Positions 1 through 62,350 of a stretch of DNA of 62,350 nucleotides are shown in pieces. Where the stretch lies: NCBI GenBank assembly GCA_030145325.1, contig JAQYVW010000011.1, positions 1 through 62,350 on the forward strand, given 5' to 3'. The first letter of the stretch is position 1; each line of letters opens with the position of its first letter. The stretch is from Desulfurivibrionaceae bacterium. Its GTDB lineage: Bacteria; Desulfobacterota; Desulfobulbia; Desulfobulbales; UBA5123. Made by a program: the position numbers and the translations under genes. Under the pieces are notes generated by a model. The model had not been told where the DNA came from. It saw nothing but the letters and a program-made list of their open reading frames with translations, and made no database searches.

Positions 1-336
1 CTGGCCGCCGTCGCCGTCCCCTGGTTCCAGTTCCTCCTCAATCTCGACGATGTCAGCGTCGTCGATTTCTTCCAGATTTTCCCCCTGGCCGCCGTCGCCG
101 TCCCCTGGTTCCAGTTCCTCCTCAATCTCGACGATGTCAGCGTCGTCGATTTCTTCCAGATTTTCCCCCTGGCCGCCGTCGCCGTCCCCTGGTTCCAGTT
201 CCTCCTCAATCTCGACGATGTCAGTGTCGTCGATTTCTTCCAGCTCCTCCCCCTGTCCACCGTCGCCGTCACTTGGTTCTATTTCCTCATCAATCTCGAC
301 GATGTCAGCATAATCATCCTCTTCCAGGATTTGTAG
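1..336. repeat. 84-bp tandem repeat encoding a 28-residue acidic unit
   Basis: Unit starts are at 1, 85, 169 and 253, exactly 84 bp apart. The first three units are nearly identical; the fourth (253-336) is diverged. The period is a multiple of three, so copy-number change keeps the host frame open. The array continues past the left edge, so total copy number is unknown. Confidence 0.95.
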
Positions 337-1056
337 GTCGTCGTCCTCGGTAATTTCAATGATCTCTGCGTCATCTATTGCTTCAAGCTCGGTTTCGTCT
401 TCTTCTTCACCAGGCAGCTTATCCTCCAAGACCTCTTCGGTAACAATGTCTTCGTTTTCTGCCGTGATTTTAATAGTCTCAGTTTCTTCTGCTTCCGTGC
501 CCGTGCCTTCGCCTAAGGGGGAGACAGGTACTTCTGCGCCGGAGTCGGCAACGGTTTTCATCAGTTGCTGAGTCTCATCCAGCTTTTCCAGGAGACTTTT
601 TACATTGTCAATGTTGTTATCTTTGCCCATTTCAGAGAGTAACTCTTTGAATGAGTTCAGCATCTCATGCATGGAGTGAATAGAATCAGTGGATATACCC
701 AGTTGTTTGATAAGCTGGTCTTTTTGTTCTTCGGCAATGGTAAAGGTGTTGTCCCGGCTGATGATAATACCGTCCGGGTTTTTTTCTTTTTTGATTAGCT
801 CTTTAAGGCTTTTGTTCACTGAGGATTTGAGGCCACTTAAGTTCTTGCGTTTGTTTTGTATCTCTTTGGGGTCGTCAACTTGCCAGATCTTCTGGATAAG
901 GTCTTCTGTGGAGATGGCGGAGATGGTGTTTAGGCTCTCCGGGGTAGAAAAGTAGCGGCGGATCTCGGTGATGAGTCGGGCTTTGAGGGTGCCTTCTTTC
1001 AGGTTAAGGTTGGTGATGGCCGTGTCAATGTTTTGTAGTGTTCCTAGAAACGGCAT
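1..1056 (-). CDS. Acidic tandem-repeat protein of unknown function (C-terminus beyond window)
   Basis: An open reading frame enters from the left edge and starts at an ATG at 1056-1054, with GGAG about 7 nt upstream on the minus strand. All 352 codons read without a stop, so the 3' end is missing. The first ~170 residues are charged and helical-looking, beginning MPFLGTLQNIDTAI, with no family I recognise. From about residue 180 the protein becomes extremely rich in Glu and Asp. From about residue 240 it consists of 28-residue repeats with the pattern EPGDGDGGQGE-LEEIDDADIVEIEEEL. No signal peptide or membrane segment is visible, so a cytoplasmic acidic scaffold or cation-binding role is possible but speculative. 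The serine-rich forward-strand frames over this region are shadows of the acidic repeats. Confidence 0.8.
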   Translation of the reverse strand, partial: MPFLGTLQNIDTAITNLNLKEGTLKARLITEIRRYFSTPESLNTISAISTEDLIQKIWQVDDPKEIQNKRKNLSGLKSSVNKSLKELIKKEKNPDGIIISRDNTFTIAEEQKDQLIKQLGISTDSIHSMHEMLNSFKELLSEMGKDNNIDNVKSLLEKLDETQQLMKTVADSGAEVPVSPLGEGTGTEAEETETIKITAENEDIVTEEVLEDKLPGEEEDETELEAIDDAEIIEITEDDDLQILEEDDYADIVEIDEEIEPSDGDGGQGEELEEIDDTDIVEIEEELEPGDGDGGQGENLEEIDDADIVEIEEELEPGDGDGGQGENLEEIDDADIVEIEEELEPGDGDGGQ

Positions 1057-1383
1057 GTTCTGGCTCCAGTCTGGTCGGTTAAGAGGGTGATTGTGATTAC
1101 CATGGGGAAAAAGTTAGCATCCCATCTCTGTTATCGTGTTGCAAGGGTATTTTCTGTAATAAAAATCAGGTGTTCCTTGGTTTTTTCGGGTTGGTGGTGC
1201 TACATTGCTCTTTTCTTTTGATAATGGCTTCTCTTCGATTAGTATGGCAGGTGGTTTGTTGAAAACGTCCCAACCTTAAGTTTTTGTTCTTTTAGAAAGG
1301 TGTCTGTGGGGAGGCGAACTTGTTGCCAAGGGTGGGTTCTGTTACATGTCGATTGATAACTATTTTCTCTGCGGAGATTGTTG
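1057..1383. other. Divergent intergenic region
   Basis: This 327-bp gap separates the leftward repeat protein from the rightward topoisomerase-like gene and must hold both promoters. It is T-rich. I see no convincing -35/-10 pair, structured RNA or repeat. The only clear signal is GGAG at 1373-1376, which supports translation from the ATG at 1384. Confidence 0.4.
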
Positions 1384-3990
1384 ATGGGTAGAATGCTTGT
1401 TGTTATTGATACGGAAGATAAGGTTGCCGCTTTGCAGAGTCAGTTTGACGGTGATGCTGAGGTGTTTGTTGTTGCTGCGCCGCCGTTGAAGGTTTCTTTA
1501 AAGCTGTCAGAGCCAGGGCAACAGTTTGCTAATGGCAAGTTTTCATTTTCTTTTGCTCCTCTGGATTCCAGCAAGCCGTTGCTGGCGAAATTGCGGCAGT
1601 ATGCTGGTGGTGATATTTATCTGGCCTTTGCTCGCGAACCGCGCGGCGAATTCATGAGCTGGCTGGTCGCCAAAGCGATGGAGATTGTCTCTCCCGGATC
1701 CTCGCCACCTCGACGTCTTCATCTTCTTGCTTTGCATGATGAAGAATTGCGAGAGTCATTTCGTTTGGTTGAGCCGATCCATGTTGATCGTGCCATCGGT
1801 TATCATAGTCGGGCGGTGTTTGATGTGGCGCTAAGTAAGCATATTAATCGCCTTCTTGGTACTAGAACTGGTCCGGCCGGGGTGCCTCTCTCCACCTCTT
1901 GTTTGACAATACTTCTTTTGCTGGCTGAACGGGAAGCGGAAGTTAAAGCTAATGCTTCACGCCCAAAACAGCGACTCCGGGTGAAATTTGCGGCTGGGGG
2001 TGAAGTTTTTGCGGCTTTTCTTGCCTATTCTTTCGGGGTCACTGATGATGGCAGCCTTCACAGTGTAGAGGATGTGGAGGGAGTCAGGCAGCTTTTGCGC
2101 AATGTTGATTTTGTGGTCAGTAAGATTGAAAAGAGTCCGTCGACCATTGAATCGCCGACTCCGTATCGCCTTGTGGACCTTCTTGAGGAGGCCTTTGTTG
2201 TTCATGGTATTTCTGTGGGGAAAACCATGATTGGTGTGCAGCGGTTGTTTGATGGTGTTGAGGTTGATGGTTGCAGTACAGGGCTTATTACTAACTATGC
2301 GGTCGTCGATATCCCAACCTCGGTGACGGTTGAGAATATACGTGGCGAGGTGGAGCGACAGTTTGGCGTTGAGGCATTGTTGTCGGATGGGGCGGTGGCG
2401 GTGGGGGAGGGGTTTCTGTTGCCGACCAGGCCTGATGTTGAGGCAAAACAATTGGCCGGTTTCTTTGATGAGGAAGAGTGTCTTATTTACGGCTTGATTC
2501 GTGATCGGGCTTTGGCAAGTCAGATGCGGGTTGCTGAAGGTGAGACCGTTGAGGTGGAAATACAAGCTGGCGAGCATTGTTTTTTTAAAGCGCAGGGTCA
2601 TGATATTACCGTGCCAGGGCATTTGGCAGTTTTTCAGGGCTTACGTGGCCGGAACCTTCTTGAGCCGAGTCCTTTGGTCAAGTTGCGAGATGGCCAGTCG
2701 TTGGTTGTTGAGCAGATCGTGCCAGAGCCTGCCGAAAGTGAACTGGCCCGTTTTTATACCATGGAGACTCTTTTTGTTGATATGGCTGATTTCTCCATTG
2801 AGGCTGAGCCTGTAGCCGTTGCCTTGCTGCATCAATTGGTGGCCGGTGGTTATGTTGAGGTTCTTGCCAGTGGGGAATTACGTTGTCTTGGGAATGCCAA
2901 TAAGGTTGCCTCGACCATTGGCCGGGCATTTCCAACCATGCGCGGGATCAATCTTTCGGCCTATCTTGAACAAACTGTAGGGGAAGTGTTAAGCGGCCGC
3001 AAGGCATTGGATGTCGCTTTGCGACAATTTGATCAGACCATGGTGATGAAAGGGAATGTTCTGCATAAGGTTTCTGTTTCGTCTCAATTGCAGGCACGGC
3101 TTCGCAAGCGAAAGCCTCAAGGTGTTATTAAGAGCGGGCCTGCTCCGTCGCGTCCCAAGGTTGCTAACTCGGTTGTTTCTGAGCCGCAACCATTGGCGGA
3201 GGAGAAAGTAGAGGTTAAGGACGAGCCTTTGGGGGATATGGCAGGGGCTTCTGAAGTGGAACCGGTTGTGGCGGCGGAGGATGTTGCTACGTCGGAGGTT
3301 GTTGCTAGTGAGATATTGGCAGAAACCGAAAATGAAGCTCAAGACGTTGAGGTTGCCCCGGAAGACCTGCCGCTGGTAGGGGGTGAGGGGCCGGTTCAGG
3401 AAGAAGTTGTTGATGATCCTGTTCCTGTTGAAGCCGAATCTTCCCTTGTCGATAAGGTTGTTGGTGGTTTAGGGGAGAATCTGGTTTCCGCTCCTGAGCC
3501 CGTAACTGAAGTCGTAGCGCCAGAGGTTGTGGAGGTTTTTGATGAGGCTCCTGTTGCCCCCCTTGGCGAGCCGTCCCCACCTTTACCGGTGGTTGGGGAG
3601 AATGAAAGAGAAAGTGGCATAGAGTGTCCGGTCTGCCGTAAGGGGCGAATTCTGCACAAAAAGACTCCCATCGGTAAACCTTTTTACGTTTGTCCTCGGG
3701 AAGAATGTGAATTTATGGCTTGGGCGGAACCGCATCCGCTCCCGTGTCAGGTGTGTGGGTCTCCCTTTCTGGTTGAAAAGAAGGATTTGCATGGGCACCT
3801 CTTTTTGCGTTGTGCCAAGGCCGGTTGTACTTACCGGCAACCCATGCCTGGTGATGATGGTACGGCCCTGCTGGCCGCCGAGCAGGAAGGGGTTAAGAAG
3901 AAAAAAAAGGTTCTGGTGCGGCGGGTGGCCAAGGGTGCCGGTAAGGGAGCCGGGGCAAAAAAAAGGGTGCTGGTGCGGCGGCGCAAGTGA
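1384..3990 (+). CDS. Degenerate type IA DNA topoisomerase homologue (probable pseudo-enzyme)
   Basis: The 868-residue protein follows the TopA domain order. It has a TOPRIM-like start (MLVVIDTEDK), a segment DIYLAFAREPRGEFMSWL at the place of the TopA motif YLATDPDREGEAIAWHL, the clasp-like SVGKTMIGVQRLFDGVEVDG, and ASQMRVAEGETVEVEI followed by VPGHLAVF. The metal-binding DxDxxxE is gone, and the catalytic LITYMRTDS is replaced by LITNYAVVDIPTS, so Asn stands where the active-site Tyr is expected. After an acidic linker of ~160 residues come two TopA-type four-cysteine zinc ribbons (CPVCRKG... and CQVCGSP...) and a Lys/Arg tail with two KVLVRR/RVLVRR repeats. It may still bind DNA, but strand cleavage looks impossible. 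ATG 1384 is chosen over the upstream TTG because GGAG lies 7 nt before it. Confidence 0.8.
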   Translation: MGRMLVVIDTEDKVAALQSQFDGDAEVFVVAAPPLKVSLKLSEPGQQFANGKFSFSFAPLDSSKPLLAKLRQYAGGDIYLAFAREPRGEFMSWLVAKAMEIVSPGSSPPRRLHLLALHDEELRESFRLVEPIHVDRAIGYHSRAVFDVALSKHINRLLGTRTGPAGVPLSTSCLTILLLLAEREAEVKANASRPKQRLRVKFAAGGEVFAAFLAYSFGVTDDGSLHSVEDVEGVRQLLRNVDFVVSKIEKSPSTIESPTPYRLVDLLEEAFVVHGISVGKTMIGVQRLFDGVEVDGCSTGLITNYAVVDIPTSVTVENIRGEVERQFGVEALLSDGAVAVGEGFLLPTRPDVEAKQLAGFFDEEECLIYGLIRDRALASQMRVAEGETVEVEIQAGEHCFFKAQGHDITVPGHLAVFQGLRGRNLLEPSPLVKLRDGQSLVVEQIVPEPAESELARFYTMETLFVDMADFSIEAEPVAVALLHQLVAGGYVEVLASGELRCLGNANKVASTIGRAFPTMRGINLSAYLEQTVGEVLSGRKALDVALRQFDQTMVMKGNVLHKVSVSSQLQARLRKRKPQGVIKSGPAPSRPKVANSVVSEPQPLAEEKVEVKDEPLGDMAGASEVEPVVAAEDVATSEVVASEILAETENEAQDVEVAPEDLPLVGGEGPVQEEVVDDPVPVEAESSLVDKVVGGLGENLVSAPEPVTEVVAPEVVEVFDEAPVAPLGEPSPPLPVVGENERESGIECPVCRKGRILHKKTPIGKPFYVCPREECEFMAWAEPHPLPCQVCGSPFLVEKKDLHGHLFLRCAKAGCTYRQPMPGDDGTALLAAEQEGVKKKKKVLVRRVAKGAGKGAGAKKRVLVRRRK

Positions 3991-4005
3991 GCCTAGGGGG
4001 TAGCC

Positions 4006-4171
4006 AGTGTCTGTCCATAAATGGTCTTTTCGGAGTCTCACAGGTTCGCTACCTGCCCGATCTCTGTGTTATGTTCAAAAAATAATGCTCGGAATATCAG
4101 ACATATGTCTGCGCTTATTTTTTTCGCATGCCTAGATCTCGAACAAAAATCCTCGTTTATGGACAGACACT
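4006..4171. mobile_element. MITE-like inverted-repeat element, copy 1 (166 bp)
   Basis: The ends are 16-bp perfect inverted repeats, AGTGTCTGTCCATAAA on the left and its complement on the right. Internal sequence can fold: an A-run/GC arm near 4078-4091 pairs with GCTTATTTTTTT near 4118. Flanks are AGCC (4002-4005) and ACCC (4172-4175), a 4-bp near-match consistent with a decayed target duplication. No transposase is encoded. Related copies lie at 31416 and 36100. The right end supplies the TAG stop of the minus-strand nuclease gene. Confidence 0.85.
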
Positions 4172-5042
4172 ACCCAGGGAGTTTTTCCATGTAGGTCAGA
4201 AGTTCTTTGGCCAGTTCGCGGCTGTCGATGAGCAGCGAGGTCTCGTGGTTGTATCTTAGGGCCGAGTGGGTCAGGTTGTGGCTACCCAATAGGCAGAGGT
4301 GTTGATCGATGACCACCAGTTTTGCGTGGGTGGTTTTTTTGCTATCGTCAAAGGCGACATTTATGCCGTTTTTCCTCAGTAAGGATGCGGTGTGTTGGTT
4401 TTCCTTGTTGAGGTTATGGTCGTAGCCGGATTTTTCCAAGATGACTTGTACCCTCACTCCCCGGTGGCGCGCGTTTGCCAGTTCTTGGAGGATGAGGCGT
4501 GGGCGATTCTTTTTTGCACTGCTTGTCCTGAAGACGAACATCACGATATCAATTCTTTTCTTGGCGGTGCGAATCAATTGCCTGATGGTTTCGTAATATT
4601 TTTCATCAACCAATAATTGGACTTCACCCGGATGGGTGAGGATTAATGAGCGAGTCTGTAAGGTCTTGTTGCCGGTTGTGGTCGCTATTTGTTGCCCATT
4701 TGCTGTCTTGCTGTCGTTGTGCAGGGTGTGCGGGCCGGAAAGTTTCAGGTAGGGGAGGATGGCCTGGTAGGTGCTGGGGCCTACGGCGGTGCTTTGTTGG
4801 AGTTCGGAAAGGTTTTGCAAAGATCCTTTTCGGCGCCAATTGATAATGGCCCGCGCTTTAGTTTTGCCGATAAAGGGAAGTTGTTGGAGTTCTTTGGCGG
4901 TGGCGGTGTTGATGTTGAGCTGTCCTTGCAGGGCGAAGGCAGGCAAGGCTGTGGATAAAAAAAGCAGGGCCAGCAACAGCCGGGCGGCGAGATAAGGGAA
5001 GCCGGATGGCTGGTTGTTGGCCCTGTTTCGGATTGAACTCAT
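4170..5042 (-). CDS. Secreted helix-hairpin-helix / phospholipase D-type nuclease
   Basis: A 290-residue protein with a hydrophobic N-terminal segment (residues ~17-38, LLLALLFLSTALPAFA) that looks like a signal peptide. Next is a ComEA-type helix-hairpin-helix DNA-binding unit (LNINTATAKELQQLPFIGKTKARAII). The C-terminal half is a PLD domain with one HKD motif, HAKLVVID, followed by GSHNLTHSAL. One HKD per chain fits the Nuc-type endonucleases, which act as dimers. Export plus DNA binding suggests extracellular or periplasmic DNA degradation or uptake; this is inference. GGAG precedes the ATG. The last codon and TAG stop lie at the end of MITE copy 1, so the native C-terminus may have been changed by that insertion. 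Confidence 0.85.
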   Translation of the reverse strand: MSSIRNRANNQPSGFPYLAARLLLALLFLSTALPAFALQGQLNINTATAKELQQLPFIGKTKARAIINWRRKGSLQNLSELQQSTAVGPSTYQAILPYLKLSGPHTLHNDSKTANGQQIATTTGNKTLQTRSLILTHPGEVQLLVDEKYYETIRQLIRTAKKRIDIVMFVFRTSSAKKNRPRLILQELANARHRGVRVQVILEKSGYDHNLNKENQHTASLLRKNGINVAFDDSKKTTHAKLVVIDQHLCLLGSHNLTHSALRYNHETSLLIDSRELAKELLTYMEKLPG

Positions 5043-5134
5043 TGTTCTGGCTCTCCTGTTTGGTTTGATTGTCTATTGCAAGGGAAGCAATGTTGAATCT
5101 AACCAGACTATGGAGCGTTGCGCCAGGAAATTAT

Positions 5135-6862
5135 TTAACTCTGCGGCCACCAGTTTACCCCCAGGCGACGGATAATGTTGAAGCCACCACCCAGAACCAG
5201 GGTGTTCCGGTAGCCAACACTGTCTAGGAAGGTCTGGATTTCGTAAGAGCGGGTGCCAGCGTCACAGATGATCAGCATGGTCTTGTCCTTGGGTAGATCC
5301 TGATAGCGGCGGCGGATATCGATGTAGGGGGTGGAGATCCACTTTTCCTGATATTTATTGACGAAAGGTTCCGTCTCCTTGGGGTGGCGGATATCCAGGG
5401 CCAGCCAATCCTCGTGGCTGGAGAAATCGTCCATCCAGTTGAGAAAATCCTCAACGGAAATATAGCGCAATCTTTCCGCCGCTAGGTTGTCAGCGACGTT
5501 GCCGGCGGCGTTTAAGGCGTCCAGGGCGGTGGCAAACGGCGGCGCGTAGGCCATTTCCAGTTGGCTGATGTCGTCAATGGTGCCACCCTTGGCAATGATC
5601 CCGGCGGCGGCGTCGATCCTGGCCAGTACTGCGTCGTTGGCCGGGCCGAAACCTTGCACGCCTAAGACCCTGCGGGTTGTCTTGTCGAAGACCAGCCGCA
5701 GGGGGATGATTGCCTGGGTGGGGAAGAAATGAGCCCGGTCGGACTGGGCGGTAATGACGGCGTCGGCATCAAATCCTTCGGCCCGCGCGGAGTCGAGGCT
5801 CAGGCCGGTGGCGCCGATGCAGCGTTCAAAGGCCTTCATCACGAAACTGCCTACCCATCCTTTATAGGTGGTGGGGATACCGGCCAGGTTGTCGCCGACG
5901 ATTCTTCCTTCCCGGTTGGCAAGGGAGCCCATGGGGGCGATGGAGCCCTTACCGGTAAGAATGTTTTTAACTTCAATGCAGTCGCCAGCAGCGTAGATGT
6001 TGGGATCCGAAGTCTGTAGACGATCATTAACCATGATGTTGCCCGTCTGCGAGACGGCGAGTCCTGCCTCAACCGCCAGTTCGCTGCGGGCTCGGACGCC
6101 TGCCGCCATAATGACCAGGTCAGCGTCAAGGGAGCGGTTGGGGGTGACCACCCGGCAGACCTTGCCGTCATCATCAGCTTCGATGGCGGATGCTCCCTCG
6201 CCGGTAAAAACGGCAACCCCTTGTTCGCGGAGATGAGCTTCCAGCATCATCGCGAAGGGGCGATCAATCAGCCGCGGCATCAGTTGTGGCATGAATTCAA
6301 TAATGGTGGTTTCAAGACCCCAGAGGTCAGTGAAGGCCTCGGCCATTTCAATGCCGATGGCGCCGCCGCCGATGACCACCGCCTTGCTCACTTTCCCTTT
6401 GGCGATGCGATCCTTGATGTCGATTGCTTTGTGCAGGTCGCTGACCGTGAAGACTCCATCCAGGTCAGCACCGGCAATGGGCAGGATGTTGGGGCGGCTA
6501 CCGGTGGCGATAACCAGCTGATCGTAGGGGACTTCATCCTTGCCGCCGGTGGTAAGGATCTCCACCGTCACCGTTTTTTTGGTGCGGTCGATGGCCAGGG
6601 CACGGGTGTTGGCACGGACGTTGACCCCTTTGGCGTTGAGGAAGAATGATTCGTCGCGGGTCATATGGAAACTGGTGTTGCGGAGTTCTTTTTCGTCGGA
6701 GACATCGCCGGAAACATAGTAAGGGATGCCGCAGCCGCCGTAAGAAATCAGGCTGTCTTGATCGATGATGGTGACTTCCGCCTCTGGTAATAACCGTTTG
6801 ACGCGACACGCAGTTTTGGGGCCGGCGGCAACTCCGCCGATGATCACAATTTTTTTGGACAT
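5135..6862 (-). CDS. CoA-disulfide/persulfide reductase with C-terminal rhodanese domain
   Basis: A 575-residue flavoprotein of the pyridine nucleotide-disulfide oxidoreductase class. The N-terminus has the FAD-binding IVIIGGVAAGPKTA and the single active-site cysteine motif SYGGCGIPY (Cys44) typical of CoA-disulfide reductases. An NAD(P)H-binding GGGAIGIEMAEAF follows, then the second FAD motif with IYAAGDC. The C-terminal ~100 residues form a rhodanese domain with active loop CDAGTRS (Cys about residue 533). Fusions of this kind (Npsr/CoADR-RHD) reduce CoA persulfides or polysulfide in sulfur-reducing bacteria. The gene is divergent from dsrAB, which supports a sulfur-metabolism role. AAGGTGAG precedes the ATG. 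Confidence 0.9.
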   Translation of the reverse strand: MSKKIVIIGGVAAGPKTACRVKRLLPEAEVTIIDQDSLISYGGCGIPYYVSGDVSDEKELRNTSFHMTRDESFFLNAKGVNVRANTRALAIDRTKKTVTVEILTTGGKDEVPYDQLVIATGSRPNILPIAGADLDGVFTVSDLHKAIDIKDRIAKGKVSKAVVIGGGAIGIEMAEAFTDLWGLETTIIEFMPQLMPRLIDRPFAMMLEAHLREQGVAVFTGEGASAIEADDDGKVCRVVTPNRSLDADLVIMAAGVRARSELAVEAGLAVSQTGNIMVNDRLQTSDPNIYAAGDCIEVKNILTGKGSIAPMGSLANREGRIVGDNLAGIPTTYKGWVGSFVMKAFERCIGATGLSLDSARAEGFDADAVITAQSDRAHFFPTQAIIPLRLVFDKTTRRVLGVQGFGPANDAVLARIDAAAGIIAKGGTIDDISQLEMAYAPPFATALDALNAAGNVADNLAAERLRYISVEDFLNWMDDFSSHEDWLALDIRHPKETEPFVNKYQEKWISTPYIDIRRRYQDLPKDKTMLIICDAGTRSYEIQTFLDSVGYRNTLVLGGGFNIIRRLGVNWWPQS

Positions 6863-6903
6863 GGCTCACCTTCGCTTTCAATAAAGATATTGGAATATGA
6901 TCA

Positions 6904-6981
6904 AGCCGCCTTGAAGAACGGGATGATGGACTGTTGGTAAATCCATCAAAAAATCGTAAAAACGACGTTTTTCAGGCGGCT
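6904..6981. promoter_or_regulatory. Inverted repeat in the region upstream of dsrAB
   Basis: AGCCGCCTTGAA at 6904-6915 pairs with TTCAGGCGGCT at 6971-6981, with a one-base bulge. A small palindrome AAAAACGACGTTTTT lies inside near 6958-6972. It is positioned between the divergent CoADR and dsrA genes and could be a leader hairpin or an operator. Function is not shown by sequence alone. Confidence 0.5.
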
Positions 6982-7000
6982 CGGAGTAGCGAATGATCAA

Positions 7001-7084
7001 TTTTGCTATCAGCGTAGATGTTATTTCTGCCAACGCATCAATTGTCTATATGGTTGGTGCGGATTGGGTAGGCTGATAGCAAAA
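7001..7084. promoter_or_regulatory. 13-bp perfect inverted repeat upstream of dsrAB
   Basis: TTTTGCTATCAGC (7001-7013) and GCTGATAGCAAAA (7072-7084) are exact complements separated by 58 bp. Together with the 6904-6981 repeat this makes two adjacent large hairpins in a 621-bp non-coding gap. Either an RNA element or a degenerate mobile element would fit. The rest of the gap (7085-7300) contains a G/C-rich stretch around 7187-7290 with no gene I can support. Confidence 0.5.
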
Positions 7085-7308
7085 ATATCAACCTATCGCG
7101 GAATGTGAAGCGTGTCAAATTATTCAAGGATAAGCTTAAGTTTATTGCTTAACACGGTCTTAAAAAAGAAAAACTTTTCCGGTTGGGATAAGCTGCTACA
7201 GCGGCAGTAGGCGGGTGGGCGGCGGTTGTCACCCATCGCGGGATTTGTTGAAGTAGGAAAGGCGCAGTCGCCAAGGGGCGGCATGTGAAAAGGGAGGAAG
7301 TTTTTTTG

Positions 7309-7335
7309 TTGACAAAGAGCTGATGGCTGTACTAA
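7309..7335 (+). promoter_or_regulatory. Candidate sigma-70 promoter for dsrABD
   Basis: TTGACA at 7309-7314 is followed after 15 bp by TACTAA at 7330-7335. The spacing is short, but the hexamers are good. It would give a leader of about 140 nt before dsrA, whose ribosome site AAGGAGG is at 7470-7476. Confidence 0.45.
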
Positions 7336-7483
7336 GTTCACCTATCTGAATGACCATTCACATTGTAGGATTCCTCACTCTGGTGGTCAGTTTGTTGCCA
7401 AAAATATGAATTTGGGTGGCAAACAGGCAAACGGGGTGATCGTGGTTTGTTTATCATTAATTACCGCTTAAGGAGGAAAAGAA

Positions 7484-8758
7484 ATGCCAAAGCATGACAC
7501 GCCCATGATGGACGACTTGGAGAAAGGACCGTGGCCGAGTTTCGTTACGGATCTGAAGCGCCAGGCCGAGCAGACCCCAGCGTGCTGGGATATTCTTGGT
7601 CAGATGGAGCTTTCGTTCAAAGATAAGATTACTCATTGGAAGCACGGCGGCATCGTCGGTGTCTTCGGGTACGGCGGTGGTATCGTTGGTCGTTATTCCG
7701 ACGTCGCAGAGCAGTTTCCCGGAGTTGCTCACTTTCACACCGTTCGTTTGAACCAGCCTTCCAGTAAGTTTTATAACACCACCAAGCTGCGTCAGGTGTG
7801 TGATCTCTGGCAGAAATATGGTTCCGGTATGACCAACATGCATGGTTCCACCGGTGACTTGGTTCTTCTTGGTACCAATACCGAGAGCCTTGAGCCTCTG
7901 TTCTACGAGTTGACCCATGACCTTAACTGGGATCTTGGTGGTTCCGGCTCCAACCTTCGTACCCCTTCCTGCTGTCTCGGACCGGCTCGTTGCGAATGGG
8001 CCTGTTATGACACCGCAGCAGTTTGTCATGAGATGACCATGCGTTATCAGGATGAGATTCATCGTCCTGCTTTCCCATACAAGTTCAAATTCAAATATTC
8101 CGGTTGTCCCAATGACTGTGTTGCTTCCATCGCGCGTTCCGATCTCTCCCTGATAGGTAACTGGCGTGACGAAATCCGCATCGACCAAGCTGCGGTTACC
8201 GGTTACATCAATGGCGATTTCCCGGCTAACGGTGGCGCCCATGGACCCGATGTCAAGATCGATATCGAGAAAGATGTTATTGGTCTCTGTCCCACCAACT
8301 GTATGTGGATGGAAGGTGGCGAGCTTAAGATCGACAACGGCGAATGTACTCGCTGCATGCATTGCATCAACATGATGCCTCGCGCGCTTCGTCCTGGTGC
8401 AGATAAGGGTGCTACCATTCTTTGCGGCGCTAAGGCCCCGATCCTCGATGGTGCTCAGATCGCAACCATGATCGTGCCTTTCGTCAAGGTTTCTGCCGAT
8501 GATGAGTATCAAGAGTATGGCGACTTCATTGAGACCGTTTGGGATTGGTGGATGGAGAACGGTAAGAACCGTGAGCGTCTTGGTGAGACCATGCAGCGCG
8601 TAGGTTTGCCGACCTTCCTCAGTGTTATCAACGTCGATCCTATTCCGCAGCATGTTAAAGAGCCTCGTTCCAACCCCTATGTATTCTGGGCAGAGGAAGA
8701 AGTTGAGGGTGGTTTCGACCGTGATGTTGCTGAATTCCGTGCCCGTCATAAGATGTAA
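7484..8758 (+). CDS. dsrA: Dissimilatory sulfite reductase subunit alpha
   Basis: A 424-residue DsrA, close to the usual length for the family. With DsrB it forms the siroheme enzyme that reduces sulfite in the cytoplasm, delivering sulfur to DsrC. The siroheme/[4Fe-4S] ligand set is visible as Cys164-x5-Cys170 (CLGPARC) and Cys208-x3-Cys212 (CPNDC). The inserted ferredoxin domain has Cys269/Cys273 and CTRCMHC (288-294). AAGGAGG lies 7 nt before the ATG. It is followed by dsrB after 62 bp and by dsrD, the arrangement of reductive sulfite reducers. Long open frames on the opposite strand here are coding-bias shadows. Confidence 0.98.
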   Translation: MPKHDTPMMDDLEKGPWPSFVTDLKRQAEQTPACWDILGQMELSFKDKITHWKHGGIVGVFGYGGGIVGRYSDVAEQFPGVAHFHTVRLNQPSSKFYNTTKLRQVCDLWQKYGSGMTNMHGSTGDLVLLGTNTESLEPLFYELTHDLNWDLGGSGSNLRTPSCCLGPARCEWACYDTAAVCHEMTMRYQDEIHRPAFPYKFKFKYSGCPNDCVASIARSDLSLIGNWRDEIRIDQAAVTGYINGDFPANGGAHGPDVKIDIEKDVIGLCPTNCMWMEGGELKIDNGECTRCMHCINMMPRALRPGADKGATILCGAKAPILDGAQIATMIVPFVKVSADDEYQEYGDFIETVWDWWMENGKNRERLGETMQRVGLPTFLSVINVDPIPQHVKEPRSNPYVFWAEEEVEGGFDRDVAEFRARHKM

Positions 8759-8820
8759 TTGACGTTCCAACGGATATTGAAATATATTTTTATCTGACTG
8801 ATATATAAGGAGGTTTAGTC

Positions 8821-9951
8821 ATGGCTTATGATCCGGCAAATCCGATGCACGATAGAATTACAGACATCGGTCCCCCACATTACGCTCAATTCTTCCCTGA
8901 GGTTATCAAGAAGAATCATGGCAAGTGGCTCTATCATGAGATTACCCAGCCTGGTGTTATTGTTCATGTAGGTGAGTCTGGAGACAAGTGTTTCACCATT
9001 CGTGTTGCCAGCGCTCGTTTGATCAGTATTGAGCATATCCGTGAGCTTTGTGACATCGCTGATGCCCATTGCGACGGAATCCTGCGTTTCACCACTCGGA
9101 ACAACGTTGAGTTCATGGTCGATGCTGAGGCCAAGGTTCAACCGCTGTTGGACGACCTTGCTGGTCGTGGCAACAAGTTCCCTGTGGGTGGTACTGGCGC
9201 ATCTGTAAGTAACATTGTTCATACCCAGGGTTGGGTACATTGCCATACCCCTGCTACCGATGCTTCCGGTGTCGTTAAGGCGGTTATGGATGAGATTTTT
9301 GACCATTTCACCCACATGGATCTGCCTGCTAAGGTTAAGATCGCTTTGGCTTGCTGCTTGAACATGTGCGGTGCTGTACATTGTTCCGATATCGCTATCC
9401 TCGGTGTGCATCGTAAGCCGCCGATGATCGATCATGACACCATCACTGCAGTTTGTGAGCTGCCGTTGGCTATCTCCGCTTGTCCTCTCGGCGCGGTTAA
9501 GCCCACCAAGGCAACCAACTCTGCCGGTGAAGAAGTCAAGTCGGTTAAGGTTAACGCTGATCGTTGTATGTTCTGCGGTAACTGTTACACCATGTGTCCT
9601 TCCATGCCTCTTGCTGATCCTGAGGGTGACGGTATTGCTATCTTGGTTGGTGGTAAGGTGTCTAACGCCAAGTCTACCCCCAAATTCTCCAAGATGGTTA
9701 TTCCCTTCCTGCCCAACACTCCGCCGCGTTGGCCTGAGACCGTTTCTGCAGTGAAGAATATCCTGGAAGTTTACGCAAAGGATGCCAACCGCTTTGAGCG
9801 TCTTGGTGAGTGGGCCGAGCGGATTGGTTGGGAGAAATTCTTTGAGAAAACAGGTATTCCGTTTACCATGAAGAGCATCGACGATTATCGCCTTGCTTAT
9901 GATACGTGGCGGACCACCACCCAGTTCAAGTTCACAAGCCATATCAAATAA
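8821..9951 (+). CDS. dsrB: Dissimilatory sulfite reductase subunit beta
   Basis: A 376-residue DsrB paired with the upstream alpha subunit. A cysteine-rich cluster-binding stretch [11 protein letters not shown] is at residues 178-188. The ferredoxin domain has [12 protein letters not shown] at 249-260, ligating a [4Fe-4S] cluster that passes electrons towards siroheme. Start ATG 8821 has a strong AAGGAGG just upstream. It is in the same transcription unit as dsrA and dsrD, with a 24-bp gap to dsrD. Confidence 0.98.
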
Positions 9952-9975
9952 TCTTTGTCGATAAGGAGAATTAGC

Positions 9976-10209
9976 ATGGCTTTAAGTAAAGAAGAACTGA
10001 AAGCAGCAATCCTAGATAAAGCAATGACGGCCCCTAAGCCTCAGTTGTATGTTAAGGATTTCTACAAGTGTGATCCTGAAACCAAGCCGCGTGGCATCAA
10101 GAACGCCGCCAACGAGCTGGTTAAAGAAGGAAAAATGGATTTCTGGTCCAGCGGTAGTACTACCATGTATGCTGCTAAGGGTCGTGCCAAGGACGAAGAG
10201 AATCGTTAA
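9976..10209 (+). CDS. dsrD: DsrD winged-helix activator of sulfite reductase
   Basis: A 77-residue protein with the DsrD pattern (MALSKEELKAAILDKA... KDFYKCDP... FWSSGSTTMYAAKGR). DsrD has a winged-helix fold and is reported to stimulate DsrAB; its presence marks the reductive, not oxidative, pathway. The start is placed at ATG 9976, which has AAGGAG at 9963-9968; the TTG at 9955 lies upstream of that site and is unlikely. It is the last gene of dsrABD, followed by two hairpin terminators. Confidence 0.95.
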   Translation: MALSKEELKAAILDKAMTAPKPQLYVKDFYKCDPETKPRGIKNAANELVKEGKMDFWSSGSTTMYAAKGRAKDEENR

Positions 10210-10239
10210 GATTTTTTAGTCTGGATCCATAGAGTTATG

Positions 10240-10274
10240 AAAAACGCAGGGGCTTTTGCCTTTGCGTTTTTTTT
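10240..10274 (+). terminator. Intrinsic terminator of dsrABD
   Basis: AAAAACGCAGGGGC pairs imperfectly with GCCTTTGCGTTTTT, followed by a run of eight T. It lies 31 bp after the dsrD stop. Confidence 0.8.
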
Positions 10275-10298
10275 ATGCTTGCAAGAAGTCGTTGAGTT

Positions 10299-10347
10299 AA
10301 TAAAGAAGCCCCCTGTATGTATCTCACATACAGGGGGCTTCTTTATT
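10299..10347. terminator. Perfect 22-bp hairpin, bidirectional terminator
   Basis: Arms 10299-10320 and 10326-10347 are exact complements with a 5-nt loop (ATCTC). The core is GAAGCCCCCTGTATGT and the outer ends are A/T-rich, so it can terminate transcription from both sides. It separates dsrABD from the convergent TPR operon. Confidence 0.9.
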
Positions 10348-10391
10348 GTTTACTGTTGGTTTGCAGCAGCGAGAAGAGGAAGGGGGAAGAT

Positions 10392-10979
10392 TTACTTGCC
10401 TGCTTCGATGGCGGCTGCTTTGTCCATGAATGTCTTGGCGGTTCTGTTATGCTTGAAGTTGGTGTGGATTCCGGCGATGGTTCGATAGGCGTCAGCGGCA
10501 GCTGAGCTGTTGTCTTGGAGGAGGTAAACCTCGGCGATTTTTTCCATCACTTCCACTGTGGCTTGTGGGTTAAGGGAGCCTCGGTGGAAGTCGATTAGCT
10601 CATAGTAAAGGGCGAGAACTTCGTCATATTTACCCATTCCTGTTTTGGCTTTGGCAATCTTCATTCGTAGGCTGAGGGTGCTTGACTGGTCCTGTTCTTT
10701 GTTGCAGATGGCAAAGGCGGTTTCAATGTGTTGCAAGGCCTGGGGATACTCTTCGCGTTCCAGGCAGATGTCGGCCAGCTTGTCAGCGGCATTGGCAACC
10801 CCATGCATGTCACCCAGTTCCTGGCAACCCATTAAGGCGTTATGGAAAGCGTTGGCAGCAAAGGTGATTTCGCCGTTTTTCAGGAAATCCAGGCCGGTTT
10901 TATAGTCGGCATTGCTTTGTTCCTTTGTTTCGTTTTTTGCCTCTATGTCACTCATCTTCGGGATAATCTCATTGCTCAT
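10392..10979 (-). CDS. Tetratricopeptide repeat protein
   Basis: A 195-residue cytoplasmic protein made largely of TPR-like helix pairs (for example ADYKTGLDFLKNGEITFAAN and ADKLADICLEREEYPQALQH). No signal peptide or membrane segment. It is the last gene of a three-gene operon and overlaps the upstream zinc/HEAT gene by ATGA, implying translational coupling. GGAGAAG precedes the ATG. TPR proteins act as protein-interaction scaffolds. Position next to dsrABD suggests a link to sulfite reduction, but no direct evidence is visible. Confidence 0.85.
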   Translation of the reverse strand: MSNEIIPKMSDIEAKNETKEQSNADYKTGLDFLKNGEITFAANAFHNALMGCQELGDMHGVANAADKLADICLEREEYPQALQHIETAFAICNKEQDQSSTLSLRMKIAKAKTGMGKYDEVLALYYELIDFHRGSLNPQATVEVMEKIAEVYLLQDNSSAAADAYRTIAGIHTNFKHNRTAKTFMDKAAAIEAGK

Positions 10980-12115
10980 TTTGCTTCTCCTTGCTTTTCT
11001 TCGATCTGGTTCAGTGCTTTTTGGGCTATTTCACCCACAGTGGTTGTTATTGCCAGGCCTTGATGGTAGTAGCGGGCTTCTCTGTGATCATCACAGAGAG
11101 CCTGGATTTTACTCAGCTTTTCGATGGCTTTAATATGGCCACAAAGTCGCAGGGTATTTACCACCAGATTGGGGTTTGAGTGATCCAGGTAGTTGAACAG
11201 ATTGTAAAATGGGATGGCACGGATCAGCTCAGGCTGTTGTTCGGCAATTTCTGCCAGTGCCCAAATGGTTTCCACTCTGGTGGATTCATGGCCGGCATAG
11301 GTAAGCAGATAACGGGTAAAGGAACCGAAGATGTCCGGCCTGCCGGCGATCACTGAGCCGATGCTTTCAATCAATCCCCAGTTGGTGGCGGCAGAATCTG
11401 CACAGGCCTCGAAAAGTCTGTGCAGCAGGTCGCTTACCTTGCCGGGTTGGCGAGTGGCAAGACGGGCGCAAGCTTGGCCGGTCATGTGGGCGGTGAGCCA
11501 GCGTCCATCCTCGTTGGGGTCGTACAGGAGGCGATGGAGGAAGCGCAGGGTGCGGATATCGTCAAAAAGAATATCCACCAAACCATCCAGGTCGTGGCTC
11601 GTCACCAGTTGGGCGATGAGTTGCTTGTTGGCCCGGTTGCGTTTCCGTTTGGGGTCTCGCTCCGGTTCCACCGGCGGTGGTGAGAAACCGACCCTCTTTT
11701 TGGGCGCGTTGTCGGTACCTAAGCCATTGTTATCCACCCGCTCCTTGATTTCGGCGATATCTTTGTGTAGTCGGATAAAATAGAGTATCCCACGGATAAT
11801 TCGTCCGTCCAGGTTGCCGGTTTCGATGACCTGATGGGTAAGGTCATCGTATTTCTCCAAGCGACCGGTGAGGTAGTCCTCATCAGGCAAGAGTTCCCAG
11901 GCTAGATCCCAGTCGTCCTTGCAGGCGTAAACCAGAGCCTCAATCATTGCCGCACCAATATTAAAGCCGGTGGGGTCAGAGGTGTAGACGGCGCCGCATT
12001 GGCACGTCCCGACCTTGAATTCGGTAAGTTTACGTTTTACCGGCTCCTGGGGGCGTCCTACTTTCTGTCCGCAGAAAACACACCAGGGTGGCACCTTGAT
12101 GTTGGCATTCTTCAT
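10976..12115 (-). CDS. Zinc-ribbon plus HEAT-like repeat protein, sulfate-reducer type
   Basis: A 379-residue protein. The N-terminus has paired cysteines CVFCGQK (about residue 12) and CQCGAVYTSDPTG (about residue 38), a likely zinc ribbon. The middle contains an acidic DDWDLAWELLPDEDYL region, and the C-terminal ~220 residues are helical HEAT-like repeats (for example VETIWALAEIAEQQPELIRAIPFYNLFNYL). I recall similar proteins in sulfate reducers under the name DVU0298 family, but cannot verify that. It overlaps the genes on both sides by 4 bp (ATGA), so all three are translated together. Confidence 0.75.
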   Translation of the reverse strand: MKNANIKVPPWCVFCGQKVGRPQEPVKRKLTEFKVGTCQCGAVYTSDPTGFNIGAAMIEALVYACKDDWDLAWELLPDEDYLTGRLEKYDDLTHQVIETGNLDGRIIRGILYFIRLHKDIAEIKERVDNNGLGTDNAPKKRVGFSPPPVEPERDPKRKRNRANKQLIAQLVTSHDLDGLVDILFDDIRTLRFLHRLLYDPNEDGRWLTAHMTGQACARLATRQPGKVSDLLHRLFEACADSAATNWGLIESIGSVIAGRPDIFGSFTRYLLTYAGHESTRVETIWALAEIAEQQPELIRAIPFYNLFNYLDHSNPNLVVNTLRLCGHIKAIEKLSKIQALCDDHREARYYHQGLAITTTVGEIAQKALNQIEEKQGEAK

Positions 12116-12750
12116 GATTTGGCAATTCCCTCGGCAATGGCTTCATCAAAGCGGGGGTCAACCGGGAAGCCGAGAGATTTTGCTTTTTCGGCATGGAGTT
12201 GGGCGGCGGTGAAATCGTTTTTGTAGTAAAAGGCCACGGCCAGGTTGTTCTGGGCCATGGAAAAGTCTGGATCCAGGTCGATGGCTCTTTGTGCCGCAGT
12301 CAGAGCTTCGTCGAAGTTAGCGGCCATGATGTGGGCAGTGGTCAGATTGACCCAAGTGGTGGCGAGTTTGGGGTCGTGACGGGTGGATTCGGTGTATGAC
12401 TCGATGGCTTTGTCTGCCTCGCCCCGTTGCTGCCAGATCAGGCCAATATTGGCATGGGCCTGAGCCGACTCCTGACAAATTTCCACGGCCTTGGTGTTTG
12501 CGGCCAGGGCCTTGTCAAGATCGCCCATCTCAAAGAACAGGGCGCCTAGGTTGACATGGGTTTCCATGGAGAGGGGATCTATCTCAAGTGATTTGTTGAG
12601 CTTAGTCAATGCATCTGCCTGGCGGCCTGCTTTCCGATAGACCATGGCGAGATTGTGGTGAGCCAAGAGTGAATTGGGAAGTTCTACGCATTTTTTTTCA
12701 AGCTCAGCGATAACGGTGTCGAGGTTTTCCTGTGGTTCTTGGTTTGACAT
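12112..12750 (-). CDS. Tetratricopeptide repeat protein
   Basis: A 212-residue protein with at least four classic TPR units (LLAHHNLAMVYRKAGRQADAL, METHVNLGALFFEMGDLDKAL, AQAHANIGLIWQQRGEADKAI, SMAQNNLAVAFYYKNDFTAA). The start is placed at the ATG at 12750, with GAGGA upstream, instead of the further upstream in-frame ATG at 12918, because the intervening 56 residues do not look like TPR. It is the first gene of the TPR / zinc-HEAT / TPR operon that converges on dsrABD. Confidence 0.85.
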   Translation of the reverse strand: MSNQEPQENLDTVIAELEKKCVELPNSLLAHHNLAMVYRKAGRQADALTKLNKSLEIDPLSMETHVNLGALFFEMGDLDKALAANTKAVEICQESAQAHANIGLIWQQRGEADKAIESYTESTRHDPKLATTWVNLTTAHIMAANFDEALTAAQRAIDLDPDFSMAQNNLAVAFYYKNDFTAAQLHAEKAKSLGFPVDPRFDEAIAEGIAKS

Positions 12751-13034
12751 TGGGTGATCCTCAAAATATGGTTGATCCGGGTGGCCGGATAAAAATAAAG
12801 ACGAGGTGAGAAACAAGTCCTCAAATATGTAATCACCCTGTGCCAGGATTTCAAGGGGGAGGTGTGTTTGGATAGTTTTAAATTTTGATAAAACTTTGCC
12901 AGAGGGAGCTAACGACACTTATAGCCCCGTTGTCGATGGCAAGAAGGAAGTCGTCAAGGTCATGATGATGCTGTATAGTTCTTACCCTAAAACTAACGTG
13001 TTATAGCTGGATGGATTGAGGATCGGACAGAGAT

Positions 13035-14420
13035 ATGAGTGCAATAAAACAGCCGAAAGGGATTGTCGTAGCTGGTTTGAGCGGTGGGGCCGGTAAAAGT
13101 GTGGCGGCGGTGGGTCTTGCTGCGGCCTTGGTCCGGCGCGGGATACAGTTGACCACTTTTAAAAAGGGGCCTGATTACATAGATGCTGGCTGGCTCTCTA
13201 TGGCGGCAGGATCGCCGTGCTATAATCTTGATCCTTATCTGATGAGCAGCCAGGCGTTACTTGAAAACTTTATCCGCCATGGCAGTGGTAGCGAAATGGT
13301 GTTGATTGAAGGCAATCGTGGCCTTTATGATGGAGTTGATCCCGATGGCACTTATAGCACAGCCGGACTGGCGGTGGAGTTGGGTTTGCCGGTGTTGCTG
13401 GTGGTAAATTGCACTAAGACGACGCGAACAGTGGCGGCCATGGTCCTTGGCTGCAAGAACCTTGATCCCAGGGTTAACATTTGTGGGGTGGTGCTCAATC
13501 AGGTGGGTACTGCCAGGCATGAGAAGCTGGTGCGGGAAGCGGTGGAACGGTATGCCGGGGTGCCGGTGGTGGGGGCGTTCCCGCGGTTGCCGGATGTCTT
13601 TCCCCAGCGCCATCTCGGCGTTACTCCCTGTCAGGAGCATGGCGAGGCCCATGCCGCAGTTGCCGCCCTTGCCGATGCCGCAGAAAAATATCTTGATATC
13701 GAGGCGGTGCTTGCTTTGGCGCAAAGTTCTGCCATTGACATGACTGCATTGACTGAGGAGCCGAAGCGGGCTGGCGATCTGGTGCGGATCGGGGTTATTC
13801 GTGATGCGGCCTTTCAGTTCTATTACCCGGAAAATCTGGAGGCGTTGAGTCGCGAGGGGGCGGAATTGGTTGAGATCAATGCTCTCACTGATCAAGAGTT
13901 GCCAGCAATTGATGGGCTCTATATCGGTGGCGGCTTCCCCGAAACCAATGCCCGTTATCTTGCCGACAACAGCACCTTTCGAAGTTCTCTGAAAGAACGG
14001 GTTGAGGCGGGTTTACCGGTTTATGCCGAATGCGGCGGCTTGATCTATCTTGGTGAGTCCATAGAGCTGACGGGGGAAGTGTTCCCCATGGTGGGGTTGT
14101 TCCCGGTGCGGTTTGGCCTGGAGAAGAGGCCCCAGGCCCATGGCTACACGGTTTTGACCGCAGATGGCAACAACCCTTTTTACCCATTGGGAACGGAGAT
14201 TCGCGGCCATGAGTTTCGTTACAGTCGCATTCTTGAATGGGTAGGTCGGGCTGAGGATTTAGCCTTGGCGATGACGCGTGGGGTGGGGTTCAGTGACCGG
14301 CGTGATGGGCTGGTGTACAAGAACGTGCTTGCCCTCTATACTCATGTTCATGCGGTTGGCGCTCCGCAATGGGCCGGAGCGCTAGTGGCGAAAGCACGGG
14401 CTTGGCGTCAAGATCATTAA
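13035..14420 (+). CDS. dsrN: Cobyrinate a,c-diamide synthase family, siroheme amidase DsrN
   Basis: A 461-residue CbiA/CobB-type protein. An N-terminal P-loop GLSGGAGKS (about residues 15-23) and DYIDAGW are followed by a C-terminal class I glutamine amidotransferase half with YAECGGLIYLGE. In cobalamin synthesis this enzyme amidates cobyrinate. In sulfite reducers the copy next to dsrABD (DsrN) is thought to amidate siroheme to siroamide for DsrAB, which is the better reading here because no other cobalamin genes are nearby. No cobalamin riboswitch is visible upstream. Its 3' end overlaps the convergent Cys-rich gene by 4 bp. Confidence 0.85.
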   Translation: MSAIKQPKGIVVAGLSGGAGKSVAAVGLAAALVRRGIQLTTFKKGPDYIDAGWLSMAAGSPCYNLDPYLMSSQALLENFIRHGSGSEMVLIEGNRGLYDGVDPDGTYSTAGLAVELGLPVLLVVNCTKTTRTVAAMVLGCKNLDPRVNICGVVLNQVGTARHEKLVREAVERYAGVPVVGAFPRLPDVFPQRHLGVTPCQEHGEAHAAVAALADAAEKYLDIEAVLALAQSSAIDMTALTEEPKRAGDLVRIGVIRDAAFQFYYPENLEALSREGAELVEINALTDQELPAIDGLYIGGGFPETNARYLADNSTFRSSLKERVEAGLPVYAECGGLIYLGESIELTGEVFPMVGLFPVRFGLEKRPQAHGYTVLTADGNNPFYPLGTEIRGHEFRYSRILEWVGRAEDLALAMTRGVGFSDRRDGLVYKNVLALYTHVHAVGAPQWAGALVAKARAWRQDH

Positions 14421-14761
14421 TGGGTGGTGTGGCTGCCCAGAACCTTGATTTCAATCTCTTTTTGGGTGGCAGGGGCTGGCGCGGGTTTAACCCAGTGGAT
14501 GAATTCGGCGGTCACTCTGGTAAAGGCGCCGTTATCTTGCTGGCACTTGTCGCAGATTGTCAGCGCGTTGTCACGGTACATGATAACCTTGCTGGCGGCC
14601 TCGCCTTTCTTGTCTACTGCCGCCATCTTGCGGCAACCGCAATCCAGACGTACCACGACCACGCCGATGCCGTCCGGGCTTCCTTCGAGAATGCCCTCGA
14701 TCATAGCTTCTTCAGATTTGTCGGTGACTTGTTGTTTGGTAGGTTGTTCTTGTTGGCTCAT
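14417..14761 (-). CDS. Small cysteine-containing protein of unknown function
   Basis: 114 residues if started at the ATG at 14761 (MSQQEQPTKQQ...); upstream in-frame starts would add a Ser/Arg-rich stretch with no conservation signal. It contains CGCRK and CDKCQ, a likely metal-binding pair, within a compact domain (GIGVVVVRLDCGCRKM ... ALTICDKCQQDNGAF). No family is recognised. It converges on cbiA/dsrN with a 4-bp overlap of coding ends. Confidence 0.65.
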   Translation of the reverse strand: MSQQEQPTKQQVTDKSEEAMIEGILEGSPDGIGVVVVRLDCGCRKMAAVDKKGEAASKVIMYRDNALTICDKCQQDNGAFTRVTAEFIHWVKPAPAPATQKEIEIKVLGSHTTH

Positions 14762-14930
14762 TGGTAATACCTGTCTGGTTTGGGGTGGATGTTGAAAGTG
14801 GCTGCGTTGGCTGCGGGTAACGTTGACAACCATAAAAGATCGTGTCGCGCAGGTCAACCTGATTTGCCGGGATTGCTCTGGTTGTGCGGGATGATGGCGT
14901 TTTCGGTGTTTGTTGGGAGGCTTTTTTTTA

Positions 14931-14956
14931 TTGACAAAAAAAGAGTGGTCTATTAG
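14931..14956 (+). promoter_or_regulatory. Possible promoter of the ferredoxin gene
   Basis: TTGACA at 14931-14936 follows a T-run. The best -10 candidate is TATTAG at 14951-14956, but the 14-bp spacing is short, so this is weak. The ~300-bp gap between 14762 and 15064 otherwise shows nothing I recognise. Confidence 0.3.
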
Positions 14957-15064
14957 AGGAAAGTGGTTTGATCAGTGAGTTCATTATTGTTTGTGGAATG
15001 ACTGACGGGGGTGTCCCCGCTGTTTTGTTTGTTTAATTCTCATTTTTTTTTTGGAGGCCGAATT

Positions 15065-15250
15065 ATGTGGCAGATCGAAGTTGACAAAGACAAGTGTACT
15101 GGTGATGAAGAATGTGTAAATGCTTGCCCCGGACAGGTTCTTGAGCTGGTTGATGGCAAAGCTGAAGCTGTAAATGCTGACGAGTGCCTGGGCTGCGAAA
15201 CCTGTGTTGAGGTTTGCCCCGAAGGCGCCATCACCGTTGAAGAGGTCTAA
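15065..15250 (+). CDS. Ferredoxin III-type, [3Fe-4S]/[4Fe-4S] with Asp ligand position
   Basis: A 61-residue ferredoxin. The second cluster has the usual CLGCETCVEVCP (41-52). The first motif is CTGDEECVNACP (11-22): Asp14 replaces the second cysteine of CxxCxxCxxxCP. This is the arrangement of Desulfovibrio africanus ferredoxin III, whose [3Fe-4S] centre readily takes up another metal. It probably donates electrons in the cytoplasm; the dsr neighbourhood suggests sulfite reduction, by inference. The start at 15065 has GGAGG at 15053-15057. A hairpin terminator follows at 15285. Confidence 0.93.
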   Translation: MWQIEVDKDKCTGDEECVNACPGQVLELVDGKAEAVNADECLGCETCVEVCPEGAITVEEV

Positions 15251-15284
15251 TCCGGTTTTTTACCGAATTACCTGAACGGTGTCC

Positions 15285-15316
15285 ATAGGCCTGTCTCCGC
15301 TGAGGAGGCGGGCCTA
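15285..15316 (+). terminator. Hairpin terminator after ferredoxin
   Basis: ATAGGCCTGTCTCC pairs with GGAGGCGGGCCTAT around a short loop, followed by CTTGTTTT. It lies 35 bp after the ferredoxin stop. Confidence 0.65.
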
Positions 15317-15436
15317 TCTTGTTTTCGCCATCTGCTTTGCGGTGGGATTAGTGAGCATGAGTGCTCGGGAGCCCCGAACGGCTGAGCCCAGCTTATTAAA
15401 AGTTTGGCGCATGAGTTTTTGTGGAAGGGAAGAAAG

Positions 15437-15853
15437 ATGATCAAGCCAGCTGTATCGTCCAGAAATATGTTATTGGTCGCCGCTCTTTTTTGGAGTGGCG
15501 TTGGCTTAATGTTGATGGGGCGCGGCTGGTGCCTGGCTGCCCGCAGTTCCTTTTTGCCGCCGCTCCTGGCGGCGGTGGTGGGGACGATTAAGTCGTTATT
15601 GATTCTGGATCGGGCCGCCCGGCGCAATATTGACCGGGTTCGCTCACTGCCGGAGCGCAGTTGTGTCGGTGCGGTTTATTCCTGGCGGATGTGGGGGATG
15701 GTGTTGATGATGATCGTGCTGGGGCGTCTGTTGCGGATGTCACCTGTGGCGCCGGTGCTGGTGGGTAGTATCTTGCTGGCGGTGGGATGGGGATTGTTTC
15801 TCTCCAGCCGTTTGATTTGGCTTGAGTGGCGGCGGTTTTCGGTCTCGGTCTGA
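15437..15853 (+). CDS. Small integral membrane protein, unknown function
   Basis: 138 residues from ATG 15437 (GGAAGGGA upstream); the TTG at 15404 has no ribosome site. Four hydrophobic segments are visible: LLVAALFWSGVGLMLMG, SFLPPLLAAVVGTI, MWGMVLMMIVLG and APVLVGSILLAVGWGLFL. Between segments 2 and 3 is an Arg-rich cytoplasmic loop. No family recognised. It sits 60 bp before alr and could share its transcript. Confidence 0.65.
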   Translation: MIKPAVSSRNMLLVAALFWSGVGLMLMGRGWCLAARSSFLPPLLAAVVGTIKSLLILDRAARRNIDRVRSLPERSCVGAVYSWRMWGMVLMMIVLGRLLRMSPVAPVLVGSILLAVGWGLFLSSRLIWLEWRRFSVSV

Positions 15854-15912
15854 TTTTTCAAGCCACCCTTTAAAGATTGCTGTTTGCGACAAAATAGAGA
15901 GGTAGCCTGCCG

Positions 15913-17034
15913 GTGTTTACCGCTTCTTTGAATCGGGTGGAGATAGATATTGCCGCCCTTCGCCATAATTGTCGAGTCATTCAGGAGCTATTGGCACCGG
16001 GGGTACGAATTTTAGCCGTGGTCAAGGCCGATGCCTATGGTCATGGCCTTGAACGAACGGCCCAGGTCCTGGCCGGTTGTGGGGTATCCGCCTTTGGCGT
16101 TGCTGAGGTTGCGGAGGGAATAAGGCTTAGGGAGGCGGGGATTGATGGCGAAATCGTCGTCATGCTCGGTGTTTTTCCTGATTCATTCGCCGATGTTGTG
16201 GACAAAAGGTTGACGCCGGTGGTCTATAGTCTGGACGGCTTGCCGGACCTTTCTGATCTGGCCGTTGCCGCCGGAGTCTGTCTAAATGTTCATCTCAAGG
16301 TTGATACGGGGATGGGGCGGTTCGGGCTCGTCCCCCAGCAAGTTCCCGACTTTGTGCAGACCTTGGCGGCGTTGCCGGGGCTGGCTCTTGGCGGTATCTT
16401 GAGTCATTTGCCCATGGCTGATTCCGCCGGGCGGGAAACCGATGCGCAGTGTCAGGGGTTTGCGACTTTACTTGCAGAACTTGACGGGGTGGCAGCCCCT
16501 GGTTCCATTCGTCATATTGCCAATTCGGCGGCGTTGTTTCGTCATCCGGGCGCTCATTTTGATATGGTGCGGCCAGGTATCAGCCTGTATGGCTGTTCGC
16601 CGTTTGCTGACGAGCAGTTGCCGGAGTTGAGGCCGGTGATGCGCTTTGTCAGTCGGGTGGCGCAGGTGAAAGATGTTCCGGCTGGTTACGGGATCAGTTA
16701 CGGCCATACCTTTGTCACCGAGCAGCCCAGTCGGTTGGCGATTCTGCCGGTGGGGTATGCCAATGGGTATTTACGCAAACTGTCCAATGGGGGCGAGGTG
16801 CTGATTGGTGGGCATCGGGTTCCCTTGCGTGGCAACGTCTGCATGAGCGCTTGTGTTGCCGATATCACCGATTACCCTGAGGTAGCGGTGGGCGATGAGG
16901 TGGTGCTGATGGGGCGGCAGGGGTCGGCGGAGATCACTGCCGAGCAATTGGCCGAGCAGTTGGAAACGATTAATTATGAAGTTTTGTGTCTCTTTGGTAA
17001 TCAGAATCGAAGGGTCTATTTAGACGAGTTTTAA
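15913..17034 (+). CDS. alr: Alanine racemase
   Basis: A 373-residue PLP enzyme that interconverts L- and D-alanine for peptidoglycan. The PLP-lysine motif AVVKADAYGHG is near residue 40, and the second catalytic region contains GYGISYGHTF. The C-terminal beta domain has LRGNVCMSACVADIT. GTG start at 15913, with GAGAGG about 10 nt upstream. Followed by a 21-bp inverted repeat and then argS. Confidence 0.95.
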   Translation: MFTASLNRVEIDIAALRHNCRVIQELLAPGVRILAVVKADAYGHGLERTAQVLAGCGVSAFGVAEVAEGIRLREAGIDGEIVVMLGVFPDSFADVVDKRLTPVVYSLDGLPDLSDLAVAAGVCLNVHLKVDTGMGRFGLVPQQVPDFVQTLAALPGLALGGILSHLPMADSAGRETDAQCQGFATLLAELDGVAAPGSIRHIANSAALFRHPGAHFDMVRPGISLYGCSPFADEQLPELRPVMRFVSRVAQVKDVPAGYGISYGHTFVTEQPSRLAILPVGYANGYLRKLSNGGEVLIGGHRVPLRGNVCMSACVADITDYPEVAVGDEVVLMGRQGSAEITAEQLAEQLETINYEVLCLFGNQNRRVYLDEF

Positions 17035-17035
17035 G

Positions 17036-17172
17036 TTTTAAGTGTTACGTTTTAAGTAGTCGTCACCGGAATCGGTAACGGTCGGCCCGAAGGTGGCGAT
17101 TTGCTGGCTGGGGCGTGCCGGTGGCAAGGGCTCTGGATGGAATAGTTGAACCTTAAAACGTAACACTTAAAA
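17036..17172. repeat. Inverted repeat element between alr and argS
   Basis: TTTTAAGTGTTACGTTTTAAG (17036-17056) and its exact complement (17152-17172) enclose 95 bp. The right arm continues with further AAAACGTAAAAC-like repeats to about 17187. The inner part codes for nothing. The shape fits a small palindromic intergenic repeat or MITE. Confidence 0.7.
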
Positions 17173-17206
17173 CGTAAAACCTAAAACTGAACCAGGATTA
17201 AAAAAG

Positions 17207-18865
17207 ATGATCAAGGCGCAATTGCAGGAACGGCTGAATCAATGTTTCAAAGCCGGGGTTGAAAAAGGATACTGGACAGAGGCAGCGGCAGGGAATTACG
17301 GTCTTGAGGTGCCGAAAAACCCGGATCATGGGGATTTTTCCACCAATATGGCCATGATTATGGCTGGCAAGGAGCGCAAGAACCCTCGCGAATTGGCCGC
17401 CCTGGTGGTGGAGTTGTTGGGCGTGCATGATGATTTGGTGGCAAGCCTAACCATTGCCGGGCCGGGCTTTGTCAATATTGTTGTTCCCGCTTCGGTGTGG
17501 CAGGCGGTGTTGCCGCAGGTTTGTGAGACCGGTGAGCAGTTTGGTCTGGGGCGAGTGGGTGAAGGGAAAAAAGTGTTGGTGGAGTTTGTCAGCGCCAATC
17601 CCACCGGCCCGTTGAGCGTTGGTCATGGCCGTCAGGCGGTATTGGGCGATGCCATTGCCCGGTTGCTGTCTGCGGTTGGCTATGATGTTGATCGTGAATA
17701 CTACTATAACGACGCCGGGCGGCAGATGCGGGTGTTGGGCGAATCCACCCGGGCCCGTTATCTTGAATTGCTGGGGTTGCCCTTTGAATTCCCCGAGGAT
17801 GGCTATCAGGGTGACTACATTGTCGATATTGCTCGGCAGCTCAAGGATGAGAAGGGTGATGCCCTTAAAGACACCGTTGAGGTGCAGCCTTTTAAGGAAG
17901 CGGCAGAGCAGGAGATCTTCAAGGATATAGACGGAACCTTGAAGCGGCTGCAGATTAATTTTGACAACTATTATAACGAGCATACCCTTTACGAAGATGG
18001 CAAGATCGATGACGTCGTTGCCGCTTTGCGCGAAAAGGGGCTGGTTTACGATAAGGACGACGCGGTGTGGTTTCGCACCACCGATTTCGGCCATGACAAA
18101 GATCGGGTGTTGATCAAGTCCACCGGCGAGCCCACCTATCGCTTGCCAGATATCGCCTATCATCGGGAGAAATTTCGGCGTGGTTATGACTGGATGGTGG
18201 ATATCTTCGGTTCTGATCATATTGCTACTGTCCCCGATGTCCTGGCCGGGGTGAAAGCCCTTGGCTATGATGATTCCAAGGTCACCGTGGTTCTGCATCA
18301 GTTTGTGACCCTGGTGCGGGACGGCAAGCAGGTGAAGATGTCTACCCGTAAGGCGACCTTTGTCACCGTTGATGAGTTGCTTGACGAGGTTGGCATTGAT
18401 GTGGCCCGATTCTTCTTCTTGATGCGCAAGGCGGACAGCCAGCTGGAGTTTGATCTTGATCTCGCCACCAAGGAGAGTCAAGAAAACCCGGTTTACTATG
18501 TGCAATACGGGCATGCCCGGTTGGTCAGCATCCAAAAACAGGCGGCGAGCAAAGGGGTTGCCAAGGGTGAGTTGGCGGCGGTGGCTTTGGCCCGCTTGGG
18601 CGAGCCTGAAGAGCTGGATTTACTGAAATCCTTGGCCGCTTATCCGAGCTTGGTGGAGAATGCCGCCCAGGCCCTGGAGCCGCATCGGTTGATTTTCTTC
18701 CTGCAGGAGTTAGCCGGGCAGTTTCACAGTTATTATAACAAGCATCGGATTATCGGTGATGACCTTGCATTGTCTCAAGCCAGATTATGGCTTGCCGAGG
18801 CGGTGCGGGTGGTTTTGCGCAACGGTCTGACCCTGGTTGGGGTTACGGCACCCGACAGCATGTAA
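17207..18865 (+). CDS. argS: Arginyl-tRNA synthetase
   Basis: A 552-residue class I synthetase. The HIGH-type signature is seen as SANPTGPLSVGHGRQAVLGD, and the KMSKS-equivalent as KMSTRKATFVTVDELL. The C-terminal anticodon-binding domain ends with the family's NGLTLVGVTAPDSM. Thirteen bases separate it from the SPOR-domain gene, suggesting co-transcription. Confidence 0.97.
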   Translation: MIKAQLQERLNQCFKAGVEKGYWTEAAAGNYGLEVPKNPDHGDFSTNMAMIMAGKERKNPRELAALVVELLGVHDDLVASLTIAGPGFVNIVVPASVWQAVLPQVCETGEQFGLGRVGEGKKVLVEFVSANPTGPLSVGHGRQAVLGDAIARLLSAVGYDVDREYYYNDAGRQMRVLGESTRARYLELLGLPFEFPEDGYQGDYIVDIARQLKDEKGDALKDTVEVQPFKEAAEQEIFKDIDGTLKRLQINFDNYYNEHTLYEDGKIDDVVAALREKGLVYDKDDAVWFRTTDFGHDKDRVLIKSTGEPTYRLPDIAYHREKFRRGYDWMVDIFGSDHIATVPDVLAGVKALGYDDSKVTVVLHQFVTLVRDGKQVKMSTRKATFVTVDELLDEVGIDVARFFFLMRKADSQLEFDLDLATKESQENPVYYVQYGHARLVSIQKQAASKGVAKGELAAVALARLGEPEELDLLKSLAAYPSLVENAAQALEPHRLIFFLQELAGQFHSYYNKHRIIGDDLALSQARLWLAEAVRVVLRNGLTLVGVTAPDSM

Positions 18866-18877
18866 CGGAGGAAATGT

Positions 18878-19447
18878 ATGGCGGCTCGCAGTAAACGACA
18901 GCGCCGTTTTGCCGTCCGCTTTGAATTAGGCATCGGTGGCCTGTTTGGAATCATGGTTGTCTGTCTCTGTATCTTCCTCTGGCTCTTTTTGCTGGGGGTG
19001 TGGGCCGGGCAGACGGTCTTGTCGCCGTCGTCCTCTTCGGCAAACGCACCCTGGTTGCACCGGTTTGCGTCTGGATTGCTGCCGCCCACCGCGCAGGAAG
19101 TTCTTGACGATCATGAGCTGGCGGAGCCTCCGGAGCCGCCGGTTGACGCGTTGGCTGCCAGCACTGATGTTGCCGTTAAGGAAGAGTCAGCAACCAGCGC
19201 AACTTCTTGTTTTTCCTTACAGGTGGGTGCTTTTCGGAAACAAGCCAACGCCATCGAGGCGGTGGCTGAGTGGAAGGGGAAGGGGTATGAGGCCTTCAGT
19301 CTTGCCCCGGGGGAAGGGAGTAGTTTGACCAGGGTTTTTGTCGGGCGTTTTGATGATTTGGCCGCCGCCAACAAACTGGTTGCGGTCCTTGAAGAGAAGG
19401 AAAAACTGCACGCCTATATCACCCTGATTCCGGTGGCTGGGAAATAG
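18878..19447 (+). CDS. SPOR-domain inner-membrane protein
   Basis: A 189-residue bitopic protein: basic cytoplasmic start (MAARSKRQRRF), one membrane helix (about residues 20-45), a low-complexity periplasmic linker, and a C-terminal SPOR domain (FSLQVGAFRKQANAIEAVAEW ... TRVFVGRFDD). SPOR domains bind denuded peptidoglycan glycan strands, so a septal cell-wall role is likely. GGAGG lies before the ATG; the gene follows argS closely. Confidence 0.85.
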   Translation: MAARSKRQRRFAVRFELGIGGLFGIMVVCLCIFLWLFLLGVWAGQTVLSPSSSSANAPWLHRFASGLLPPTAQEVLDDHELAEPPEPPVDALAASTDVAVKEESATSATSCFSLQVGAFRKQANAIEAVAEWKGKGYEAFSLAPGEGSSLTRVFVGRFDDLAAANKLVAVLEEKEKLHAYITLIPVAGK

Positions 19448-19580
19448 TATACCGTGGGAGCCGTTTGGGCGGCGACCCTTGACCCGGCTCCTATTCGGTG
19501 TTACAACTGCTAAGTTAATTTTTGTTAGCATATCTGCCGGGTTGTCCCTGCTGTCGTAGTTATTGCTTGAAGGTTTAATC

Positions 19581-20045
19581 ATGATAAGAAATGCCCGCAT
19601 GGAAGACATCCAGGCGATTTATGCCCTGCTTTCGCATTTTGCCGAGAAGGGGTTGCTGTTGGGGCGATCCTTGAGCTCCCTTTACGATCAACTCCGAGAC
19701 TTCAAGGTGTATGTCGAGAAAGATGAAAGCGGCGAGCAGGTGGTGGGCGTTGGCGCTCTTCATGTCTGCTGGGAAAATCTGGCCGAGATCCGTTCTTTTG
19801 CGGTGGCCGAGTCCCATCAGGGCCGGGGGATCGGCACCGAACTTGCCAATGCCTGTCTTGCCGAGGCCTTGGCTTTTGGCATCAAGCGGGTCTTTACCTT
19901 GACCTATCAGCCGACCTTTTTTAAAAGGCTGCATTTTCGTGATATCGATAAAAATGAATTGCCCCACAAGGTTTGGAGCGACTGTATTCACTGTCCAAAA
20001 TTTCCGGATTGCAACGAGGAGGCTTTGGTTTGGGAAAAATCGTAA
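19581..20045 (+). CDS. GNAT acetyltransferase, short ArgA-like N-acetylglutamate synthase
   Basis: 154 residues from ATG 19581 (MIRNARMEDIQAIYALL). The acetyl-CoA loop is EIRSFAVAESHQGRGIGTELANACL. C-terminal LTYQPTFFKRLHFRDIDKNELPHKVW and a CIHCPKFPDC motif match short ArgA-type synthases that start arginine biosynthesis. argJ lies one gene downstream after secA, which fits that pathway. Confidence 0.8.
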   Translation: MIRNARMEDIQAIYALLSHFAEKGLLLGRSLSSLYDQLRDFKVYVEKDESGEQVVGVGALHVCWENLAEIRSFAVAESHQGRGIGTELANACLAEALAFGIKRVFTLTYQPTFFKRLHFRDIDKNELPHKVWSDCIHCPKFPDCNEEALVWEKS

Positions 20046-20112
20046 GGTGCGCTCTTGTCGCTGTCGGTCTCCTCAAGCCTCTTTGTCACTGTCTATATAA
20101 GGAAGTATTCAT

Positions 20113-22659
20113 ATGATAGGAAACATGTTGACCAAGGTGTTCGGCAGTCAGAATGACCGAACCCTGAAAAAGATTAATCCCATCGTTAGCCGGATCAACT
20201 CTCTGGAGCCGGAGATCCAAAAACTTGATGATGCGGCTCTGGCCGCCAAAACCGTGGCTTTCAAAGAGCGGCTGGCCAAGGGGGAATCGTTGGATAGTCT
20301 GCTCCCTGAAGCCTTTGCGGTGAGTCGTGAGGCATCGCTACGGGTGTTGGGGATGCGGCCCTATGATGTGCAGTTGGTGGGCGGGGTGATTCTTCATCAA
20401 GGTAAGATTGCCGAGATGAAAACCGGTGAGGGCAAGACCTTGGTCGCCACTCTGCCGGTTTATCTCAATGCCCTTACCGGCAAAGGTGTACACGTGGTGA
20501 CGGTGAACGATTACCTGGCCCGTCGTGATGCCGAGTGGATGAGCCAGTTGTACCATTTCCTTGGTTTGACCACCGGCACTATCCTCCATGAGAAGAGCGA
20601 CGAAGAGCGTAAAGAGGCCTATAACGCCGACATCGCCTACGGTACCAATAACGAGTTTGGTTTTGATTACCTGCGTGACAACATGAAGTTTGATCTCGAT
20701 GACTTCTGTCAACGACCGCATCATTTCGCCATTGTCGATGAGGTGGATTCCATCCTCATCGATGAGGCGCGGACGCCGTTGATTATTTCCGGCCCCGCTG
20801 ATATGTCCACCGAACTTTATGAGAAAGTAAATCGGCTGGTTGCCCCCTTTAAGGCGGAAAGCCATTACGTGGTGGATGAGAAGGCCCGTTCGGTGACCCT
20901 CTCCGAGGAGGGGGTGAATTTAGGCGAAAAACTGCTGGAGGTTGACAACCTCTATGATCCCAAGAATATCGAATGGCTGCATCACCTTAATCAGGCCCTG
21001 AAGGCCCATGTCCTCTTTCAACGGGATGTTGATTATCTGGTCAAGGATGGCGAGGTGGTGATTGTTGATGAGTTCACCGGCCGCACCATGCCTGGTCGCC
21101 GCTACAGTGACGGCCTGCATCAGGCCCTGGAGGCCAAGGAAGGGGTCAAGGTGGAGCAGGAGAATCAGACCCTGGCTTCTATCACCTTTCAGAATTATTT
21201 TCGGATGTATGACAAGCTTGCTGGTATGACTGGCACCGCCGATACCGAAGCGGCCGAGTTTAAAAAAATCTATAATCTTGATGTGGTGGTGATCCCCACC
21301 AATCAGGAGATGGTTCGTCTTGACTATCCAGATTTGATCTATAAATCTGTTGCTGCCAAGTACAAGGCAGTGGCGGAGGAGATAGCCGATCTGCACGAGA
21401 AGGGGCGGCCGGTTCTGGTGGGCACTATCTCCATTGATGTTTCCGAGCAAATCTCGAAGATGTTGAAAAAAAATGGCGTTCCCCATGAGGTCTTGAATGC
21501 CAAGCACCATGAGCGGGAAGCGGAGATCATTGCCGATGCCGGTCAGAAAGGTAAGGTGACTATTGCCACCAACATGGCTGGTCGCGGTACCGACATCAAA
21601 TTGGGGGATGGGGTTGCCGACCTGGGCGGTCTGCATATCCTTGGCACCAGTCGCCACGAGTCGCGCCGTATTGATAACCAGTTACGAGGACGTTCTGGTC
21701 GCCAGGGCGATGCTGGTTCGTCACGGTTCTATCTCTCCCTTGAGGATGACCTGCTGAGGATCTTCGGTTCCGACCGCATCTCCGGGATCATGGACAAGCT
21801 GGGGATGGAAGATGATGATGCCATCGAGCACTCCATGATCAGTCGCGCCATTGAGAACGCGCAACGCAAGGTGGAGGGGCATAACTTCGATATCAGGAAG
21901 CATCTGCTGGAATATGATGATGTGATGAACAAGCAGCGTGAGGTTATCTATCGGCAGCGTCGCGAGGTTTTGGAGAGTGATGATGTCAAGGGCGTGATCG
22001 CCGATATGATTGCTGACCTGGCTGACGGAGTCGCCCCGGAGTTTGTTGATCCGAAGGTCTCTTCCGAGGATTGGGACTGGGACGGGCTTATTGAGCGAAT
22101 CCTGGTCTGGTTTTCCCTGTCGGTGGAGTTTTCTGTCGAGGAGCGGGCTGACCTCAATCTTGAGTCTCTGACTGAAAAGGTCAGGGAGATGCTTGGTCAG
22201 TTCTATGAGGCCAAGGAGCAGGAAGTCGGTAGTGAAACCATGCGGCATCTGGAGCGAGTCATTCTCCTGCAGATGGTGGATAATCACTGGAAGGAGCATC
22301 TGCTGCATATGGACCACCTCAAAGAGGGGATCGGTCTGCGTGGCTATGGGCAAAAGAATCCCCTTGATGAGTACAAGCGGGAGGGGTTCGAGATGTTCCT
22401 GGAGATGATTGATCGGGTCAAGGAGAAGACTGTTAACACCTTGTTTCGTATCCAGTTGGCCCGCGAGGATGATGTGGAGGCCATGGAGCGAGAACAGCGC
22501 GAGCAGCGTCGCCAGCAGGCCATGCAGATGCGTCATGGCGGCAGTGAGGAGGAAGCTCGCCACCCCCACGTCCGCGAGGGTGAGAAGGTGGGCAGAAATA
22601 GTGCCTGTCCGTGTGGCAGTGGCAAGAAGTATAAGCGCTGTTGTGGCAAGCAGAGTTGA
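20113..22659 (+). CDS. secA: Preprotein translocase ATPase SecA
   Basis: An 848-residue motor that drives Sec-dependent export. Walker A is seen in [15 protein letters not shown] and the DEAD-type box in [16 protein letters not shown]; the second helicase half has [16 protein letters not shown]. The C-terminus carries the zinc SEC-C motif [13 protein letters not shown], which binds SecB or the ribosome. Located between the acetyltransferase and argJ. Confidence 0.98.
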
Positions 22660-22674
22660 GATTGAGGTATGGTG

Positions 22675-23871
22675 ATGAGTGTTGATTTACAGGTGCAAGG
22701 ATTTTCCAGCGCGGCGGTGGCAGCCCATATCCGTAAGAAAGACCGGCTTGATCTGGCCCTGATTTATAGCGAGGTCCCGGCCAATGCCGCTGGTGTGTTT
22801 ACCACCAGTAAGGTTAAGGCGGCGCCGGTACGATTGGGGATGGAGCGGCTGCAAAACGGGCGGGCTCAGGCGATTATGATTAATTCCGGGATTGCCAATG
22901 CGTGTACCGGTGCAGAAGGAATGCAACTGGCTCGTGCCACCGGGAAGATGGTGGCCGACGCCCTTGCCATTGATGAGGAATTGGTGCAGGTCTCCTCCAC
23001 CGGTGTTATCGGTGAGCAGCTTAGTGCCGATCCCTTTGCGCAGGCCATGCCGGGATTGATCGGCAAACTTTCAGCGAAAGGTCTTGCGGAGGTGGCTGAG
23101 GCGATCATGACCACTGATCTTGTCCCCAAGACGGCGGTGCGGAAGGTAAGTATCGCTGGTCAGGCGGTGAAGCTGGTGGGAATAGCCAAGGGCTCCGGGA
23201 TGATCATGCCCAATATGGCTACCATGCTGGGCTTTGTTCTCACCGATGCCGCAGTGGCGCAGGCTACTCTGGCCGGGATGCTGAAAATCGCCAGCGATCA
23301 ATCTTTTAATCGGATCACCGTTGACGGTGATACCTCCACCAACGATACGGTGTTATTGCTGGCCAACGGTTTGGCTGGCAATCCGGTCGTTGACGACGTT
23401 GCTGTTGCTGAGAAAGATGTTTTGCAGGAGGCCCTGAATGATCTGATGAAGGATCTGGCCCTGCAAATTGTTCGGGACGGAGAGGGCGCTACCAAGCTGG
23501 TCACTGTTCGGGTGATTGGAGCCCCCAGCGATGAAGCGGCAGAGGCAGCCGCTCGCACCATTGCCAACTCACCTTTGGTGAAGACCGCCTTCTTTGGCGA
23601 GGATGCCAACTGGGGGCGGATCATCGGCGCCCTTGGCCGTTCCGGGGTGGAGTTTGACGCCGATCGGGTTGATATTGCCTTTGACCAGGTGGTGATGGTG
23701 AAGAATGGTCTTGGCCAGGGCGCTGAGATGGAGACCCTTGCCACGCAAGTTCTCAAGAAGAAGGAGTTCGCTGTAAATATCGATCTCAAGGTTGGCTCCG
23801 GGGCGGGGGAAATTTACACCTGCGACTTTTCCATAAATTACGTTAAAATAAACGCTGATTACCGTTCTTAA
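22675..23871 (+). CDS. argJ: Bifunctional ornithine acetyltransferase / N-acetylglutamate synthase
   Basis: 398 residues from ATG 22675, which has GAGG 9 nt upstream; an earlier ATG at 22669 is only 3 nt from it. The self-cleavage/nucleophile site is in GSGMIMPNMATMLGF (Thr in ATML). ArgJ recycles the acetyl group in arginine synthesis. Just downstream of secA, near the ArgA-like gene. Confidence 0.95.
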   Translation: MSVDLQVQGFSSAAVAAHIRKKDRLDLALIYSEVPANAAGVFTTSKVKAAPVRLGMERLQNGRAQAIMINSGIANACTGAEGMQLARATGKMVADALAIDEELVQVSSTGVIGEQLSADPFAQAMPGLIGKLSAKGLAEVAEAIMTTDLVPKTAVRKVSIAGQAVKLVGIAKGSGMIMPNMATMLGFVLTDAAVAQATLAGMLKIASDQSFNRITVDGDTSTNDTVLLLANGLAGNPVVDDVAVAEKDVLQEALNDLMKDLALQIVRDGEGATKLVTVRVIGAPSDEAAEAAARTIANSPLVKTAFFGEDANWGRIIGALGRSGVEFDADRVDIAFDQVVMVKNGLGQGAEMETLATQVLKKKEFAVNIDLKVGSGAGEIYTCDFSINYVKINADYRS

Positions 23872-23904
23872 GCAAGGTTACTAGAAAATTGTCACGGAGA
23901 TTGC

Positions 23905-25206
23905 ATGGGCGCGAAGCGGATTCTGGTTGTTGAGGACAATAAATTTGTCGGCAATCTCCTGCGCAACAAGTTGCAGAAAGCTCGTTATTCCGTGGTTTGG
24001 GCGCAGGATCTTGCCCAAGCTCTCCAGCTGCTCGAATCTGGCGGGGATGATTTCTTTGCTGCCATTCTTGACTATGCTCTGCCCGATGCTCCAGACGGAG
24101 AAGTAATCGATCACGTCGTCCGCCGTAATATCCCCTCTGTTGTTTTTACCGGCTTGTTGTCTGATGAGGTTCGCAGCACGGTCTGGATAAAAAATGTTGT
24201 TGACTATGTCTTGAAGGACAATTTCTCCTCGCCGGATTATCTGGTGGCGACCATTCAACGTTTGGAGCGCAACCTTGTCACCAAGGTTCTGGTGGTTGAT
24301 GACTCCTCCTTTTTTCGCCAGGTAATTGTGGACTTGTTGAAGGTGCACCGCTTTCAGATCTTGACCGCTGCCGACGGCATCGAGGCCTTAAAGGTGGTGA
24401 CTGAGCACCCGGACATCAAGTTGGTGATTACCGATTTCAGCATGCCGGAGATGGATGGCTTTAAGCTAACTCAGCGTTTGCGGGCGAAGTACGCCAAGGA
24501 GGATATGGCTATCATCGGTATCTCCGCCAAGGGGGAGAACCTGCTGGCGGCCAGATTCATCAAGTATGGGGCCAATGATTTTATCATCAAGCAGAGTTTT
24601 CTCACCGAGGAGTTTTATAGCCGGGTTAATCAGTGTCTGGATGGTCTTGAAAATGTCCGAATTATTCGGGAAGCGGCGATCAAGGACTACCTCACCGGTC
24701 TTTATAATCGGCGTTATTTTTTCGATGTCGGCCACAAATTGTTTGCCAGCGCCGCCCGCAAAAGCATTACCCTTTCCTGCGCCATGATCGATATCGATCA
24801 CTTTAAGAAGGTGAATGACACCTATGGTCATGATGTCGGTGATCAGGCTTTGCAGCATATCGCGGCTATTCTCCTGAAACGGATGCGGGCCACTGATATT
24901 GTCGCCAGGGTTGGCGGGGAGGAGTTTTGTGTCCTTGCTGTTAATGTTGAGGATGGAAACATTCAGGGTCTTTTTGAAGAATTGCGGCAACAGGTGGCGG
25001 CGGCGCCTCTTACCATTAGCGATGGTCGGGAATTGAATCTTGCGGTGAGTATTGGCGTTGCCGCCAACAACAGTGGTTATAGCCTTGAGGAGATGGTGAA
25101 GGTTGCCGATGAGCAAATGTATGTTGCCAAGCGAAGCGGGCGTAATCGGGTGGTGGTTGGGGGCGATGGGGTTAGTGGCGACGAAGCAGGGGTAGATACT
25201 CGTTGA
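23905..25206 (+). CDS. Two-receiver diguanylate cyclase (REC-REC-GGDEF)
   Basis: A 433-residue response regulator. REC1 (about 1-120) has VVEDNK and phosphoacceptor ILDYALP. REC2 (about 128-250) has VVDDSSFFR and VITDFSMPEMDGF. A GGDEF domain (about 265-425) carries the active GGEEF at about 337-341 and an inhibitory RxxD site (RATD) just upstream, so it should make c-di-GMP with product control. GGAG precedes ATG 23905. Its last 35 bp overlap the convergent REC-TIR gene. Confidence 0.92.
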   Translation: MGAKRILVVEDNKFVGNLLRNKLQKARYSVVWAQDLAQALQLLESGGDDFFAAILDYALPDAPDGEVIDHVVRRNIPSVVFTGLLSDEVRSTVWIKNVVDYVLKDNFSSPDYLVATIQRLERNLVTKVLVVDDSSFFRQVIVDLLKVHRFQILTAADGIEALKVVTEHPDIKLVITDFSMPEMDGFKLTQRLRAKYAKEDMAIIGISAKGENLLAARFIKYGANDFIIKQSFLTEEFYSRVNQCLDGLENVRIIREAAIKDYLTGLYNRRYFFDVGHKLFASAARKSITLSCAMIDIDHFKKVNDTYGHDVGDQALQHIAAILLKRMRATDIVARVGGEEFCVLAVNVEDGNIQGLFEELRQQVAAAPLTISDGRELNLAVSIGVAANNSGYSLEEMVKVADEQMYVAKRSGRNRVVVGGDGVSGDEAGVDTR

Positions 25207-26053
25207 CCACGGCGCGAATGTCTTGGTCTGCGGCCATGATGCCGTTCCTGATATCAATGGTTATCAGGTCGGCGAGTCTGGTGGCGATACCGGCCTCGCC
25301 TTGATGGAGGAGGATGGTCTTTCCTCTTTTGCCGATGCAGGCGCCATACAGACATCCAGCCTGAAAAAGGACCGCCTGTCGTTCTGCCGCATCGGCAGGC
25401 ATCAGGACAAAAACCAGTTTGTGATCATCGTTGTTGGTTACGGCCTGCCTGATAGCTGCGATTCCGTGATCCTGTTGGTCTTGTAGGACAATTGTTGCCG
25501 GAATGCGTAAAGCGCTGGTCAGATAGCGGAGCAGTTCTTCTTTGCCCGCTGTATTGCTGCCGTGAACGAGATAGGTTGAAAGGCCAGGAGTTGCAATCGT
25601 CGCGGTTTCTTCTTTGGGGAGCAGGTTTCTGATCCGAAGGAGCAGGGTGCGTGGTGACTGATAGAGGGTGAGTTTGTCCACGTATCCTTCGGCGGTTTCT
25701 TTGAACCAGCGAACCTGTGGATCTTTGGGGTCTGACTTCAGGGAAACGCCGACAATGTTCAGTTCTGGCCAGCGTCGTTTGAGCCAGCGTCCCAGGGTGA
25801 TGCCGCCGTGCTGGCCGTGCTGGGGGAGGATTTCTTCCGGTCCATTTAAACCTGGGACGGTTACCTTCTCGCTGGGCAGTAGCAGGTCAATGATGATCGC
25901 CAGATAGTCGTCTGCAGCCTTGGCAATGGTGGCTGCCCCGAGGCTGGCCGAGTCCATTGTTTCCACCAATAAGCCTTCGTCTCGGAGTATTTCTGCCGCT
26001 TCCGAAACATGGTAAGGGGTGTTGTCTATCCAGAGTATTTTGTTGTTGCCCAT
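25172..26053 (-). CDS. Response-regulator receiver fused to a TIR-like nucleotide-binding domain
   Basis: 293 residues. The N-terminal ~140 look like a REC domain: ILWIDNTP, phosphoacceptor-like AIIIDLLLP, and GYVDKLT near the conserved Lys. The C-terminal part (about 157-285) starts TYLVHGSNTAGKEELLRYL and runs through KLVFVLMPADA and AVLFQAGCLYGACIGKRGKTILL. This matches the layout of the Pycsar/CBASS-type TIR-like family (PF10137/COG4271: VFIVHGHD ... NVIFELGYFIGKLGR). The glutamate expected in the NVIFELG position is Gln (VLFQAG), so NADase activity is doubtful. The 3' end overlaps the diguanylate cyclase gene by 35 bp in antisense. Confidence 0.7.
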   Translation of the reverse strand: MGNNKILWIDNTPYHVSEAAEILRDEGLLVETMDSASLGAATIAKAADDYLAIIIDLLLPSEKVTVPGLNGPEEILPQHGQHGGITLGRWLKRRWPELNIVGVSLKSDPKDPQVRWFKETAEGYVDKLTLYQSPRTLLLRIRNLLPKEETATIATPGLSTYLVHGSNTAGKEELLRYLTSALRIPATIVLQDQQDHGIAAIRQAVTNNDDHKLVFVLMPADAAERQAVLFQAGCLYGACIGKRGKTILLHQGEAGIATRLADLITIDIRNGIMAADQDIRAVVNEYLPLLRRH

Positions 26054-26070
26054 TCCTTGACCTCTGTCTG

Positions 26071-26100
26071 CTTAAGCGAGCTTACCTGACTCCGAAAGTT
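26071..26100 (-). repeat. Possible remnant of the MITE family
   Basis: On the minus strand this reads TTTCGGAGTC-AGGT-AAGCTCGCTT, against TTTCGGAGTC-TCGC-AAGCTCGCTT inside MITE copy 3. Terminal repeats are absent, so it could be a fragment or a shared palindromic motif. Confidence 0.35.
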
Positions 26101-26180
26101 TTTTCAAATTACCTTCACAATATCTTTAAGTTATCGGCATCCTAGATTTATTTCTGTAAGTTTTTTTGCCCCGGTATTGT

Positions 26181-26981
26181 TCACGGTTGGCAAGGCCGGT
26201 TTTCTGCGGCGGCAAGCAGGAGGGTGGCATGCTCGCCAGCGATGAACGGGGTAAGTTGATAGTCGCCATAGGCAGCCTTGACGGTAAACTTCGCTGTTGC
26301 CAGTTTTTCAAGCCAAGCCGCATAATTAATGCCGAGGATCTGGTAATCATACTGCCAATCTTCGTTTACCTTATCCGGCTGATATCTAATTCGGAAGGTT
26401 TCTTTCAAATTGATCAGGGTTGTGTCTGCTTCTTGCCATTTGAGGATTTCTTTGATGACCTTGGAGCCGTTGGGGCGATCAAAGATCATGAATTGAAATT
26501 GTTTTTTTTCGGCCCGGTTGGCGTGCTCCTTGGTGGGCACAAAGAGCTGCATTAATAACCTTCCGTCTTTGCCAAGCAGGGGGCGGATTTGTTGCAGGCA
26601 CCGGTCTATTTCTCCTGCCCCGGTGAGCAGGTTGATGGTGTTGTAAGGGATAATTACTGCGTCGAAGGAATTGCTTAGGCCTATTTGGGTCATATCCATG
26701 CAGCAATAACTTGGATTGCCGTTGTCGGCGGACTGTTTGGCCAGTGCCTGGCGTAACATGGGGTGGGAGAGATCAATGCCGGTGACTTGGTAGCCTGCCT
26801 TGGCCAGGGCGCGGCCCAGTCTCCCGGTGCCGCAGCCAAGCTCAAGAATGGTTGCCGGGGGCTCGGGGAGGTGTTTACGGTAAAAGGGGAGGTCGTCCAG
26901 GAAGTCGGCCAGTTCCAGTTCGTAAAAATAAGTATAGCGGTCATGGGTGTAGATGGTGTCATGTTGGATGTCGTAGCCCAT
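26181..26981 (-). CDS. Class I SAM-dependent methyltransferase
   Basis: 267 residues from the ATG at 26981 (MGYDIQHDTIYTH). The SAM-binding motif I is ILELGCGTGRLGRALAKAGY, followed by VTGIDLSHPMLRQA and FDAVIIPYNTINLL. The substrate cannot be read from sequence. The upstream in-frame extension to 27155 overlaps the divergent gene at 27103 and is rejected. Confidence 0.8.
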   Translation of the reverse strand: MGYDIQHDTIYTHDRYTYFYELELADFLDDLPFYRKHLPEPPATILELGCGTGRLGRALAKAGYQVTGIDLSHPMLRQALAKQSADNGNPSYCCMDMTQIGLSNSFDAVIIPYNTINLLTGAGEIDRCLQQIRPLLGKDGRLLMQLFVPTKEHANRAEKKQFQFMIFDRPNGSKVIKEILKWQEADTTLINLKETFRIRYQPDKVNEDWQYDYQILGINYAAWLEKLATAKFTVKAAYGDYQLTPFIAGEHATLLLAAAENRPCQP

Positions 26982-27102
26982 GCTTGTCAACTCTTGGCGC
27001 TTAAAGGTTCGTCGGCCAGTGCCGGTGGGGAGGTTCGGCGGTAAAGGTAACAGGTTTTGTTGTGAAAGAAAATGGCGGCGCTGAAATCGCCAATGAGGGT
27101 GT

Positions 27103-28029
27103 ATGACCAAGATCAGAAAAAGGGCCTTTGCCAACCGCATCGTTTCGTACCTCACCGATCATGATTCTTTTCATGAGGGTAAGTTTGATTCCTCGCTCTT
27201 CTCGGTGGTTGAAGAGTTGCGGGCGGTGAGTGTGGAAAAAGGCGGGGGGGATCGCCAGGTAAAGCTGATCCAGGGATTGCGTTTCGGGGCCCATATCGAG
27301 CTGGTGATGCTGTTGCTGGATGATGCCTATCTCGGTTTGCGTGATCGAACCAGCATTAAGGTCTTTGCCAAGGCCATGGCTGGGGCGATGCAGTCTTTTG
27401 CCGAACCCATGGCCAATGGTGACCTTTCTTGTTTTCCAGATCCGACCTTTTTGTTGCACGGTCTGAGAAGAACAGTTTTGGCGGATATTGTTTTCCGTTT
27501 TGAAAATAATGGGCGGATTATTCACGAAACCCTGGCGCGGCGGGACGGTTTTCTTGATAGCCATGGTCTAGCGGTTAATTTGGGGCACGGTATCAAGATG
27601 TTGATGGAGGAAGGATCCACCGAAGATTGTTACGGTATTTGTGGCTACTTGGTCAGCGAGGATGAGGAAAACCCGCATGGCACCGACACCAGCTATATTG
27701 CCAAGGCCAGTTTCTTTCTCGATGCCTCGCAAAAGGAGATTTTTGTTATTTCCTTGCAGGGACAACGGGTTTTGCCCTCGCAGAAGGGACGGAGTCGGGA
27801 TTTTGCCAGGCTTGCCGCCCGGCTGCAGATGGATCCCAGAGCCTTTGTTCTGCGTAAGATCTGTGAAATTGGTAGGGGTGAAGGATATCAAAGGGTCAGG
27901 GCGGTTCGTCCCGAGCACCACCCAATGTTTCTAGATCACCACCACGGTTTTATGGCCCGTTATGAGCCGATTATTCGCCAGGCCGGGATCGGGGAGGAGA
28001 ACGGTTGTTATCTGGAGGCAAGCTTGTAA
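27103..28029 (+). CDS. Uncharacterised protein, possibly DUF535/VirK-like
   Basis: 308 residues, soluble, no signal peptide. The C-terminal half has FVISLQGQRVLPSQKGRS, ARLQMDPRAFVLRKICEIGRGEGYQR and RPEHHPMFLDHHHGF. This resembles in outline the DUF535 (VirK/YbjX) layout, where a strand with LQGP is followed by a helix and an H-rich end, but the match is faint. Divergent from the methyltransferase gene. No function is assigned. Confidence 0.6.
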   Translation: MTKIRKRAFANRIVSYLTDHDSFHEGKFDSSLFSVVEELRAVSVEKGGGDRQVKLIQGLRFGAHIELVMLLLDDAYLGLRDRTSIKVFAKAMAGAMQSFAEPMANGDLSCFPDPTFLLHGLRRTVLADIVFRFENNGRIIHETLARRDGFLDSHGLAVNLGHGIKMLMEEGSTEDCYGICGYLVSEDEENPHGTDTSYIAKASFFLDASQKEIFVISLQGQRVLPSQKGRSRDFARLAARLQMDPRAFVLRKICEIGRGEGYQRVRAVRPEHHPMFLDHHHGFMARYEPIIRQAGIGEENGCYLEASL

Positions 28030-28052
28030 ATGGGAGCAAGGGGGTACCCTGT

Positions 28053-28640
28053 TCAGGGTAAATCTTTGAAATCCCTTCTTATTTGTTCCAATTTCTGGTG
28101 GTATTTTTCGGCGTCGCCGTATTCTAAGAACATGTGGTAGCGGCTATGGATGCGGGCGACCTTGCGGGCGTGTTTGATGGGGCACCAATACTGTTCGGTG
28201 CGGGCGGCGATCTCTTGAATGTAGCTGACCATGCCGTTAAAGTAGCCACAGTAGATGCAGTTCATTTTTTCGATGGGGTTCAGGTAGCGTAAAGCATGGC
28301 GGTCAATGATGAGATGTTCTCTTCGTTTGACCTTGGGAATCCCGTACACCGGAAAACAGATGGCTTGGTAGATGGTGGCCGTGAGATCCATAAACAGGGT
28401 CGGTAGCAGGCAGAACCAGATCACCGGAGCGGTGAGCAGGTTAAGAATGGCGGTGTCGCGTAGGTAGCGGCGGATGGTCTTGGCCAGGCGGCGGTGACTC
28501 CGTTTAGCTTCATCCTCAAAATAGATCTTGCGGTCGCGGATCTTGTAGAAAAACTCTTCTTCCTTCTTCTGGATCTCTCGGGAGAGTTCATCCTCAAGTT
28601 TTTTTATCCTTTCGATCAGTTCTTGTAAGCGGTTGTCCAT
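28053..28640 (-). CDS. Coiled-coil membrane protein with CxxC motif, unknown function
   Basis: 195 residues. The N-terminus is a basic coiled coil (about 1-55, LIERIKKLEDELSREIQKKEEEF), then two hydrophobic segments (AILNLLTAPVIWFCLLPTLFM and ATIYQAICFPVYGIP), then a conserved-looking cysteine block NCIYCGYFNG and EQYWCPIKHARK. The three cysteines with His suggest a metal site or thiol chemistry at the membrane face. Family not recognised by name. Confidence 0.7.
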   Translation of the reverse strand: MDNRLQELIERIKKLEDELSREIQKKEEEFFYKIRDRKIYFEDEAKRSHRRLAKTIRRYLRDTAILNLLTAPVIWFCLLPTLFMDLTATIYQAICFPVYGIPKVKRREHLIIDRHALRYLNPIEKMNCIYCGYFNGMVSYIQEIAARTEQYWCPIKHARKVARIHSRYHMFLEYGDAEKYHQKLEQIRRDFKDLP

Positions 28641-28955
28641 TTATCACTCATCGGGGTTGCGGGTGAAAGACACTATATATGAAGATAGAGGCTACATTAG
28701 CAAGCTGTAATGTAAAGGCAAAGATTAATCGGATGACAATGTTTTGGCCTATTTTAGGGGGGGAAAGGTGGTGATAATTAGGTAGTTTTACGGGTTGATG
28801 TAAGCTCTTCGGACATAGTAAGGTAATTAGTGCAAAGATTCGCTGAAATTATAAATTCCCGTTATGTGATATGGGTTTGATGGCGCGGATGGATCTTGAG
28901 TTTTAGTTTTTGGTCGCGCGGTAAATTTTAATGTATGTTTTGGGGTAGGCGAGAG
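28641..28955. other. Divergent intergenic region
   Basis: 315 bp between the coiled-coil membrane gene and the chemoreceptor gene. A/T-rich towards the receptor. I found no convincing promoter, c-di-GMP riboswitch core, terminator or repeat. Confidence 0.4.
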
Positions 28956-30536
28956 ATGCGAATTTCCTTTACTGGCAAGGTGCTGGGTGTTTTTTTTCTT
29001 TCGTTTGTAGCTTTTTCCGTCGTCACTCTGGTGGTAGCCAGTTGGGTGATTAACAGTGAAACCGGGATTGTTTTTAATCAAAAATTACCTGCTTTATTTG
29101 GCGAGCAGATGGAAGCAATGGGTAACAGCATCAGCGCTGATGTGCAGAAGAATCTGCAGGAAAGCCATCGGGAGATGGGAAGAAGTTTCGTCAAAAGAAT
29201 GAACCAGTCGGCGCAGTCCATAGCTGATAACGCCTTAACGATGATGGAGGGGTTTGATGTCGATGGAGTTCGTAGGTTGGCAGAACAGCGGGTGGAGGGT
29301 GACAAAGACGTTGTGCATGTTGTGGTCTATACCAACAAGGAATTGAGTGAGGCAATTGAAGCTGGCACCAAAAGAAGCAACGGGGTCTTTGTCGCCTCGG
29401 CGGAAAAGAGTTCTGATTTTGCCCATGTGAAGGTTGAACTCACCGTCCTTGAAGATGTGCTGGCGGCAATGCAGGTGGAAGAACAGGAAAGCCGAGACCG
29501 CTTAATGGTTATTGTCGCCAAGGCCAAGGAGGCGGTTGTCGCGCGTCTGGGCGGAAACAGCGCTATCCTGAAGCGGGGCATATTTGTCAAACTGTTGACC
29601 AGGTTGGGTTCGGCGATTCTCCTGGTGGGGGTGGTGGCAGGTTTTTTGTTGACCGTTTTTATGACCATGCGCTTTTCCAGACCGATTAATACGGTTATCG
29701 GTGAACTGTTGGCTGGTGGCGGCCAGCTGTCGGAGTCGGCGCAACGGGTGGCGCAGGCCAGCGATGTGGTCAATGACGGGGTCTCTGGGCAAGGCGCGGC
29801 TCTTCAAGAAACCGCCAGTGCTTTGGAGCAGATGCGAGCGATGACGGATCGGAATAGTGCTAATACCAGTGAGGCGGATCAGTTGATGAAAAAAACCGCT
29901 GGGGTGGTTGCCGAGGCAAATGTTTCCATGCATGAGCTCATTGGCTCCATGGCCGAAATTTCAGCTGCCAGCGAAGAAATATCGAAGATTATCAAGGATA
30001 TTGATGAAATTGCCTTCCAGACCAATCTCCTGGCCTTGAATGCAGCAGTGGAGGCGGCCAGGGCTGGTGAAGCTGGGGCCGGTTTTGCGGTGGTGGCCGA
30101 TGAGGTTCGTAGTCTCGCCCAGCGTTCTGCCTCCGCGTCGCAGAATACCGCTGAGCTCATTGAGCGGACGGTGACTAAGATCAGGAGTGGGGTGGAGCTG
30201 GTGGGGAAAACCAGAGATTCTTTCAGCTCGGTGACCGAGGATGTAGAGCAGGCTGCCGCCCTTATGGAAGGGGTTACCCAGGCATCAGCAGAGCAGGGTA
30301 ACGGGGTGGAGTTGATTCACCGGAGTATGGGAGCCATGGATCAAATTACTCAGCAAAATGCCGCTTCGGCTGACAATGCCATTGACGCCGTGCGTGAGCT
30401 CAATATTCAGGCAGAACAGATGTCTTTGGTGGTCTGCGAATTGCGCGAGATTGTCAGTGGTGACGGTTGTTCTGCTGCTGCTGGGAGCGATGGTGAGGAC
30501 TCGCCGGTGCGGCAGCAGGCCAGGTTGGAAGAGTGA
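28956..30536 (+). CDS. Methyl-accepting chemotaxis protein
   Basis: 526 residues from ATG 28956; an in-frame ATG lies at 28935. The first membrane helix is at about 5-30 ([20 protein letters not shown]). A periplasmic domain of ~170 residues follows, then a second helix ([17 protein letters not shown]). The cytoplasmic signalling tip is [22 protein letters not shown] with [15 protein letters not shown], the CheA/CheW-binding hairpin. The ligand domain has no obvious Cache motif. The PhnD-like binding protein 61 bp downstream may be its periplasmic partner. Confidence 0.93.
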
Positions 30537-30597
30537 CACATATTGATAGAAAAGGGCAATTTCTCAAGATAGCCTAAAATCAAAGATGGAGGAGTGC

Positions 30598-31398
30598 ATG
30601 AAACGACTTGTAATCGGGATGACTATCGTTGCGATGATGATTGGCTTGGCTGGGACGGCTGTCGCTGGAGATATCTCTTGCTGGTTTCCCCCTGGTTGGA
30701 AGGCAAAAAGCGCTCAGGCTAAACAGATTACCGATGCCTTGACCCAGAAGAGCGGTATCAACGTAAAGCCACGGATTGCCGGGAACTATCCACAGATTCT
30801 TAGGGCTTTCACCGCTGGCGAGCCTTGCTTGGTCTATGTTGGCTCGTTCGTACAGGCCATTATCCGTGAGCGGGGGATTGGTGTGCCGTTGGTGCAGGCG
30901 GTTAACGGCAAGGAGTTTTATGCCTCGTGGATGATCTATCCTACTGGTGGTGATCCTGAGCAGATTCTGCGCGATAATCCAGAGAAGATAGCCTTTACTG
31001 TTGGTGCAAGTTCCGGTGAATCCGGCGCTAAAGCCGCCACTGGTGGTAAGGCAAAAATCAGGGTGGCCAATCATGGTGCGGCCGCAAATGCGATTAAGGC
31101 CGGAGCAGCCAAGGCGGCTTTTGTGAAAAACTGGTGGTGGCAGGGTAATAGCAAGAAATTCCCCGGTTTTTCAGTGTATCAGGTGAAGGGTGTTTCCGAT
31201 CAGAAGAACCCTGACAATGTGCTGACAGCCTCAAAGGGGGTCTCTGCAGAAGTCCGGGAGAAGATCAGTGCTGCGGCCATGGCTTCGGCGGGGATCTTTG
31301 GGGCCAAGGAGATGCGCCGTTTTGATCGTAAGACCTTGGATTTTAGTGTCGGCTTGATGCACGGGGGCGGCATTGATCCACTTACCTATGGGTGGTAA
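30598..31398 (+). CDS. PhnD-like periplasmic substrate-binding protein
   Basis: 266 residues from ATG 30598, with GGAGGAG just upstream. N-terminal signal peptide (MKRLVIGMTIVAMMIGLAGTAVAG). The mature part has the PhnD/phosphonate-binding layout: GNYPQILRAFTAGEPCLVYVGSFVQAI, then ASSGESGAKAA and NAIKAGAAKAAFVKNWWW. No ABC permease or ATPase genes adjoin it, so it probably reports a ligand to the upstream chemoreceptor instead of serving transport. The ligand is unknown. Confidence 0.75.
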   Translation: MKRLVIGMTIVAMMIGLAGTAVAGDISCWFPPGWKAKSAQAKQITDALTQKSGINVKPRIAGNYPQILRAFTAGEPCLVYVGSFVQAIIRERGIGVPLVQAVNGKEFYASWMIYPTGGDPEQILRDNPEKIAFTVGASSGESGAKAATGGKAKIRVANHGAAANAIKAGAAKAAFVKNWWWQGNSKKFPGFSVYQVKGVSDQKNPDNVLTASKGVSAEVREKISAAAMASAGIFGAKEMRRFDRKTLDFSVGLMHGGGIDPLTYGW

Positions 31399-31415
31399 TG
31401 CCGAGGAGCCTGGCT

Positions 31416-31558
31416 AGTGCCTGTCCATAAATGGTCTTTTTGCCCGATCTCTGCGTTATGTTCAAAAAATAATGCTCGGAATATCAAACATATGCCTGCG
31501 CTTATTTTTTTCGCATGCCTTGATCTCGAACAAAAATCCTCATTTATGGACAGACACT
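31416..31558. mobile_element. MITE-like inverted-repeat element, copy 2 (143 bp)
   Basis: Ends AGTGCCTGTCCATAAATG and CATTTATGGACAGACACT, flanked by a perfect 4-bp duplication GGCT (31412-31415 and 31559-31562). The inside matches copy 1 but lacks about 23 bp of the CGGAGTC...GCTACC segment. No coding capacity. Confidence 0.9.
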
Positions 31559-31586
31559 GGCTAGGCATGGGCGATAATTTTTGGGT

Positions 31587-31625
31587 AAAAAAGGGAGCGG
31601 GGCAAAAGCCTTGCTCCCTTTTTTT
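31587..31625. terminator. Bidirectional terminator between the binding-protein gene and ribF
   Basis: AAAAAAGGGAGCGGGGC, loop AAAA, then GCCTTGCTCCCTTTTTTT. A-run on one side and T-run on the other allow use on both strands by the two converging genes. Confidence 0.8.
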
Positions 31626-31638
31626 ATGGTTGAACCCC

Positions 31639-32613
31639 TTAGTGGTTATACCGTTCTTCGCAGGAGAGGATGATCTCCTTTTCGGCATCGGCCAGAACCT
31701 GTTTGGCCTCTTCGACGTCCTTGCTGATCTGGGCGGAAAGTTCTTCCGGGCCGGAGAATTTTCTTTCCCCGCGGAGGTGACGGAGCAGGTTGATCTTAAT
31801 CGGTTTGCCGTAGATGTCTTCCTTGAAGTCAAAGATGTGGGTCTCGGCCACCAGCTGGTCGCCGCCAAAAGTGGGGTTGTAGCCGATATTGAGTACCCCA
31901 CCGTAACATTTGCCGTCGTAGATTACCTGGGTGACATAGACACCGTGTTTGGGGCAGAGATCCTCGGGCGAAATAGCCAGGTTGGCGGTGGGGAAGCCCA
32001 CCAGGGGGCCACCGCGCTGCTTACCGCGTTTAACCTCGCCGCGGATCTGGTAGTAACGCCCGAGGAGATTCTTGACGTAGCGCATCTTGCCGTCGGTTAC
32101 CAAGGCCCGTACCTTGCTGCTGCTGGCCAGCATGTCGTCGACATGGAATGGTTCCACCACTGTGACCGGGAAGCCCTTTTCCTTGCCCTGGTTTTTCAGA
32201 AAATCGATATTGCCTTCGCGGCCACGGCCCATGGCGTAGTCGTAGCCCACCACCAGATGTTCGACACCGATGGTTTTGAGGAGAATCTCATCAACAAAGG
32301 TGGCGGCTGGGGTGGCGGCAAACTCCTTGCTGAAGGGGATGATGATCAGCACATCGATACCAGCCATCTCGATCAACTCTTCTTTCTGTTGCTCGTTGGA
32401 GATCAGCTTAATGCCGATCTCCGGCCGCATCACCTGCAGCGGGTGCGGGTCGAAGGTGATCACCACGCTGGTCCCCTTATCTTTGTAAGCGCGGCTGACC
32501 ACTTCGCTAAAGAGGATCTGGTGGCCCAGGTGGACGCCGTCGAAGTTGCCGATGGTGACAAAGGGTCTAAGTAATGGTTGGTTTATTTGCGCAAGGTCGC
32601 GGTATATTTTCAT
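31639..32613 (-). CDS. ribF: Bifunctional riboflavin kinase / FAD synthetase
   Basis: A 324-residue RibF. The N-terminal adenylyltransferase half has TIGNFDGVHLGHQ. The C-terminal kinase half has GKQRGGPLVGFPTANLAI and NIGYNPTFGG. It converts riboflavin to FMN and then FAD. GGAG precedes the ATG. Terminated by the bidirectional hairpin at 31587. A long forward-strand frame across it is a shadow. Confidence 0.97.
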   Translation of the reverse strand: MKIYRDLAQINQPLLRPFVTIGNFDGVHLGHQILFSEVVSRAYKDKGTSVVITFDPHPLQVMRPEIGIKLISNEQQKEELIEMAGIDVLIIIPFSKEFAATPAATFVDEILLKTIGVEHLVVGYDYAMGRGREGNIDFLKNQGKEKGFPVTVVEPFHVDDMLASSSKVRALVTDGKMRYVKNLLGRYYQIRGEVKRGKQRGGPLVGFPTANLAISPEDLCPKHGVYVTQVIYDGKCYGGVLNIGYNPTFGGDQLVAETHIFDFKEDIYGKPIKINLLRHLRGERKFSGPEELSAQISKDVEEAKQVLADAEKEIILSCEERYNH

Positions 32614-32690
32614 GGTGACTAACTCTCCAGAGTGTCGATTATATCGGGGCTGTTTATGTTGTTTCTTTTGGGTTGGTCAATAAAAAAATC

Positions 32691-32719
32691 TTGACAAACA
32701 CCCGGCTAAGCAATTAAAA
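32691..32719 (+). promoter_or_regulatory. Sigma-70 promoter for tRNA-Leu
   Basis: TTGACA (32691-32696), 17 bp, TTAAAA (32714-32719), starting transcription about 15 bp before the mature tRNA. Confidence 0.65.
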
Positions 32720-32739
32720 GAGTGCCTTCAAACTGGTAA

Positions 32740-32826
32740 GCCGAAGTGGCGGAATTGGTAGACGCGCTAGGTTCAGGGTCTAGTGGGGGTATCCTCGTGG
32801 GAGTTCAAGTCTCCCCTTCGGCACCA
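32740..32826 (+). tRNA. tRNA-Leu (anticodon CAG)
   Basis: 87 nt including an encoded CCA. Acceptor GCCGAAG pairs with CTTCGGC. The anticodon arm CTAGG-TTCAGGG-TCTAG gives CAG at 32774-32776. A long class II variable arm (TGGGGGTATCCTCG) and the T-loop GTTCAAGTC are visible. Confidence 0.96.
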
Positions 32827-33026
32827 TCTTTTTTTTATCTGTATTATTTCCTTTGTTTTTTCTTTGCTCATTGCTTTGTCGCTGGTACAACATTTTCTGG
32901 TTGGTGTGTGGAACTTGAGGTTTTTTGCCCCTCCAGTTTTTAACGTATCGACTTGTAATGATCTTTCCCGGCAATGTCAAGAAATCTCCCCGTGGCGGTA
33001 GGTTCGGCGGCAGATGGTGGTGAGAA

Positions 33027-33914
33027 GTGTCTGAGCAAATTATTCAGGATTTAACGCCCGTGGCCGTTACTGTTAACGGCGAGCAAGCCCGAATTTGGTC
33101 TTTGGTACTGGACGCGGTGGCGATTCCGCACCGGTTGGAAAGGGATGGAGCTAACTGGCAATGTTTGACTTCAGGGCTAGCCGTGGCGGCGGCGCGGAGT
33201 CAGCTTGCACGGTTTGAAGCGGAGAATCAGGATTGGCCGCCTCCTGCCCCTAAGGTTGATCATGCCTGGCAACATCGGCAGCCGCCGACCTTGCTGGTGA
33301 TGGGGGCGTTGTTGGTTTTTTATGTGGTTACCGGTCCGTGGCAAGATAACAGTTGCTGGTTCGACCAAGGGGCCATTGATAGTGTTCGCATCTTGCAGGG
33401 TGGTGAATGGTGGCGTTTGCTCACCGCTCTAACCCTTCATGCCGATCCCGTGCATATTTTGGGTAACTTTTGTTTCGGAGCGATTCTTGTTCATTTTGTC
33501 TGTAAGACCCTGGGGATTGGCTTAGGCTGGAGTTTGGTTCTTGCTGCCGGGGTGTTGGGTAATCTTGTCAATGTCATGGTTCGTGCCGGTGACCACCATG
33601 CGGTGGGTTTTTCCACGGCTGTTTTTGGGGCGGTGGGCATTCTCTGTGGCTTGGAGCTGAGGATGCGTTCTCTGCGGGGGGTGTTGCTGCCCTTGGGCGG
33701 GGGGGCGGCGTTTTTGGCCATGCTTGGCGCTGGTGGCGAGCAAACCGATTTCGGGGCGCATTGTTGGGGGTTGGCTGTCGGTTTTATGTTGGGGGGGCTT
33801 ATTGCCCGCCTGCCTGATTGTTACCGCCGTGATGCTGATTCGTTGTTGTTGCAGACGGTTCTTTTTTCTATTTGCGTGGCCGCTGTTTGGGGATGTTGGC
33901 GTCTGGCCTTGTAG
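33027..33914 (+). CDS. Rhomboid family intramembrane serine protease
   Basis: 295 residues. A cytosolic N-terminal ~90 residues precede a hydrophobic core. The catalytic Ser196 is in GFSTAVFG, the partner His245 in FGAHCWGLAVGFMLGG, and HILGNFCFG supplies the oxyanion-side His/Asn region. GTG start at 33027. Upstream of hflK-hflC, a plausible membrane-proteolysis neighbourhood. Confidence 0.9.
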   Translation: MSEQIIQDLTPVAVTVNGEQARIWSLVLDAVAIPHRLERDGANWQCLTSGLAVAAARSQLARFEAENQDWPPPAPKVDHAWQHRQPPTLLVMGALLVFYVVTGPWQDNSCWFDQGAIDSVRILQGGEWWRLLTALTLHADPVHILGNFCFGAILVHFVCKTLGIGLGWSLVLAAGVLGNLVNVMVRAGDHHAVGFSTAVFGAVGILCGLELRMRSLRGVLLPLGGGAAFLAMLGAGGEQTDFGAHCWGLAVGFMLGGLIARLPDCYRRDADSLLLQTVLFSICVAAVWGCWRLAL

Positions 33915-34020
33915 GTAAAAAGGGGCTTGTAATTGTAAAGGTAATCTGGGAGAGTGTGAAATGCATTCTCCCGTCTATCCATATTAATTCATACCAAGCA
34001 AATGTGAGGTTTTCATCGTT

Positions 34021-35124
34021 ATGGCTTTTGATGATCAACAACCGCCGTGGGGGCAGAATAAGCGACCGCCCACGCCAGAGGAAATGATCGCTACCTTGAT
34101 TAAAAATGTGAAGTCCGCTTTCGGGGGTGGTGCCGGTGGCTCTGGGGGCACGCCGTCTTCAGGAACAGCTGGTTCCTCTTCCGGCCCCAGTTTCCTGGCT
34201 GGGCTTGGCAAGGCGGGTGGTATTATCATTGCCCTGCTCTTGTTCAATGTTGCCTACTCTTCATTCTATACCATTAATCCCGGTGAGCGCGGGGTGGTTC
34301 TTCGCTTTGGCAAGTATGTCAAAATCGCCTCCCCCGGTCTTAACTTCAAGGTGCCGATGGTTGATCAGGTATACAAGGTCAATGTCGACGCAGTGCGGAA
34401 GGAAGAATTTGGTTTTCGTACTCGGGAGCCGGGCCAGAAGACTGTTTATCAGCGGCAGGGTTATGACAACGAATCCTTGATGCTCACCGGTGACAAGAAT
34501 GTTATCGATGTGGAGTGGATTGTTCAGTACAAGGTCTTTGATCCGGTTAATTTCGTCTTTAAGGTTGCCGATGTGCAGTCAGCGGTGCGCGATGTCTCCG
34601 AAACCGCTATCCGTCGTATCGTCGGCAACATGGATTTTGATTATGTGCTCAGTAATCGCGAGATTCTTGCCGCCGCCACTGCCCGCGAGGTGCAGGCGGC
34701 TCTTAATCGTTATGAAGCTGGGGTGAAAATCGTCACCGTGCAGTTGCAGGATGTTAATCCGCCCGAGGCTGTAAAGCCTGCCTTTAATGAGGTGAATGAG
34801 GCTGATCAGGACATGAAGCGACTGGTCAACGAGGCGGAAGAGGCCTATAACAAGGTGGTGCCCAAGGCGCGTGGTCAGGCTAAGGAAACCATTGAAGAAG
34901 CGCATGGTTACGCAGTGGAGAGAACCAATGGCGCCAAGGGTGATGCAGCTCGTTTTCTGGCGGTTCTGAAGGAGTACCAGGGGGCCAAGGATGTTACCCG
35001 GCGTCGCATGTACCTTGAGACCATGCAGAAAGTTTTGCCCAAGGTTTCCGAGGTGTATGTTATCGACAAGGAACAGCGTTCGGTGCTGCCGTTACTTGAT
35101 CTTTCCGGTGCTCGCAAGAAGTAG
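34021..35124 (+). CDS. hflK: HflK, FtsH protease modulator
   Basis: 367 residues with the HflK layout: a Gly/Pro-rich cytoplasmic start (PPWGQNKRPP ... GGGAGGSGG), a membrane helix at about 62-80 (GGIIIALLLFNVAYSSFY), then an SPFH/Band 7 domain (GERGVVLRFGKYVKIASPGLNFK). With HflC it forms the cage around FtsH. Forty bases separate it from hflC. Confidence 0.95.
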   Translation: MAFDDQQPPWGQNKRPPTPEEMIATLIKNVKSAFGGGAGGSGGTPSSGTAGSSSGPSFLAGLGKAGGIIIALLLFNVAYSSFYTINPGERGVVLRFGKYVKIASPGLNFKVPMVDQVYKVNVDAVRKEEFGFRTREPGQKTVYQRQGYDNESLMLTGDKNVIDVEWIVQYKVFDPVNFVFKVADVQSAVRDVSETAIRRIVGNMDFDYVLSNREILAAATAREVQAALNRYEAGVKIVTVQLQDVNPPEAVKPAFNEVNEADQDMKRLVNEAEEAYNKVVPKARGQAKETIEEAHGYAVERTNGAKGDAARFLAVLKEYQGAKDVTRRRMYLETMQKVLPKVSEVYVIDKEQRSVLPLLDLSGARKK

Positions 35125-35164
35125 TTCAGAGTAAAATTTACGAATCAAACTGAGGGTGTAACTC

Positions 35165-36097
35165 GTGAATAAAATTGTTAAAACTCTGCTGATCACCGTG
35201 GTGGTCGCGCTTATCATCACCGTGATGAACGGATTTTACGTTCTGCCCGAGGGGCAACAAGCGGTGATCACCCAGTTTGGCCGCCCCATTGGGCAGTCGA
35301 TTTCTGAGGCTGGACTTCACTTCAAGACTCCGTTCATTCAGGACGCCACCTTTTTTGAGAAGCGGATCCTGATCTGGGACGGAGATCCAAACCAGATCCC
35401 CACCAATGATAAAACCTTTGTCTATCTGGATGTCACCGCCCGCTGGCGGATTGCCGATCCGTTGCTCTTTTTGCAGGCGGTGAATAATGTCAGTCGCGCC
35501 CAGTCCATCCTTGATGATATCCTCGACGGCACGGTGCGCGATCTGGTGAACAAGAACGATCTGGTGGAGATTATCCGCAGCTCCGACTGGGCCACCACCG
35601 CAGGGGCGGTGGTGGATAAAGAAGGCAAAAAACGGGAAGCGATTCTTTTGGGTCGGGACAAGATCGCAGCTATGATTCTCGATGCAGCATCGAAGGTGAC
35701 GCCACAGTACGGGATTGAGCTCGTTGAGGTGATGTTTAAGCGGGTCAATTATATCGAAACGGTGCGGCGTAAGGTTTATGACCGGATGATTTCCGAACGC
35801 AAGCGGATTGCCGCTGAGAAGCGATCGCTGGGTGAGGGGCAGAAGGCGGAGATTATGGGTAAGGTGCAGCGTGAGCTGAAGGAGATTACTTCGGCGGCCA
35901 CCCGTGAGGGGCAGGAGATCAAGGGTAAGGCAGATGCAGAGGCAACCCGAATCTATGCCCAGGCTTATAACAAAGATCCAGAGTTTTACTCATTTTATAA
36001 AACCCTAGAGAGTTATAAAAACTCTCTGGGCAGTAATACCAAGATGATTCTTTCCTCTGACTCTCAGTTCTATAAGTATTTGGATTCCGCTCATTAA
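35165..36097 (+). CDS. hflC: HflC, FtsH protease modulator
   Basis: 310 residues from a GTG. A membrane helix (TLLITVVVALIITVMNGFYVL) is followed by the Band 7 domain (EGQQAVITQFGRPIGQSISEAGLHFK). The C-terminal FYSFYKTLESYKNSLGSNTKMILSS motif is typical. MITE copy 3 begins three bases after the stop codon. Confidence 0.95.
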   Translation: MNKIVKTLLITVVVALIITVMNGFYVLPEGQQAVITQFGRPIGQSISEAGLHFKTPFIQDATFFEKRILIWDGDPNQIPTNDKTFVYLDVTARWRIADPLLFLQAVNNVSRAQSILDDILDGTVRDLVNKNDLVEIIRSSDWATTAGAVVDKEGKKREAILLGRDKIAAMILDAASKVTPQYGIELVEVMFKRVNYIETVRRKVYDRMISERKRIAAEKRSLGEGQKAEIMGKVQRELKEITSAATREGQEIKGKADAEATRIYAQAYNKDPEFYSFYKTLESYKNSLGSNTKMILSSDSQFYKYLDSAH

Positions 36098-36099
36098 GT

Positions 36100-36185
36100 A
36101 GTGTCTGTCTATAAATGGTCTTTTCGGAGTCTCGCAAGCTCGCTTACCTGATCTCCGCAAAGATCTTCATTTATGGACAGGTACT
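36100..36185. mobile_element. MITE-like inverted-repeat element, copy 3 (86 bp, internally deleted)
   Basis: Ends AGTGTCTGTCTATAAATG and CATTTATGGACAGGTACT, flanked by a perfect AAGT duplication (36096-36099 and 36186-36189). It keeps the CGGAGTC...GCTTACCTG part and lacks the ~80-bp central A-run hairpin of the other copies. The left duplication overlaps the hflC stop. Its right edge supplies the TAG stop of the next minus-strand gene. Confidence 0.9.
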
Positions 36186-36873
36186 AAGTAGTCGGCGTTG
36201 GTTCGTCCCCGTCGCCCGCAGTGGGGTAGACGGGTCGGTGCTTGGCGCTGTCATAAGGAATACGTCCCTTCTTGGCGAGCTTTTCTTCCAGGGCGGCAAG
36301 TTCGCGTTCGCCTAGGAGGTGGTCGCGATCCAGTTGCTCAAAGCGACAGTGACAGCTGGTAAGTTGCCCGTCGCACCAAGGGCAAACTTCCACTGGACAT
36401 CCCAGCACATGTTTTTCACCGTCTGCCGCCGCGCAGGCCGGGCAAAGCTGTTCGTCTTGATGGGCCGGGGTGTGTTCTGAAAAGTTCGTCAGGTTGGTTG
36501 TCTTTTTTAGAAAATCTTCTCGACTCCCCAGTTCAAAAAAATCACGTATTTCCTTGTCCCAGACTCCATCCTTGCCATCGCCAAGAAATTCGGCCTTGTT
36601 CACCGTGACCAGGTAGAAGTAGGCGGAATGATAGGTGATGGCGGCGATCAGAAAAGCTCCTTGGCGGCGTGCCAGTAAGCGTAATTCACGAACGGTGTCG
36701 TCAAGTCCTTCCGGCAGGTAGCTGTAGAAGGCGCTAAGGAGGTTGATGGCAATAATATCGGTTTGGTAGCGATTCAGCAGTTGCCGGGCTTCCACCATTT
36801 GTTCGGCTGGAACCGCATACTTCATCAGCAGGAGGATGTCTTCTTTTTGTTGGGCAAGGGTTTTTATAGTCAT
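36184..36873 (-). CDS. Uncharacterised protein with cysteine-rich zinc-binding tail
   Basis: 229 residues, soluble. The C-terminal region has CPACAAADGEKHVLGCPVE, then CPWCDGQLTSCHCRFEQL, a dense cysteine array that should bind zinc. The N-terminal ~130 residues are unassigned. The stop codon TAG is formed at the junction of MITE copy 3 and its flank, so the original end may have been different. It lies 35 bp downstream of thiE on the same strand. Confidence 0.7.
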   Translation of the reverse strand: MTIKTLAQQKEDILLLMKYAVPAEQMVEARQLLNRYQTDIIAINLLSAFYSYLPEGLDDTVRELRLLARRQGAFLIAAITYHSAYFYLVTVNKAEFLGDGKDGVWDKEIRDFFELGSREDFLKKTTNLTNFSEHTPAHQDEQLCPACAAADGEKHVLGCPVEVCPWCDGQLTSCHCRFEQLDRDHLLGERELAALEEKLAKKGRIPYDSAKHRPVYPTAGDGDEPTPTT

Positions 36874-36908
36874 GGTCTTTGGGGTGGCAAGAGGGTTGTG
36901 CCGGGAGT

Positions 36909-37577
36909 CTACCGGTTGCTGTTGCTGATGAAGTTGATCCAGCGGCTGGTTTCGGTACCGATGTTATCGGCCTGAGTGAGGGCGGTGACCACCGCGATGC
37001 GGCGGGCGCCAACCTTGGTTAATTCTTGGAGGTGGTTAAATTTAATCCCGCCCATCACTGTAAAGGGTAGTTGGCATTGAGCCGCGAAGGTCGGGATGGC
37101 TTCAGGCCCCAAAAAGGTTGTGAGTCGTTTCTTGGTTTTGGTGGGGTAGATTGGGCCGATGTTGAAATAGGACGCACCGCGAGTCTTGGCGGTGGCGGCT
37201 TGTTCGATGGTGTTGGCTGAAACACCGATGATTAGTTCCGGGGCCAGGGCTCTGGCTGCTTCAGCAGGAATATCCGAGTTGCCCAGGTGAATGCCGTCGG
37301 CGTTAACCGCCAAGGCGATGTCCAGTCGATTGTTGATGATAAGCAGGGCACCGGCGGCTTCGGTCTGACGGCGAAAATGGATGGCCTTTTCGTACAGTTC
37401 CCGGTCGTTTGCTTCTTTATCGCGCAGCTGGACGATGCGGGCGCCGCCGGCAAGAACCTCGTCTAGCCATTGTTCGTCGCTACGACCATTGCCCAGGGCT
37501 TGGCAAGAGACTGGATAAACAGTTACTTGGTGGAGAAAAATATCCATTCGCTGATGGAGTGATGTGCTGGTAACCAT
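36909..37577 (-). CDS. thiE: Thiamine phosphate synthase
   Basis: A 222-residue TIM-barrel enzyme joining HMP-PP and thiazole phosphate to thiamine phosphate. Key signatures are IVQLRDKEANDRELYEKA, LLIINNRLDIALAVNADGIHLGNSD, YFNIGPIYPTKTK and MGGIKFNHLQEL. Start uncertain between Met1 (37577) and Met11. Confidence 0.93.
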   Translation of the reverse strand: MVTSTSLHQRMDIFLHQVTVYPVSCQALGNGRSDEQWLDEVLAGGARIVQLRDKEANDRELYEKAIHFRRQTEAAGALLIINNRLDIALAVNADGIHLGNSDIPAEAARALAPELIIGVSANTIEQAATAKTRGASYFNIGPIYPTKTKKRLTTFLGPEAIPTFAAQCQLPFTVMGGIKFNHLQELTKVGARRIAVVTALTQADNIGTETSRWINFISNSNR

Positions 37578-37787
37578 GTGTATTCACCGGGGAAAAGTGC
37601 TTCTGGCTTGCTTGCGGGGCAGATTTACTTTACAATAGCCGATTTGTAATTATATTTCACGTCGGGTTTCGGTCTTTTTGCACGTTCCGAGGTGTTTTTT
37701 TAAACCCGTGGCCTGTTATCGCTTCTTTTGGATTTTATTCGCAGGCATTTTTGATTCAAGGCGGGAAGGAAATGGAAGGAAAATGAT

Positions 37788-39101
37788 ATGAGTGATGTGC
37801 ATACTGGTAAAAAGGTAAAAATCGAGTTGGACGGCAAGACGTATGAGCTGCCGGTGGTCGAAGGATCGGAGGGAGAGCGGGCTATTGATATCCGTTCTTT
37901 GCGCGCCCAGACTGGTTACATTACCCTTGATTCTGGCTATATGAATACTGGCTCCTGTCGAAGTAATATTACTTTTCTGGATGGAGAGAAGGGCGTTCTC
38001 CAGTACCGTGGTTATGCCATTGATGAACTGGCCGAACATTGTACCTTTGTTGAGGTTGCCTATCTGTTGGTACATGGTGCCCTGCCCACTGCCGATCAGT
38101 TGCGGAATTTCAGTGAGATGCTTGGCCGTTTTGCCATGATTCATGAGGATATGGTTCATTTCTTTGATCGTTTCCCTCCTTACTCGTCGCCCATGTCCAT
38201 CCTTTCCACCATGGTCAACTCGCTCTGTAATTTCTACCCGGAGATGACCGAGAATCCGTTGGAAAATATCGATGCCATGGCTGCCCGGCTTCTTTCCAAG
38301 GTCCGAACCATTGCCGCTTTTTCCTATAAGAAGTCTTTGGGGCAACCGGTGGTTTATCCGCGCCATGATCTTTCCTATTGCGCTAATTTTATGAACATGA
38401 TGTTCGACTCACCGGTTGCGCCCTATGAGGTTAACGACAAGGTGGTGGCGGCCTTGAACAAGCTCTTGATCCTGCACGGCGATCATGAGCAGAACTGCTC
38501 TACTTCAACGGTGCGGTTGGTGGGCAGTGCCCGGGTTAATCTTTATGCCTCTATTTCTGCTGGCATCAGCGCTCTTTGGGGTCCTTTGCACGGCGGTGCT
38601 AATCAAGCGGTGATGGAGATGCTGGAGACCATTCATAGCGAAGGCGGTGGTTATCGGAAGTTTATTGAAAAGGCCAAGGATCCTAAAGATCCTTTCCGGC
38701 TGGTGGGCTTTGGCCACCGGGTCTACAAGACCCATGATCCTCGGTCGCGAATCCTCAAACAGGCTTGTGATGATGTTTTGGTCTCTTTGAATGTGGTTGA
38801 TGATCCTTTGCTGGAGATTGCCAAGGAACTTGAGGAGGTGGCTCTGCGGGATGAATACTTTATTGAGCGCAACCTCTATCCCAACGTGGATTTTTATAGT
38901 GGTATCATTTACCGAGCCATGGGTATCCCTTCCGACATGTTTACGGTGATGTTTGCTCTGGGCCGTTTGCCAGGCTGGATCGCGCACTGGATAGAGATGT
39001 GGAATGATCCTGATTCGCGGATCGGGCGGCCACGGCAGATATATGTCGGCCCGAAGTTGAAGCCGTTTGTACCTCTGGCGCAAAGAACCAGTGGTGAATG
39101 A
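37788..39101 (+). CDS. gltA: Citrate synthase
   Basis: 437 residues, type II (hexameric) length. The catalytic His regions are WGPLHGGANQAVMEML and VGFGHRVYKTHDPR, with the Asp in VDFYSGI. It joins acetyl-CoA and oxaloacetate. An upstream gap of 210 bp holds its promoter, and a strong terminator follows. Confidence 0.96.
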   Translation: MSDVHTGKKVKIELDGKTYELPVVEGSEGERAIDIRSLRAQTGYITLDSGYMNTGSCRSNITFLDGEKGVLQYRGYAIDELAEHCTFVEVAYLLVHGALPTADQLRNFSEMLGRFAMIHEDMVHFFDRFPPYSSPMSILSTMVNSLCNFYPEMTENPLENIDAMAARLLSKVRTIAAFSYKKSLGQPVVYPRHDLSYCANFMNMMFDSPVAPYEVNDKVVAALNKLLILHGDHEQNCSTSTVRLVGSARVNLYASISAGISALWGPLHGGANQAVMEMLETIHSEGGGYRKFIEKAKDPKDPFRLVGFGHRVYKTHDPRSRILKQACDDVLVSLNVVDDPLLEIAKELEEVALRDEYFIERNLYPNVDFYSGIIYRAMGIPSDMFTVMFALGRLPGWIAHWIEMWNDPDSRIGRPRQIYVGPKLKPFVPLAQRTSGE

Positions 39102-39130
39102 CAGTTCCTCACCCCATCGACTGAGCTACA

Positions 39131-39162
39131 GGCCGCTTCCTTTAGGTAGCGGCTTTTTTTTT
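39131..39162 (+). terminator. Intrinsic terminator of gltA
   Basis: GCCGCT, loop of about 10 nt, AGCGGC, then nine T. It lies 30 bp after the stop. Confidence 0.85.
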
Positions 39163-39303
39163 GTCGATAACTCGGGCGAGGTGGTTTGTCTCTGTGGGAA
39201 CTTTTGTTTCTCAATCGTAGTCGTGATATAATGAGGGTTCAAGTTCAAGATGGTTGGTTGCTTGGTTGCAGTGGTCATGGTTTATGTTGAAAAGAGGTAG
39301 GTA

Positions 39304-40278
39304 ATGGCTGGGATAAATACTCTCTTGTCGACAATTCCCGCCCCGAGGATGAGGGGTGGCGTTACTTCACCACCGGTTGTTGGTAGTCCTGAGCCGCAAG
39401 GTTCGGAGAGGGCACGAACCGGGATGGGGGGAGATACCTTTGCGCAGGGGCAATGGTGGAAGAATAGGGGTCAACCTGGCGGAAGTGAGCCTGGTGCCGG
39501 TGATTGGCAGGCGAAGGTTGCTTTGCGGGCTTATGGCGCGCAGCAGGGAAAAGGTTCGGTGGCAGGCGGTGGAGATGGTTCTCCAGATGCCGTGGCTGAT
39601 CCGGTTGCCGGAGGGAAGTCGGGAGAGGGGGGCGGCGAAGAAAAAGCGGTAGAGAAGAAAGGCGAAACATCGGAAGAGCAGGAGGTTGCTTCGTCTGGGG
39701 GGGAGTTGACTCCGGAGGAGCGGCAGATTGTTGCGCAATTACAGGTGACGGATACTCAAGTTCGCGCCCATGAGCAAGCCCATCTCGCCGCTGCTGGCGG
39801 CTATGCCACCAGTGGCGCTTCTTTTAGTTATCAAAGCGGGCCGGACGGCAGACGGTATGCCATTGGCGGTGAGGTGCAGATTGATACCTCCAGTGAGTCT
39901 GATCCTGAAAAAACCATTCGGAAGATGGGGGTAGTGCGGGCGGCGGCTTTGGCTCCAGCTAATCCGTCATCGCAGGATCGTAGCGTTGCGGCCACTGCTA
40001 CAACTAGAATTGTCGAAGCGCAGAGGGAGTTTCAAGCGATGCGGGCGGAAGAGGCCGAGCTAAGAAGTGCTGAGGCGGTGGCAAAGAGAGAAGAGGCGCA
40101 ACAGGAAGGATCTGAAGGTGATCGTTCTGGTGCGGCCGGTTCGCAAGGTGATGCGGCCGGGGGGGCTGGCGGCAGGGGCGGGCATGTGGCGATGCAGCGT
40201 TATGGTGAAAACGCAAATTCTGCCGGAAGTGGTAATCTTAACGGTGAAAAGCGGCTTGGGGTGAACCTTGCCGTGTAG
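39304..40278 (+). CDS. SprA-related / CJM1_0395-type putative metalloprotease
   Basis: 324 residues. The N-terminal ~135 are low-complexity, rich in Gly, Ser and charged residues. A core at about 135-250 has ELTPEERQIVAQLQ and the zinc-type RAHEQAHLAAAGGYATSG (HExxH). It continues DGRRYAIGGEVQIDTS and RAAALAPANPSSQD, as in PF12118 proteins. The substrate and location are unknown; there is no clear signal peptide. Confidence 0.8.
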   Translation: MAGINTLLSTIPAPRMRGGVTSPPVVGSPEPQGSERARTGMGGDTFAQGQWWKNRGQPGGSEPGAGDWQAKVALRAYGAQQGKGSVAGGGDGSPDAVADPVAGGKSGEGGGEEKAVEKKGETSEEQEVASSGGELTPEERQIVAQLQVTDTQVRAHEQAHLAAAGGYATSGASFSYQSGPDGRRYAIGGEVQIDTSSESDPEKTIRKMGVVRAAALAPANPSSQDRSVAATATTRIVEAQREFQAMRAEEAELRSAEAVAKREEAQQEGSEGDRSGAAGSQGDAAGGAGGRGGHVAMQRYGENANSAGSGNLNGEKRLGVNLAV

Positions 40279-40338
40279 TTTTGCTAATGGATGTTAGCGC
40301 CTAATCCCATCTTGCTGTCGATCCTTTTCTGGTTTTTT

Positions 40339-40542
40339 TCATAAACTCCCGCACATATCTTTGTAGTTGCTGCATTCGCGTTGATTGATGAATGGGCAGC
40401 TTTCTTTCCTGAACCACTGGAGCTTCGGGCACCAGTAGCGATCCTTGAAAGGCTCGTTGCAGCCAGTTGGGGTCAGTTGTTGGCGTTCAGTGCAGCCGTG
40501 TTTGACCATCTTGTTCTCGACGGTAAATTTCCAGAGTTTCAT
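40339..40542 (-). CDS. Small cysteine-rich protein
   Basis: 67 residues with six cysteines (HGCTERQQL, TGCNEPF, WCPKLQ, SCPFINQRECSNY, DMCGSL). GAGGAGG sits just before two adjacent ATG codons; the second (40542) has better spacing. Cysteine density and a strong ribosome site make it real. Possibly a metal-binding or disulfide-rich peptide; family unknown. Confidence 0.65.
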   Translation of the reverse strand: MKLWKFTVENKMVKHGCTERQQLTPTGCNEPFKDRYWCPKLQWFRKESCPFINQRECSNYKDMCGSL

Positions 40543-40771
40543 CATTAACCTCCTCGTCGGTAATGGTTCTGGGCTTGGCGCTGGCTGTCTGCGTCCTTAC
40601 TTACCTTATCGGCCCATGGCAGGAATTAATTAAGCGGTTGTTGACGAACCGCACTTGCTGTGGTACTTGGTATCCTTTTGTATTTGTTTACAAAGGCCCA
40701 TGAATCAGGCGGATAGATGTAGCGGTCGTCTTATCCTTGGGCGTTTTTTCATTCCTTTGGGAGTATATGAA

Positions 40772-42076
40772 ATGCGGACTGATATCGTACATATTGGTGC
40801 CGGGGAACTTACTTACGAGATTCGCAACATCGTTAATGTTGGCGAAAAACTCGAAAAGCTCGGAATCAAGGTTTATTGGGAGAATATTGGCGATCCCATC
40901 TATAAGGGAGAGGTGATCCCGGAATGGATGAAGGATATCGTTGCTGAGTATGTCAGGGATGACCTGACCTACGGTTACTGCCCTACCCGTGGTGTATTGT
41001 CCACCCGGCAGTTCATCGCCGAGCAGACCAATCAGCGTGGTGGCGCCCAGATCAGCCCCGAGGATATCCTTTTCTTTAATGGCCTGGGTGATGCGATCAG
41101 CAAGGTCTTCGGTTTCTTGAAACGGACGGCTCGGGTGGTGGTGCCCACTCCCAGTTACACCACTCATTCCTCTGCTGAGGCGGCCCATGCCGCCGACCGA
41201 CCAGTTTCCTATATGCTTGATCCCGACAATAATTGGTATCCAGATCTCGATGATTTGGAGAAGAGGATCAAGTACAACCACACCGTGGCGGGGATTTTAA
41301 TCATCAACCCGGATAATCCCACCGGTGCCGTCTATCCAGAGAAGATCCTGCGCGGAATGGTGGAGCTGGCCCGCAAATATGACCTGTTTATCATCTGTGA
41401 CGAGGTGTACCAGAATATCACTTATAACGGGCAACATTCTCTGCCGTTGTCCGATGTCATCGGCGATGTGCCGGGGATGGCCATGCGCGGTATCTCTAAG
41501 GAAATGCCTTGGCCCGGATCCCGTTGTGGCTGGATCGAGTTCTATAACGCGCATCGGGATCCGATGTTCGAACAATACATGAACTCGTTGCTCAATGCCA
41601 AAATGGTGGAGGTTTGCTCCACCACCTTGCCCCAGAAGGTGCTGCCGGCGGTGATCAGTCATCCTGAATATCCGGCCCATCTTCAGGAGCGCATCAAGCG
41701 GTATGAGAAATACTCAAATATCGCCTATGACGTGTTTAAAGAGGTAGATGGCCTGAAGGTGAATCGTACCAACGGCGCTTTCTATATGAGTATTGTTTTT
41801 GAGGAAGGGCGGGTCAACCACCAGCAAACCTTGCCCATAGATCTCAAAGAGGTTCGAGAGCATGTTGAATCGCTGGTGGGCGCTGCCAATGTGTCGCTGG
41901 ATAAACGGTTCGTCTATTACCTGCTGGGGGCCACCGGCGTTTGTGTGGTGCCGCTTTCTTCCTTTGCCACTGAATTACAGGGCTTCCGGATGACCTTGTT
42001 GGAGCGCGACGAGGAGCGGTTTCGGAAAATAGTCGGCATCATCGCCGAGGCCATTAATCAGTACCTCGCCTCGTAA
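40772..42076 (+). CDS. PLP-dependent aminotransferase, class I/II
   Basis: 434 residues from ATG 40772 (MRTDIVHIGAGELTYEIR), with GGAG upstream; the longer frame adds a non-conserved hydrophobic stretch. Fold type I features: NPDNPTGAVYPE, IICDEVYQNITYNG and the PLP lysine in RGISKEMPWPGSRCGWIEF. Probably an amino acid-keto acid transaminase; the exact substrate cannot be told from the sequence. Confidence 0.88.
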   Translation: MRTDIVHIGAGELTYEIRNIVNVGEKLEKLGIKVYWENIGDPIYKGEVIPEWMKDIVAEYVRDDLTYGYCPTRGVLSTRQFIAEQTNQRGGAQISPEDILFFNGLGDAISKVFGFLKRTARVVVPTPSYTTHSSAEAAHAADRPVSYMLDPDNNWYPDLDDLEKRIKYNHTVAGILIINPDNPTGAVYPEKILRGMVELARKYDLFIICDEVYQNITYNGQHSLPLSDVIGDVPGMAMRGISKEMPWPGSRCGWIEFYNAHRDPMFEQYMNSLLNAKMVEVCSTTLPQKVLPAVISHPEYPAHLQERIKRYEKYSNIAYDVFKEVDGLKVNRTNGAFYMSIVFEEGRVNHQQTLPIDLKEVREHVESLVGAANVSLDKRFVYYLLGATGVCVVPLSSFATELQGFRMTLLERDEERFRKIVGIIAEAINQYLAS

Positions 42077-42099
42077 TCTTCCTCTTTCTCTGTAGACGT

Positions 42100-42136
42100 A
42101 AAAAAGCCCCTGCCTGTTGGTAAGGGGCTTTTTTTT
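42100..42136. terminator. Bidirectional terminator
   Basis: AAAAAAGCCCCTGCC, short loop, GGTAAGGGGCTTTTTTTT. It is shared by the aminotransferase and the convergent carbonic-anhydrase-like gene. Confidence 0.85.
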
Positions 42137-42157
42137 GTGTCATGGCGGTGGGGTAGT

Positions 42158-42970
42158 TTATTTGCTGCCGCCTTTCTTGCGCAGGGGGCGAAAGCGACCG
42201 ATATGGGTATTGATTAATTTCTGTTGCAGACGGTTCATCAATCGTAACCGTTTGATCTTGCTGTCCTTTCGTTCGTTGTTGACATTGGTGATGATCAGGC
42301 ATCCGGGGCCGCGGGCATAGAGATTGGCAAGATCGATGATCCCTCCCACCACCACCAGGCGTCCACCGTGGATCCGTTCTTGATACCGTTGTACCGCTTG
42401 CTCTACTTGGAAATCGACATTGGCTTCGGCAGTGCGGAGCAGTTGTTCGGTGGGGTTCGGATTTTTGCTGTTTTTACCCTGCGGGGCGGGATGGGCAAGG
42501 GGGAGGTGGAGATGGTCCAAGTCTTTACGGATGGAGCCGTCCATGTCCTGATAACCTTCCTTGAAGAGACGAATGGCCAGGCTGTCGGTGCTGCCGGTGA
42601 TTAGGAGGATGGGGGTGTGCAGGTGGCGGACTCCGAAATCAATGCTCCCCAATGAGGTTGCCAGTTGATTACCAAGGTTGCGGATGGTGTAGATTGGTTT
42701 CCCTGGAGCGTTAAGGATCAGCCGTTCTTCCAGGCGGGCGTCGGCGTCGGTTAGCCAGGTCAGGTAGGGGGTCTTGAGTTCGGTGAGGTCAGTGTTGGCC
42801 TTAATCTTGTTGGCAAACTGTTGGTTGGTGGTGAGAACCTTTTCCATAACCTCAAATGGTGGCAGTCCGGCCCGGAGTTTGCGCACGGGCTGCATTTCGG
42901 CAGCGCTGCTGGTGACTTGTCCGGCAAGGATACAAAAAGTGAGTAAAAATAAGAAAAAATTTCTGGGCAT
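42158..42970 (-). CDS. Secreted beta-carbonic-anhydrase homologue lacking zinc ligands
   Basis: 270 residues with an N-terminal signal peptide (MPRNFFLFLLTFCILAGQVTSSAA). The body follows beta-CA order: LTDADARLEERLIL where CxDSRxxPExI is expected, YTIRNLGNQLATSLGSIDFGVRHL matching VIRNAGN...SLEYAVEHL, and PILLITGSTDSLAIR where the HxxCG zinc site should be. Later EANVDFQVEQAVQRYQERIHGGRLVVVGGIIDL matches the EANV/GRL-VVGAxYDL helix-strand. Both cysteines and the histidine ligand are missing, but the D-x-R pair is kept. It is probably not a carbonic anhydrase; role unknown. Confidence 0.75.
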   Translation of the reverse strand: MPRNFFLFLLTFCILAGQVTSSAAEMQPVRKLRAGLPPFEVMEKVLTTNQQFANKIKANTDLTELKTPYLTWLTDADARLEERLILNAPGKPIYTIRNLGNQLATSLGSIDFGVRHLHTPILLITGSTDSLAIRLFKEGYQDMDGSIRKDLDHLHLPLAHPAPQGKNSKNPNPTEQLLRTAEANVDFQVEQAVQRYQERIHGGRLVVVGGIIDLANLYARGPGCLIITNVNNERKDSKIKRLRLMNRLQQKLINTHIGRFRPLRKKGGSK

Positions 42971-43089
42971 GACCTCTCTCCGCTGACGACAAAATGACGG
43001 TTACCCCGTTGTTTTGACGGGTTTTTTTGCGTGAATTCAGCCCCCAGAGTACCAGACTCAACACCGGCGGTCAAATGCCGGTTGGTGAC

Positions 43090-43118
43090 TTGACAACGAA
43101 AAGGTGCATACTTATTGT
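43090..43118 (+). promoter_or_regulatory. Sigma-70-type promoter for grpE-dnaK
   Basis: TTGACA (43090-43095), 17 bp, TATTGT (43113-43118), about 157 bp before grpE. No CIRCE repeat or clear sigma-32 site is seen. A hairpin with T-run (about 43002-43026) lies upstream and would insulate it. The rest of the 305-bp gap shows nothing else. Confidence 0.5.
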
Positions 43119-43274
43119 TCCTCTCAATTGCGAAATAAACCACCTCTGCCGGGTACGCCGCAAGCTTGTTGGGACGGTGGAACTCGTTGTCAGGTGGCGA
43201 AAATTGAAAATGATCACTGCGCGATGTGACCGGCAGTGATGGCAGAGAATATTTCTTATCTTCAGGAGGAGTCG

Positions 43275-43871
43275 GTGACAAAAAAATCCAAAGGCAAGGC
43301 GGAGACGCCTGCCGAGGTAGATACCACAGCAGCAGAAACGGCGGCGGTTGAGCTGGAAGTTGATGCGGAAGGGGAGGCCACGGTAACGGCTGATGATACG
43401 GTGGACGAAACCTCCAAGCTTGCCGAAGAATTGGCAACGGCTCGGGCGGAAGCTGATGAAAGCCGAGACAAGATGTTGCGGATGGCAGCTGAACTGGAAA
43501 ATTTCAAGAAACGTACTGCCCGAGAGAAAGAGACTTCTCTGCGGTATGCTGAAGAGAATATTCTCAAGGAATTGCTTCCCACCCTGGACAATCTGGAGAT
43601 GGCAGTTCAGCAGGGGCAAGGCGGCGAGAATGGTAATGCCCTGCTGGAGGGGGTTGAGATGACCATCAAGGGTTTACGGACCTGTCTTGAGAAATTTGGA
43701 CTACAAGCCATCGAGAGTGTGGGGCAGGTTTTTGATCCCAATTTTCATGAGGCCCTGGCCATGGAGGCCAGCGAAGAGTTTGAGAATAATACTGTCCTTA
43801 AGGAATTTCAAAAGGGATATATGTACAAGGAACGTTTGCTGCGGGCGGCCAAGGTTATCGTTGTCGGCTGA
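43275..43871 (+). CDS. grpE: GrpE, DnaK nucleotide exchange factor
   Basis: 198 residues from GTG 43275, which follows AGGAGGAG; upstream in-frame starts lack a ribosome site. An acidic N-terminal tail, long helix (MAAELENFKKRTAREKETSLRYA), then VGQVFDPNFHEAL and GYMYKERLLRAAKVIV at the end, as in the family. Directly upstream of dnaK. Confidence 0.95.
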   Translation: MTKKSKGKAETPAEVDTTAAETAAVELEVDAEGEATVTADDTVDETSKLAEELATARAEADESRDKMLRMAAELENFKKRTAREKETSLRYAEENILKELLPTLDNLEMAVQQGQGGENGNALLEGVEMTIKGLRTCLEKFGLQAIESVGQVFDPNFHEALAMEASEEFENNTVLKEFQKGYMYKERLLRAAKVIVVG

Positions 43872-43931
43872 GGCATAGGCCCTGAAAAAAATTATTTTAT
43901 CCAGAACTAATCTGTATAAGGAGAATATGGA

Positions 43932-45839
43932 ATGAGCAAGATTATCGGAATAGATTTAGGAACCACCAATTCATGTGTGTCGATCATGGAAGGCGGCGAG
44001 CCCAAGGTTATCGCCAATGTCGAAGGCAACCGCACCACCCCGTCCATTGTTGCTTTTAATGATAGTGGTGAGCGGCTGGTAGGCCAGGTTGCTAAACGGC
44101 AGGCGGTTACCAATCCCACCAAGACCCTGCACGCCATCAAGCGTCTTATTGGTCGGAAATTCACCGATGCCGAGGTCAAGAAGAGTCTTGAAGTGAGCCC
44201 CTTTCCCATTGTTGAGGGCAAGGGCGGTGACGCGGCGGTTGAGGTGGATGGTAAGGCTTACACCCCTGCCGAGATTTCTGCCATGACCTTGACCAAGATG
44301 AAGCAGACTGCCGAGGAGTATCTTGGCGAAGCGGTTACCGAAGCGGTAATCACCGTTCCGGCCTATTTTAATGATAGCCAGCGTCAGGCCACCAAGGATG
44401 CCGGTCGGATTGCCGGTTTGAACGTGCAACGGATCATCAACGAGCCCACTGCCGCCTCTTTGGCCTACGGTCTCGACAAGAAAGGCGAGGAGAAGATTGC
44501 GGTCTTCGATCTTGGCGGCGGCACCTTTGATGTTTCCATCCTTGAGATCGGCGATGGTGTTTTTGAGGTCAAGTCCACCAATGGCGACACCTTTCTCGGC
44601 GGCGAAGACTTTGATATGCGCATCGTTAACTGGCTGGCCGACGAGTTCAAGCGTGAGCAGGGTATTGACTTGCGCACCGACAAGATGGCCTTGCAGCGTT
44701 TGAAGGAAGAGGGCGAGAAGGCCAAGATGGAGCTGTCCACCACCATGGAAAGTGAGATCAACTTGCCCTTCATCACCGCCGACGCTTCCGGGCCTAAGCA
44801 TCTCAATGTTAAACTTAGCCGGGCCAAGTACGAGACCCTGGTTGCTGATCTGGTGGAACGCACCATCGGGCCTTGTAAAACCGCCCTCAAGGACGCTGGT
44901 CTTACTGCTGCCGAGATTGATGAGGTTATTCTGGTGGGCGGCATGAGCCGGATGCCCAAGGTCCAGGAGAAGGTCAAGGAGATCTTCGGTAAGGAACCTC
45001 ATAAGGGGGTGAATCCTGATGAAGTGGTGGCCATCGGCGCCGCCATTCAGGGCGGAGTATTGAAGGGTGATGTTAAAGATGTTCTTCTCCTCGATGTTAC
45101 CCCACTTTCTCTGGGAATCGAAACCTTGGGCGGAGTTTTTACCAAGCTCATTGAGAAGAACACCACTGTCCCCACCAAGAAGAGTCAGGTCTTCTCCACC
45201 GCGGCCGACAATCAGCCGGCGGTATCCATCCACGTTCTGCAGGGTGAGCGCGAGATGTCTTCCGGTAACAAGTCCATCGGTCGTTTTGATCTTGCCGATA
45301 TCCCGCCTGCACCGCGCGGAGTGCCGCAGGTTGAGGTAACCTTTGATCTCGATGCCAACGGCATCTTGCATGTTTCTGCTAAGGATCTTGGCACTGGCAA
45401 GGAGCAATCAATCAAGATTACCGCCTCCAGCGGTTTGTCCGAGGATGAGATTCAGCAGATGCAGCGCGATGCCGAGTCCCACGCCGAGGAAGACAAGAAA
45501 CGTAAAGAGCTGGTGGAAACCAAGAATCAGGCCGACTCCCTGGTGTATGCCACCGAGAAGAGCTTGAAGGATTTGGGCGATAAGGTTGATGCCGAGACCA
45601 AGTCCAATGTCGAGCGCGAGATCGAGAATGTCAAGAAGGTCATGGAAGGAGACGACGTTGAGGCCATGAAGGCGGCGGTTGAGGCCCTGACCCAGGCTTC
45701 CCATAAGCTGGCTGAGATGATGTACAGCCAGGCCAGTCAGGATCAAGCCGCGCCGGGTGCTGATGCTGGTGGCGACGCCGGAGCCAAGAAGGATGACGAC
45801 GACGTGGTTGATGCTGACTTCGAGGAGGTCAAAGAGTAA
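43932..45839 (+). CDS. dnaK: Chaperone DnaK (Hsp70)
   Basis: 635 residues. The N-terminal ATPase domain has [18 protein letters not shown] and [15 protein letters not shown]. The linker is [14 protein letters not shown], followed by the substrate-binding domain and an acidic tail ending [15 protein letters not shown]. In an operon with grpE; dnaJ is not adjacent. Confidence 0.98.
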
Positions 45840-45865
45840 ATTTCCTTTGAATTTCTGCATGGGAA

Positions 45866-45897
45866 GGGGAGTGGGAGAAATCCTGCTCCCTTTTTTT
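45866..45897 (+). terminator. Terminator of grpE-dnaK
   Basis: GGGAGTGGGA, GAAA loop, TCCTGCTCCC, then seven T. Some internal mismatches. Confidence 0.7.
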
Positions 45898-46010
45898 GTC
45901 CTTTTGTTTCTGCGGGGGCGGGGGAGAAAAGCCTTGCTCTCGGGCCGTTTTTTTTTTAAACACAGTGAGCAGTGAACAAGCCGTAAAATATCAAAAGAAC
46001 GGGAAAAATT

Positions 46011-46976
46011 ATGAGAATCTTGTCAGGTATTCAGCCCTCTGGGCAACTGCACATCGGCAACTACTTCGGGATGATGAAGCCGATGATTGCCAATATGGAT
46101 CAGAGCGAGTTGTACGCCTTTATTGTTGACCTGCACGCCCTTACCTCCGTACAGGATCGAGCAACCCTCGCTCAAGGTACTCTGGAGGCGGCTGCTGATT
46201 TTATTGCCCTGGGTCTTGACCCTGAGAAATGTTTGTTTTGGGTGCAGTCTGATCTTCCCGAGGTCACTGAGTTGGCCTGGGTCTTGTCTTCTCTTACCCC
46301 CATGGGCTTGCTGGAGCGGTGCCACTCCTATAAAGATAAGGTGGCCAAGGGCATTGCCCCCAGTCATGGTCTCTTCGCCTATCCGGTGTTGATGGCTGCT
46401 GATATCCTTCTTTTTCAGGCTGAGCGGGTGCCGGTGGGCAAGGATCAGAAGCAGCATCTGGAGGTGGCCCGCGATATCGCCATCAAGTTCAACAATACCT
46501 TTGGTGAGACCTTTACGGTGCCGGAGCCGGTGATTGATGCCAATGTTGCCACCGTACCGGGCGTAGATGGCCAGAAGATGTCCAAATCCTATGGCAACAC
46601 CATCCCCATCTTTAGCGATGCCAAAACCCTTAAAAAACGGGTGATGGCCATCGTCACCGATGCCACCCCAGTGGAAGACCCCAAGGATCCAGATAAGTGC
46701 CATCTGTATAGTATCTACAAGCTCTTTGCTCCCGCAGAACGGTTGCAGGAGGTGCATGATCTCTACGTCAACGGCGGGGCCATGTACGGCAAGATCAAGC
46801 TGGAACTGGTGGATTTGCTCTGGGAGTATTTCCGTGAGGCGCGTGAGAAAAAACAGCAATTGCTTGCGGAACCTGAGCAACTGCGGGCCATTCTCAAACA
46901 AGGGGCGGAAAAGGCTCGTACCAAAGCCATTCTCACTCTTGATTTGGTTCGAGAGCGGGTTGGGCTTAAATACTGA
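46011..46976 (+). CDS. trpS: Tryptophanyl-tRNA synthetase
   Basis: 321 residues. Class I signatures: SGIQPSGQLHIGNYFGM (HIGH type) and KMSKSYGNTI. The length and the FVQSD-like FWVQSDLPEVTELAWVLS segment are usual for bacterial TrpS. Forty bases before cysC. Confidence 0.97.
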   Translation: MRILSGIQPSGQLHIGNYFGMMKPMIANMDQSELYAFIVDLHALTSVQDRATLAQGTLEAAADFIALGLDPEKCLFWVQSDLPEVTELAWVLSSLTPMGLLERCHSYKDKVAKGIAPSHGLFAYPVLMAADILLFQAERVPVGKDQKQHLEVARDIAIKFNNTFGETFTVPEPVIDANVATVPGVDGQKMSKSYGNTIPIFSDAKTLKKRVMAIVTDATPVEDPKDPDKCHLYSIYKLFAPAERLQEVHDLYVNGGAMYGKIKLELVDLLWEYFREAREKKQQLLAEPEQLRAILKQGAEKARTKAILTLDLVRERVGLKY

Positions 46977-47015
46977 GAGGTTTCGTCCTCTGCAAGGACG
47001 AACGAAAGATATTTC

Positions 47016-47636
47016 ATGAAGAAAAATACTCCCTCATCCGAAAATGTGGTTTGGCACCATGCCGCGGTCACCAAAAAACGCCGCGAGCAGTTGAACGGCC
47101 ATAGGGCTGTCAATCTATGGTTCACCGGTCTCTCCGGCTCCGGCAAGTCGACCCTGGCCCATGCCGTGGAAGAGCGGCTTTATGAACTGGGCTGCCGGAC
47201 CTTTGTTTTTGACGGTGATAATGTTCGACACGGCCTTTGTGGTGATTTGAGCTTCTCCCTTGAGGATCGGCATGAAAATATCCGCCGGATTGGCGAGATG
47301 GTGAATCTTTTTCTCCAAGCCGGGGTGATCGCCCTCACCGCCTTTATTTCCCCCATGCGCCGCGATCGGCAAATGCTGCGGGAGATTGTCGGCGAGGGTG
47401 AATTTGTCGAGATTTACTGCCGATGCCCTCTGGAAGTCTGTGAGGAGCGGGATGTTAAGGGGATGTACAAAAAAGCACGGGCTGGTGAAATTGCTAATTA
47501 TACCGGTATTTCTTCTCCCTATGAGGAACCGGTTAAGCCAAGCTTAGTTTTGGACAGCGGTTCCCTGCCTCTGGGGGAATGCGTTGAGATGGTTATTCGG
47601 TTCCTTAGGGAGCGGAAGGTAATTGGACAAGATTGA
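47016..47636 (+). CDS. cysC: Adenylylsulfate kinase
   Basis: 206 residues. P-loop [11 protein letters not shown], then [16 protein letters not shown] and FISPMRRDR, all CysC hallmarks. It makes PAPS from APS. A dissimilatory sulfate reducer does not need PAPS for respiration, so its place beside manC-gmd-fcl suggests PAPS for sulfated surface glycans; this is inference. A short hairpin (TTTCGTCCT/AGGACGAA) lies just upstream. Confidence 0.95.
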
Positions 47637-47727
47637 TTTTGCAGCTTGATTAAGTTTTCCTCTTTGTTGCGGAGGAGTTTTTTGTAGCCAACAGGGGTTG
47701 CTGACTAATTATAATAAGGAGTTATTA

Positions 47728-49158
47728 GTGGACGCATCAGTTATCGTGCCGGTGATTTTGGCCGGTGGTTCCGGTACCCGGCTCTGGCCTCTTTCTCGTT
47801 CATTGTATCCCAAACAGTTGCTGCCTTTGGTTAATGAGCGAACCTTGCTCCAGAATACGGTGGCTCGTCTTGCTGGGGTGGTGGGTGTTTCAGCGCCGTT
47901 GGTGGTCAGCAATAGCGAGCATCGATTCATGGTTGCTGAGCAGCTGCGGGAGGCAGATAGTAATGCCGCTATCCTTCTCGAACCGGTGGGGCGTAATACT
48001 GCCCCGGCCGTGGCCATCGCTGCCCTTGAGGCCTTGGCGCAGGAAGATGACCCGGTTTTGCTGGTTCTTCCTGCCGACCATTTGATTGATGATGAGGTTG
48101 CCTTCAAGGAGGCCGTGGCTGGTGGCCTTGTCGTGGCGGAAACAGGTGATTTTATTACCTTTGGTATTCTCCCCCATCATCCAGAAATCGGTTACGGTTA
48201 TATTTGTAAAGGCGATCAGGTGGCTGCTGCCGCTGATGTTTATCGAGTGGCTCGTTTTGTTGAGAAACCTGATTTAGCTACTGCCGAAAGGTATTTGGAG
48301 TCTGGTGAGTATCTTTGGAACAGCGGTATGTTCATGTTCAAGGCACGCCGTTATCTGGAGGAGTTGGAGAAGTTTGCTCCCGAAATGCTTGCCCTTTGCT
48401 GCGAGGCGTATGATGGCAAGGTTTCTGATATTGATTTCATTCGTCTTGATGAGGCCGCGTTTGCGAAATGTCCCAGTGACTCTATCGATTATGCGGTGAT
48501 GGAGAAAACCGATGCTGCTTGCGTGATTCCCCTGGATTGTGGGTGGAGCGATATCGGTTCTTGGGCAGCCCTCTGGGAGCGAGGCGAGCAGGATGAGAAT
48601 GGCAATGTCTTTAAGGGTGACGTGATTGGCGAGGATGTTCAAGATTGTTATATCCATGCCAGTGGTCGCATGGTAGCTGCGGTGGGATTGCGTGAGCATG
48701 TGGTGGTTGAGACCGCCGATGCGGTGTTGGTGGCTGCTAAAGATCGGGTTCAGGATGTCAAGGCGATTGTGGAACGGTTGAAGTTGGAGCAGCGGCAGGA
48801 GGTTGTCTTGCATCGGCAGGTTTTTCGACCTTGGGGTTCGTATGAGTGTATTGATAATGCTGAACGGTTTCAGGTTAAGCGCATTGTGGTGAGTCCTGGA
48901 GCGCGACTGTCTCTTCAGGCTCACCATCATCGGGCTGAGCACTGGATTGTGGTCAAGGGAACGGCTAAGGTGGTTAATGGCGATCAGGAAATCATTCTTG
49001 CCGAAAATCAGTCCACCTATATTCCCATCGGCGCCACCCATCGATTAGAAAATCCTGGAAAAATACCATTGGAGTTGATTGAAGTGCAATCAGGTAGCTA
49101 CTTGGGTGAGGATGATATTGTTCGTTTTGAAGATATATATGGTCGAAATGGTTGTTAG
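47728..49158 (+). CDS. manC: Mannose-1-phosphate guanylyltransferase / mannose-6-phosphate isomerase
   Basis: 476 residues from GTG 47728, with AAGGAG upstream. The nucleotidyltransferase half starts VPVILAGGSGTRLWPLSRSLYPKQLL. The C-terminal cupin has LSLQAHHHRAEHWIVVKGTAKV. It makes GDP-mannose, the substrate of Gmd encoded next. Confidence 0.95.
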   Translation: MDASVIVPVILAGGSGTRLWPLSRSLYPKQLLPLVNERTLLQNTVARLAGVVGVSAPLVVSNSEHRFMVAEQLREADSNAAILLEPVGRNTAPAVAIAALEALAQEDDPVLLVLPADHLIDDEVAFKEAVAGGLVVAETGDFITFGILPHHPEIGYGYICKGDQVAAAADVYRVARFVEKPDLATAERYLESGEYLWNSGMFMFKARRYLEELEKFAPEMLALCCEAYDGKVSDIDFIRLDEAAFAKCPSDSIDYAVMEKTDAACVIPLDCGWSDIGSWAALWERGEQDENGNVFKGDVIGEDVQDCYIHASGRMVAAVGLREHVVVETADAVLVAAKDRVQDVKAIVERLKLEQRQEVVLHRQVFRPWGSYECIDNAERFQVKRIVVSPGARLSLQAHHHRAEHWIVVKGTAKVVNGDQEIILAENQSTYIPIGATHRLENPGKIPLELIEVQSGSYLGEDDIVRFEDIYGRNGC

Positions 49159-49194
49159 CGAGACTTGAAACAAGATTTCTAGGAGTTGTGACAT

Positions 49195-50277
49195 ATGAAA
49201 AAAGCATTGATTACTGGTATTACTGGTCAGGATGGCGCGTATCTCGCCGAGTTTTTGTTAAAGAAGGGCTATGAGGTGCATGGTCTCAAGCGTCGCGCCT
49301 CACTGTTTAATACCGATCGGATAGATCATCTCTATCAGGATCCCCATGAAAAAGAGCGGCGGTTTGTCCTGCATTATGGCGACATGACAGACTCCAGCAG
49401 CCTCCTGCGGATTATTCAGCAGGTGTCTCCGGACGAGATTTATAACCTGGCGGCCCAGAGTCATGTGGCGGTTTCTTTTGAAGAGCCAGAGTATACCGCC
49501 AACTCCGATGCTTTGGGGGCGTTGCGGGTTCTGGAGGCGATGCGGATTCTTGGGATGGAAAAGAAGACCCGCTTCTATCAAGCTTCCACCTCGGAGCTTT
49601 TTGGCGAGGTTCAGGAGACGCCGCAGAAGGAAACTACCCCATTTTATCCCCGTTCGCCTTACGCAGTGGCCAAACTTTATGCTTACTGGATTACGGTCAA
49701 TTACCGGGAGGCGTACGGGATGTATGCCTGCAACGGTATTCTTTTTAACCATGAGTCGCCGGTGCGGGGTGAGACCTTTGTCACTCGCAAGATCACCCGG
49801 GCCTTGGCGAGGATCAAGCTTGGTCTGCAGGATTGTCTCTATCTTGGCAATCTGAGCGCCAAGCGCGATTGGGGGCATGCCAAGGATTATGTGGAGATGC
49901 AGTGGTTGATGCTGCAACAGGAGACCCCTGATGATTTTGTGATCGCCACCGGGGTGCAGCATTCAGTGCGGGATTTTGTTGATGCCGCGGCTGTTGAACT
50001 TGGCATGAACATCCGTTGGCAAGGCGAGGGGGTGGATGAAAAGGGCTACGATGATCAGGGGAGATGTGTCGTTGCGGTGGATTCCCGTTACTTCCGGCCC
50101 ACCGAGGTTGAGACTCTGCTTGGTGACCCTAGTAAGGCAAAGAACGAGTTAGGCTGGGAGCCCAAGGTGACCTTCAAGGAGTTGGTAGCTGAGATGGTGC
50201 GAGAGGATCTCAAAGCTGCCGAGCGAGATGAATTGGTCAAACGCCATGGGTTTAATGTTTATAATTATAATGAGTAG
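49195..50277 (+). CDS. gmd: GDP-mannose 4,6-dehydratase
   Basis: 360 residues, extended SDR. NAD-binding [15 protein letters not shown], the catalytic YxxxK in [12 protein letters not shown], and [24 protein letters not shown] precedes ATG. First step of GDP-fucose (and related) synthesis with fcl downstream. Confidence 0.97.
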
Positions 50278-50287
50278 ATGGAAAGGC

Positions 50288-50503
50288 GAGGTCTGAGGGC
50301 TGAGCTCAGGGCCTGAGTTTTGAATCCTGAGTCCTCGGATGTAGGGTATCTTGCGGAAGATATTTTTGCAGAGGCAATGTCTAAAGCAGATGAGGTAGCT
50401 AGAATTATCGGCGGTTTACGTTCTGCGGTACAAAAACAGAGAGATCAACAAAAATGACTAAAAAGAATCCCACCAAGCCCTCGCTTCTCAGCCCTCAGTC
50501 CTC
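50288..50503. repeat. Inverted short repeats flanking the four-helix-bundle remnant
   Basis: GAGGTCTGAGGGCTGAG (50288-50304) and CTCAGCCCTCAGTCCTC (50487-50503) are complementary with one mismatch. Further CTGAG/CTCAG units (50313, 50326, 50530) extend the pattern. The right repeats lie inside the fcl coding frame. Confidence 0.7.
50344..50457 (+). pseudogene. C-terminal remnant of a four-helix-bundle (23S rRNA IVS-type) protein gene
   Basis: The frame ending in TGA at 50455-50457 reads GYLAEDIFAEAMSKADEVARIIGGLRSAVQKQRDQ. This fits the last helix of four-helix-bundle proteins (GYLSEE-F--L...EV-RML-GLI-SL). The reading frame is stopped at 50314-50316, just before this tail, and the rest of the gene is absent. 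The TGA overlaps the ATG of fcl. Confidence 0.55.
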
Positions 50504-51494
50504 TGTTTTTGATTCTCAAACCTCGCCCCTCACCCCTCAGTCCCGAATCTACGTTGCCGGCCACAGAGGACTGGTTGGTTCTGCCATGGTGCGATCCTTG
50601 CGCAAGGCTGGCTGCGACAATTTGATTATGCGTACCCATGCTGAATTGGATCTTAGTGACCAGCAGGCGGTGGGCAGGTTTTTTGAGGATGAGCGTCCGG
50701 AATATGTCATCCTTGCCGCAGCCAAGGTTGGTGGTATCCATGCCAACAACGTCTATCCGGCAGAGTTTATTCGCGAGAACCTTGTTATTCAGAGTAACGT
50801 AATCCATGCCGCGTGGCAGCATGGGGTTAAGCGGCTGCTCTTTCTCGGCTCTTCCTGTATTTATCCTCGTGACTGTCCACAGCCCATGCGGGAGGAGTAT
50901 TTGCTCACCGGGCCATTGGAGGGCACCAATAGGCCCTATGCCGTGGCTAAGATTGCCGGGATTGAGATGTGTTGGGCCTATAATCGCCAGTATGGAACGC
51001 AGTATCTGGCGGTGATGCCGACAAATCTTTATGGCTTGGGTGATAATTATGATCTGGATAATTCCCATGTCCTCCCGGCCTTGATTCGCAAGATGCACGA
51101 GGCCAAGGTCCGGGGTGACAAAGAGGTCGTGGCCTGGGGAACCGGTACTCCGAGGCGGGAGTTCCTCTTTGGTGATGATATGGCGGATGCTTGTCTTTTT
51201 CTAATCAATCAGCCTGATGATAAGTTTCGATCGTTAACCCAGGGGGATACGCAAGCGCCGCTGGTTAATATAGGTTGCGGTGAGGATCTTACTATTGCTG
51301 AGCTTGTGGCGACGGTAAAAGCAGTGGTCGGATTTGGCGGCGAGATTGTTTGGGATCGTAGTAAGCCCGATGGCACGCCTCGGAAGCTTCTCGATGTGGC
51401 TAAGTTGCTAGGCCTTGGCTGGCGGCCAACCACTCCGTTGGCCGAGGGGGTTGGTATCGCCTATCGGGATTTTTTGGCGTCACTGGGGCAGTGA
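50454..51494 (+). CDS. fcl: GDP-L-fucose synthase with repeat-derived N-terminal extension
   Basis: 346 residues. The normal start of the fold, SRIYVAGHRGLVGSAMV, begins only at about residue 30; before it stands a Ser/Pro-rich stretch (KPSLLSPQSSVFDSQ, then TSPLTPQ) encoded by the CTCAG repeats. No other start codon lies before the NAD loop, so the extension is probably translated. Catalytic SSCIYP and NRPYAVAKIAGIEMC (YxxxK) are present. It converts the Gmd product to GDP-fucose. Confidence 0.93.
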   Translation: MTKKNPTKPSLLSPQSSVFDSQTSPLTPQSRIYVAGHRGLVGSAMVRSLRKAGCDNLIMRTHAELDLSDQQAVGRFFEDERPEYVILAAAKVGGIHANNVYPAEFIRENLVIQSNVIHAAWQHGVKRLLFLGSSCIYPRDCPQPMREEYLLTGPLEGTNRPYAVAKIAGIEMCWAYNRQYGTQYLAVMPTNLYGLGDNYDLDNSHVLPALIRKMHEAKVRGDKEVVAWGTGTPRREFLFGDDMADACLFLINQPDDKFRSLTQGDTQAPLVNIGCGEDLTIAELVATVKAVVGFGGEIVWDRSKPDGTPRKLLDVAKLLGLGWRPTTPLAEGVGIAYRDFLASLGQ

Positions 51495-51527
51495 TGACCA
51501 GGAGTATTTCTGGTTGAAAGTGCTTTG

Positions 51528-52391
51528 CTATTGGCTGTGAGAGCCGATAAGGTACGGTGTGACTTTCCAAAATCTATGCATTAATCCTTCTTGCCGGGAT
51601 GTGGTTTTTTGCAGCCATCCCAGCCATTTCTTTTCGAATCTGTCGGCGGCTAGGCGTTGATTGGCACTTAGTCGTAATCCCTTCGGCGGTGCTTCTTCCT
51701 GCGGGGGGAGCGGGCTGGTGAAGGCCATGGTGACGCGGTGTTCTTTGTCCACCAGATAATATGCGCCAAGTCCTATCACCCATTGGCCCTGCATGGTGCC
51801 GCAGAAAGTTGCCCAGCGTAGTTGGTCTGGTAGTTCCTGGTCATATTCATTATTGTAAAGGAAAAAAGGCTCCTTGATCGGATAGTCGGTGGCTATGAAC
51901 CGATTGCTCTTGATTTGTTGAAACATCAGGTTGAGATAAGTATTGTCAGGCCCGTGTAGGGTAATGATTTGTGCCGAGTTTGCACCTAATCCTTCTCGAC
52001 GGTTGCCTATGACCGTGAAAGAGAGGGGAACAGTAAAAGCGAGGTCGAAGCCGCGGATGGTTCCATCGCTTCTGCGTTCTGCTAGGGTGGGTGCTGTTTG
52101 CTGCTGTTGCTGTGGCGTTGCTTGGGGTTGTGTCGGAGGGGTGGTGCTCCAGCCTTTGCTAACGATGCAGCTGGTATAGGCTGACTGGTAGGTGTCAGCG
52201 TCGACCATTAGTCCGGTCATGGTGGCTTGACGGCCAATCTCTTGCGCAACCATTTCACACTCTTGAGAGTTACGGTTAAAGTCGGCTTGGTAATGGCCTG
52301 CTTTGTACCAATGACTTCCGTTGCCCCCACAGCCGGTAAGAAACTGCAGCAGGATGAAAATAAATATGAAGGTATGGAAACGGATATGCAT
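51528..52391 (-). CDS. Putative lipoprotein, unknown function
   Basis: 287 residues from the ATG at 52391 (GAGG upstream). A hydrophobic start leads to lipobox FLTGC, so it should be lipid-anchored. The mature part has FNRNSQECEMVAQEIGRQ, a cysteine pair, a Gln/Pro/Thr-rich linker, then a globular domain (FTVPLSFTVIGNRREGLG ... WATFCGTMQGQWVIGLGAYYLV). It is divergent from the glycan cluster to the right. Family not recognised. Confidence 0.7.
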   Translation of the reverse strand: MHIRFHTFIFIFILLQFLTGCGGNGSHWYKAGHYQADFNRNSQECEMVAQEIGRQATMTGLMVDADTYQSAYTSCIVSKGWSTTPPTQPQATPQQQQQTAPTLAERRSDGTIRGFDLAFTVPLSFTVIGNRREGLGANSAQIITLHGPDNTYLNLMFQQIKSNRFIATDYPIKEPFFLYNNEYDQELPDQLRWATFCGTMQGQWVIGLGAYYLVDKEHRVTMAFTSPLPPQEEAPPKGLRLSANQRLAADRFEKKWLGWLQKTTSRQEGLMHRFWKVTPYLIGSHSQ

Positions 52392-52582
52392 GGTTGTCCT
52401 CATCTTCGGTCTTTTAGATCTTGTGGTCGATTGAAAATATTTTTTTGTTAATACACATTTTGTGGTGTGTAGCAAGTGATCACCATGTAAGGATGGTGGG
52501 TTATTGTACTGGGAAGCAATAATTGCTGCCTGAACCTGATAGATTTGAATTATTTGTGCATATTGCAACTGGCGGCATTAGA

Positions 52583-52633
52583 AAGCAAGAGGAAATACGA
52601 CAACGTGGTTTTTGGGTGCATTTCCTCTTGCTT
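52583..52633. repeat. 14-bp inverted repeat upstream of the glycan operon
   Basis: AAGCAAGAGGAAAT (52583-52596) and ATTTCCTCTTGCTT (52620-52633) are exact complements. No T-run follows. It could be a leader hairpin or operator. Confidence 0.5.
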
Positions 52634-52688
52634 CGTAGAATATTCCCAACAATCGTCTTGACTCCATGGAAGTATCCGGGTAATTAGT

Positions 52689-52750
52689 GTTCACCTCGTG
52701 AACTTACTCGTTCACCTGGATGGCGGTAGCGTGGCAAAATCAGGGTGAAC
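52689..52750 (+). promoter_or_regulatory. ops element (RfaH/NusG-paralogue recruitment site) with inverted repeats
   Basis: GGCGGTAGCGTG at 52722-52733 is identical to the ops pause sequence of JUMPstart elements (GGCGGTAGNNT). It is enclosed by GTTCACC (52710-52716) and GGTGAAC (52744-52750), and preceded by palindrome GTTCACCTCGTGAAC (52689-52703). It lies 84 bp before the first gene of the EPS operon. In enterobacteria ops pauses RNA polymerase to load RfaH. No RfaH-type gene is in this window. Confidence 0.75.
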
Positions 52751-52816
52751 TGTCAGCCTGTTTGCAATTACAATAGTGGTATTCTACTGACCCCTAACTC
52801 ATAATTCCTGACTCTC

Positions 52817-53209
52817 ATGCCCCCAGCTGAAAATCATCACGATGAAACCATCCATTTTGAACTACTTCAGTCTTTGATAAAGAGTCCGGAGCAGAGTCAG
52901 CGCGCCTTGGCCGGTTCCATGGGGATCAGTCTCGGCAAGCTCAATTTTTGTCTTCGCGCTTTAATTGACAAGGGGTGGGTCAAGGTTGATAATTTTTGCC
53001 GGAATACAAATAAGCGGCAATACGGCTATCTTCTCACCCCCGAAGGAGTCGAGGCGAAGGCAAGGTTAACTGTTCGCTTCCTGAAGAGAAAGATGGTCGA
53101 GTATGATCAGTTGGGGCTGGAAATAGATGAACTTAGGCAGGCGGTGCAGGCGGATGAAGATATTCATCCCGCAGGTGGGATGGAAACAGACAAAGGTCGC
53201 AAGAATTGA
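52817..53209 (+). CDS. MarR family EPS-associated transcriptional regulator
   Basis: 130 residues with a winged helix: [31 protein letters not shown], then [25 protein letters not shown], the pattern of MarR-type regulators found at the head of exopolysaccharide clusters. No Shine-Dalgarno sequence is evident before ATG 52817, which sits in a repeat-like CCTAACTC/CCTGACTC context. The 3' end overlaps the next gene by 4 bp. Confidence 0.85.
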
Positions 53210-54513
53210 TTGATTCCCTGGTCGAAAAGTTTGCCCGTAAGGAGGCCGTGGTCGGTATCGTTGGCCTGGGTTATGTGGGGTTGCCTCTTTTGCTGCGCTA
53301 TGCTGAGGCTGGTTTTCAGGTGGTCGGTTTTGATGTCGATCCGGTCAAGGTTAACAAAATTTTATGCGGTGAGAGTTATCTCCGGCATATTCCCGCTGAC
53401 AGAATCAGTGCGGCCTCAATTGGTAATAAGATTGGAGTTACCACGGACTTTGCTCGGGCCGCTGAAGTTGATGCACTACTCATCTGTGTGCCGACTCCCT
53501 TGGGTAGCCATCACGAGCCGGATCTTTCCTTCGTGGTCACTACCATTGATGAGTTGTTGCCATTCCTTCACCAGGGGCAGATTGTCTCGTTGGAAAGTAC
53601 CACTTATCCCGGTACTACCGATGAACTCATCAAGCCTCGGCTAGAGGAACGATCTTTTGTGGTGGGAGAAGATATATTTTTGGTCTACTCGCCCGAGCGG
53701 GAAGATCCGGGCAATGTTGATTTTTCCACTCGCACGATCCCTAAGGTATATGGTGGCGATACGGATAATTGCCGCAAGGCGGGGCACGCCCTTTATGGTC
53801 AGGTGATTGACCAGCTGGTGCCAGTTTCTTCGACCCAAGCCGCTGAGATGACCAAGCTCCTGGAGAATATCTATCGAGCGGTCAATATCGGTTTGGTCAA
53901 CGAACTGAAGATGGTTGCTGATCGCATGAACATCGACATCCGGGAAGTAATCGATGCCGCCGCCACCAAGCCATTTGGTTTTACTCCCTTTTATCCCGGT
54001 CCCGGCCTTGGCGGCCACTGCATCCCCATTGATCCCTTTTACCTAACCTGGAAGGCTCGGGAATTCGGCCTACATACTCGTTTTATAGAACTTGCCGGTG
54101 AGGTTAACACCACTATGCCGGAATGGGTGGTCGGGAAAGTTGCCGATAGCCTTAACGATCAGAGCAAACCGTTGCGCGGCGCTAAAATTCTTGTTCTCGG
54201 CATTGCCTATAAGAAAAATGTGGATGACCTGCGGGAATCCCCGGCGGTGGTTCTGTTAGACCTGCTCCAGCAGAAAGGGGCCGAGGTGTCGTACTCTGAT
54301 CCCCATGTCCCAAGTTTCCCTAAGATCAGAAAATTTTCCTTTACCCTTGACTCGGTTGCCTTGAGCAGGGAAACCCTCCAGGGGGTGGACTGTGTGATCA
54401 TCGCCACCAATCATGATGATGTTGATTATGAAATGGTGCGGAGCAACGCACCCTTAATTGTTGACACCCGTGGGGTGTATGTGGGTAATTTTGCTAATGT
54501 GGTAAGGGCTTGA
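53206..54513 (+). CDS. wbpA: UDP-N-acetylglucosamine 6-dehydrogenase (WbpA type)
   Basis: 435 residues from a TTG that overlaps the stop of the MarR gene (TTGA). NAD-binding [20 protein letters not shown], catalytic cysteine in [19 protein letters not shown], and SPEREDPGN, typical for UDP-GlcNAc/UDP-GalNAc dehydrogenases. It makes a UDP-aminosugar uronic acid. Translational coupling to the regulator is likely. Confidence 0.88.
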
Positions 54514-54853
54514 GCAAGTTGTTGGTGTTTCTGGTACGACTGGGAAAAGGGTTTTGCGAGACCTGGTATTTTGTCTGTTCTGGTTTGTTGGTGATAATGC
54601 GCCCGCTTGACTCCTACTACTGATTTGAATCTCAATAACTGTGGTCCCCTTGGTTAAGTTGCAAGCGCATTGTACTAGTGCTATGTTGTCTAGTTTTAGA
54701 CTTGGGAGGGGCAGAGTATGTTGAATAATATAAAAATGGAAGAGCGTCTCTCTTATGTTTTTCTTGTGTACTGTGGGAATTTTCTGAACTCTTGAACAGA
54801 ATGTTGATATTTTATCTGAAATATAATTATATAAAATGAGGAATTATTAAAAA
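54514..54853. other. A/T-rich intergenic region before pseB
   Basis: 340 bp with no gene. Base composition falls sharply. A possible promoter is TTGATA (near 54803) with TTATAT 17 bp on, about 25 bp before pseB. The pse block probably has its own promoter and may be a separate acquisition. Confidence 0.35.
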
Positions 54854-55864
54854 ATGCTATCAAATAAATCCATCCTTATAACTGGCGGTACCGGTTCGTT
54901 TGGTAAAGCTTTTGTGCAAACATTGCTTGAGCGTTATCCCACAATTAAGAGATTGGTGGTGTTTTCTCGGGATGAGTTGAAGCAATTTGAAATGGAGCAA
55001 CAGTTTTCCGGCAAGCAATACGCTGGGATTAGATACTTTATCGGCGATGTGCGAGACCAACCTCGTTTGCGTCGTGCTCTTGAGGGTATTGATGTTGTTA
55101 TCCATGCCGCAGCGCTCAAGCAGGTTCCGGCGGCAGAGTACAACCCTTTTGAATGTATAAAGACCAACGTTCTTGGTGCTCAGAATCTGATTGAGGCTTG
55201 TCTGGACAGTAAGGTGCAAAATGTGGTGGCACTCTCCACAGATAAGGCGGCTGCGCCCATCAATCTTTATGGTGCCACCAAGCTTTGTTCGGACAAACTT
55301 TTTGTGGCGGCAAATAACATCAGGGGGGGGCGTGACATCCGCTTTAGTGTGGTGCGCTATGGTAATGTTATGGGCAGTCGCGGTTCGGTGGTTCCGTTTT
55401 TTCTTGAAAAGCGCTCGGGTGGGGTTCTTCCGATTACCGATGCGGAGATGACCCGTTTTAATATCAGTTTGCAAGATGGTGTTGATATGGTGTTGTGGTC
55501 AATTGAAAATGCTTGGGGAGGCGAAGTGTTGGTGCCGAAAATTCCTTCATATCGGGTTACGGATCTGGCCCAGGCCATCGGCCCTGAATGCGAACATCCT
55601 GTTATTGGAGTGCGTCCTGGCGAGAAAATCCATGAAGAAATGATTACTGCGAGCGATAGTTTCAATACCGTCGATATGGGCAAATATTTTGCTATTTTGC
55701 CGGTGGGAGCTGAGTACTCAATACAGGACTATTGTGAAAAGGTTGGAGCAACGCCGGTCAAACAGGGTTTTGCTTATAACAGTGGTAGTAATCCTGATTT
55801 CTTGACCGTGGATGAATTGCGGGAGTTGATTAACGCACAGGTCGATTCCACCCATAGCGTTTGA
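54854..55864 (+). CDS. pseB: UDP-N-acetylglucosamine 4,6-dehydratase (inverting)
   Basis: 336 residues, SDR fold. GGTGSFGKAFVQTLL binds NADP; ALKQVPAAEYNPFECIKTNV and INLYGATKLCSDKLF carry the catalytic Lys/Tyr region of PseB/FlaA1. First step of pseudaminic acid synthesis. It overlaps the possible TTG start of pseC. Confidence 0.95.
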   Translation: MLSNKSILITGGTGSFGKAFVQTLLERYPTIKRLVVFSRDELKQFEMEQQFSGKQYAGIRYFIGDVRDQPRLRRALEGIDVVIHAAALKQVPAAEYNPFECIKTNVLGAQNLIEACLDSKVQNVVALSTDKAAAPINLYGATKLCSDKLFVAANNIRGGRDIRFSVVRYGNVMGSRGSVVPFFLEKRSGGVLPITDAEMTRFNISLQDGVDMVLWSIENAWGGEVLVPKIPSYRVTDLAQAIGPECEHPVIGVRPGEKIHEEMITASDSFNTVDMGKYFAILPVGAEYSIQDYCEKVGATPVKQGFAYNSGSNPDFLTVDELRELINAQVDSTHSV

Positions 55865-55875
55865 GCACAGAAGAT

Positions 55876-57030
55876 ATGATTCCTTACGGTCGCCAAGATA
55901 TCTCTGAAGCTGACATTCAGTCAGTGGTGGATGTCCTGCGCTCAGACTATCTCACTCAAGGTCCGGCTGTGCCCGCCTTTGAAAAAGCTCTTGCTGATTA
56001 TTGTGGCAGTCAGCATGCTGTGGCAGTCAATAGTGCCACCAGCGCTTTACATATTGCCTGCCTTTCCCTCGGGGTTGGGGCGGGCGATGTGGTTTGGACG
56101 ACTCCGGTTACCTTTGTGGCTAGTGCCAATTGTGCTCTGTATTGTGGTGCTAGGGTAGATTTCGTGGACATCGATCCTTGTACCTATAATATGAGCGTGG
56201 AGTGCTTGGCGGAAAAATTGTCCCATGCAGAAAAAAGCGGCAAGCTCCCCAAGGTTGTGATTCCTGTGCATCTATGCGGCCAGCCCTGTGATATGGCGGC
56301 CATTCATGTTCTTCGGCAGCGATACGGGTTCAAGGTCATTGAAGATGCTTCGCATGCCATTGGCGGCAAATATCGCGGGGAACCCATCGGTAACTGTAGT
56401 TACAGCGACATAACGGTATTCAGTTTTCATCCGGTCAAGATTATCACTACGGCCGAAGGTGGTATGGCGCTGACCAATGATGCGACGCTGGCCAAGCGCA
56501 TGCAGTTATTGCGTTGCCATGGCATTACTCGCGATGTAAACGAAATGACCCATGAGCCGGATGGCCCTTGGTACTATCAGCAGGTTGACCTTGGTTTCAA
56601 CTATCGGATGACCGACTTACAGGGTGCTCTAGGGTTGAGTCAAATGTCGCGGCTGGACGAATTCGTTGCCAATCGCCACAATATTGCTAAGCGGTATGAC
56701 AGGCTTTTGGTTGATTTGCCAGTGGTTACCCCTTGGCAGCATAAGGACAGCTATTCAGGTCTGCACTTGTACGTAATTCGTCTGAAGCTTGCTGAAATCA
56801 GCAAAACACATCGCCAGGTATTTGAAGAATTGCGTGCCGCCGGTCTTGGCGTGAATTTGCATTATATTCCTATTTATAGGCAACCTTATTATCAAAAGTT
56901 TGGCTTCGAAGCGGGAACTTTTCCTGTATCGGAATGCTATTATAACGAAGCCATTTCACTCCCTATGTATCCTGCGCTTGCAATCGAGCTGCAGGACAAG
57001 GTTATCGGCTCGCTAAAACGAATTATGTGA
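55876..57030 (+). CDS. pseC: UDP-4-amino-4,6-dideoxy-N-acetyl-beta-L-altrosamine transaminase
   Basis: 384 residues starting MIPYGRQDISEADIQSV, the usual PseC beginning; a TTG at 55861 would add five residues. DegT-type PLP enzyme: EDASHAIGGKYRG, FSFHPVKIITTAEGGMAL (PLP Lys in HPVK), and NYRMTDLQGALGLSQM. It aminates the PseB product. Confidence 0.95.
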   Translation: MIPYGRQDISEADIQSVVDVLRSDYLTQGPAVPAFEKALADYCGSQHAVAVNSATSALHIACLSLGVGAGDVVWTTPVTFVASANCALYCGARVDFVDIDPCTYNMSVECLAEKLSHAEKSGKLPKVVIPVHLCGQPCDMAAIHVLRQRYGFKVIEDASHAIGGKYRGEPIGNCSYSDITVFSFHPVKIITTAEGGMALTNDATLAKRMQLLRCHGITRDVNEMTHEPDGPWYYQQVDLGFNYRMTDLQGALGLSQMSRLDEFVANRHNIAKRYDRLLVDLPVVTPWQHKDSYSGLHLYVIRLKLAEISKTHRQVFEELRAAGLGVNLHYIPIYRQPYYQKFGFEAGTFPVSECYYNEAISLPMYPALAIELQDKVIGSLKRIM

Positions 57031-57062
57031 GCAACTTCTATTAATCTCAGCGAGAACAAGTT

Positions 57063-58139
57063 ATGAGAGAGAGCAGTACCATTCAAATTAATGAAACTTT
57101 GATAGGTGATGATGTTCCGTGTTTTATTACCTTTGAGGCAGGCCCTACTCATCAAGGGTTGCAGTCAGCAAAACGTTTGGCAAAGCACGCACACGAAGCT
57201 GGTGGAAATGCCATCAAGTTTCAGGTGTTTGATCCTTTGAGATTGGTCGCTGATCCCACCTTGCCATTTACGTATCAAGTGCTTGCCGATGTGGCTACGG
57301 AAAAAATGGAAACCGTCACCGAGCCTCTCAGCGACATACTCTTACGTAGACAATTAAAGATGGAGGAATGGCGTGAACTGAAGCAGTATTGTGACGAAAT
57401 CGGTTTAGCTTTTTTTGCCACGGCCTGTTTTCATGAGGACGTCGATTTTCTTGTCGAAATAGGATGTCAGTCGATCAAAATAGCATCGGCGGATGTTAAT
57501 CATATACCGTTTATACGTTATGCTGCGCGGACAGGACTCTGCATTCAGGTGGACACGGGTATGTCTTCCCTTGGCGAAATTGAACATGCCGTGGATGCCA
57601 TCAGAGAAGAGGGCAATGAAAATATAATTATTCATCACTGTCCGTCGGGCTATCCTGCTCACATAGAGAGTATTAACTTGAGAGTTATTCCGAATATTAA
57701 ACGGTTGTTTGGCTACCCGGTAGCTTTTTCCGACCATAGCCCTGGCTGGGATATGGATATTGCCGCGCTGGCAGTCGGTGCAAATATGCTTGAGAAAACC
57801 ATTACCGAGGATCGAACCATTCGCTCAGTGGAGCATGTCATGTCTTTAGAACCGCAAGATATGCGCAGATTTGTCGAAGTGATTCGTGAGATGGAGGTGG
57901 CACTTGGAAACCCTAGGCGAGTGTTGTCCGATGATGAACGTAAAAAGGGTAATGCCATTCGCCGCAGCCTACATGTTGCCAGCGATTTACCTGCCGGCCA
58001 TGTCTTGACTGAGGGTGACATTGATTACCGACGACCTGGCACTGGCATAACCCCCGATAGGTTGCAGGAGGTGCTCACGAGGCCCCTCAGATTAAAAAAA
58101 TCAGCCGGTCAGCGGTTGGAATGGGATGATTTGGGATAA
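57063..58139 (+). CDS. pseI: NeuB-family sialic acid synthase, probable pseudaminic acid synthase
   Basis: 358 residues. The N-terminal TIM barrel has EAGPTHQGLQSAKRLAKHA (divergent from the usual ExxxNHxG), ACFHEDVDFL, SIKIASADVNHIPF and SDHSPGWDMDIAALAVGA. A C-terminal SAF/antifreeze-like domain follows (IRRSLHVASDLPAGHVLTEGD). It condenses PEP with the altropyranose from PseG. Exact sugar (Pse or a relative) inferred from neighbours. Its stop overlaps the hisH-like ATG by one base. Confidence 0.8.
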   Translation: MRESSTIQINETLIGDDVPCFITFEAGPTHQGLQSAKRLAKHAHEAGGNAIKFQVFDPLRLVADPTLPFTYQVLADVATEKMETVTEPLSDILLRRQLKMEEWRELKQYCDEIGLAFFATACFHEDVDFLVEIGCQSIKIASADVNHIPFIRYAARTGLCIQVDTGMSSLGEIEHAVDAIREEGNENIIIHHCPSGYPAHIESINLRVIPNIKRLFGYPVAFSDHSPGWDMDIAALAVGANMLEKTITEDRTIRSVEHVMSLEPQDMRRFVEVIREMEVALGNPRRVLSDDERKKGNAIRRSLHVASDLPAGHVLTEGDIDYRRPGTGITPDRLQEVLTRPLRLKKSAGQRLEWDDLG

Positions 58140-58762
58140 TGGAGTCAGAAACTGTTGCTATTGTTGATTACGGAATGGGTAATTTGCGCTCGGTGCAAAA
58201 TGCCATAGAGCACTTGGGTGGCAAGTCCGTCATTGTCGCTAGCCCCTTGGAATTATCTGCCTACGATAAAATTATTCTTCCTGGTGTGGGCGCTTTTGGA
58301 CAAGCAATTTCTTGTTTGCATCAAACCGGTCTTGCCGAAGCCTTACATGAACGTCGTGCGAAAGGTGCGCACATTTTAGGTATTTGCCTCGGTATGCAAT
58401 TGATGTGTAGCTCTTCAGAGGAAGAGGGCATGCATGAAGGTCTGAATTGGTTTGCAGCGCGAGTGAAACGATTCTTGCCGAATACCGGATTGTCTGTTCC
58501 ACACATGGGGTGGAACGGAGTAGAGTTTGCGCGACCTGATCCTGTTTTGGCTGGGTTAAGTTCTGGCAGCGATGCATACTTTGTGCATAGCTACCATGTG
58601 CATTCAGATGAGCCAACAGATGTACTAGCGAGTACAGATTACGGACTTCGTTTTTGTTCTATGATTCAGCGCGGTAATGTGCGCGGCATTCAATTTCATC
58701 CGGAAAAAAGTCAGGAATTTGGTTTGGCTATTATCCGCAACTACCTGGAGATGTCGTGCTAA
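58139..58762 (+). CDS. hisH: HisH-like glutamine amidotransferase subunit for glycan amidination
   Basis: 207 residues, class I glutaminase with DYGMGNLRSVQNAIEHLG, nucleophile GICLGMQLM and HPEKSQEFG (His/Glu). No histidine-synthesis genes are near; with the HisF-like gene and PseA/WbpG downstream it should release ammonia for the amidotransferase, as HisH2/HisF2 do with WbpG in Pseudomonas O-antigen synthesis. Confidence 0.88.
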   Translation: MESETVAIVDYGMGNLRSVQNAIEHLGGKSVIVASPLELSAYDKIILPGVGAFGQAISCLHQTGLAEALHERRAKGAHILGICLGMQLMCSSSEEEGMHEGLNWFAARVKRFLPNTGLSVPHMGWNGVEFARPDPVLAGLSSGSDAYFVHSYHVHSDEPTDVLASTDYGLRFCSMIQRGNVRGIQFHPEKSQEFGLAIIRNYLEMSC

Positions 58763-59538
58763 AAAAACGTCTGATAGCCGTGTTGATTCTGCGTGATGGT
58801 CAAGTAGTACAAAGTGTCCGATTTAAACATACGAATGTTATTCATTACGATGCTGTTCACGCAATGGAAGCTTTTAACAAATGGGCAGTAGACGAGATTG
58901 TTATACTTAACGTGAGTCGAGACGTAGCAAGTCGTGATAAGTTTGCAGAGATAATTGAACGAATTTCCTGCCATTGTTTTGTGCCGCTTGCTGCGGGGGG
59001 ATGGATTGATGGTGAAGATTATGCGCAAAGACTTTTGCGAAGTGGTGCAGACAAATTAGTTATAAACACCAGCCTTGCTGATGACCCGGAACTTGTTAGC
59101 CGTCTTGCAATGCGTTATGGACGGCAATGTATTGTTGCGTCTATGGATGTGAAGCGGGATGCTTCAGGGTTGCCACAAATAGCGCTTGATCGTGGTAGTC
59201 GTGTTGTTGACATAACACCAGAGGCATGGGCGTGTAAAGCTGTGGAGTTGGGGGCTGGGGAAATATTATTTAATTCAATTGATCATGATGGTGCTCGAAA
59301 AGGCTATGATATCGAATCTATCCAGAAGATTTGTGAAGCAGTCGAGGTTCCCGTTATTGCATTTGGCGGGGTATTTAGTTGGAGTCACCTGGTTGAAGGT
59401 ATTAATGCCGGATCTGCTGCTGTTGCAGTTGCCAATCAGTTTCATTATACAGAACAAAGTACTCGTAAAGCCAAAACATATCTTGCTGAGGCAGGAGTTT
59501 TGGTTCGGCAGCAAGGGCAAATTCACGTTTCAGTATAA
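58756..59538 (+). CDS. hisF: HisF-like ammonia-channel subunit for glycan amidination
   Basis: 260-residue (beta/alpha)8 barrel from a GTG that overlaps the hisH-like stop. In true HisF the first strand reads CLDVKDG with catalytic Asp11; here it is VLILRDG, so that Asp is Ile. The second catalytic Asp region (ASMDVKRD) remains, as do LAAGGWIDG and IAFGGVFSW. Loss of Asp11 supports a role only as ammonia conduit for PseA. Confidence 0.87.
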   Translation: MLKKRLIAVLILRDGQVVQSVRFKHTNVIHYDAVHAMEAFNKWAVDEIVILNVSRDVASRDKFAEIIERISCHCFVPLAAGGWIDGEDYAQRLLRSGADKLVINTSLADDPELVSRLAMRYGRQCIVASMDVKRDASGLPQIALDRGSRVVDITPEAWACKAVELGAGEILFNSIDHDGARKGYDIESIQKICEAVEVPVIAFGGVFSWSHLVEGINAGSAAVAVANQFHYTEQSTRKAKTYLAEAGVLVRQQGQIHVSV

Positions 59539-59600
59539 GCTTGCTCTTTTATGTAATGAATCAAATAATGGAATTTTGAAGAATTAGAAAAGGAGTCTAT

Positions 59601-60896
59601 ATGAAGTATTGTGCCAGATGTCTCTATCCTGAAAATGCTCGCCCAACTATCATTTTAGATGAAGAAGGCGTGTGTAGTGGTTGTCGTTACCATGAAAGTA
59701 GAAGCAAGCAGCTTGATATTAATTGGGAAGAGCGTGTTGAAATGCTTGTGCAAATTCTTGAAGAAGCCAAGCAAATGGCCAAGAAAAGAGGCAATAGTCA
59801 TGATTGTATTGTGCCTGTTTCTGGTGGTAAAGACTCACATTTTCAGGTGTGGTTGCTGAAGGAAAAATATGGAATGAACCCATTACTGGTTACTTTTAAC
59901 CATGCTTACAATACCCCGGCAGGAAATCGTAACCTCGCTAATTTGGTCGAAAAATCTGGTTGTGACTTAGTGCGTTATACCGCAGGCCTTGACTCCGTTC
60001 GACGCATTTCTCGTTACATGCTGAAAGAAGTGGGTGATTTGACTTGGCATTATCATGCCGGTATTAGGACCTATCCTTTTCAGGTCGCGGTTGAACGCAA
60101 TATTCCCCTTATCGTCTGGGGAGAACATGGCTTTGCCGAACTAACAGGGATTGTGTCGCTGGAAGACTTTGTTGAATTTACCCGATGGACTCGTAAAGAA
60201 CATGATATGCGTGGTTACGAGCCACAAGATTTGGTAGGCAAGGGCGGAATTACTGTTCAAGACATTGCTCCATATGTATATCCATCAGACGAAGATATTG
60301 CCCGGGTCGGGGTCCGTGGTATCTATCTATCTAATTTTGTTTACTGGAATGCCACTCGCCAAGCCGAACAGATGATGAAAACCTGGGATTTTGCACCGAT
60401 AACGTTCGAACGTGAGCGTTCGTTTAATTTGCATGGAAAGATCGAAGACCATGCTAACGATGTTCATGATTATTTGAAATATCTCAAGTTCGGTTACGGC
60501 CGAGCTACCGATGATGCGAGTATGGAAATTAGACATGGGCGCATGTCTCGAGAAGAAGGGATGGCTATGGTCAAGCGTTATGATGATCGAGAGCCTTCTA
60601 CTCTTGAGTTCTATTGTGATTTTCTCGGTATAACCAAGCAGCAGTTCTATGACTGGGTTGAACCAATGCGCGACGCAAATTTATGGGAAAAAAATGCGGC
60701 AGGCGAATGGGAGGCCCAGGATGCCGTTTATCGCCATGATATTGGAGAGATAGAAGAGCGATCCAGGGTAACGCCTTCAGAAGAACGCACTTTGTCTGAG
60801 GCGAATCGTCGCATGTATTATAATCCTGCGAATCCTCCCCTCGAATCTGGGGAATTATCGTTGGATCAGCCAAGTCCTTCTTTTAAGGTTGTTTGA
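59601..60896 (+). CDS. pseA: N-acetyl sugar amidotransferase (PseA/WbpG family)
   Basis: 431 residues. An N-terminal zinc-type CARCLYPENARPT and CSGCRYHES, then a PP-loop ATP site PVSGGKDSHFQVWLL. This family turns an N-acetyl group into acetamidino using ammonia, here probably on pseudaminic acid or a precursor. AAGGAG precedes ATG 59601. Partners are the HisH/HisF-like proteins just upstream. Confidence 0.92.
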   Translation: MKYCARCLYPENARPTIILDEEGVCSGCRYHESRSKQLDINWEERVEMLVQILEEAKQMAKKRGNSHDCIVPVSGGKDSHFQVWLLKEKYGMNPLLVTFNHAYNTPAGNRNLANLVEKSGCDLVRYTAGLDSVRRISRYMLKEVGDLTWHYHAGIRTYPFQVAVERNIPLIVWGEHGFAELTGIVSLEDFVEFTRWTRKEHDMRGYEPQDLVGKGGITVQDIAPYVYPSDEDIARVGVRGIYLSNFVYWNATRQAEQMMKTWDFAPITFERERSFNLHGKIEDHANDVHDYLKYLKFGYGRATDDASMEIRHGRMSREEGMAMVKRYDDREPSTLEFYCDFLGITKQQFYDWVEPMRDANLWEKNAAGEWEAQDAVYRHDIGEIEERSRVTPSEERTLSEANRRMYYNPANPPLESGELSLDQPSPSFKVV

Positions 60897-60900
60897 GCGT

Positions 60901-61575
60901 ATGTCTATAGTAGCGCTAATTCCTGCAAGGGGTGGTTCCAAACGGTTGCCACGTAAGAATATTACGGAAGTGGGGGGGGTGCCCATGTTGGCGCACCCCA
61001 TTATGGCTGCCCGAGCATCTGGATTGTTTGAACATATATATGTCTCCACCGAAGATGCAGAGATTGCCGCGACGGCGAATCAGTTCGGTGCTGAGATAAT
61101 TGAACGGCCCATGGAAATTGCTATGGATCGTTCTACTGTTGTAGAAGTTTGTATTCATGCTCTGGAAACCAATCCTGATATTGAAATCCTGTGCTGCATT
61201 TACGCCACGGCCGTTTTGTTAACTCCCGAAACACTTATTCTTGCGCATACATTGTTGGATGGTGAATCTGAAGCAGATTTTGTGATGGGTGTCTCTGAGT
61301 ATGAACACCCTCCTCTCCAAGCGTTAAAGTCTGATGATAATGGGTACCTTTCATATCAGTGGCCGGAGTGGCGGGGCGTTCAGTCCCAGTTTCAGCCGCA
61401 CCTTGTTGTTAGTAATGGAACTTTTTATTGGGCTCGTAGGCAAGCTTTACTAGAGGAAAAATCCTTTTACGGACATCGTTTAAGAGGTGCCATCGTCCCG
61501 CCTGTAGAGGTTTCAGATATCGATACTCGAGAAGATTTAGTCCGAGTCGTTAGCATGTTAAATAGTAAGCATTAG
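60901..61575 (+). CDS. pseF: Pseudaminic acid cytidylyltransferase
   Basis: 224 residues from ATG 60901; a TTG at 60889 is possible. CTP-binding IPARGGSKRLPRKNI, then STEDAEIAATA and SDIDTREDL are typical for CMP-sialic-acid-type synthetases of the PseF kind. It activates the sugar as CMP-Pse. Confidence 0.92.
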   Translation: MSIVALIPARGGSKRLPRKNITEVGGVPMLAHPIMAARASGLFEHIYVSTEDAEIAATANQFGAEIIERPMEIAMDRSTVVEVCIHALETNPDIEILCCIYATAVLLTPETLILAHTLLDGESEADFVMGVSEYEHPPLQALKSDDNGYLSYQWPEWRGVQSQFQPHLVVSNGTFYWARRQALLEEKSFYGHRLRGAIVPPVEVSDIDTREDLVRVVSMLNSKH

Positions 61576-61604
61576 CTGGTGGTTCGTTGAGCGTATATGA
61601 AAAA

Positions 61605-62350
61605 ATGATTGCGATACGTGTTGATGCCTCCAGTGTAATCGGTACAGGGCATTTTATGCGCTGCTTGACCTTGGCCGATGCACTAAAAAAAAGCGGTGCA
61701 CAGATTCGTTTTGTTAGCCGTCATATGCCTGAGTATTTGCGTGACATGCTGGATGAAAAGGGGCATGGGTTTGCGCTGCTTGCTAGCGAGCAAAATGGCG
61801 TAGTCTTGGATGAATTGGCGCATGCTCAATGGTTGGGGGTTAGTCAGGCTCAGGATGCGGCTGATTCCATTCGGGCACTGTCCGGTCAAAATTGGGATTT
61901 GCTAATTGTTGATCATTATGCTTTGGATTATCGTTGGCAGTTGATGCTTCGGAAATCAGTTAGAAAGATTCTGGTTGTCGACGATCTTGCCGATCGGCGA
62001 CATGATTGCGACCTGCTCCTTGATCAAAATTACTATACCGATATTGAGTTCCGCTATCTTGATAAGGTTCCTACTCATTGCCAGTTGTTGCTTGGTCCAC
62101 GTTATGCTTTGCTGCGGGACGAATTCCGTCAGTTGCATGAACAGGTTCAGCCGCGCAACGGTACCGTTAGTCGTGTTTTGGTGTTTTTCGGTGGTGTTGA
62201 TGCCGATAACTTTACGGGGCGTGCGATTGCGGCGCTGTCCGAGGTCGTAATTCCTGGACTCGCTGTTGATGTGGTGGTTGGCAAACAGCATCCTTGTCTT
62301 GAGCAAATTGAAATAGCATGTGAGCATCATGGTTTTATTTGTCATGTTCA
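61605..62350 (+). CDS. pseG: UDP-2,4-diacetamido-2,4,6-trideoxy-altropyranose hydrolase (3' end beyond window)
   Basis: 248 codons are present without a stop. The start reads MIAIRVDASSVIGTGHFMRCLTLA (shown as the PseG G-loop, with His in GTGHFMRC), then LIVDHYALDYRWQ, VVDDLADRRHDCDLLLDQN, GPRYALLRDEF and FFGGVDADNFT. It removes UDP to give the substrate of the NeuB-family enzyme. A TTG 18 nt upstream (61587) is an alternative start; no clear ribosome site precedes either. Confidence 0.93.
   Translation, partial: MIAIRVDASSVIGTGHFMRCLTLADALKKSGAQIRFVSRHMPEYLRDMLDEKGHGFALLASEQNGVVLDELAHAQWLGVSQAQDAADSIRALSGQNWDLLIVDHYALDYRWQLMLRKSVRKILVVDDLADRRHDCDLLLDQNYYTDIEFRYLDKVPTHCQLLLGPRYALLRDEFRQLHEQVQPRNGTVSRVLVFFGGVDADNFTGRAIAALSEVVIPGLAVDVVVGKQHPCLEQIEIACEHHGFICHV

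Follow-up and report, generated by a model that had tools for sequence, protein, structure and literature searches.

A maintained, predicted exported protein of the beta-carbonic anhydrase fold without zinc ligands in an order of sulfur-cycling bacteria

Catalysis by the beta-class carbonic anhydrases (CAs) requires a zinc-bound hydroxide. In the enzymes of H. influenzae and E. coli, bicarbonate also occupies a non-catalytic pocket formed by Trp39, Gly41, Val47, Arg64 and Tyr181, ~8 A from the zinc (PMC3230598). Several relatives of CAs that lack the usual metal chemistry have been described. The C-terminal domain of CsoSCA, the alpha-carboxysome protein, is a beta-CA domain devoid of zinc-binding residues that is retained beside an active one (PMC10614612), the alpha-class CA-related proteins (CARPs) VIII, X and XI are acatalytic (PMC3907363), and the COG4337/iota-type CA hydrates CO2 without a metal (PMC8132391). 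In the open-access literature searched, no free-standing, exported pseudoenzyme turned up among the bacterial beta-CAs, nor did any account of the family presented here.

The window analysed here, the whole stretch of 62,350 nucleotides, contains at 42158..42970 a gene recognized from its open reading frame, a PF00484 match and its orthologues. It lies on the minus strand, which the first-pass annotation did not give, with the ATG at 42970 and the stop at 42158-42160, and encodes 270 aa, the stop codon being included in the coordinates. Its product is very probably a maintained, exported, zinc-less protein of the beta-CA fold. Export had been proposed from a signal peptide and, read by eye, the N-terminus (MPRN + FFLFLLTFCILAGQV + TSSAA/E) has the short basic start, hydrophobic stretch and S-A-A/E of a Sec-type peptide, predicted to cover residues 1-24 (42899..42970, minus strand) with cleavage before E25. 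In the relatives, where such a peptide is likewise read by eye, the consensus ends in A-x-A/EM, and residues 3-17 of the window protein form a helix in the AlphaFold2 model.

An SD-like GGAGAG is located just 5' of the ATG, and a candidate sigma-70-type promoter (TTGACC-17-TACTCT; 43046..43074, minus strand) is kept in two same-genus genomes. Across the family, 35 of 54 upstream regions contain a sigma-70-type match of at least 8/12, compared with a mean of 19.7 and a maximum of 27 for shuffled regions; promoter-like sites of these genes exceed chance. A near-identical block, AAAATTTTAGACAT...TTCACCGATAATG, was observed at about -55 upstream in loci L018, L019, L071, L075, L116-L118, L120, L122, L126, L127 and L129, where it is better conserved than the flanking DNA; it is probably a promoter, perhaps combined with an operator. 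Control by the flagellar sigma-28 was considered, with CCGATA[AT] lying upstream of 20 of the 54 genes (shuffled mean 2), and was rejected: the -35 boxes do not fit the sigma-28 spacing, and most of the sites fall in one family and resemble a -10 box (GATAAT). No Rfam match was obtained in 38000-47000, and a 225-aa ORF in another frame (42760-43437, minus strand), which overlaps the start of the zinc-less gene and grpE, shows no sign of being a gene.

The divergent neighbour is grpE (43236..43871, plus strand), identified by conserved association and Pfam and followed by dnaK (43932-45839, plus strand; Pfam). In addition to the window, the head-to-head arrangement with grpE-dnaK is found in 31 of 35 named loci, either directly or, at some of them, via a small ORF that is probably spurious; the exceptions are L118, which reaches a contig end, L119, L124 and L130. 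In one genome group the genes beyond both ends are swapped and the grpE pairing is retained. The neighbours confirmed by Pfam are GrpE, DnaK, a class I/II aminotransferase past the stop, an SprA-related protein and a tRNA synthetase (W/Y type). Heat-shock co-regulation with grpE-dnaK was rejected. No CIRCE element was detected in any upstream region, and each side apparently uses a separate sigma-70-like promoter, so the linkage is taken as positional.

The first-pass annotation had recognized the beta-CA pattern, and IRNLGN, SLGSIDFGVRHL, EANV and GRLVVVGGIIDL are indeed all present. Pro_CA (PF00484) is the sole Pfam-A family above its cut-off (E 6.9e-11, 43.1 bits, cut-off 25.7), the domain covering residues 71-215 (42326..42760, minus strand) according to the Pfam and fold matches, whereas no NCBIfam family scores above cut-off. 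The same Pfam family is matched by 23 of 26 zinc-less members at E<=0.001. An AlphaFold2 model obtained from a mixed 44-row alignment (mean pLDDT 87.5, pTM 0.79) gave Candida Nce103p (6gwu_C) as the best Foldseek match in the PDB (E 4.9e-11), all 50 listed matches being beta-CAs, and VIA-align of the model yielded a Z of 18.5 over 188 residues with an rmsd of 3.3 A. As a control, a model was built from 26 rows of zinc-less sequences alone, with no canonical CA (pLDDT 80.2); all its listed PDB matches were again beta-CAs (best Foldseek E 3.3e-10). The predicted beta-CA fold is strongly supported, and the structure prediction suggested in the first-pass annotation pointed to beta-CAs with both models.

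To define the changes at the zinc site, we compared 55 distinct zinc-less sequences, 54 of them readable at this site, with 33 zinc-intact ones. None of the three Cys-His-Cys ligands is present in any of the 54, whereas all three are found in 33/33 zinc-intact relatives. The first Cys is replaced by D75 (42746..42748, minus strand; alignment and hhalign), a position occupied by Asp in 52, Glu in 1 and Pro in 1 of the 54 members. At the position of the His, S127 (42590..42592, minus strand, by alignment) corresponds to Asn in 43, Ser in 4 and Gln in 3, and at the second Cys, S130 (42581..42583, minus strand, by alignment) corresponds to Ser in 38 and Asn in 14. The Asp-Arg dyad D77-x-R79 (42734..42742, minus strand) is retained, with Asp in 52/54 and Arg in 47/54; a few members depart at D77 or D75 (families f2 and f11). 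An hhalign comparison of the zinc-less and zinc-intact family profiles gave the same placement of the ligand-site residues. The loss of the ligands with retention of D-x-R, as first claimed, is therefore borne out across the family. Moreover, the best His column elsewhere in the family alignment reaches 58% and the best Cys column 34% (weighted counts), which indicates that there are no other conserved zinc ligands. Judged from these alignments, the protein is not a zinc CA, its Cys/His ligands being gone and none substituted.

The same comparison points to a zinc site that is not only lost, as the first-pass annotation had it, but rebuilt, the ligands having given way to specific residues that are almost all oxygen or amide donors. 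Among 234 positions, D77 ranks 10th and D75 30th in conservation, and T125, T128 and Q102 are conserved around the rebuilt pocket positions. A total of 24 columns are invariant across 26 divergent zinc-less members. When compared with the zinc-intact relatives, W72, T125, R199, R204 and K31-G35-P37-P38, the last belonging to a K-x-R-A-G-x-P-P stretch just past the signal peptide, are invariant in this family only. The four former ligand positions, now Asp, Asp, Asn/Ser/Gln and Ser/Asn, could accommodate a hard metal, so that the metal-free state assumed in the first-pass annotation is only one possibility.

Orthologues are 72-74% identical in two same-genus genomes and ~40-47% identical in many families of the order, far beyond chance. 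A search for homologues with the same losses had been suggested, and a zinc-less profile run against 258 genomes of the class detected 61 full-length loci above 260 bits, clearly separated from the zinc-intact paralogues (<=188 bits). At least 55 distinct zinc-less orthologues occur in one bacterial order (Desulfobulbaceae/Desulfurivibrio relatives), which from its named members we infer to be the Desulfobulbales. Among these 258 genomes, families f1, f3, f5-f11 (though not all genera) and f15 carry the zinc-less type, f2 has an eroded form of it, and none was seen in f4, f12, f13 or f14. A search of 395 genomes from the phylum gave, beyond the order, hits above E 1e-20 that proved without exception zinc-intact where read. 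Scanning contigs with the family pattern gave 35 loci, assigned to Desulfobulbaceae, Desulfurivibrio, Ca. Desulfobia, unclassified Delta-/Proteobacteria MAGs and one 'Geobacter' MAG; a contig scan with the single window protein as query found nothing, and viral contigs yielded one contig-edge fragment only. The 'Geobacter sp. UBA5608' locus (L109, contig DIKW01000072.1) lies within the Desulfurivibrio-like group in the tree, and this MAG is probably misnamed or mixed.

In a maximum-likelihood tree from which the ligand columns had been left out, one branch (SH-aLRT 83) separates the zinc-less proteins from the others; this topology, in a tree with some long branches, is consistent with a single apparent loss of the zinc ligands. 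Pairwise dN/dS, estimated by a simple counting method where dS was unsaturated, ranges from 0.13 to 0.27, and the gene is under purifying selection. With orthologues sharing the same losses and a conserved genomic position, these values uphold the earlier view of a maintained family member. The f2 loci (L030:647-1324 and L043:4012-4680) are shortened and have also lost D77 and R79 while keeping the C-terminal N-x-N-G, possibly through further drift or a second functional change. Finally, two differing zinc-less copies occur in one genome bin (G236:C178 and C11; L115 and L118), either from gene duplication or because the bin is mixed.

Our preferred reading, at a probability of about 0.4, is an exported pseudoenzyme with a small ligand bound in the rebuilt pocket; a structural protein, an oxyanion binder and an unusual enzyme rank below it. 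The protein, predicted to be periplasmic, would derive from an exported zinc beta-CA through one apparent loss event, and its old zinc pocket, remodelled as a conserved oxygen-donor site (D75, the D77-R79 pair, N/S127, S/N130) whose geometry is deduced from alignment to known beta-CAs, would hold a hard divalent cation or some small polar molecule. The strong constraint on this pocket, with new letters, argues for a site in use rather than a filled hole, and its two acidic residues make an anion a poorer candidate than a cation or a neutral molecule that forms hydrogen bonds. Against this reading, the window protein has Ser and not Asn at position 127, and a few members (f2, f11) lack D77 or D75.

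It is possible, although somewhat unlikely, that the protein is structural, the beta-CA dimer/tetramer fold serving as a periplasmic platform for protein contacts and the polar residues filling the metal hole. W72, Y218, N231, R199, R204 and the N-terminal K-x-R-A-G-x-P-P may function in oligomerisation or protein contact instead of ligand binding. Family-only conservation outside the pocket (K31/G35/P37/P38, R195/Y196/R199/R204 and Y218) is in accordance with this proposal, as is the zinc-less beta-CA domain that CsoSCA keeps beside its active one (PMC10614612). However, a mere plug would hardly be expected to fix Asp at the first Cys position in 52/54 members and keep the Asp-Arg dyad. Moreover, G007 (one contig, 100% complete), G029, G020, G009 and G035 have no PF00484 hit besides the zinc-less protein; it is thus generally no subunit of another beta-CA, which excludes a fixed beta-CA partner as a general rule, and a role as general partner or regulatory subunit of a zinc beta-CA was rejected.

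The first-pass annotation had suggested that a small anion could be bound. The two acidic residues speak against this at the old zinc site, and the idea fits better at the non-catalytic bicarbonate pocket, through which the protein would bind or sense bicarbonate or another oxyanion. W72 (42755..42757, minus strand) aligns with Trp39 of the H. influenzae enzyme (PMC3230598) and is invariant in the zinc-less family, whereas zinc-intact relatives have V/L/I/M; the counterpart of Val47 is L80 (V/I/L in the family), and that of Arg64, counted from the alignment, is R97, present in 49/54 members. By alignment, three of the five pocket residues therefore have counterparts, while two are missing: the Tyr181 position, also counted from the alignment, is I/L in nearly all zinc-less members and Tyr in 33/33 zinc-intact ones, and the Gly41 position is Ala/Thr. 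We consider an oxyanion binder or sensor rather improbable.

More doubtful still is an unusual CA, or a related hydratase or hydrolase, that would do without a metal or use one other than zinc, bound by Asp/Asp/Asn/Ser. All four positions that surround the zinc in beta-CAs (Cys, Asp, His and Cys) carry oxygen or amide donors in this family, the active-site companions D77-R79 and Q102 are retained, several genomes lack any other PF00484 gene, and metal-free CO2 hydration has a precedent in the COG4337/iota-type CA (PMC8132391). However, the iota-CA fold differs, beta-CA catalysis relies on zinc-bound hydroxide, and two acids at the metal site disfavour bicarbonate. In the window's genome, moreover, the activity is not missing, since it encodes two zinc-intact PF00484 proteins, C50, presumed to be cytosolic as its searched match has no obvious signal peptide, and C94, which is exported. 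A functionless, decaying gene, as the lost ligands and the further eroded f2 members might suggest, is very improbable given the low dN/dS, intact frames in dozens of genomes, promoter-like sites above chance and the 24 invariant columns.

An old enzyme fold thus seems to have been redeployed for another use, and a whole order of sulfur-cycling bacteria retains a CA look-alike, predicted to be exported, at nearly the same genome spot. It appears unlikely, if far-reaching, that the zinc site was converted once, order-wide, to an oxygen-donor site with a hard metal or none, giving an exported enzyme or binder with a chemistry new for the fold. With one apparent origin, orthologues by the dozen, zinc-intact paralogues for comparison and precisely defined replacements, this family offers a clean case of how a zinc enzyme fold is re-used. 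Furthermore, its members score above the Pro_CA cut-off and will be miscounted as CAs by automatic annotation when the inorganic-carbon metabolism of these sulfur bacteria is reconstructed.

Among zinc-intact proteins, the exported paralogue (G000:C94, L031) resembles the zinc-less protein in having a predicted signal peptide and over its full length, including the C-terminal D-x-x-N-x-Y-G-x-G...N-x-N-G-E, and hhalign relates the two with 100% probability (E 4.6e-50, 30% identity). It differs in having C-x-D-S-R and H-x-x-C-G in 14/14 aligned members, V/L/I/M at W72 and a His-rich mature N-terminus, and neither grpE nor dnaK was found beside it. In L031:4697-5485 and its relatives this N-terminus is His/Gly-rich (HGGGHG type) in most members, possibly a zinc-acquiring tail. 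With the canonical beta-CAs (HICA, E. coli YadF and Candida Nce103p, 6gwu) the zinc-less protein shares the predicted fold, the Asp-Arg dyad and a Gln near the active site, and departs from them in Cys-His-Cys, which has become Asp-Asn/Ser-Ser/Asn, and in the Tyr181 equivalent, now Ile/Leu. The CARPs VIII, X and XI belong to an unrelated fold class and occur in animals, and the iota-type CA is an unrelated cone-shaped barrel with different residues. In CsoSCA the zinc-less domain is one of the duplicated halves of an active, single-chain enzyme inside the carboxysome, whereas the protein described here is free-standing and, as predicted, exported.
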